Shown: in pieces, positions 1 through 26,367 of the stretch
Position numbering within the stretch: the stretch's first letter is position 1
How the letters are laid out: each line of letters begins with the position of its first letter
Source: a virus
IMG/VR virus record: IMGVR_UViG_3300032240_001074
Span: 1-26,367 of that record
DNA: 26,367 nucleotides
Direction: 5' to 3' (one strand)
Position numbers and translations under genes: made by a program
Notes under the pieces: generated by a model
Databases searched by the model: none
What the model saw: the letters and a program-made list of their open reading frames with translations, nothing else
What the model was told of the DNA's origin: nothing

Positions 1-719
1 CTGATGCAAAAACTGTCAAGGGTGAAACCTTCGGTTTCTTAACTGGCATTCTCTACCTAGCACCACACACTTCCACAAAGTGGAATACTTGTTCGATGGC
101 TGGCATTGCACAGTGCGGTAATGGATGCTTGTTCACCGCTGGACGAGGTGCTATGAATTCAGTGGCTCAAGCAAGAATCAATAAAACCGTATGGTTTTTC
201 ACCGAACGAAACACTTTCATGCAACAACTAGTTGTTGATATTTGCAAATTGGTAAAGAAAGCCCGTAAGCAAAGCTTAGTGCCATTGATTCGGTTGAATG
301 GTACTAGCGACATTCGCTGGGAAACCGTAGGTTTTACTGATGCTGACGGTGTGGAATATGCAAGCATCTTCGATGCTTTCCCCGATGTTCAATTCTACGA
401 TTACACCAAAGATGTTAACCGTAAGGTTATTCCGTCAAATTATGACCTGACATTCAGCGACAGCGGTGTTCAGGGCTTTCAGCCCTTTGTTGAAAAAGCG
501 GTGGCGTTGGGAATGCGGATCGCTACGGTTTTCCGTGATGTAGCATCGATTCCGAAGATGCATCGGGGCATGCCAGTGATTGGCGGTGATAACAGTGACA
601 TTCGTCACTTAGAGGATAAGGGTGTGGTTGTGGCTCTTTATGCCAAAGGCAAAGCGAAAAGCGACTACAGTGGCTTTGTGTTTGATCGTAAGATCATTCC
701 GATAGCACTGGCAGCTTGA
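1..719 (+). CDS. Gp88-like phage protein, 5'-truncated by window edge
   Basis: The reading frame is open from base 3 to the stop at 717-719. The first ATG at 96 is not the real start, because the upstream in-frame residues carry the family-typical string GILYLAP followed by NTC. The visible part has a Cys cluster (NTC, then AQC, then CLFTAGRG) near its N terminus and an alpha/beta body with conserved-looking stretches such as LIRLNGTSDI and RNVDRK-type basic segments. This resembles the phage 'gene product 88' family, whose biochemical role is not established; the cysteines suggest metal binding, which is inference. A short hairpin lies just past the stop. At least 238 residues are visible and the N terminus is missing. 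Confidence 0.75.
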   Translation, partial: DAKTVKGETFGFLTGILYLAPHTSTKWNTCSMAGIAQCGNGCLFTAGRGAMNSVAQARINKTVWFFTERNTFMQQLVVDICKLVKKARKQSLVPLIRLNGTSDIRWETVGFTDADGVEYASIFDAFPDVQFYDYTKDVNRKVIPSNYDLTFSDSGVQGFQPFVEKAVALGMRIATVFRDVASIPKMHRGMPVIGGDNSDIRHLEDKGVVVALYAKGKAKSDYSGFVFDRKIIPIALAA

Positions 720-731
720 TAGCACTGCGGC

Positions 732-748
732 AAGCCCTAAAGGGCTTT
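732..748 (+). terminator. Weak hairpin after the Gp88-like gene
   Basis: AAGCCC and GGGCTT form a 6-bp stem (7 bp if the loop closes to two bases) 13 bases after the stop codon. Only three T follow, so an intrinsic terminator is uncertain; it could be an RNA-processing or 3'-protecting hairpin. Confidence 0.35.
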
Positions 749-814
749 CCAGAGGGTTATCGTACTTTCTCTATAGAGCTTAGCCTCGCTGTGAAGCGTA
801 GCTTCTCTCGATTG

Positions 815-829
815 GATCTTTAACAATTT
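815..829 (+). promoter_or_regulatory. boxA-like antitermination element
   Basis: The string GATCTTTAACAATTT shares the 13 bases TCTTTAACAATTT with the boxA region of E. coli rRNA leaders, where NusB/NusE load an antitermination complex. It lies in a gene-free leader followed by a perfect 8-bp hairpin at 854-872, ahead of a long operon of small genes. A role in antitermination is inference. Confidence 0.4.
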
Positions 830-1065
830 GTTCCAGCGTCAGTATGCTTTGCATAGTGTTTCCCAAACACTACAGCGAAGCTGAAATAGGCTGGGTCTAG
901 GTGTCGGCGGGGCAATGTCCGACATCCATGCTAGCATATCATGGTGATAATATGCATAGGACATCCACAGTGGCATTGGGGTCGGTGCTAGACGGTGGGT
1001 GCTTTCAGAAGCTCTGTGGCACATGGCTAAAGAGCTTCTATCAAGCAAACAGTCTGAAAAACTTC

Positions 1066-1085
1066 TTCCTAAAGGAAACAATATG
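1066..1085 (+). promoter_or_regulatory. Ribosome-binding site inside small hairpin (first copy)
   Basis: TTCC TAAA GGAA at 1066-1077 folds as a 4-bp stem whose 3' arm is the Shine-Dalgarno sequence for the ATG at 1083. The same element recurs before the genes at 1310, 1781, 2077, 2319 and 3735. Confidence 0.6.
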
Positions 1086-1298
1086 ATGTTAACGACACAA
1101 CCCCAAATCGAAGCTTTCCGTCTCCGCTCTTTAAGACAAGGTCTTAAGTTGGAAATGCGGGGCATGCGACTCACCTCCAAAGGGCAAACTTGCTATGCAA
1201 TTTTGAAAGGTATGGGCTACAAAGGCACGAAGCAACAGGTGTTTGACCGGTTGACAATCGACAGTGAAAATGCAATGGCTGAAGCAACCAATTCCTGA
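1083..1298 (+). CDS. Small conserved phage protein, function unknown (71 aa)
   Basis: The start is ATG 1083 (a second ATG follows at 1086), 5 bases after the GGAA of the hairpin ribosome-binding site; the frame extends further upstream without a site. The product is basic. It has a helical-looking core with FRLRSLRQGLKLEMRGMR followed by YAILKGMGYKGTKQQ. Similar arrangements (a basic helix, then 'KG..GSKQ') occur in small phage proteins of unknown function, which is recollection rather than a search. The TGA stop lies in the loop of the next hairpin, suggesting coupling with the gene at 1310. Confidence 0.75.
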   Translation: MMLTTQPQIEAFRLRSLRQGLKLEMRGMRLTSKGQTCYAILKGMGYKGTKQQVFDRLTIDSENAMAEATNS

Positions 1299-1312
1299 AA
1301 GGAAACAACATG
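1292..1312 (+). promoter_or_regulatory. Ribosome-binding-site hairpin containing the upstream stop codon
   Basis: TTCCT GAA AGGAA (1292-1304) is a 5-bp stem. It carries the stop codon TGA (1296-1298) of the preceding gene and the Shine-Dalgarno sequence of the next (ATG 1310). A terminating ribosome would melt the stem and expose the site, so the layout fits translational coupling. Confidence 0.6.
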
Positions 1313-1708
1313 CGAGTTTTCGTTTATTTCAATCTGCACCTACGGTGCTTCTCCATCAAAGCCCTTGAGGGTGTCAACAAGGGGCGAGTGATAGCCCACA
1401 AACATGAGGTGCAGCTATACGATTGCACCTACAAAGTGAGTGAGGCAGGACGGCAGCGAGTGCTGCGAGAGCAACGCAAGAATGTCCATGCCGGTGTCTG
1501 TGGCACATGGCTAGGAGATGTCACACCAAGTGTGATAGAGCGGTATGCATCGATGGGTACTAGGGTTACATACAACCCCTACAAGTACAGCACCTTTGTA
1601 AGCTCAGCAACAGAGTTGCCCATGCTGAAGAGCCGTAGTGCTACGATGCTGGTTGCACCGAATGCCAATGGCATCAAAGTGGGGTACATTTACTCTCTGT
1701 CTCTGTAA
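1310..1708 (+). CDS. Conserved phage protein of unknown function (132 aa)
   Basis: ATG 1310 follows AAAGGAAACAAC at ideal spacing. The N terminus reads as a short beta-rich unit (VFVYFNLHLRCFSIKALEG) followed by a basic segment (SEAGRQRVLREQRKNVHAG) that I recall as typical of a small phage-protein family without an assigned role. I see no signal peptide or membrane segment. A 17-base stretch inside it (1497-1513) is an exact repeat of 1013-1029 in the leader region. A 72-base gap separates it from the next gene. Confidence 0.75.
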   Translation: MRVFVYFNLHLRCFSIKALEGVNKGRVIAHKHEVQLYDCTYKVSEAGRQRVLREQRKNVHAGVCGTWLGDVTPSVIERYASMGTRVTYNPYKYSTFVSSATELPMLKSRSATMLVAPNANGIKVGYIYSLSL

Positions 1709-1763
1709 GAGTTGCCCTTGTAACAGCCGTGACAGGACTGTTACTGGTTGCAATTTTGCACCA

Positions 1764-1783
1764 TTCCTAAAGGAAACAATATG
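1764..1783 (+). promoter_or_regulatory. Ribosome-binding-site hairpin
   Basis: TTCC TAAA GGAA at 1764-1775, then ACAAT and ATG 1781. The 20 bases around the start match the copy at 1066-1085. Confidence 0.6.
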
Positions 1784-2056
1784 ATATATGACACAGGACA
1801 TGGCATGACAAAGATTGCCTTTAAAGGCAAGTGTCGTGCAGTGGTCAGGGCCAATGAGTTCTTCGGTGGTACTGATTCAAAGGATTACATCTCTGATGTG
1901 TTGGATTCTCCAACATGGGGTGAGTTGTTTGAGTGTGCTAAAGCCTCTCAAGCCCTGACACTTGACATCCACCATGTATTCTTTGAGAATGCCCATCAGC
2001 GAGAGACGGTGGACATGGATGGCAATGCTCTGCTAAGCTTAAGCTTAGGTTCTTAA
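1781..2056 (+). CDS. Hypothetical phage protein (91 aa)
   Basis: The start is ATG 1781, set by the hairpin ribosome-binding site; the frame opens earlier (1748) without one. The protein is acidic to neutral, with the segment TWGELFECAKASQALTLDIHHVFFENA predicted as a helix plus strand. No recognised domain. Its last codons overlap a perfect 16-base palindrome (2033-2048). Confidence 0.65.
   Translation: MIYDTGHGMTKIAFKGKCRAVVRANEFFGGTDSKDYISDVLDSPTWGELFECAKASQALTLDIHHVFFENAHQRETVDMDGNALLSLSLGS
2033..2048. repeat. Perfect 16-base palindrome at a gene end
   Basis: CTAAGCTT followed by AAGCTTAG is its own reverse complement. It lies over the last codons (LLSLSL) of the gene ending at 2056. With no loop it cannot form a good RNA hairpin beyond a few pairs, so a protein-binding site is as likely as a transcript element. 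Confidence 0.5.
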
Positions 2057-2059
2057 CTC

Positions 2060-2079
2060 TTCCTAAAGGAAACAACATG
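2060..2079 (+). promoter_or_regulatory. Ribosome-binding-site hairpin
   Basis: TTCC TAAA GGAA at 2060-2071, then ACAAC and ATG 2077. Confidence 0.6.
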
Positions 2080-2307
2080 CAAGTAACATCGTTTGAGGTG
2101 GAGGGCAAAGGGATGTTTCCCTTTGATATGCTCCGATATGACCAGTGCTTTCCGACAGATGGTACATCTGTTCATAACATGAGCGTCAACACCCCTGACC
2201 TACGGTCTGTGCGATTGATCAGTGTCCTGCCACATAGTGTAAGCCTTACACGGTGGGAAAGCTTCGGCTGGTGGGTAACAAGTGCTAAACGGCACACTTA
2301 TTCCTGA
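2077..2307 (+). CDS. Small conserved phage protein (76 aa)
   Basis: ATG 2077 has the recurrent hairpin ribosome-binding site. The sequence contains FPFDMLRYDQCFPTD near residues 14-28, then RSVRLISV, and ends WESFGWWVTS. This pattern is familiar to me from small phage proteins of unknown function. No catalytic motif is visible. The stop TGA (2305-2307) lies in the loop of the hairpin before the next gene. Confidence 0.75.
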   Translation: MQVTSFEVEGKGMFPFDMLRYDQCFPTDGTSVHNMSVNTPDLRSVRLISVLPHSVSLTRWESFGWWVTSAKRHTYS

Positions 2308-2321
2308 AAGGAAACAACATG
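2301..2321 (+). promoter_or_regulatory. Ribosome-binding-site hairpin containing the upstream stop codon
   Basis: TTCCT GAA AGGAA (2301-2313). The TGA at 2305-2307 ends the previous gene; ATG 2319 begins the next. Confidence 0.6.
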
Positions 2322-2588
2322 AAAAAAGAGCTTTTAAAATCGAGAATTATGTATGGCTGCGACATTGAAGAATTCAAAGCCTCTGTAAAGAAGAGCATGA
2401 CCTACCGATTCAGCGGTGGTGGGATGGTGGTAGCATCTCTGATGTCAGATGCTCAGGAGTTGATGGCGAGAGACGATGTGGAGAGAGCAAGCTGGGCCTT
2501 GAACAAAGCGAAAGCTTTGCTCTTTGACATCATGGAAGATAAGATGTCCCTGCAACCCGCTGAAGAGCTAACATATACAAGGATGTAA
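2319..2588 (+). CDS. Small conserved phage protein (89 aa)
   Basis: ATG 2319 follows AAAGGAAACAAC. The sequence is largely helical: a conserved-looking FKASVKKSMTYRFSGGGM, then a two-helix stretch with LMSDAQELM and WALNKAKALLFDIM. I recall similar small proteins in many tailed phages without known function. The gap to the next gene is one base. Confidence 0.75.
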   Translation: MKKELLKSRIMYGCDIEEFKASVKKSMTYRFSGGGMVVASLMSDAQELMARDDVERASWALNKAKALLFDIMEDKMSLQPAEELTYTRM

Positions 2589-2589
2589 C

Positions 2590-2829
2590 ATGAGAAATGA
2601 TACCCCTGTGATGGTGTGGTTTGGCGAGATGGAGATGGGTAGCCTGTCCGTAGGACATGGATTCATCAATAAGATATGCATCATCCATACAATCCATGAG
2701 AAGAGGCACATGCTAGAGGCCGACATCGGAGCCTACATCGATGCCAACAACCACACCGGAGACTATGTAATGCCGGAAAAATTCAACGGCGATATTGTTT
2801 ATTCACGACACTACCTGAAAGGACACTGA
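2590..2829 (+). CDS. Hypothetical protein (79 aa)
   Basis: ATG 2590 comes one base after the previous stop; AAGGATG immediately upstream can serve as ribosome-binding site. No recognisable domain, signal or membrane segment. Conserved spacing and co-orientation support that it is real. Confidence 0.6.
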   Translation: MRNDTPVMVWFGEMEMGSLSVGHGFINKICIIHTIHEKRHMLEADIGAYIDANNHTGDYVMPEKFNGDIVYSRHYLKGH

Positions 2830-2830
2830 A

Positions 2831-3217
2831 ATGGGCTTAGATATGTATGCTTTCAAGATGAAAGCGAAAGAGGCTGGCGATACCCAAACTATGGTTTACT
2901 GGCCTGAAGTAATTGAGCGAGAAGAGATAGCCTATTGGCGTAAGTTCAACCACCTACAGGGTTGGATGGAGACTCTCTATAGAGAGAAAGGCGGGGATAA
3001 GGAGGATTTCAATTGTGTATATGTCAGGCTGGAACAGCCCGACTTAGACCGGCTCAAGGTGGCACTGGACAACAAACAGTTGGCACATAGACCGGGGTTT
3101 TTCTTCGGTGGTGTTGAGATGCATGAGTGGGATGTAGAGGCTACAGAGAAGTTTATCGAAGATGCCAAGCAAGCTTTGCTTGATGGTGATGCAGTTTTTT
3201 ATTATTCATGGTGGTAA
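2831..3217 (+). CDS. Conserved 'MGLDMYA' family phage protein (128 aa)
   Basis: ATG 2831, one base after the previous stop, with GAAAGGAC upstream. The protein has the hallmarks of a widespread phage/bacterial family of unknown function: N-terminal MGLDMYAF, a middle IAYWRKFNHLQGWME, then NCVYVRLEQPDLDRL, GFFFGG, and the C-terminal YYSWW. Homologues are sometimes labelled phosphoglycerate kinase, but nothing here resembles that enzyme. Full length for the family as I know it. Confidence 0.8.
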   Translation: MGLDMYAFKMKAKEAGDTQTMVYWPEVIEREEIAYWRKFNHLQGWMETLYREKGGDKEDFNCVYVRLEQPDLDRLKVALDNKQLAHRPGFFFGGVEMHEWDVEATEKFIEDAKQALLDGDAVFYYSWW

Positions 3218-3219
3218 TT

Positions 3220-3444
3220 ATGCAAATTTCTATTCATATCAGAGAAAACTACGGCGTACCTACAGCGTACCCGATGTGCGACAAAGCCAAGCTCTTCGCT
3301 GAGCTTTGCGGCACGAAGACACTGACGGTGGCAGCACTGGCTAACATAGCCCGATTGGGATATGATGTGCTGCTGGAGCCTACCCCGTATCCAGCCATCA
3401 ACAAGGCCATCAAGAAGCGTGGCACAGAGGGAGAGTATGCATGA
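3220..3444 (+). CDS. Small conserved phage protein (74 aa)
   Basis: Two in-frame ATGs exist. The one at 3208 would overlap the previous gene by 10 bases; the one at 3220 gives the N terminus MQISIHIRENYGV, which fits the family pattern I recall (RENYGV, then YPMCDKAKLFAEL, GTKTLT, LGYDV), so I chose 3220. It ends in an ATGA overlap with the next gene. Function unknown. Confidence 0.7.
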   Translation: MQISIHIRENYGVPTAYPMCDKAKLFAELCGTKTLTVAALANIARLGYDVLLEPTPYPAINKAIKKRGTEGEYA

Positions 3445-3710
3445 AGACATTCACCATCACGGTGTACTCAGATCCAGCCCACTCATGGGGTAAGGTGAAG
3501 CGTCAGGTGATAGACAACCTAGGGCTGGCTCAGGGTGTAAGCGATTACAGCTACCAGCTACGGGACAATGTGTACCTAGAGGAAGACTGTGACTTGGGGC
3601 TGCTCTGCCAAGAGCTACACCAACGGGATATTAAGATAAAGTTTGTTTACAAACACACCGATAAGGCCAGCAAGATTAGGTCTTACGAAAGATACCAACC
3701 AACCGTTTAA
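3441..3710 (+). CDS. Small conserved phage protein (89 aa)
   Basis: The start overlaps the preceding stop (ATGA at 3441-3444), with AGAGGGAG upstream. Recognisable features are SDPAHSWGKVKR near the N terminus, YLEEDCD in the middle and KIRSYERYQ at the end. This is a phage family of unknown function by recollection. No catalytic motif identified. Confidence 0.75.
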   Translation: MKTFTITVYSDPAHSWGKVKRQVIDNLGLAQGVSDYSYQLRDNVYLEEDCDLGLLCQELHQRDIKIKFVYKHTDKASKIRSYERYQPTV

Positions 3711-3717
3711 CTTCTTA

Positions 3718-3737
3718 TTCCTGAAAGGAAACATATG
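3718..3737 (+). promoter_or_regulatory. Ribosome-binding-site hairpin
   Basis: TTCCT GAA AGGAA (3718-3730), then ATG at 3735. Here the upstream gene stops eight bases before the stem. Confidence 0.6.
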
Positions 3738-4172
3738 AGATACATCGTACCCAAAGATGGTGGTTTCATACCCGCTGACTTCGGCATTGCCGAAAAGAAT
3801 GACTGCGCTGTGAGAGCAATTGCCAATGTAGGTGCTTACCCCTACCCTGTGGCACTGCGTCTCATGGCTCAAGAGGGTAGGCCACGGGGTAGAGGAACAC
3901 CTTGGGATGCACTGGACAAGGTGTATAAGATGGCTGGTGCTTTCGATGTCACCTACTACGGTGAGAGAATGCGGCGGCTGTCTCAGAAGCACAGCGTTCC
4001 TTTCCGTCCACAAGGCATGACACTGGAGACATTCCTTGATCGTCACCCCAAAGGGCGGTATGTTGTTGTGATAACAAAGCATGCCCTTGCTGTGGTGGAT
4101 GGGGCCATAGTGGACATGGGTAGGAACAGGGCAGGTAAACGTCTGATGGCCTCATACAAGTTTGAGGAGTAA
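3735..4172 (+). CDS. Possible papain-like cysteine hydrolase, phage-conserved (145 aa)
   Basis: ATG 3735 has the hairpin ribosome-binding site. The layout suggests a papain-like/C39-like fold: a Cys in a helix-start context NDCAVRAIAN (C24), and late in the chain RYVVVITKHALAVVDGAIVD with H116 before a strand and D122 or D127 as third residue. Cys-helix then His-strand-Asp order and length fit small cysteine peptidases or related acyl hydrolases. The family assignment is inference; substrate unknown. The last base of its TAA stop (4172) is the first base of an unused ATG, and the next gene starts 3 bases further on. Confidence 0.6.
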   Translation: MRYIVPKDGGFIPADFGIAEKNDCAVRAIANVGAYPYPVALRLMAQEGRPRGRGTPWDALDKVYKMAGAFDVTYYGERMRRLSQKHSVPFRPQGMTLETFLDRHPKGRYVVVITKHALAVVDGAIVDMGRNRAGKRLMASYKFEE

Positions 4173-4175
4173 TGT

Positions 4176-4349
4176 ATGTCATTCTACGAATACGGATTTA
4201 TATGTGGCTACAGGGCGGCAGCGAGAGCAGACTTCGGTGACTTGGCACTGGCTCAGGCCGACTACGACAGGGGCTACGCTGCTGGTCAACAGGAGCTAAA
4301 GCTAGACATCTACCACCACCAACAACTTAACGCAAAGGAATTGAAATGA
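4176..4349 (+). CDS. Small protein with GY..G repeats (57 aa)
   Basis: ATG 4176 to TGA 4347-4349, 57 residues. It starts 3 bases after the previous stop (GAGGAG upstream) and overlaps the next start as ATGA. The sequence has aromatic-glycine repeats (YGFICGYRAAARADFG, then YDRGYAAGQQ). These recall the GW/GY..G signatures of small phage proteins distantly like ribosome modulation factor, as does the gene at 20399. That resemblance is only suggestive. Confidence 0.6.
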   Translation: MSFYEYGFICGYRAAARADFGDLALAQADYDRGYAAGQQELKLDIYHHQQLNAKELK

Positions 4350-4576
4350 TCAGCGAGATAGACATCAACGACTACGAACAACTACCGATTGAGATGCTGT
4401 ACAAGCTACCCAACAACAGCTACATTAAGTCAACAAGCACCGGACATGTGTACCGCTTCGATCATGTCGATGGTATGTACAGCTACTGCACTAACATGTT
4501 TGGTGATGTGGTGCATATAGCAGCGTTCACTCCTGTGATACCGCTGGTTAGAAAAACCAATAGCCCTACGAAATAG
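4346..4576 (+). CDS. Hypothetical protein (76 aa)
   Basis: The start is coupled to the preceding stop (ATGA 4346-4349), with AAAGGAATTG upstream. It has acidic N-terminal residues, then LPNNSYIKSTSTGHVYRFDHVDG and a beta-rich end, possibly a small barrel. No recognised domain. Last gene before the promoter candidate at 4598. Confidence 0.6.
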   Translation: MISEIDINDYEQLPIEMLYKLPNNSYIKSTSTGHVYRFDHVDGMYSYCTNMFGDVVHIAAFTPVIPLVRKTNSPTK

Positions 4577-4597
4577 TAGGATATTTTCTACAGGGAC

Positions 4598-4625
4598 TTG
4601 ACAGCCCTGTGGAAAGTGGTAAATT
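4598..4625 (+). promoter_or_regulatory. Sigma-70-type promoter candidate
   Basis: A perfect TTGACA (4598-4603) is followed after 16 bases by TAAATT (4620-4625), 4 of 6 matches to TATAAT. It lies in a 96-base gap, about 47 bases ahead of the DUF932 gene. ACAGGG/CCCTGT (4590-4595/4605-4610) forms an inverted repeat flanking the -35 box and could be an operator or a short hairpin. Confidence 0.55.
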
Positions 4626-4672
4626 AACGCCGCTTTATTTCGTGTTCAACCTATCCTTTAAGGAACTTTCGT

Positions 4673-5596
4673 ATGCAAAAGCATCTCATCTTCTCCCGCA
4701 ATGTCAACAACACCGCTCTGACCAATGAGCGTATCCAGCAGTTGGCTCCCGCTGTATTCAGCAGCACCAAAGCAGACGGTTTGTCGGAGCGCTACGCTTC
4801 GCTGAACACTGCCCAATTGCTGCCTGTGTTGGCAGACTTCGGTTACTTCCCCATGCAAGCTGCTCAGAAGAAGAGCCGCAAGGGTGAGGCACAGCACTCC
4901 AGCCATATGCTGAGCTTCGCTAAAACCTACCACACTCAGGACATCATTGGTGATGTTCGCCCTGAGATTATTCTGTACAACAGCCATGATGGATCCAGCA
5001 GTGTGCGTTTGTTCGCTGGCTGCTTCCGCTTCATCTGCTCCAATGGCATCGTTGCTGGTGACGGGTTCCAATCCCGTATGTACCACAATGCTAAGGCCAT
5101 CAACGGCTTTGAAGATATGCTGGCTAGCACCGTTGACTCGCTGCCTCTGCTGATGGAGCGTATCGAAAAGCTGCGTTGCACCAAGCTGATGTACGGTGAT
5201 GCTGTGGAGATGGCCCGTAAGGGTGTTCAGACTCGCTGGAAGATGTTCGATGAAACTATTGAAGATATTCCCTTTGGCTCCTATGCCACAGAGAAGACGG
5301 TGCGAGATGCATTGGTGGTGCAGCGTAACGAAGACGATTACATGGACGCATTCACTGTGTTCAATCGTATTCAGGAAGCGGTGGTCAGGGGCAATGCGTT
5401 TGTTCGTAGCCTTAGCAAGGCCAACACAAAGCATGGCGACACTGGGGTGATGCGTAAAGCCCGTCCCATCAGCAGTGTGTCTGAGGGAATCCGTGTTAAC
5501 AACGAACTGTGGGCCATTGCAGATGCTTACAGTGGCACAGCCGTAGAGGAAGTGGTTCCTCATGGATGGGCTGTTGCCGAGACAGCAGTTGCTTAA
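4673..5596 (+). CDS. DUF932 (phage/plasmid-like) protein (307 aa)
   Basis: ATG 4673 lies 7 bases after AAGGAA, itself in a small TCC/GGA inverted repeat. The protein matches the DUF932 pattern as I know it: DFGYFPMQAAQ near residue 55, the SFAKTY/RPEIILYNSHDGSSS region, then LFAGCFRFICSNGIVAGD in the middle, and a helical C-terminal half with NRIQEAVVRG. DUF932 proteins occur on phages, plasmids and integrative elements. They have no firmly established activity, though anti-defence roles have been suggested. Stronger CGT/CGC codon use than the exonuclease gene suggests good expression. An antisense open frame of 301 codons is a shadow. Confidence 0.85.
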   Translation: MQKHLIFSRNVNNTALTNERIQQLAPAVFSSTKADGLSERYASLNTAQLLPVLADFGYFPMQAAQKKSRKGEAQHSSHMLSFAKTYHTQDIIGDVRPEIILYNSHDGSSSVRLFAGCFRFICSNGIVAGDGFQSRMYHNAKAINGFEDMLASTVDSLPLLMERIEKLRCTKLMYGDAVEMARKGVQTRWKMFDETIEDIPFGSYATEKTVRDALVVQRNEDDYMDAFTVFNRIQEAVVRGNAFVRSLSKANTKHGDTGVMRKARPISSVSEGIRVNNELWAIADAYSGTAVEEVVPHGWAVAETAVA

Positions 5597-5610
5597 TTTT
5601 TAAGCAGGTT

Positions 5611-5760
5611 TCGGGGGAAAGCTATGCTGGAGTGCGCCGTTACTAGCACAGATCAACCAGCGTAGTGAGTACCCCACCTTTTCGGAGGGAAGTTGCCGAT
5701 ACAGGGGACTGCGGAACGGCGGTCAGTTGGTAGCTTCCCTCCACCTTTTCAGGAGGCCGT
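5611..5760 (+). ncRNA. Structured RNA candidate between DUF932 and the next gene
   Basis: Nested inverted repeats support two domains. Domain 1: GGGG near 5613-5617 with CCCC 5672-5675, then CTATGCTGG (5622-5630) with CCAGCGTAG (5657-5665), then GTGC/GCAC (5632-5635/5646-5649). Domain 2: GGAGGGAAG (5684-5692) with CTTCCCTCC (5734-5742), a perfect 9 bp extendable to about 17 bp with G-U pairs, capped by GACTGC/GCGGTC (5707-5712/5719-5724). A third stem, CCTCC/GGAGG (5738-5742/5752-5756), would compete with domain 2. Near-identical loops CCACCTTTTC occur at 5674 and 5741. I do not recognise the class. It could be a regulatory leader, a free sRNA or recombinase arm sites. Confidence 0.55.
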
Positions 5761-5767
5761 GTCATCA

Positions 5768-5795
5768 AAGAGAATGGCGATAGCTATCGACTCTT
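5768..5795 (+). repeat. Palindrome nested in an inverted repeat
   Basis: CGATAGCTATCG (5778-5789) is a perfect 12-base palindrome flanked by AAGAG (5768-5772) and CTCTT (5791-5795). It lies between the structured RNA candidate and the ribosome-binding-site hairpin. An operator or an RNA stem are both possible. Confidence 0.45.
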
Positions 5796-5803
5796 ATGGC
5801 ATG

Positions 5804-5829
5804 GTTTCCTATCTTTTATTTTAGGAAAC
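5804..5829 (+). promoter_or_regulatory. Perfect hairpin sequestering the next ribosome-binding site
   Basis: GTTTCCTA (5804-5811) pairs perfectly with TAGGAAAC (5822-5829) around a 10-base T-rich loop. The 3' arm is the Shine-Dalgarno sequence for ATG 5835. Folding would block initiation, so this could be the output switch of the structured region upstream. Confidence 0.6.
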
Positions 5830-5834
5830 ACATC

Positions 5835-6035
5835 ATGCATCAATTCATTCGCAAAGTATTTAAACAAATTACCGTGTTAGAGGCAGTAAGTGCTGAGCTA
5901 GCAGAGGCTGAGCTTTCCCTGCTGGAAGCAGAGACAGCAGCGGAATACGCTGACTCCATCATTGCCTACCGCACAGCACAGATTGCCCGTCTTCGAGGCT
6001 ACCTAACTCACTTGAAAGTGAACACCAATGAATAG
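5835..6035 (+). CDS. Small coiled-coil protein (66 aa)
   Basis: The start is ATG 5835, 8 bases after AGGAA; the frame is open upstream to 5796 but without a better site. The protein is almost entirely helical and Ala/Glu/Leu-rich from residue 15 to 58 (VLEAVSAELAEAELSLLEAE), a probable coiled coil or helical hairpin with a basic C-terminal turn (IARLRGYLTHLK). Small phage proteins of this kind are common and unassigned. It overlaps the next gene by 8 bases. Confidence 0.7.
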   Translation: MHQFIRKVFKQITVLEAVSAELAEAELSLLEAETAAEYADSIIAYRTAQIARLRGYLTHLKVNTNE

Positions 6036-6252
6036 GGTGTTGGTGGGTGTAACCACTGGTGTGCAACTGCATGCCTTTCTTGATCACGGCTGGCAGATAC
6101 TGGAGGGGTGTGATGGCCCACACAATTCCCGTGGTGAGGGTGGGTGGTGGTTGTGGCATCGTGACGAACAGGCTGCAAGGGCTGAGTACGCTGCAATACA
6201 GACTAACATACAGGAACACGCTAAACATTATTGGAAAAATAATTATGATTAA
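6028..6252 (+). CDS. Hypothetical protein (74 aa)
   Basis: ATG 6028 overlaps the end of the preceding gene (ATGAATAG), and its own end overlaps the next start (ATGATTAA). It is aromatic-rich (GWQILEG, GGWWLWHRDEQ) followed by a helix with EQAARAEYAAIQTNIQEHAKHYW. No recognised domain. Its double overlap with neighbours in the same operon is the main support. Confidence 0.6.
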   Translation: MNRVLVGVTTGVQLHAFLDHGWQILEGCDGPHNSRGEGGWWLWHRDEQAARAEYAAIQTNIQEHAKHYWKNNYD

Positions 6253-7126
6253 AGATAATGCTATTGGCATGTTCATGGGATTGTTTGTTGGTGATGCACT
6301 AGGTGCGCCGTTGGAATTCCTCCGTCCCCATGAGATAAACGATGTGCATAGCGAGATGACAGGCGGTGGTGTACACAGCACAGAAGCAGGTGAATGGACT
6401 GATGATGGTGCTATGGCTGCTGCCATTGCCGAAGCCTACATCACCAGCCGCTGCTTCGATCCTGCTGAGATTGCTAACAACTTCAAGACATGGAAGAAGA
6501 GCGGACACTTCGGCACACGAAATTATGTCTTTGACATAGGCCGTACCTGCTCCGGTGCTATTGATCGGATGACATCTGAGTTTCCTTATGCTGGCAGTGC
6601 AGACACTAAGACTAGTGGCAATGGCTCCATCATGCGGCTGGCTCCCATCATGCTAGCTAACCACGACACTGTGGGGATGGCTATTGCTGAGGGTGTTGCT
6701 GTGTCGCTGATGACTCATGGTAGTCCTGATATTGTCCGGTACACAGCAGCTTTCATTGCTGAGTGTATGGCTGGTAAGATGTTCACCAACTACAACAAAC
6801 TTCGCAGCTTCAACATCCGCAGCAGTGGCAGAGACAACAGCGGATCCATCATGCATGCTTATGTTCAAGCGTCCCAATCCTGCTACCTGAACACCTGCTT
6901 TGAGGATGCATTGGTGCATGCTGTAAACAAGGGCTACGATGCAGACACAGTGGGTGCTGTGACAGGGATGATGGCTGGTGCTATGTATGGCTACAAAGAC
7001 ATCCCTAAACGGTGGTTAAAGGCACTGGCTAAACGGGATGAGTTATTGGACATGGCTGAGAAGCTGTATGACATGGGTACTATTCGGATTCCTGAGCCTA
7101 TGACAGAGGAGATGGTAGGTGAGTAA
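6245..7126 (+). CDS. ADP-ribosylglycohydrolase (DraG-like) family protein (293 aa)
   Basis: The start is ATG 6245: the family motif GMFMGLFVGDALGAP begins at about residue 8, and upstream codons belong to the gene at 6028. DraG/ARH family enzymes hydrolyse ADP-ribose from protein or nucleic-acid adducts using a di-magnesium centre. Metal-site motifs are present: EWTDDGAMAAA (T52, D53, D54), a GNGSIMRLAPI loop, SLMTHGSPD, and GYDADTVGAVTG (D232, D234, T235). Full length for the family and not truncated. In a phage it may reverse host ADP-ribosylating defences or reset the phage's own modification; no experiment is implied. It is followed, with 8 bases of overlap, by the integrase. Confidence 0.9.
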   Translation: MIKDNAIGMFMGLFVGDALGAPLEFLRPHEINDVHSEMTGGGVHSTEAGEWTDDGAMAAAIAEAYITSRCFDPAEIANNFKTWKKSGHFGTRNYVFDIGRTCSGAIDRMTSEFPYAGSADTKTSGNGSIMRLAPIMLANHDTVGMAIAEGVAVSLMTHGSPDIVRYTAAFIAECMAGKMFTNYNKLRSFNIRSSGRDNSGSIMHAYVQASQSCYLNTCFEDALVHAVNKGYDADTVGAVTGMMAGAMYGYKDIPKRWLKALAKRDELLDMAEKLYDMGTIRIPEPMTEEMVGE

Positions 7127-8219
7127 TCTTCCCCGATACCTAATGCGAGAAGTCAAACCAACTGGTGTTATCTATCGATATAATCCACCATCTTCTGCTA
7201 TCAAAGAAGGGGTGGTGGAGAGTAAGTCGCTGGGTAATAATTGGAAGATTGCTTACAAATATGCGGATGAGCAGAATAAAATCTTGGACGAGTGGCGCGG
7301 AGAGCGTAAGCGTCTGAAGAATTTATCTGGCACATCCACTGTAACTGATCTGCTAATAAATTACAGAGATAGTTTGGGCTTTCAGAAGCTTGAGTATAAG
7401 ACGCGATCAGACTACGACTACTATCTGTCTCGCTGGCTGCATGATAGGGTGGGTGGTGTACCCCTAGCTAAAGCTAAGCTGCGTGACATCCTAACCCCCA
7501 TGTGTCAGCGTGTCTACGACATCCATGCCACTAGCAGTGTAAGCCTAGCCAACCACAGCTTAGCTGTGTATAAGTTGCTGTTCAACCACGCCATCCGCAA
7601 TGGATACACCACACACAACCCGTTCACACACATCCTTAAGCGGGCAGACAAGCAGCGCAAGGTGGTGTGGGAGAAGGAGCATGTGGCTGCATTCCTGACG
7701 GTGGCATACAGCGAGTTCAGGCTGCGTAATGTAGGACTCATAGTGCAGATGGCGTATGAGTGGGGACAGCGGCTGGGTGATGTGAGGCTGCTTAAGTGGA
7801 GCAACTACGACAGTGGCACAGGTACACTGTCCCTTGAGCAGAGCAAACGTGGGGCCAATGTGTCTTTGCCTACATCTGAGAACCTGCGAGAGATGCTGGA
7901 GCAGCAGCACAAAGACTTTGGGTGGCAGCAGTACATAGCACCCAGCACCATCAGAGATCAGAAGGGTGGGCTACTTCCGTACAGTGCTAACTCACTGGCT
8001 AGGATTGGCAGTAGAATAATGAAGAGGGCTGGCATACCAAAAGCCATCCTGCTCATGGATCTGCGAAGGACAGCAGTGACTGAGATGATAGAGGCAGAAG
8101 TGCCTCTGCCTAACATCATGGCTATGACAGGCCATGCCACACCACAGAGCGTTGCTCCCTACATGAAGCACACACTCAAGGGTGCTACAGTGGCGGCGAG
8201 AATGCGGGGATTTGTTTAA
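7119..8219 (+). CDS. Tyrosine recombinase / phage integrase (366 aa)
   Basis: I chose the GTG start at 7119 because GAGGAG lies 7 bases upstream; ATG 7143 is the alternative. The N-terminal third (to about residue 170) fits a core-binding SAM-like helical domain (YKTRSDYDYYLSRWL). The catalytic domain holds R218 in EWGQRLGDVRLLKW, K243 in SKRG, R317 in DLRRT, H339 in MTGHA and the nucleophile Y348 in APYMKHT. The usual His of box II is Asp (D314), a variant I recall from other phage-like recombinases. It would catalyse site-specific integration/excision. No matching attP core was identified in the window. Overlaps the ADP-ribosylglycohydrolase gene by 8 bases. Confidence 0.93.
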   Translation: MSNLPRYLMREVKPTGVIYRYNPPSSAIKEGVVESKSLGNNWKIAYKYADEQNKILDEWRGERKRLKNLSGTSTVTDLLINYRDSLGFQKLEYKTRSDYDYYLSRWLHDRVGGVPLAKAKLRDILTPMCQRVYDIHATSSVSLANHSLAVYKLLFNHAIRNGYTTHNPFTHILKRADKQRKVVWEKEHVAAFLTVAYSEFRLRNVGLIVQMAYEWGQRLGDVRLLKWSNYDSGTGTLSLEQSKRGANVSLPTSENLREMLEQQHKDFGWQQYIAPSTIRDQKGGLLPYSANSLARIGSRIMKRAGIPKAILLMDLRRTAVTEMIEAEVPLPNIMAMTGHATPQSVAPYMKHTLKGATVAARMRGFV

Positions 8220-8234
8220 CCAACAGGAGATGAT

Positions 8235-8405
8235 ATGGAAGTAATTGAAGGCGGCTTTAAACAAGGATCACTAACAATACACCAACTTCAGGACGATATT
8301 TTAGATGCGATTGAAAAATATTCAGGAAAGGTTACGGTGGCTGCGGTTATTGGAGTGCTTGAGATTATTAAGTTTGATTTGCTTACAGATGTTGAGGAGG
8401 AATAA
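8235..8405 (+). CDS. Small hypothetical protein (56 aa)
   Basis: ATG 8235 follows CAGGAGATGAT; TAA at 8403-8405. The sequence looks helical with an amphipathic centre (LQDDILDAIEKY, then VAAVIGVLEIIKFDLL) and an acidic C terminus. The ATG at 8230 in another frame closes after four codons. No family recognised. First of thirteen tiny genes following the integrase. Confidence 0.6.
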   Translation: MEVIEGGFKQGSLTIHQLQDDILDAIEKYSGKVTVAAVIGVLEIIKFDLLTDVEEE

Positions 8406-8409
8406 AGAG

Positions 8410-8547
8410 ATGGTGATGGATAAAATACTTTCTTTCTTCCATATGTTGGGAGTTGTGGTGGTGTGTATCTATTGTGTTTACATAATAGCTAAGCCCTCTT
8501 GTCATTCCGCTTTTCATTTATTTACTAAGGGGTGTACCTATGGTTAG
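8410..8547 (+). CDS. Small single-pass membrane protein (45 aa)
   Basis: The start is ATG 8410, 9 bases after AGGAGG (8395-8400); ATG 8416 is also possible. Longer upstream reading of this frame overlaps the gene at 8235 and is spurious. Residues 7-27 form one hydrophobic segment (ILSFFHMLGVVVVCIYCVYI), followed by a Cys/His-containing tail. It could be a membrane-acting accessory protein; holin is possible but unsupported. Ends in an 8-base overlap with the next gene. Confidence 0.55.
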   Translation: MVMDKILSFFHMLGVVVVCIYCVYIIAKPSCHSAFHLFTKGCTYG

Positions 8548-8755
8548 TATATTTGTGCCTGTTTTATGGGCATGCATCAATGCAAATTGTAATTTTATGC
8601 AAGCAATTGTATATTTCCAAACTGAGGCACAGTGTCAACAGTCTATGGAGTATCAGAAGACAGTTATCCGTAGGCAAGCAGCGCAAGCTGGAGTTGAAGT
8701 TGAGGTTCTTGAAGGAACATGCATCACCGTTAACATTAAAAAGGAATACATATGA
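8540..8755 (+). CDS. Small probably exported protein with conserved cysteines (71 aa)
   Basis: ATG 8540, preceded by AAGGGGTG, overlaps the previous gene by 8 bases. The N terminus is short and hydrophobic (MVSIFVPVLWACINANC) and may be a signal or anchor. The rest carries TEAQCQ and EVLEGTCITVNI, giving paired cysteines that fit a periplasmic disulfide. Function unknown. Ends ATGA with the next gene. Confidence 0.55.
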   Translation: MVSIFVPVLWACINANCNFMQAIVYFQTEAQCQQSMEYQKTVIRRQAAQAGVEVEVLEGTCITVNIKKEYI

Positions 8756-8982
8756 ATTTATATCAATGCCAAAAATGGGCAGAGAAGAATGATTTTGATG
8801 CTGCTGAGTTTTATGCACACTTTCCCAAAGGGATGATGAAATGCAAATGGCTTGATGCTTATTTCGGAATATTTATTATTCCTGAATTAACTGATAAAGA
8901 ATTTATGATGGTGAGTCAGATCGATGAGCTATTCCCCAACCTTGTATGTACACCTATTGAAACAGCAGAGGAGCAAGCATGA
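8752..8982 (+). CDS. Hypothetical protein (76 aa)
   Basis: Start-stop overlap on both sides (ATGA at 8752 and at 8979), with AAAAAGGAAT upstream. The mixed alpha/beta sequence has aromatic clusters (CKWLDAYFGIFIIPEL) and an acidic tail. No recognised family. Confidence 0.55.
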   Translation: MNLYQCQKWAEKNDFDAAEFYAHFPKGMMKCKWLDAYFGIFIIPELTDKEFMMVSQIDELFPNLVCTPIETAEEQA

Positions 8983-9173
8983 AAGAAGACACCACAACCA
9001 TCGACCCCACATGGATGCAAAAGACCGGCGGCTTTGCCCGCGACATGACCCTGCACCAATGGTACGCGGGGATGGCTATGCAAGTGCTTAAAGACGACAT
9101 TTGGGATTTTGACTTGCTGTGCAAACAGGCCCACGAATTGGCAGATGGAATGCTAAAAGCGGGGGCGAAATGA
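8979..9173 (+). CDS. Small conserved phage protein (64 aa)
   Basis: ATGA overlap with its neighbours at both ends; GAGGAG lies just upstream. The C-terminal two thirds (MTLHQWYAGMAMQVLKDD, then AHELADGMLKA) resemble a helical module I recall from many small phage proteins: MTLRDWFAGQA-like start, ADAML-like end. No function is known. Higher G+C than the preceding three genes. Confidence 0.65.
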   Translation: MKEDTTTIDPTWMQKTGGFARDMTLHQWYAGMAMQVLKDDIWDFDLLCKQAHELADGMLKAGAK

Positions 9174-9334
9174 ACACCTACAAATTGTACGAGCCGCTAA
9201 AGCCTGTGGGCTACTGGATGCTGTACGCAGAAGGCCCATCAAACATTCGGTTTACGATGTTCCACAAGCCATCATGGATACAACGCTGGTTCACCAACAA
9301 GCTGCTGGGCTGGACATGGAAGGATTCGGAATGA
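9170..9334 (+). CDS. Small hypothetical protein (54 aa)
   Basis: The start is ATG 9170 within ATGA 9170-9173, preceded by GGGGGCGAA. It is aromatic-rich (YWMLYAEGPSNIRF, then WIQRWFTNKLLGWTW). The final segment is amphipathic, not clearly membrane-spanning. No family recognised. Confidence 0.55.
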   Translation: MNTYKLYEPLKPVGYWMLYAEGPSNIRFTMFHKPSWIQRWFTNKLLGWTWKDSE

Positions 9335-9546
9335 ACATCAAAGAAGCTGACATCATCCGCATGGCGCTAGAAGTTGGGGCAGAGCAAGTTACTGATACTT
9401 TGTTTTATGCAACGATTTTTGAATTGCAACGCTTTGCCGAGTTGGTGGCAGCGGCTGAGCGTGAAGAGTGCGCCAAGTTGTGTGATGCACATGGATTTTA
9501 TGGTGTATCTCCAGCCCGACAAATCAGAGCAAGGAGCAAAGCATGA
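9331..9546 (+). CDS. Small conserved phage protein (71 aa)
   Basis: The start is ATG 9331 (ATGA 9331-9334) after AAGGATTCGG. It contains the familiar helical string LQRFAELVAAAEREECAKLCD followed by a linker and IRARSKA. I know this element from many phages of Burkholderiales and relatives; its function is unknown. Two cysteines four residues apart (C-A-K-L-C). Confidence 0.7.
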   Translation: MNIKEADIIRMALEVGAEQVTDTLFYATIFELQRFAELVAAAEREECAKLCDAHGFYGVSPARQIRARSKA

Positions 9547-9674
9547 CTGACATACAATTTCTAGTAATTCTTGGCACAGTTTGGATTGCCCCACATTGCA
9601 GATTTAATGACTGCATAATTATAGGCAGCACTCTCCTTGCTGTTGCTGCTGGCAGAGGATTGGGGTGGATATGA
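9543..9674 (+). CDS. Tiny membrane protein (43 aa)
   Basis: ATG 9543 to TGA 9672-9674, overlapping both neighbours as ATGA; AAGGAG upstream. Two hydrophobic stretches (FLVILGTVWIAP; IIIGSTLLAVAAG) flank a polar Cys-containing turn, fitting a two-helix hairpin in the membrane. No known function. Confidence 0.55.
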   Translation: MTDIQFLVILGTVWIAPHCRFNDCIIIGSTLLAVAAGRGLGWI

Positions 9675-9988
9675 ACATCAACAAGTTAATTGAGCAATCC
9701 ACCACCACTGAGGAGTACGGGTGGGGTGCAAGCTACGAACATTTTGATAAGGAAAAGTTTGCTAAACTAATTGTGCTGAAGTGTGTAGCAATAGCAGAAA
9801 CTGCTGAGCCATACAAAGCATCTGACTGTATTAAAAAACATTTTGGAGTTGAAGATATGTTTGATGACAGCGACACCGATGCTGGCGGGGATCTGTTCAT
9901 TGACTTCTTGAAAGTTGTCCTTGCCATATTTGTTTTTGTTTTATTTGTCACTACACTAGGTGGCATTGTTTGGTGGATAATTTTATGA
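9671..9988 (+). CDS. Tail-anchored phage protein (105 aa)
   Basis: The start is ATG 9671 (ATGA 9671-9674); a GTG two codons earlier is less likely. The soluble N-terminal part has YEHFDKEKFAKLIVLKC and CIKKHFGVE, which I recall in small phage proteins; an acidic linker follows. Residues about 83-105 form one strongly hydrophobic C-terminal segment (VVLAIFVFVLFVTTLGGIV), giving a tail-anchored topology. Role unknown. Confidence 0.65.
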   Translation: MNINKLIEQSTTTEEYGWGASYEHFDKEKFAKLIVLKCVAIAETAEPYKASDCIKKHFGVEDMFDDSDTDAGGDLFIDFLKVVLAIFVFVLFVTTLGGIVWWIIL

Positions 9989-10293
9989 AGACACCTGAAG
10001 ATGAGGCGTTTGATGATTTGGCCCGTAGGCAGGGCGATTGGGGAAGTGGCTTTCAAATTAAGCCGCGCAAGGCTGAGGACAAACTGTTTGAAGACCAAAT
10101 AAATTACGGCACATCGTGGTCAAAGAATGGTGAGCGCATTGACCCAGCGAGTGTGTATCTTGATGAGTCAGCGCAGGAGCCAAAGCGCCCGTGGGTAGGG
10201 CTGACGTTTGCTGAGCTATGCGAGTGTGAAAACGATTCGCTGTTGGCATTTGCCCGCGCCATCGAAGCCAAACTCAAGGAGAAGAACACATGA
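9985..10293 (+). CDS. Conserved phage protein (102 aa)
   Basis: The start is ATG 9985 (ATGA 9985-9988) after a weak site. The N-terminal DEAFDDLARRQGDWGSGF recurs in small phage proteins I have seen, and the C-terminal half holds EPKRPWVGLTFAELCE, a proline-tryptophan motif common in phage accessory proteins. Highly charged, no membrane segment. Ends ATGA with the next gene after AAGGAGAAG. Confidence 0.65.
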   Translation: MKTPEDEAFDDLARRQGDWGSGFQIKPRKAEDKLFEDQINYGTSWSKNGERIDPASVYLDESAQEPKRPWVGLTFAELCECENDSLLAFARAIEAKLKEKNT

Positions 10294-10523
10294 CCGCCGC
10301 ACTCGACCGAGCCGTGGCACATGCGATGGGACTTAAAAGCGTAAACAACTGTGAACAATGGGGACAAACAATGATTGAAGAAGACGATGACATCCAAGTC
10401 TATAAAAAGGAATGGGCCGGCCTGACAGAAGAAGATCTGCGTGTAGTTATGGAAGAAGAAAGCTGTAGCTATATAGCTGGTGCTAAGTGGGCAGAGGAAA
10501 TTCTTAAGAGGAAAAACACATGA
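10290..10523 (+). CDS. Hypothetical protein (77 aa)
   Basis: ATGA overlaps at both ends, with AAGGAGAAG upstream. It is acidic in the middle (IEEDDDIQVYKKEWAGLTEEDL) and ends in a basic KRKNT. The WAGLTEEDL string echoes the WVGLTFAEL motif of the preceding gene, so the two may share a short interaction motif. Function unknown. Confidence 0.6.
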   Translation: MTAALDRAVAHAMGLKSVNNCEQWGQTMIEEDDDIQVYKKEWAGLTEEDLRVVMEEESCSYIAGAKWAEEILKRKNT

Positions 10524-10828
10524 GCTTAGACATCACATTAACTCAAAGCATTTACAGTGCAAACATCACACACAACCTTGGCGAGATGGCAAGAGAAGCC
10601 AACATCTATGAAGCATTATGGCTAGCCAATGAGATGGGTTATTGCGCCCGCGACTTGATTGAACCCCTGTCCAAAGGATTGGCTTTGCTACTGTCAGATC
10701 CTGCGAGATTCAAAAAATTTAATAGTCCTAATGGCTGGGGAATGTATGAACACTTTGTTCCCTTTGTTGCAAATTATCTTGAAGCCTGTATCGCAAACCC
10801 TGACGCACAGATTAGTGTAAGTCGATAA
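10520..10828 (+). CDS. Conserved phage protein (102 aa)
   Basis: ATG 10520 overlaps the previous stop (ATGA) after AAGAGGAA. The sequence follows a very common phage pattern: NITHNLGEMAREANIYEAL, then a central loop, LALLLSDPARFKKFN, NGWGMYEHFVPFV and YLEACIANPDAQI. The family is widespread and uncharacterised. Complete length. Confidence 0.8.
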   Translation: MSLDITLTQSIYSANITHNLGEMAREANIYEALWLANEMGYCARDLIEPLSKGLALLLSDPARFKKFNSPNGWGMYEHFVPFVANYLEACIANPDAQISVSR

Positions 10829-10845
10829 ATTAATGGAGAAAACAA

Positions 10846-11022
10846 ATGATTGAAGATGATTCCTACTCAACTTATTTAGGCGATGGTGTTTACGCCAGCA
10901 CTGATGGCTACCAAATCTGGCTAGCAGTTAATCACTCCGAGAATAAAGTGATAGCACTAGAGCCTGTTGTGCTTGCCCGTCTTAATCAATATGTTGAATT
11001 CCTGAAGGAGACGAACACATGA
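10846..11022 (+). CDS. Small conserved phage protein (58 aa)
   Basis: ATG 10846 follows TGGAGAAAACAA; TGA 11020-11022 overlaps the next start. The short beta-rich sequence YLGDGVYASTDGYQIWL followed by IALEPVVLARLNQYVEFL is familiar from a large set of small phage genes. Function unknown. Confidence 0.75.
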   Translation: MIEDDSYSTYLGDGVYASTDGYQIWLAVNHSENKVIALEPVVLARLNQYVEFLKETNT

Positions 11023-11273
11023 GCGATCACAGTTGCGGCTATCATTGCCAGCACCCCGAATGCATCAAGGCACAGCGAGACTATTTGAGAGATAAGTATG
11101 AACCTAAAAGCGAGAAGCGTGAGCAAGAGCTTCTCATTCAAGCACTGAATGCTATACAGATGCTGACTGAATCCTATCGAAAAGAACATGGACTAGATGG
11201 TGCTTGGGATACTCCACTGGTTAATGGAGATGCAGCATGCAAAGCTATCTATAATTATCTTCGGTGTTCATAA
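11019..11273 (+). CDS. Small protein with N-terminal Cys/His cluster (84 aa)
   Basis: ATG 11019 (ATGA overlap) follows AAGGAGACG. The N terminus HSCGYHCQHPEC has three Cys and several His that could bind zinc. The rest is a long charged helix (AQRDYLRDKYEPKSEKREQELLI region) and ends near the primase start, overlapping it by 10 bases if that gene uses GTG 11264. Function unknown. Confidence 0.7.
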   Translation: MSDHSCGYHCQHPECIKAQRDYLRDKYEPKSEKREQELLIQALNAIQMLTESYRKEHGLDGAWDTPLVNGDAACKAIYNYLRCS

Positions 11274-12868
11274 AGACTCACATGCCATGCCCTACTTGTG
11301 GCAGTAGTGATGGCTTATCCATGAACGAAGACCACAGTACGAAGTGTTTTGTATGCAATACATTCACACCCTCCACTAACCAACAGGAAATATTTATAGT
11401 GATTGACGAAGAAGTTGAAGTTGTCTCCTCCGCTTTGAAAGTATTTAAAGAAGGAGTTGCTGTCAGTGTATCTGATCGGCGCATTAGCAAAAGCACAATG
11501 GAGAAGTATGGGGTTGTCAAAGATGGTGATAGCTACTACTTCCCCTACTACGATGCTAACAGTCAGCTTGTAGCTGCCAAAGTTAGGGCAGTGGCTGATA
11601 AGAAGTTCAGTGCTGTAGGTAGCTGGTCTAAAGGAATCTTATTTGGACAGAACTTGTTTCCCTCTGGTGGTAAATATCTCACGATTGTTGAGGGCGAGTT
11701 TGATGCACTGGCTGCTTTCCAGATGACAGGATCTAAGTATCCCGTTGTATCCATCCGCAACGGTGCTGGCTCTGCTTTGAAAGATTGCAAGGCTCAGTAT
11801 GAATACATCTCCAGCTTTGATAACATTGTTGTCTGCTTAGACGGTGATGCTGTAGGACAGAAGGCGGCGCGAGAAGTTGCTGAATTGTTTGGCAGTAAGT
11901 GCAAGCTGTTCAAGCCTGTGCCTGAATACAAGGACGCATGCGATTGGCTGGCTGACAACGGTGAGGCTAAGTTTGTGGAGCGGTGGTGGAGATCTGAGGC
12001 GTATGTACCTGATGGCATTGTCAGCGGAACTAGCATGTGGGAACTGGTGTCTAAGCCTATGCCACCAGCAGACTGCACCTACCCTTGGGCAGGGCTGAAC
12101 GACTTAACCTACGGTCTACGCTTTGGTGAGATGGTGACAGTGACAGCCGGTAGTGGACTAGGTAAGAGCCAAGTGCTACGAGAGATTGTGTGGCATCTTC
12201 TACAGAAGACCAACGACAACATTGGCCTGATGTTCTTGGAGGAGAGCGTTAAGAAGACGGGCCTGTCTATGATGTCATTGGCAGCTAACGCACCCCTGCA
12301 TCTACCTGATGTGGTGGCAACACCTGAGCAACGGCGTGATGCGTTTGAACGCACACTAGGCACAGGGCGGCTGTACTTGTTTGATCACTTCGGTAGCACA
12401 GCAGTGGAGAACATTGTCAATCGTGTGCGCTATCTAGCTAAAGGAATGTCCTGCAAGTATGTGTTCCTAGATCACCTATCCATCATTGTGTCCGCACAGG
12501 AAAGTGGAGATGAGCGCAAGGCTCTTGATGAAATTATGACTAAGCTTCGCATGCTTGTGCAAGAGACAAACATAGCCCTTATAATTGTGAGCCATCTCAA
12601 GCGTCCACAGAACATAGGCCATGAAGAAGGCGCAGCTACATCACTGGCACAGCTTCGCGGTAGTGGAGCCATTGCTCAGCTTAGCGACATGGTGATTGGA
12701 CTAGAGCGAAACGGTCAGGCCGAAGACTTAGTGGAACGAAACACCACAAGAGTTAGGGTGCTAAAGAACCGCTTCAGTGGAATCACTGGCCCTGCTTGCA
12801 ACCTACTCTATAACAAAGAGACAGGCCGCATGTTTGAGATAGAAGCCCAAGAAGAAACCCTGTTATGA
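11264..12868 (+). CDS. T7-like primase-helicase (534 aa)
   Basis: Bifunctional DNA primase and hexameric replicative helicase. A zinc-binding domain comes first (C9, C12, C28, C31, with CPTCGSSDG). A TOPRIM domain follows, with E143-G-E145 in IVEGEFDAL and D193-G-D195. The RecA-like DnaB-type domain has Walker A GSGLGKS (296-302), a Walker-B-like YVFLDHLSII, and a late IIVSHLKRP / QLRGSGAIAQ region. T7 gp4 is similar in length (566). GTG 11264 is chosen because MFIKTHMPC aligns with the residues before the first zinc cysteine in T7 gp4; ATG 11282 is the alternative and neither has a strong ribosome-binding site. It is followed after 9 bases by the polymerase. Confidence 0.95.
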   Translation: MFIKTHMPCPTCGSSDGLSMNEDHSTKCFVCNTFTPSTNQQEIFIVIDEEVEVVSSALKVFKEGVAVSVSDRRISKSTMEKYGVVKDGDSYYFPYYDANSQLVAAKVRAVADKKFSAVGSWSKGILFGQNLFPSGGKYLTIVEGEFDALAAFQMTGSKYPVVSIRNGAGSALKDCKAQYEYISSFDNIVVCLDGDAVGQKAAREVAELFGSKCKLFKPVPEYKDACDWLADNGEAKFVERWWRSEAYVPDGIVSGTSMWELVSKPMPPADCTYPWAGLNDLTYGLRFGEMVTVTAGSGLGKSQVLREIVWHLLQKTNDNIGLMFLEESVKKTGLSMMSLAANAPLHLPDVVATPEQRRDAFERTLGTGRLYLFDHFGSTAVENIVNRVRYLAKGMSCKYVFLDHLSIIVSAQESGDERKALDEIMTKLRMLVQETNIALIIVSHLKRPQNIGHEEGAATSLAQLRGSGAIAQLSDMVIGLERNGQAEDLVERNTTRVRVLKNRFSGITGPACNLLYNKETGRMFEIEAQEETLL

Positions 12869-12877
12869 AAGAAGTAA

Positions 12878-14704
12878 ATGATTTACTTAGACATCGAAAC
12901 CGACACGAAGCACAAACAGATATGGCTCTGTGTTACAGAAAAAGATGGTGAGATAAAACACTGGAGAAATAAAGATGGACTACAAGAATACCTTGAGGGT
13001 CACCCGATATGTGGTCATAACATTATTGGTTTTGATGCTCCTGTACTCAAGAGGGTGTGGGATGTCACCATACCCAGTGCCTGTTTAGTAGATACACTTG
13101 TCCTCTCGCGTCTGCACAACCCCGATGTAGACATTGCATTCATAGAGGGACAGAAAGTACCACCACCTCATAGCCTACAGGCGTGGGGCATTAGGCTCAA
13201 GTGCCACAAGATAGACTTCACTGACTATGATGCTGGCTGGTCTGAAGAGATGGCTGCTTATTGTGAGCAGGATGTGATGCTTCTTAAGAAGCTACTTCAA
13301 CACCTAATAAATCTTCTTGAAAAAGATAAGTTCAGCACTCAAAGTATTGAGCTTGAGCATAAGGTTGCCATCATCTGTAAGCAGATGGAGGACAACGGGT
13401 TCAAGTTGGATATGCCCAAGGCCATGTCTCTGCATGCACACTTGCTTGGGCGCATGTCTGACATTGAATGCAAGATGCAGGAAGTGTTTAAGCCCACTTA
13501 TGAGACACTCAAAACCCCACAGTATTGGACACTGTTTGATGGCTCTTGGACGGAATACAAGGCAGAGACTAAAACAGAACTCTTGTCCCTGATCAGACTT
13601 GCCGGTCATAAACCATCCTTGATAAATCAAGCTGTAGCTGGGCCGATGAAAGTGAGAGAGCATCTGTTTAATGCGGGTAGTAGGCAACAGATTGCTGAGC
13701 GATTGTCTGCTTTGGGTGTGAAGTTTAACAAGCACACAGAGAAGGGCAACGTCATCGTGGACGAGACAGTGCTACAAGGCATAGACCTGCCCGAAGCTAA
13801 GCTTGTCGCTGAGTATTTGATGTTGCAGAAACGCACAGCACAGATCAGTAGCTGGATGGAATTTGTTCAAGACGATGGCAGGGTGCATGGACGCATCATC
13901 ACCAACGGGGCTGTGACGGGCCGCTGTACCCACAGTAGTCCCAACATGGGACAAGTGCCAGCAGTCAATCCTGACACGCCCTATGGCGCTGAATGCAGAG
14001 AGATGTGGACAGTGGAGCAGGGCAATGTGCAGGTAGGTGTAGACCTTAGCGGCATTGAACTACGCTGCCTAGCCCACTACATGCAGGACGAGCGGTGGCA
14101 AGAGGAACTGTTGAGGGGTGATGTGCATTGGATGAACTGCCAAGCTTTTGGACTAGTACCAAAGGGTACAGTGAAGGATGATAGCAATCCCGAACACAAG
14201 AAGTTTAGGAACCAAACTAAAACCATGACCTATGCCATGCTCTATGGTGCAGGTGCGGCTAAGATTGGATCAACTGCTGGTGTGTCACCAACAAAAGGCA
14301 AGAAGCTTATTGATAACTTCTTGGATAATACTCCAGCACTAAAGAAACTCAAGGAGAAAATAGCTAGACTGTCTGCTAATGGTTTACTCCCAGCATTGGA
14401 CGGTAGGAAAGTATGGGTTAGGAACGAACACGCCGCATTAAATACCCTGCTGCAATCTGCTGGGGCTATTGTGGCTAAGCAGTGGCTGGTGGAGTGTGAC
14501 GAAGCATTGAAGGCGCATGGAATAAATGCAAAGCTCATTGCCTTTGTCCACGATGAAACCCAATGGGAAGTTGCTAAAGAAGATGCAGAGAAAGCAATGA
14601 AGATTATTGAATACTCTGCTACCCAAGCTGGACTTGTGCTAAAATTCAGATGTCCTGTTGCTGCCGAAGGAAAGATCGGCAACAACTGGCGTGATTGCCA
14701 CTGA
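12878..14704 (+). CDS. Family A DNA polymerase with 3'-5' exonuclease (608 aa)
   Basis: Replicative polymerase of the T7 type. Exonuclease motifs: D5/E7 in LDIETD, CGHNIIGFDAP, and YCEQDVMLLKKL. Polymerase motif A: DLSGIELRCLAHY (D389). Motif B: RNQTKTMTYAMLYGAG, with R444, K448 and Y452. Motif C: FVHDETQWE (H558, D559, E560). Tyr at the position equivalent to E. coli Phe762 is the T7-like state. Length is somewhat below T7 gp5 (704), mainly in the thumb/linker. AAAGAAG upstream of ATG 12878 is the ribosome-binding site. Forms the replisome core with the gene before it and the SSB-like protein after it. Confidence 0.96.
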   Translation: MIYLDIETDTKHKQIWLCVTEKDGEIKHWRNKDGLQEYLEGHPICGHNIIGFDAPVLKRVWDVTIPSACLVDTLVLSRLHNPDVDIAFIEGQKVPPPHSLQAWGIRLKCHKIDFTDYDAGWSEEMAAYCEQDVMLLKKLLQHLINLLEKDKFSTQSIELEHKVAIICKQMEDNGFKLDMPKAMSLHAHLLGRMSDIECKMQEVFKPTYETLKTPQYWTLFDGSWTEYKAETKTELLSLIRLAGHKPSLINQAVAGPMKVREHLFNAGSRQQIAERLSALGVKFNKHTEKGNVIVDETVLQGIDLPEAKLVAEYLMLQKRTAQISSWMEFVQDDGRVHGRIITNGAVTGRCTHSSPNMGQVPAVNPDTPYGAECREMWTVEQGNVQVGVDLSGIELRCLAHYMQDERWQEELLRGDVHWMNCQAFGLVPKGTVKDDSNPEHKKFRNQTKTMTYAMLYGAGAAKIGSTAGVSPTKGKKLIDNFLDNTPALKKLKEKIARLSANGLLPALDGRKVWVRNEHAALNTLLQSAGAIVAKQWLVECDEALKAHGINAKLIAFVHDETQWEVAKEDAEKAMKIIEYSATQAGLVLKFRCPVAAEGKIGNNWRDCH

Positions 14705-14743
14705 CGATACAAGTGGATTTTTATTTTTCATAAAGGAAATAGT

Positions 14744-15157
14744 ATGGCAGATTTATCAAAGCGAGTTAAAATTAAAGCCGATGTGTTCTGGTGTCAGCAT
14801 ACCAAAGTGAATGATATGTCAGGTAAGTATCAGCTTAACCTGTGCAATCTGAGCGATGCTGCTTGTGATGCCTTGGAAGCAATGGGTATCAGTGTTCAAA
14901 CTGGTGAAGATAAGAAGGCTGAGCAAGGTCGGTATATTACCTGTAAGAGTCAGTCGCCTATCAAGGTGTTTGATGCAGACGGTTATCTGATTGAAGAAGC
15001 CATTGGCAATGGAAGCAAAGCTAAGGCTTTGGTTGGTGCGTATGAGTGGTCTTACAAAAACAAGAAGGGCATCAGCCCGTCTTTAGGTAAGCTTGTAATC
15101 ACTGAACTTGTGGAGTATGGCACTGAGTCTGCTCTTGATGATACTGATATTTTGTAA
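14744..15157 (+). CDS. Probable single-stranded DNA-binding protein (137 aa)
   Basis: ATG 14744 follows AAAGGAAATAGT. A beta-rich body with GRYITCKSQSPIKVFDADG and SKAKALVGAYEWSYKNKKG is followed by an acidic tail ending ALDDTDIL. An acidic C terminus with a hydrophobic last residue is typical of SSB proteins, where it contacts polymerase and helicase. The position between polymerase and exonuclease fits a gp2.5-like role. The assignment rests on context, tail and pattern, not on a diagnostic motif. Confidence 0.65.
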   Translation: MADLSKRVKIKADVFWCQHTKVNDMSGKYQLNLCNLSDAACDALEAMGISVQTGEDKKAEQGRYITCKSQSPIKVFDADGYLIEEAIGNGSKAKALVGAYEWSYKNKKGISPSLGKLVITELVEYGTESALDDTDIL

Positions 15158-15169
15158 AGGAAAACTGAA

Positions 15170-15370
15170 ATGAACATCACACTAAACCTCCATATCGATA
15201 CCGTTAACGCTGCTCTTACAGGGCTGGGAGAGTTGCCTTACAAGGCCGTTGCTCCTCACATCAATGAGATTCAACGACAGGCTATCCCTCAAGTTGAAGC
15301 AGCACAGGCGGCACAAGCTGCGGAAGCTTCTACCCAAATGGAACTTCCCTTGGAAGATCCTAATCAGTAA
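15170..15370 (+). CDS. Small conserved phage protein (66 aa)
   Basis: ATG 15170 follows AAAGGAAAACTG. The N-terminal two thirds (VNAALTGLGELPYKAV, then INEIQRQAIPQVEAAQ) match a small phage family of unknown function that I recall next to replication genes. An Ala/Gln-rich stretch leads to a C-terminal QMELPLEDP. That motif resembles clamp-binding or other short linear motifs, which is speculation. Confidence 0.65.
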   Translation: MNITLNLHIDTVNAALTGLGELPYKAVAPHINEIQRQAIPQVEAAQAAQAAEASTQMELPLEDPNQ

Positions 15371-15375
15371 CAACA

Positions 15376-16095
15376 ATGCAAAGCAAGGTGATAGCGTTAG
15401 TTGACTCTGACATTATTGCCTATCGCATAGCGTTTGCTTGTAAGGATGACGATGGGAAAACAGCTAAGAGATCTCTTAACAGTTACCTCACCGACATCCT
15501 ACTGATTGGCGTTGATAATACATACAGTGGTTGTTATGCCGATGAATGGAAACTCTACCTAACAGGTAAGAATAATTTCAGACTAGACATAGCAACCACT
15601 GCTGTGTATAAAGGTAATAGAACAGCACCTAAACCAAAACATTTACCGTTGTTGAGAAAACATTTGGTAGATGATTGGGGCGCAATTATTATTGACGGTC
15701 AAGAAGCTGATGATGCTATAGCAATAGAAGCAACTAAGTTGCAAAGTAATTTTGTCATTGCTTCTGTCGATAAAGATTTAGATCAGATAGCTGGCTGGCA
15801 TTACAATTTTGTAAAGAAGGTGGGGTATAACATAACTCCTGAAGAGGGTATGTATAGATTCTACAAACAAATATTAACAGGGGATTCCGCTGATAATATC
15901 ATAGGCATAAGAGGGATTGGCCCCGTCACTGCTGACAAACTCCTATCAGAAGCAACAGGTGAAATGGAAATGTATTCTATTTGTCTAGAGCAATATGAAG
16001 GGAATGAGGAAAGAGTTATTGAGAATGCCAGACTGCTCTGGCTTAGAAGATATGAGGACGAACTATGGCAACCACCAATGAAGGACACAGCATGA
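15376..16095 (+). CDS. 5'-3' exonuclease, FEN family (T7 gp6-like) (239 aa)
   Basis: Flap endonuclease/5' exonuclease that would remove primers and degrade DNA. Metal-binding motifs: LVDSDIIAYRIAF at the N terminus, YKGNRT, GQEADDAIA, IASVDKDLDQI, and a helix-hairpin-helix region LTGDSADNIIGIRGIGPVTA. Length is close to typical phage members (250-300). The ribosome-binding site before ATG 15376 is poor. Ten of its eleven arginines are encoded by AGA, unlike its neighbours, suggesting recent acquisition or different selection; the phage tRNA-Arg(UCU) would read them. Ends ATGA with the next gene. Confidence 0.93.
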   Translation: MQSKVIALVDSDIIAYRIAFACKDDDGKTAKRSLNSYLTDILLIGVDNTYSGCYADEWKLYLTGKNNFRLDIATTAVYKGNRTAPKPKHLPLLRKHLVDDWGAIIIDGQEADDAIAIEATKLQSNFVIASVDKDLDQIAGWHYNFVKKVGYNITPEEGMYRFYKQILTGDSADNIIGIRGIGPVTADKLLSEATGEMEMYSICLEQYEGNEERVIENARLLWLRRYEDELWQPPMKDTA

Positions 16096-16457
16096 AAAGG
16101 AATATCAAGAATGATCTACAGCCCAATGATGTTGCAGTTATCTTGCGCCCTCATGTGGGAAAAGATGGGCAATGGGATCAAACATTTGAAGTTGTTATTA
16201 GTGGCTTTGGCCCTGTCACTATTTCTAAGGAAGCGATGGACGATATGATTGGCATGGCAGTATTGCTGGCCTCTGTTGTTCCCCTTATGGAAAGCAACGA
16301 AGAAATTGCAGCAGAGATTATGGATCACTGTAGTAAGTTCTATGCACACAATGCTGTTGGTGTTGAGTATGATGTCAATCACAATAGTTTCGCTGACTTA
16401 GACAAAGATCTTCGTTCCTTTGATATCAATACTCCCACTGTGGGCGGGATGCAATGA
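16092..16457 (+). CDS. Conserved phage protein (121 aa)
   Basis: I chose ATG 16092 (ATGA overlap with the exonuclease stop) over the in-frame ATG 16065 inside that gene. The N terminus reads as a beta unit (NDVAVILRPHVGKDGQWDQTFEVVISG), then a helix with MDDMIGMAVLLASVVPLME and an acidic C-terminal region. I recall similar genes adjacent to phage exonucleases without function. Confidence 0.65.
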   Translation: MKRNIKNDLQPNDVAVILRPHVGKDGQWDQTFEVVISGFGPVTISKEAMDDMIGMAVLLASVVPLMESNEEIAAEIMDHCSKFYAHNAVGVEYDVNHNSFADLDKDLRSFDINTPTVGGMQ

Positions 16458-16723
16458 CTTCTGTAGCTGAGATATTGCAGCAGCGAGGTGATCGCTACGG
16501 TGAGTATATCAATGTAGCAACCACCAGCCAAGAGATAAAGCGTATCATAGCTAATGGGGCTAATGTCACTGGGGGTGACGATGATATGTGTGAAAGCTTG
16601 GACATGATTGCTAATAAGATTGCCCGCATTGTTAACGGCGATCCTTTCTATAAGGATAGCTGGCAAGACATTGCTGGGTATGCCCAACTCATTGTCGATA
16701 AGCTCGACAAGATGGGACTATAA
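16454..16723 (+). CDS. DUF6378-like phage protein (89 aa)
   Basis: ATGA overlap at the start, AGCGG-poor site. The sequence has the pattern of the small phage domain I know as DUF6378: EILQQRGDRYGEY at the N terminus, then MIANKIARIVNGDPFYKDSWQDIAGYAQL. No activity is known. The position between replication and nuclease genes is usual. Confidence 0.7.
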   Translation: MTSVAEILQQRGDRYGEYINVATTSQEIKRIIANGANVTGGDDDMCESLDMIANKIARIVNGDPFYKDSWQDIAGYAQLIVDKLDKMGL

Positions 16724-16729
16724 ATACCA

Positions 16730-17125
16730 ATGGCCTCTAAGAAGCAAACCATCAAACCCCGTAATGGTGGTGAGTGGACAGAGGCTAGGTATCGAAGCTT
16801 CGTAACATCAGCCCTGAGGTCTGCCTCGCGTAGGTGGCCTCCAAAGTATGCAGCACTAAGGGATGCTCTGTTGGGAAGAAAAGAAAATAAGAAGACAGGT
16901 AAGTTAGCACAGCATTACAAATGCGCTGCATGCACTGGAGAGTTTGTAGCTAACGATGTACAGGTAGATCATATCCATCCTGTAGTGGATCCAGTTATCG
17001 GGTTTGTTAGTTGGGATAAGTACATTGAGAACATGTACTGTGAAGTGGTAGGCTTTCAGATATTATGTCTGGATTGCCATAAGGCAAAGACTCTTAATGA
17101 GAAACTTAAAAGGAAATTAAAATGA
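16730..17125 (+). CDS. HNH endonuclease (131 aa)
   Basis: Metal-dependent endonuclease of the HNH fold. A zinc-finger pair is visible (C65-x2-C68 and C113-x2-C116), with the catalytic D80-H81 in VQVDHIHPV and H117 in LDCHKAKT; WDKYIENMYCEVVGFQILC lies between. A basic N-terminal part (SALRSASRRWPPKYAALRDAL) probably binds DNA. It could act in recombination intermediates, packaging or homing; the operon position within replication genes favours a housekeeping phage role. ATG 16730 is 7 bases after the previous stop. Ends ATGA with the next gene. Confidence 0.85.
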   Translation: MASKKQTIKPRNGGEWTEARYRSFVTSALRSASRRWPPKYAALRDALLGRKENKKTGKLAQHYKCAACTGEFVANDVQVDHIHPVVDPVIGFVSWDKYIENMYCEVVGFQILCLDCHKAKTLNEKLKRKLK

Positions 17126-17553
17126 ACATTACTTGTACACACCTTGAAGAACTAGAAGACGGCGGCGCTATCGTTAGCTTGGAAATGGATGATGAATCCA
17201 AAGTGGAGTTGATCAACATGGGCTTCATTGCCATGTTGCAAAACTACATTGCCCAACAACACGCTGTTGAAGAAGAAGAAGAAGAAGAATACGAAGAACT
17301 TGAAGAAGAAGCTGAGTGGTCTTGGGATAATGAAGAAGAGGAAGAAGAAGAAGCTGATCCCTACGCTGCTGTCATTGCAGAACTGAAAACCTGCTATGAG
17401 TATTACGCATTGGAAGTGGACGATGAAGAGGGTAAAACTGCTGAGCTTGCACACGCAGCATCACAGTTGCTCACCCTTTACATGGGTGAAGAAGCGGCTT
17501 CTGATTACTTCTGGAACCTCACTGCCAATGTTTGGAACGAGTGGGCTGAGTAA
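17122..17553 (+). CDS. Very acidic protein with poly-Glu tracts (143 aa)
   Basis: ATG 17122 overlaps the previous stop (ATGA), after AGGAAAT. The N-terminal 45 residues (CTHLEELEDGGAIVSLEMDD, then MGFIAMLQNYI) look like a small conserved phage domain. An acidic linker with runs of Glu follows at residues 50-57 and 70-77, encoded by GAA repeats. A helical C-terminal part ends VWNEWAE. The strong negative charge could mimic DNA, as some anti-restriction proteins do, or simply form a flexible spacer. Neither is shown. Confidence 0.7.
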   Translation: MNITCTHLEELEDGGAIVSLEMDDESKVELINMGFIAMLQNYIAQQHAVEEEEEEEYEELEEEAEWSWDNEEEEEEEADPYAAVIAELKTCYEYYALEVDDEEGKTAELAHAASQLLTLYMGEEAASDYFWNLTANVWNEWAE

Positions 17554-17568
17554 GACTAGCTCTTGATG

Positions 17569-17604
17569 TGGAAACCCTTGTTGCTTAAATGGCAGGGGTT
17601 TCCA
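17569..17604 (+). terminator. Strong intergenic hairpin
   Basis: TGGAAACCC (17569-17577) pairs perfectly with GGGTTTCCA (17596-17604) and extends inward to 12 bp with one G-U. There is no T tract after it, so it may be an RNA-processing site or factor-dependent stop, or a protective 3' end for the acidic-protein message. Confidence 0.45.
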
Positions 17605-17631
17605 ATCTAGAAAATTAAAATAAGGAATGAG

Positions 17632-17946
17632 ATGGATTTAGATTTTTATCAAACAGAAGCAATGTCATATCGTATTGACAGCGCAAACGAAGCCTATGCC
17701 CTATTTAATTTAGCAGCAGAAGTTGGGGAAGTGTTGGGCCTTGTAGCGAAACTCATCCGCGATGGGGCAGGTGAAAAGGACATGGCAGAACTGATGAAAA
17801 AAGAACTTGGCGATGTTATGTGGATGGTTGCTGCTGTAGCAGACGATGCAGGACTAAGCCTGTCGGAAATCTGTACAGTTAATCTAGCCAAACTAGCCGA
17901 CAGAAAAGCCCGTAATAAAATTATGGGTAGTGGGGATGAGCGGTAA
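17632..17946 (+). CDS. MazG-like nucleotide pyrophosphohydrolase (104 aa)
   Basis: MazG-family enzymes hydrolyse nucleoside triphosphates to monophosphates; phage versions tune nucleotide pools or alarmone levels. The all-alpha core is clear: AAEVGEV with E30 and E33, then KKELGDVMWMVA with E58 and D61, which together form the Mg-binding site. The C-terminal KLADRKARNKIMGSGDER matches the conserved tail seen in MazG-like proteins. A single MazG domain, complete. ATG 17632 follows AAGGAATGAG. It is followed by a clear intrinsic terminator. Confidence 0.88.
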   Translation: MDLDFYQTEAMSYRIDSANEAYALFNLAAEVGEVLGLVAKLIRDGAGEKDMAELMKKELGDVMWMVAAVADDAGLSLSEICTVNLAKLADRKARNKIMGSGDER

Positions 17947-17971
17947 ACTCTAGTATAACTGCTTTCCCTAT

Positions 17972-17994
17972 GGGAGCATTGGCTCCCTTTTTTT
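17972..17994 (+). terminator. Rho-independent terminator
   Basis: GGGAGC (17972-17977), ATTG loop, GCTCCC (17982-17987), then seven T. Textbook intrinsic terminator ending the replication operon 26 bases after the MazG-like gene. The next gene therefore needs read-through or its own promoter; I saw none convincing in the 20-base remainder. Confidence 0.9.
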
Positions 17995-18015
17995 ATCTTT
18001 CAAAACAGGAGAATT

Positions 18016-19929
18016 ATGAACGACATCCAAACCCCTTGGTCATCTGTTGGCTACCTCACATACAAGCGCACCTACTCACGCCGCCTTAACGAGACTGATA
18101 TCAATAGCCCAACAGAAGAATTCATCGACACCATTAAGCGTGTGGTGGATGCAACTAATGACCAACTAGGTTGTAACTTCACAGCAGAAGAGCAAGCACG
18201 GCTCACTAAACACTTCCTTGAACTCAAGGGCAGCGTTGCTGGTCGCTTCTTGTGGCAGCTAGGAACTAATACAGTGGATAAGCTTGGGCTTGCTAGCCTA
18301 CAGAATTGCGCTTTCACTGTGGTGGATAAGCCGGTTGAGCCTTTTACTTGGGCTATGGATTTGTTGATGCTTGGTAGTGGTGTTGGCTACAACATTCAGA
18401 AGAAGAATGTGGACAAGCTACCTGCTGTCAATGAAAACTTTAAAGCTCCCACCAGAGTGGACAGTTCTGGCGCTCAGTTCATTGTTCCTGATAGCCGTGA
18501 AGGATGGGTTGCTCTGCTTGGCAAGACACTGAAGGCAGCGTTCCTCGCCCACAGCAGCGGCAATCAGACATTCACCTACAGCACACAGCTTATCCGTAGC
18601 AAAGGCGCACCCATCAAGGGCTTTGGTGGCACTGCCAGCGGGCCTGAAGACTTGGTGTGGGGGATTGGTAAGATCAGCGAGATCTTGGCCCGCCGCGCTG
18701 GGCGTAAGCTGCGTCCTATCGACTGCTTGGACATTATGAATATCATCTGTGCTGTGGTGGTGGCAGGTAATGTACGCCGCTCTGCACAGATTGCTATTGG
18801 CGATCCTGACGATGTTGAATTCTTGCTGGCTAAGCGTTGGGACATGGGCAACATTCCCTCATGGAGAGCAATGTCAAACAACAGCGTTGTCTGTAACGAC
18901 ATTGAAGACCTGCATGAATTCTTCTGGGATGGCTATGAAGGTAAGGGAGAACCCTATGGCCTGATCAACTTGCGCCTGTCCCGTAAAGTGGGACGATTGG
19001 GTGAAACTCAATATCCAGATCCTGATGTGCAGGGATACAATCCATGTGCAGAGCAAAGCTTGGCTGATAAAGAAACTTGCTGCTTGGCAGAAATCTTCTT
19101 GCCCAACATCACTTCTAAAGAAGAGTTGCTGGATGTAGCAACATTGCTATATCGCATTAACAAGCATAGTTTGTCCCTGCCTTGCCATCTTGAGTCCACC
19201 CAAACCGTTGTCAACAAGAACATGCGTATGGGCATTGGCATCACAGGCATACTGGAAAGCAACAAGGAGCAGCTTAGCTGGCTCAAGGACACCTACACCT
19301 ACCTGCGTGACTACGATGAGCAGTACAGCGCTCAGCACGGTTTTAACAAGTCTATCAAGCTAACCACCATCAAGCCTAGCGGTACGTTGTCCCTGCTGCC
19401 GGGGGTTACACCGGGTTGCCACCCAGCATATGCGCGTCATATGCTGAGGCGTATCCGCATCAGTGCGAATCATTCGCTGGTGCAGGTCTGTCGTGACCAC
19501 GGATATCCAGTAGAGTACCAACAAAACTTTGATGGCTCTCTAGATCACAGCACTGTGGTGGTGTCGTTCCCGTTCCGTCATACGGAATTGGCTACGCTTG
19601 CTAGCGAAGTGGATGCACTGGATCAGCTTGATACTGTCCGTTGGTTGCAGGAAAATTGGAGTGACAACAGCGTTAGCTGCACTGTCTACTACAAGAAGGA
19701 AGAGCTACCTGAGATCAAGAAGTATCTGAAGAAGTACTACAAAAACTCACACAAGAGCCTGTCCTTTCTGCTGCACAGTGAGCATGGCTTTAAGCAAGCA
19801 CCGTTGGAAGAGATTACCGAAGAGCAATACAATGCTTTGGTTGCCTCTACTCGCCTCATCACACAGGTTGCTGAAGCCACCATTGGCCTTGATGACGAGT
19901 GTGCTACTGGCGCTTGCCCAATCAGATGA
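18016..19929 (+). CDS. nrdJ: Adenosylcobalamin-dependent ribonucleotide reductase, class II monomeric (637 aa)
   Basis: Reduces ribonucleoside triphosphates to deoxy forms using a B12-derived radical, so it needs host or environmental cobalamin but no oxygen or small subunit. Visible landmarks: LQNCAFTVV (first active-site Cys), LGSGVGYNIQ, the finger-loop NPCAEQSL with C344 and E346 followed by the second active-site cysteines in ETCCLAEIF, IKPSGTLSLLPGVTPGCHP, and the C-terminal redox pair C629/C634 in CATGACPIR. That ending is like the Lactobacillus leichmannii enzyme. Length is near that family's (about 740) and the chain looks intact. AGGAG lies 4-8 bases before ATG 18016. Ends ATGA with the next gene. 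Confidence 0.96.
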   Translation: MNDIQTPWSSVGYLTYKRTYSRRLNETDINSPTEEFIDTIKRVVDATNDQLGCNFTAEEQARLTKHFLELKGSVAGRFLWQLGTNTVDKLGLASLQNCAFTVVDKPVEPFTWAMDLLMLGSGVGYNIQKKNVDKLPAVNENFKAPTRVDSSGAQFIVPDSREGWVALLGKTLKAAFLAHSSGNQTFTYSTQLIRSKGAPIKGFGGTASGPEDLVWGIGKISEILARRAGRKLRPIDCLDIMNIICAVVVAGNVRRSAQIAIGDPDDVEFLLAKRWDMGNIPSWRAMSNNSVVCNDIEDLHEFFWDGYEGKGEPYGLINLRLSRKVGRLGETQYPDPDVQGYNPCAEQSLADKETCCLAEIFLPNITSKEELLDVATLLYRINKHSLSLPCHLESTQTVVNKNMRMGIGITGILESNKEQLSWLKDTYTYLRDYDEQYSAQHGFNKSIKLTTIKPSGTLSLLPGVTPGCHPAYARHMLRRIRISANHSLVQVCRDHGYPVEYQQNFDGSLDHSTVVVSFPFRHTELATLASEVDALDQLDTVRWLQENWSDNSVSCTVYYKKEELPEIKKYLKKYYKNSHKSLSFLLHSEHGFKQAPLEEITEEQYNALVASTRLITQVAEATIGLDDECATGACPIR

Positions 19930-20402
19930 AAGAGGTAGTCATATCTCCAGCCATGCTGGTCGAGGCCAGAGACAAGGCTGCTGAGATGGGACAGCTACGC
20001 AATAGCATCATCAGAGGGGCTGGCAACATTGCTGGTTTCATTGGTGAGGCTATTGCTCAGCAGGTCTTAGGTGGTGAACTATTCAACACCTACGACTATG
20101 ATCTTGTATTACCCGATGGCATTAAAGTGGATGTGAAGACTAAGCAGACGGGCTATGTCCCGCTGCCTAGTTACGACTGTTCTATTGCTGCTCTGAACAC
20201 TAAGCAAGACTGTGACTACTACGCCTTTGTTCGTGTGAAGAATGACTTCTCTGTGGGCTGGTATTTAGGTGTGTATAATAAAGACCAGTACATGAAGGAT
20301 GCTGTCTTCATGCAGAAAGGTACAGTGGATCCAGCCAATGGCTATACTGTGAAGAGCGATTGCTACAACATCAAGATAAGTCAACTAAAGGAGAAACCAT
20401 GA
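19926..20402 (+). CDS. PD-(D/E)XK-like nuclease fold protein (158 aa)
   Basis: The start is ATG 19926 (ATGA overlap with nrdJ), not the upstream ATG-like codons inside nrdJ. A helix GNIAGFIGEAIAQQVL (E41) is followed by YDYDLVLPDGIKVDVKTKQT, with D59, D69-V-K71 in the order expected of the PD-(D/E)XK core, then a beta-rich half. T7-like phages need a junction-resolving nuclease (gp3) and none other is seen here, so this is a candidate replacement; a restriction-like role is possible. Ends ATGA with the next gene. Confidence 0.7.
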   Translation: MKEVVISPAMLVEARDKAAEMGQLRNSIIRGAGNIAGFIGEAIAQQVLGGELFNTYDYDLVLPDGIKVDVKTKQTGYVPLPSYDCSIAALNTKQDCDYYAFVRVKNDFSVGWYLGVYNKDQYMKDAVFMQKGTVDPANGYTVKSDCYNIKISQLKEKP

Positions 20403-20581
20403 CTATCAAACCTGAACGCACCCCGCCTTTGCGGATCCAGTTCGATCAAGGCAGGATGGCCTTTTACAAGGGCTGGCTTGCCAACCAGTACGATCCTGAC
20501 TCAGTACAGGGTAAGGAGTGGCAGCGGGGCTTCGACAGGGGCTACTTTGAAAACATCTACGCCCTGAAGCAGGGCTTGTAA
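20399..20581 (+). CDS. Small conserved phage protein, RMF-like motif (60 aa)
   Basis: The start is ATG 20399 (ATGA) after AAGGAGAAACC. The sequence DQGRMAFYKGWLANQ followed by PDSVQGKEWQRGFDRGY contains the GW / W..GF..GY pattern shared with ribosome-modulation-factor-like and other tiny phage proteins. Whether it touches ribosomes is unknown. The tRNA gene begins 6 bases after its stop. Confidence 0.7.
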   Translation: MTIKPERTPPLRIQFDQGRMAFYKGWLANQYDPDSVQGKEWQRGFDRGYFENIYALKQGL

Positions 20582-20587
20582 GACCAC

Positions 20588-20664
20588 TTGTCCTTAGCTC
20601 AGTTGGATAGAGCAACAGCCTTCTAAGCTGTAGGTCATTGGTTCAATTCCAATAGGGCAAACCA
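20588..20664 (+). tRNA. tRNA-Arg (anticodon UCU)
   Basis: Cloverleaf complete: acceptor TTGTCCT (20588-20594) with AGGGCAA (20654-20660; one U-G), D arm GCTC/GAGC, anticodon stem ACAGC/GCTGT with loop CTTCTAA (anticodon TCT), a 5-base variable region, T arm ATTGG-TTCAATT-CCAAT, discriminator A and encoded CCA (20662-20664). Reads AGA (and probably AGG). Likely processed from the nrdJ-operon transcript, since it sits 6 bases after a stop codon and 18 before the next start. Confidence 0.93.
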
Positions 20665-20682
20665 TTAACTCAAGGAAACAAC

Positions 20683-20850
20683 ATGACTATCAACTTAAAC
20701 TTCTTAAATATTCTTACACTGGTATTCGTAGGGGCCAAGCTCTTCAATGTTATCGATTGGTCTTGGTGGCTAGTGCTGTTGCCTACACTAATCCCACTGG
20801 CTATCTTAGTGGTAACATTGATTTTATATCTCTGCTTTGCTAAAGACTAA
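20683..20850 (+). CDS. Small membrane protein (55 aa)
   Basis: ATG 20683 follows AAGGAAACAAC, the same site as in the early genes but without the upstream hairpin arm. Residues 7-20 are moderately hydrophobic; residues 28-52 (WWLVLLPTLIPLAILVVTL) are a clear membrane helix after the aromatic IDWSWW motif, which I recall from short phage membrane proteins. A lysis-accessory role is possible. The stop TAA (20848-20850) overlaps the convergent minus-strand stop. Confidence 0.65.
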   Translation: MTINLNFLNILTLVFVGAKLFNVIDWSWWLVLLPTLIPLAILVVTLILYLCFAKD

Positions 20851-22715
20851 CTTTGCCTAGAAGCTAAGCCACCCTTAGCTAGCTTCTGAGTTAGCTCTCT
20901 CACTTTATTAACAGACTTCACTTGTTGCTGTGGGTCTGTTCTAAAGCCATACTCAAGCACTCTCAACTCAGTCTTCAATGCTCTGAGTAGGGAGGCTTTC
21001 TCTTTAGAGCCTTTCTTTTCCAAAATGGAACTAACTGTAGTTAGCAAAGAGTCGGTGGATATAGCATCTTTCTCTCCCTTAATAACACCTAAGTTAGTAA
21101 GCTCTTGGTGGTAGCGTTGCCCCATCCCCGTATTGGTGGATGTTAAGCTAGACTTCTCTAAGAAGTTATTGAAGAGATCTTTTATCTCAGTGTATAGCTT
21201 GTTAGCAGCAACAACACCTTTCTCTGTATGCAAGTCTTTAGACAAAGCAATGATATTTTCTTTTGTCTTATCTTCTGCTTTTCTTCTCTCTAAGAAACTG
21301 GCAGACTTGTCAGTCACTTCATTCTTACCTGACTTAATTTCAAGCTGACTACCTATTCCTTTTCCTTCAGGACGTAGCTTGTCTGTCTCCGTAATCATGT
21401 CTTCTGTTTCTTTGAAGCTGCCAGATCTAGGTATGCTTACAGGTCTAACTACTCTATCAGATCCATTGATTGATTGAGCAATGACATTCAAATTCTTATC
21501 TTCGTATGCTGTCGGTGTCATGTTAATTCTCTTAAACATGTAATCAGCATATGGCATTTCAGTGTACAGAAACTTATCAGGGTTTGTCCCACCGAAAGAG
21601 GGTGTCTCAAAATTGAGGTTAAGATCTCTGGTGAAAGATGTGCCGCCCACTTCCAATTCACTGTGGTATTTACTAAACTTCTGTGGATCTTCAAAGCCTG
21701 TTATAAATCTATTGGTGGGAGTATCGCTCCATGAGGCATCCTTACCATGATAAAGTTTAATAGGCGGTGTGTCTTTATACTCCACACGCAAAGCATCTAG
21801 CCTCTTCTGAGCAGAAATAGCCATGTCTTCAACAATGGCAATATCCTTAGCGTTGGTGGGGTTAATCTCTCTGCCTTCTTTTAAACGGAAGTCTCCCTGC
21901 ACTACAGCCATTACATCTTCAGCGTCTGATAGCTCTTTTACTTTGGGGAGACTAACAAGGTCATCAAATGTATTAGTTCTTATTTCCCTAATGGTAGACA
22001 GCACTTGCTTTCTGGCGGTAGGCCCATTCCTTGCAAAGCTTGTCTGATCTAGATTACCTTGAATCACTTTAGATTCAGGAATAGCTGGCTCTGCTGGTGG
22101 TCTTGCTGGTGCTGCTACTTGCTTCTCAGGGTTGTTCCAAGAAAAGGGCGTATCGGGGTCAAAGTCTCCAACATCTTCTCCCTGTTCTGCATACTTCCTA
22201 TACAGGTCATATTGCTGTTTCCACACAGGAACTTCTTCTGCTGGTGGTTTAGGGGCTACAGCGGCCTCTGGTGCTGGTGCAGCCTCTGGAGTTGGAGCAG
22301 CTTCCTGCTTGGCAAAGACAGGCTCTCCGTTATCCACAAAGCGTCCTTCTCTTTCCACCTCACCTAGGTATGGCCCTTCGTCTTTTACCACCTTAGAAGT
22401 AGATGTAGGCTGAAAGACGGGGCGCTTAGTGGATGAAAGAGGAATGTCAGGGATGACAGCAGCGGGTTTCTTCTTAGCCAGTGCTGTGGCTGTTTGCTCC
22501 ACTGCCGGTGCTTGTTTGGTGGCAATGCCTAAAACATCATCAACGGCAGAGGCAGCTTCTTGCTCTAGCTGTTTTTTAGAAACAGATATAGCTGTTTTAG
22601 ATATAAGAGGAGTGGGCTTAACAACTTTAGAGGCTATAGTAGTTGCCTCTTTTTTAAGCACATCTGTGCCTACTTCCTCAGCAAGAGGAGCAACTAGTTT
22701 ACCAAGTAGTGCCAA
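20847..22715 (-). CDS. Virion-associated protein with possible ADP-ribosyltransferase-like segment (622 aa)
   Basis: The start is TTG at 22715-22713 with AGGGGA six bases upstream; no ATG is available nearby. Layout: helical N terminus, Pro/Ala-rich linkers (about 135-162 and 200-212), a helical stretch around 235-310, a beta-rich part 318-402, then a basic helical C terminus (about 470-622). Residues 318-402 contain IKLYHGKDASW (H323), GGTSFTRDLN (S360-F-T362) and FLYTEMPYADY (E386), the H/ST/E spacing I associate with the ART fold; this is a weak pattern match. Gene position beside a 1154-residue protein suggests an ejected or internal virion protein. Its stop overlaps the + strand stop. 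Confidence 0.65.
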   Translation of the reverse strand: MALLGKLVAPLAEEVGTDVLKKEATTIASKVVKPTPLISKTAISVSKKQLEQEAASAVDDVLGIATKQAPAVEQTATALAKKKPAAVIPDIPLSSTKRPVFQPTSTSKVVKDEGPYLGEVEREGRFVDNGEPVFAKQEAAPTPEAAPAPEAAVAPKPPAEEVPVWKQQYDLYRKYAEQGEDVGDFDPDTPFSWNNPEKQVAAPARPPAEPAIPESKVIQGNLDQTSFARNGPTARKQVLSTIREIRTNTFDDLVSLPKVKELSDAEDVMAVVQGDFRLKEGREINPTNAKDIAIVEDMAISAQKRLDALRVEYKDTPPIKLYHGKDASWSDTPTNRFITGFEDPQKFSKYHSELEVGGTSFTRDLNLNFETPSFGGTNPDKFLYTEMPYADYMFKRINMTPTAYEDKNLNVIAQSINGSDRVVRPVSIPRSGSFKETEDMITETDKLRPEGKGIGSQLEIKSGKNEVTDKSASFLERRKAEDKTKENIIALSKDLHTEKGVVAANKLYTEIKDLFNNFLEKSSLTSTNTGMGQRYHQELTNLGVIKGEKDAISTDSLLTTVSSILEKKGSKEKASLLRALKTELRVLEYGFRTDPQQQVKSVNKVRELTQKLAKGGLASRQS

Positions 22716-22728
22716 AGGATATCCCCTA

Positions 22729-25700
22729 TCAATTCTTTACATTAGCCAGCTTAGCTTTGTAAGCCTTCACTCTATCGTAGTCGTTAGCTTCTTCCAAGGT
22801 AACACCTTTGTGTTCCTTAGCATAGCGCTCATTAATAATCTTACGATCATCAGCAGTGAGCTTATCAAACTCCATCTTGTTCAGCATTGTCCTGCCTTCA
22901 GGAGTCTTCATAAACTGTGCTTGAGTCTGCAATGTAGCAACCTCTGTCGCTCTAGATAGCACAGCCTGTACCTTCTCTCTTTTCTCAGCTAAAGACAAGC
23001 TCTTGTAGTTGTCCTTCTCAATAAGCTTCTCGACATAGGCAATGGCGCGTGGATTAACTTGCTCAATGAAAGCCCTGTCATAAACTTTGTTGCCACTGCT
23101 GCCGCCATACACTTTGAATGGATCTGCATTGACATCAATAATCTCCTGTTCTGCTGGTGATTTCTTTGGTATGGTTCTAATACCTACCAAGCTATTGAAG
23201 AATTCTCCTTCTTTAACGACTGGCCCTTCTCTTAAGCGAGGAACAGCCTCAGGTAGGTTCTCTTTCAAGACGGGCAATTTACTTTGCACCCGATTAGTAG
23301 CCGCCTCTGCAATTCTTCCAGCAGTGGTGTCGGCAGTTATAACATTTGGATCACGCTGGATATTGCCTTGTTCTCTGAACAGATCTAAGAATTCATAACC
23401 GCTCTTGAATACAAATGGAGCAGAGAAGCGGGCAGTGAAGTCTCCTAACACTTTACCTACAGCAATCTCCATCTTGTCTGCCTCTTTCTCAGAAGAGAAA
23501 GCAGCAAACAACTGGTCAAGGAATTGACTCTGTGTACCTGCTGGCATCTTCATACCCACAACAGCTTCCAAAGCACCAGCAGTGTCTGGCTTCTCACCAA
23601 GCTTCACCTTAGCCATAACATCAGCCACAGCCAGCAATGGGCCAATAGGGAAGATGGCTCTCATGTCTACAGTGGAACCATCGTCCTTCTTCATTTCTCC
23701 CCAAGTGCTATCTTGATTGTTCAAGCGGTAGTCGTAAGCCGCTGCCAGTGCAGCAGTTCCAACAATACCCTTAGCTAGGTTCTCCTGCCCCTGCCGCTTT
23801 AACCCAACACCAGCAGCGTCACCCGCCGCCTCCATAGCACCGCCACGCAGCATATCTTCTGCACCGCTGGCAGCACCTAAGATGCTATATCTATATTGGA
23901 ATGCAATTGCATTGCTCATAAAGCGGGGGAATGTCGCAAACAAACTACCGCCCGGAACTTCAGCAGCTTTGATGAAATAGTTAGCAGTGGTTTCAGCGCC
24001 AGACTCTAATGTGCCTAATCCCTTCGGCTGCACTTTAGGTTGATAAGAGAACGTGGCCTTGAGCGCATCATCAGCAGACTTCTGAAGAATAGAAGCAGGG
24101 ACAGATTTACCTTCTGCCATAACAAGGAATGGATCTAGTCCTGCTCTTCTTGCGTTCTTCTCTACAGAAGCATTGAAGATGGCTTTCCTAAACCACGCAT
24201 CTTGCGTAGCATTCAAGCTATTAAACACCTGTGCAACTTGAGATAACCCATTAGTTCCGTTCTCTTGGGTGGCGCTCAAGATGTTGTTTCTAATGGATGG
24301 GTTATGCTCAAGCAAAGCATTCGTAACTTCATCAGATAAGTCTGTCTTAGCTAGGTAACCGTAGACAGAGAATGCGTCCTTCATTGTGTCAGCCATTCCC
24401 CGCTTGAGGGTTTGCAGACGCTGACCAGAAGCACCATCAGACAGCACCTTGCCCGCCGTGTAAAGAGTGCCTTCGATAACAGAAGCGGCAGATGTGTAGG
24501 TAAGGACAGGCATAGTACCAAGCACATTTCGCACAGTGGTTCCAATACCACTGACAACAAAGGCTTTACTTTCTCTTTCTATTCTGCTGATTCCTTTACC
24601 AATCCAGCCCATTGTTGATGTGTATTCATCAGGCTTACCGAACAATTCATCAGCCATCTTCTTAAACGCAGGATCTATTTCCTTAAGTTTATTCATGGCT
24701 CTAGAAGCAACAGAGTATTGCTGCATAATAGAAGCAGCCTCTGTCACTGTGAGCTTATTAGCCTGAGCAAACTCTTTGGGAGTAAGTCCTGCTGCGTTGA
24801 TGGCTTGCTCTAATACAGCATCATTGATATCGCCTGAGTCCAGTTTAGAGAACACATTTGAGATGGCTGTGCTTATCTTCTCATTAGGCCCAAGTTGAAA
24901 TGAGGGATCGTTCTCAATGATGTGACGAGCAACACGAACAGCCCTTGCCGACATGTCATTAGCAATCTTTGAATCCATCAGAGGAGTTGCTGGAGATACT
25001 TCATCCAGTATCTTTTTACCCTCTCTCTTCATAAACTCTTCGGCTTCCAAGTTCATCTGTGCAGCTACAGGATCTGCTAGCCTTCTTTCCACTGTGGTGA
25101 TGGGAGCATTGGGATTAGTAACAGGGGCTTGTGTCTTGGCCTTCTGCATCAGATCGTTTAGTTCGTCTGCACCAGACTTACCGTAAGTCTTCATTGATCC
25201 TTTAGCGCCGACATAACCAAAGGCTGTGGAGAAGATGGCAGCTATAGCCATTTGAGAAGCAGACAAGTCTTCTACTTCTTGGCCTAAAGCCTTCTGTGTT
25301 TCCTGCCCCATTCGTTGCTGTAGAACATTCTGTCCAACACCAATGGCTCCCTCACCAACAGTGGCTGTAGCTAACACTTTAGTGGGAGTAGCAGTGACTG
25401 CTTTAGCAAGCCCTGTTTTTGCTATTTGTTCTCCAGCAAGTACACCAGCCTCATATCTTGCCCCAGCTTTAATTACTTGTTTTCCACCAAAGCCAACAAT
25501 ACCACCAAAGTAATTAACAGGGTCTGTAGCCAGCGCCTTCAACACATCGTAGTAAGGGCTGAAGCCTTTCTGTCCTTCACCCTTAACATCAAAGGGAGAA
25601 GCTGTTTTCTCATACAGTGCCTTAGCCATTGCTGTCTTAGCCGCATCCTCTGGCTTAGCGTTACGCATGTAGTTAAGAGTTGAAATCAAATCCAAAGTAT

Positions 25701-26193
25701 TGAAATCATCGTTCCTCATGTCAGTGAGAAACTTATCTACAAATTCTTCTTTGGTTTCTCCCTTAGCTGGAACACGGTTGTACCTAGCTTTACTAAAGTC
25801 AAGAATTGTTTTATAATTCTCTGGGTTGCTAGATAATTCAGCAACAGGAATGCCAGCCTCGGGCTTCTTATATGACATGAGAGCAGAGTCTGATCCGTCT
25901 GGCTTTGCGTATTCAATTATTCCAGAGCTAGCAGGGAAAGGAAGAAGCTCTTGTCCTTCTGTCATAGCCTTAGCAGCAGCGCTTCTTTTTGTTAAGAGAG
26001 GTAGGATTGGCGGCAGAAGCATTGGAGCTTCAGGAAGATCTCCTGAATCAGCAACAGTGGTTCCTCCAAACTTGTTAGCTAGTGCGCTGTAGTCAATGTC
26101 ATACAGAGCAGGGGTGCGCTGCTGTCTTCCGGGCGAAACCTGTGGAGCAACAGTTTCCCCACCGTACTTCTTAGCCAGTGCCTCATAGTCCAT
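22729..26193 (-). CDS. Large internal virion / ejection-type protein (1154 aa)
   Basis: ATG 26193-26191 with AGGGATT upstream, overlapping the previous stop by one base (TAATG). The N terminus carries two copies of a short motif, DYEALAKKYGGETV (2-15) and DYSALANKFGGTTV (34-47), which I know from the start of large phage virion proteins. The rest is mainly helical with long Ala/Gly-rich amphipathic stretches, e.g. around 590-640 and 790-880, suited to membrane interaction during DNA ejection. No lysozyme or transglycosylase motif was found. Large size, position upstream of another structural gene and convergent orientation fit a T7 gp15/gp16-type role; the specific function is inference. Confidence 0.65.
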   Translation of the reverse strand: MDYEALAKKYGGETVAPQVSPGRQQRTPALYDIDYSALANKFGGTTVADSGDLPEAPMLLPPILPLLTKRSAAAKAMTEGQELLPFPASSGIIEYAKPDGSDSALMSYKKPEAGIPVAELSSNPENYKTILDFSKARYNRVPAKGETKEEFVDKFLTDMRNDDFNTLDLISTLNYMRNAKPEDAAKTAMAKALYEKTASPFDVKGEGQKGFSPYYDVLKALATDPVNYFGGIVGFGGKQVIKAGARYEAGVLAGEQIAKTGLAKAVTATPTKVLATATVGEGAIGVGQNVLQQRMGQETQKALGQEVEDLSASQMAIAAIFSTAFGYVGAKGSMKTYGKSGADELNDLMQKAKTQAPVTNPNAPITTVERRLADPVAAQMNLEAEEFMKREGKKILDEVSPATPLMDSKIANDMSARAVRVARHIIENDPSFQLGPNEKISTAISNVFSKLDSGDINDAVLEQAINAAGLTPKEFAQANKLTVTEAASIMQQYSVASRAMNKLKEIDPAFKKMADELFGKPDEYTSTMGWIGKGISRIERESKAFVVSGIGTTVRNVLGTMPVLTYTSAASVIEGTLYTAGKVLSDGASGQRLQTLKRGMADTMKDAFSVYGYLAKTDLSDEVTNALLEHNPSIRNNILSATQENGTNGLSQVAQVFNSLNATQDAWFRKAIFNASVEKNARRAGLDPFLVMAEGKSVPASILQKSADDALKATFSYQPKVQPKGLGTLESGAETTANYFIKAAEVPGGSLFATFPRFMSNAIAFQYRYSILGAASGAEDMLRGGAMEAAGDAAGVGLKRQGQENLAKGIVGTAALAAAYDYRLNNQDSTWGEMKKDDGSTVDMRAIFPIGPLLAVADVMAKVKLGEKPDTAGALEAVVGMKMPAGTQSQFLDQLFAAFSSEKEADKMEIAVGKVLGDFTARFSAPFVFKSGYEFLDLFREQGNIQRDPNVITADTTAGRIAEAATNRVQSKLPVLKENLPEAVPRLREGPVVKEGEFFNSLVGIRTIPKKSPAEQEIIDVNADPFKVYGGSSGNKVYDRAFIEQVNPRAIAYVEKLIEKDNYKSLSLAEKREKVQAVLSRATEVATLQTQAQFMKTPEGRTMLNKMEFDKLTADDRKIINERYAKEHKGVTLEEANDYDRVKAYKAKLANVKN

Positions 26194-26367
26194 TATTTAA
26201 TCCCTGCTGCTGCCTTGAATCCTGCTGCTTGACTAGCTGCATTTTTCCCCTTGAATACATGAGGAGTTCCTGTTGGATCAACAACAGTTACTATTGTGTT
26301 ATCCCCAGATCCTGTAGTGGTGGTATTAGAAGCAGCCGCTGCTGGTGCTGCCGCTGGTGCAGGTGCA
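26193..26367 (-). CDS. C-terminal end of a structural-type protein (partial)
   Basis: On the minus strand the frame is open from the window edge to TAA at 26195-26193. The visible 57 residues begin with an Ala/Pro-rich linker (APAPAAAPAAAA), then TTTTGSGDNTIVTVVDP and end HVFKGKNAASQAAGFKAA with a GIK terminus. The linker plus small tail module fits a virion or ejection protein. The stop overlaps the start of the 1154-residue gene by one base, so the two are co-translated. Confidence 0.7.
   Translation of the reverse strand, partial: APAPAAAPAAAASNTTTTGSGDNTIVTVVDPTGTPHVFKGKNAASQAAGFKAAAGIK

Follow-up and report, generated by a model that had tools for sequence, protein, structure and literature searches.

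Between the TAA of a DUF932-family gene and the open reading frame (ORF) at 5835, positions 5613-5810 of the window (the whole 26,367-nt stretch of viral DNA analysed here) hold three tandem hairpin elements. Comparison with relatives revealed an unrecognised family of structured RNA whose stems covary and which carries an exchangeable domain at a fixed place. At least 187 copies of its constant outer part (scaffold A) were found, with at least 160 distinct insert bodies, here termed cargos. Judging from sequence patterns, the element likely acts at the transcript level by processing or protecting the upstream mRNA, the foremost candidate enzyme being RNase P. Our preferred reading, which we put forward tentatively, is that of an intercistronic element that would undergo tRNA-like processing, set the 3' end of the upstream mRNA, and carry swappable RNA.

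Both long stems that a sequence-only reading of this region had named, CTATGCTGG (5622-5630) with CCAGCGTAG (5657-5665) and GGAGGGAAG (5684-5692) with CTTCCCTCC (5734-5742), are exact in the sequence, and the 8-bp hairpin over the ribosome-binding site (RBS) of the ORF at 5835 is likewise present as claimed (Table 1). They do not belong to the single nested two-domain fold proposed there, the region being instead made up of the three tandem elements. A third stem, CCTCC (5738-5742) with GGAGG (5752-5756), does exist, but it is weak, with 5 bp, and competes with a much longer helix. Elements A and B are each followed by an ACC-TTTTC spacer, element C by ATC-TTTT, and 16 nt separate the upstream stop from element A. 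The cargos recur in other loci. In L082, where the upstream protein is unrelated, there is a near copy of the element A cargo, and L002 has a different cargo at its position. The cargo of element B equals the scaffold-A cargo of L006 and differs by one base from that of L007, and the core of the element C cargo is also present in L002 and L003. Positions 5597-5834 fold at -101.3 kcal/mol (z = -6.56), and none of 200 dinucleotide shuffles folded as well. We nevertheless rejected fold energy as proof, because scaffold-A flanks are not unusually stable: with 30 mononucleotide shuffles per sequence, the mean z over the 100 nt after the stop was -0.41 in 17 scaffold-A copies and -0.73 at 529 further gene ends. 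The family as such is not marked by low fold energy, and the case therefore rests on covariation.

Table 1. Features of the window (positions in nt).
Feature	Position	Strand	Details
Upstream gene, DUF932 family	4673..5596	+	Pfam PF06067, E=9.7e-22; TAA at 5594-5596
Element A	5613..5678	+	basal stem 5613-5616/5672-5675; inner stem 5621-5630/5657-5666
Element A, bulged-G motif	5617-5619 / 5668-5671	+	GAA / AGUA; by sequence pattern
Element A, exchangeable cargo	5631..5656	+	
Element A, tail	5676-5678	+	ACC
Element B	5684..5745	+	stem 5684-5692/5734-5742; cargo GATACAGGGGACTGCGGAACGGCGGTCA; ACC 5743-5745
Element C	5751..5810	+	hairpin AGGAGG...GGTTTCCT, then ATC
8-bp hairpin over RBS	5804..5829	+	GTTTCCTA (5804-5811) / TAGGAAAC (5822-5829)
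Downstream 66-aa ORF	5835..6035	+	no Pfam match
RBS leaders TTCCT(A/G)AAAGGAAACA..ATG	1066-1087, 1291-1312, 1764-1785, 2058-2081, 2300-2321, 3717-3738		
B12-dependent ribonucleotide reductase gene	18016-19929		PF21995, PF02867
tRNA-Arg(TCT) gene	20588-20664		CCA encoded

The family was first traced via seven viral contigs with a related upstream gene, which have similar outer sequence at the same spot and often a different interior (L005 ends inside the element). An exact 18-mer, GGGGGAAAGCGGATGCTG, and a 3' 16-mer, ACGCAGCGAGTACCCC, each occur in at least 120 viral stretches. The 18-mer also has 17 exact matches in genome contigs; only 3 of these, all in contigs of metagenome-assembled genomes (MAG), have the 3' half as well, and an ordinary chromosomal element was rejected on this ground. 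A fuzzy scan of the collected loci yielded 192 copies in 187 loci, and removal of a duplicate of the window locus (L008) and of inserts of 100 nt or more left 187 copies, 3 of them in MAG contigs. Because exact patterns were used to retrieve most loci, the conservation seen in the constant halves is biased in that set; two sets of junctions, A1 and A2, were fetched by upstream protein and not by element pattern. By blastn, two Manatee Spring phage genomes carry plausible variants, and phages phiJB and Matzah gave matches of 18-24 nt. The earlier statement that the RNA fits no known class held up in the window and in the relatives scanned. At the Rfam 15 gathering score the sole match in the window was the tRNA at 20588, and at E<=10 the region gave three implausible eukaryotic matches. 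No Rfam match was obtained in 20 related loci, and 13 other loci at E<=1 gave one implausible snoRNA. A known Rfam class was thus rejected for want of a credible match in the window and these 20 and 13 loci.

The outermost part of the RNA is a G-rich basal stem. Inside it, GAA faces AGUA, and this is followed by a GC/GC pair, usually by GGAUG across from ACGCA or UGCA, by a short stem P3, and finally by the cargo, which measures 9-89 nt among the 160 bodies. GAA opposite AGUA, which by its sequence pattern we take to be the signature of a bulged-G (loop E/sarcin-ricin) motif, lies between stems that covary in alignment and pair counts, as a structured RNA with a bulged G would have it. The compensatory changes that had been suggested as a check were found. 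Among 56 aligned elements, two-sided changes occurred in 6 of 10 pairs, giving 26 cells versus 5.1 ± 1.9 in 500 shuffles, and sliding the pair partners gave 0-5 such cells; in this alignment the UGCA-type rows are out of P3 register and the 3' side of L294 is incomplete, both of which lower the paired fraction. A weaker covariation measure, the number of further pair types, stood at 12 versus 9.9, a value reached by 30 of the 500 shuffles. P3 in register was counted apart over the 160 distinct inserts, and its middle pair was T-A in 138, C-G in 13, T-G in 8, and otherwise in 1. Cargo ends pair over a mean of 1.91 bp, compared to 0.77 ± 0.09 for swapped partners (highest of 300, 1.0). A basal stem of at least 3 bp, with a one-base offset allowed, was present in all 44 distinct junction-defined cores. 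These comprise 12 strings, some of which are length variants of GGGGG/CCCCC, and others true changes such as GAGGC/GCCTC, GAAGCC/GGCTTC, and GGGC/GCCC. In 6 of 7 cargo families tried, at least two pairs showed two-sided changes while unpaired loops were kept; the GAGUUACC family had no compensating changes. The cargo of a minimal form is reduced to just a GUAA or GCAA loop (GGGGAAAGCGUAAGUGAGUACCC).

Scaffold A occupies a narrow position relative to the upstream gene. The distance from the end of the upstream stop to the GGGG of the pattern is 5-11 nt in 150 of 187 copies; 27 copies lie outside this range, and for 10 no upstream ORF was found. The 177 upstream proteins form 43 clusters and the 161 downstream proteins 65 clusters. 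At least 47 of the 177 upstream proteins fall in clusters that match single-stranded-DNA-binding (SSB) or annealing families, as assigned by cluster representatives: SSB phrog_18154 (20 members), DUF669/phrog_6015 (18), gp2.5-like phrog_112/PF10991 (7), SSB phrog_44 (1), and RecT phrog_148 (1). Within the 20-protein SSB cluster, L018 matches the PHROG, and L120, read with a long start, matches none. Acidic C-terminal tails were found in 56 of 157 upstream proteins, compared to 85 of 2148 other ORFs and 3 of 149 downstream proteins. Clusters without an SSB assignment include one of 33 members, a Cys-rich one of 13, two of 11, DUF932 (9), and a Pam3_Gp34-like one (6). Structure prediction gave no safe fold for the 33-member family (pLDDT 65.5; top Foldseek matches, a chain of a phiC31 complex with E 6.6e-4 and TM 0.24, and PrgE with E 0.17) or for DUF932 (pLDDT 53.2). 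It speaks against our preferred reading that the window has a 16-nt spacer and DUF932 upstream rather than an assigned SSB. The 13-member cluster directly upstream of the element (L019, L020, L037, L043, L054, L061, L073, L101, L104, L106, L128, L160, and L187) consists of small, Cys-rich, signal-peptide-like proteins; L019 and L104 had no PHROG match, and L019 no Pfam match.

What else occupies this slot was read from the two protein-defined sets, the best 80 of at least 598 loci (A1) and the best 80 of at least 555 loci (A2), each retrieved with one upstream family. We analysed 77 and 79 of the 80 loci, respectively, leaving out those with partial matches, and after removal of repeated junctions and those with less than 100 nt after the stop, 69 distinct A1 and 68 distinct A2 junctions remained, which were classified by script and then corrected by eye. 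The slot may be empty, or it may hold either a plain hairpin or one of a variety of elaborate RNAs. A1 comprised the scaffold (22), bulged-G-like elements with other cargo (6), simple GC hairpins (18), a "D" RNA (11), an "E" RNA (2), other large RNAs closed by a G/C stem (5), and nothing (5). A2 comprised scaffold or minimal forms (25), bulged-G-like elements with other cargo (26), simple hairpins (8), an "F" RNA (4), and nothing (5). As simple hairpins and empty slots make up 18 and 5 of the A1 and 8 and 5 of the A2 junctions, the elaborate form is evidently not required. Several simple hairpins have UUCG, UACG, or GCAA loops. In ten phage records picked from tblastn matches, the junction held a simple hairpin 7 nt after the stop, followed by GCC, in Pseudomonas phage Rollin, a larger hairpin in phage CRP-235, a weak one in MW202701, and in Burkholderia phage Bm1 a tRNA-Met gene that begins 6 nt past the SSB gene; five of the ten had nothing in the slot. 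In Curvibacter phage P26059A (KY981271; L371 2113-2768), 656 nt without an annotated gene follow directly after a DUF932 homologue and open with a hairpin and then a T run.

The D, E, and F RNAs look mutually unrelated. The D RNA (L224, L233, L243, L253, L255, L261, L269, L271, L274, L285, and L289) measures ∼100-130 nt and lies just after the upstream stop; it has a long outer stem with GCGGTCGCA-like..GCGT and often CCTCGTTAGA segments, and the five members scanned (L224, L233, L243, L253, and L261) had no Rfam match. The E RNA (L240, L241, and L265) starts with CCCAGC(C/G)GGAGGTGGCGC and in L240 and L265 ends in CCCCGCACC; the one member scanned had no Rfam match, and an E-like stretch also follows scaffold A in L009, L058, and L127. 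The F RNA (L332, L341, L346, and L350) is ∼150 nt long, with CATCTTGTATATGTG, GCCAACC-like, and GGTGACAG segments, and lies behind a small SSB gene.

The basal stem is usually followed by a purine-C-C (RCC) tail. Directly 3' of the outermost pair, 178 of the 187 scaffold-A copies have RCC, as ACC (109), CACC with a fifth pair (59), or GCC (10). An intrinsic terminator, in which a GC hairpin is followed immediately by a U run, was rejected, as (C)ACC follows the stem in 168 of 187 copies. In A1, RCC follows 42 of 46 complex elements, among them E RNAs, 7 of 11 D RNAs, and tRNA-like ones, versus 1 of 18 simple hairpins (Fisher P=7e-11); in this count, checked for double counting, the stem edge was set by eye for 24 of the 46 complex elements (20 of the 24 with RCC) and for the 18 simple ones. 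A script that located stems automatically, and that often settled on inner stems or chance pairings, placed RCC after 20 of 46 complex A1, 17 of 55 complex A2, and 2 of 26 simple elements. With ACC in 7, ACU in 11, and other tails in 4 of the 22 A2 cores, the RCC rule weakens for minimal hairpins. Gene 32 of phage T4 encodes the SSB of that phage. RNase P acts on mRNAs as well as on phage RNAs, and the message of T4 gene 32 was the first mRNA for which this was reported (PMC11143913). The contact between RCC and the RNA of RNase P matters for the cleavage of model substrates and of tRNA precursors (PMC12710915). One cargo, that of L205, was identified by ARAGORN as a tRNA-Arg.

A plain stabiliser of the upstream mRNA in cis, in which a hairpin after the stop blocks 3'-to-5' exonucleases, letting the upstream gene outlive the remainder of the operon, and the loop tolerates extra RNA that has no function, is rather unlikely. 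It would agree with the simple hairpins that occupy the same place in relatives and in phage Rollin, and with the kind of upstream gene being steadier than that of the downstream gene. Within cargo families, however, compensatory changes and conserved loops would not persist if the cargo were neutral filler, and the RCC tail is concentrated in the complex elements.

The apical domain is exchanged as a unit between phages. Across flanks of 500 nt, L043 and L061 are 98.8% identical on one side and 99.2% on the other, and their scaffold halves are unchanged, but their cargos are unrelated; L104/L128 (95.5% and 97.8%) and L012/L125 (90.9% and 92.8%) are similar cases. Among pairs whose upstream proteins are at least 90% identical, 26 of 50 had a cargo family in common, and this fell to 14 of 110 at 75-90% identity, 8 of 333 at 60-75%, 2 of 329 at 40-60%, and 0 of 155 below 40%. 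Sharing also crosses gene families: 64 pairs share a cargo though BLAST does not relate their upstream proteins, some of these upstream reads being incomplete or doubtful ORFs, and a strict count, limited to pairs whose two proteins belong to separate clusters among the nine largest, gave 30 such pairs.

Such whole-domain swapping suggests that the cargo rather than the base meets something that differs between hosts. In our preferred reading, a modular RNA array in the gap behind an early phage gene would act on the sense-strand transcript. Host RNase P would read the stem and the RCC tail as a tRNA acceptor end and cut at the 5' edge of the G-rich stem. The predicted cut would set and protect the 3' end of the upstream mRNA and leave a short stable RNA carrying the cargo. 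In the least certain step, it would be the cargo, not the base, that meets a host-variable partner, e.g., a defence factor or a host RNA-binding protein. That the locus as a whole is a dedicated phage RNA-cassette site behind an early, often SSB, gene, with tRNA-type release and use against variable host factors, goes further, and we regard it as somewhat unlikely.

It is distinctly unlikely that a trans-acting cargo comes first, with the base as a stable handle and the cargo as a small RNA (decoy, sponge, or tRNA-like inhibitor) directed against host factors, expressed by riding the early mRNA and swapped in an arms race. Domain replacement between near-identical phages and the many cargo families with fixed loops and changing stems speak for it, as do T-arm-like hairpins in 3 of 160 cargos versus 0.015 in shuffles, but most cargos resemble nothing recognised.

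Improbable, too, is a selfish origin, in which mobile hairpins jump at the DNA level into one another's loops and use these as harmless landing sites. This could explain why one cargo is found both in element B of the window and in scaffold A of L006, which are different stems, and also behind unrelated genes, and why an extra hairpin in L003 resembles the cargo of L099. Against this, exchange is exact within the scaffold and leaves the flanks untouched, the bulged-G motif and UNCG loops point to RNA, and the 11-base core is mostly single: in 20 long records, possibly fragments, it was present once in 16, twice in 2, and absent in 2.

The ADP-ribosylglycohydrolase (PF03747) and integrase (PF00589) genes further downstream in the window are both there, and the sequence-only reading had proposed a metabolite-sensing or other cis-regulatory switch for them. 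We now consider a cis-regulatory switch for the downstream genes highly improbable. The 3' arm of element C is overlapped by the 5' arm of the RBS hairpin, so the two are mutually exclusive, as a switch would require. The sequestered Shine-Dalgarno (SD) site taken as a hallmark of switching can indeed be paired, but such pairing is ordinary in the window, because a leader, TTCCT..AAGGAAAC, able to pair with its own SD precedes six other ATGs (repeat families D1/D2). Downstream genes vary most, more than upstream ones, and the would-be sensing part, the apical domain, is replaced wholesale; across the family we found neither a conserved sensing domain nor a steady set of regulated genes, as expected of a riboswitch. 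A TTCC/GGAA pairing can be made out over the RBS in L001, L002, and L003 as well, all of which keep the downstream ORF of the window, and local control of that one ORF at 5835 by RBS pairing is therefore possible. Least credible is a recoding or reinitiation device at the stop codon (readthrough, frameshift, or bridging from the stop to the next start): the tight spacing after the stop and the location of some elements between an SD-like AAGGAG and the next ATG would suit it, but no frame is clearly preferred among those open through the element (same 72, -1 84, and +1 65 of 168), on which readthrough and frameshifting were rejected, stop codons are mixed (TAA 115, TGA 38, and TAG 10 of 163), and many A2 junctions have their own SD after the element.

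The elements resemble several known systems in part. Among these are non-tRNA substrates of RNase P, namely T4 gene 32 mRNA, the P1/P7 C4 antisense RNA, phage M3 RNA, and some polycistronic mRNAs, which are likewise phage or operon RNAs (PMC11143913). The feature that RNase P RNA contacts, a stem trailed by purine-C-C (PMC12710915), is usually present in our elements. Unlike the present family, none is described in the excerpt of PMC11143913 as a scaffold with exchangeable domains, and cleavage of our element is only predicted. Phage tRNA gene arrays share with it folded units, short T-rich spacers, and ACC after the stem, and the slot of phage Bm1 holds a real tRNA. They differ in that a tRNA was called by ARAGORN in only 1 of 343 element sequences, and full CCA is rare, ACC being completed by an A in 16 of 168 copies. 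The STAXI RNA motif (RF01728) is similarly often found near SSB genes, and its UUCG loops were taken as a sign of RNA (PMC2864571), but it consists of tandem pseudoknots and occurs in Enterobacteriales. Its Rfam model had no match in the loci searched (the window and the sets of 20 and 13).

Chromosomal REP/BIME elements are palindromic, multicopy, stop-proximal hairpins, accompanied in the genome by a RAYT transposase and thought to stabilise upstream mRNA; the present element, in contrast, belongs to phages, has about one core per record in what may be fragments of genomes, and contains a bulged-G motif and a variable domain. Integron gene cassettes exchange a variable unit between constant flanks, whereas the exchanged unit here is a 9-89-nt RNA domain within a hairpin, known without integrase or attC. 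Swapping of protein-coding modules between phages is well known; we are aware of no report of a locus in which folded RNA domains are swapped within a constant RNA scaffold, and in the PMC open subset we found no description of such an exchangeable RNA element. If the locus is a dedicated RNA-cassette site used against host factors, it would be an RNA counterpart of anti-defence gene hot spots. The natural cargos, at least 160 of them distinct, form a large library of small structured RNAs for tests of processing and of effects on host defence, and the family offers a new handle on how phages set unequal mRNA levels within an operon.

Besides the genes in Table 1, the window genome also has genes for a family A DNA polymerase and a primase-helicase.
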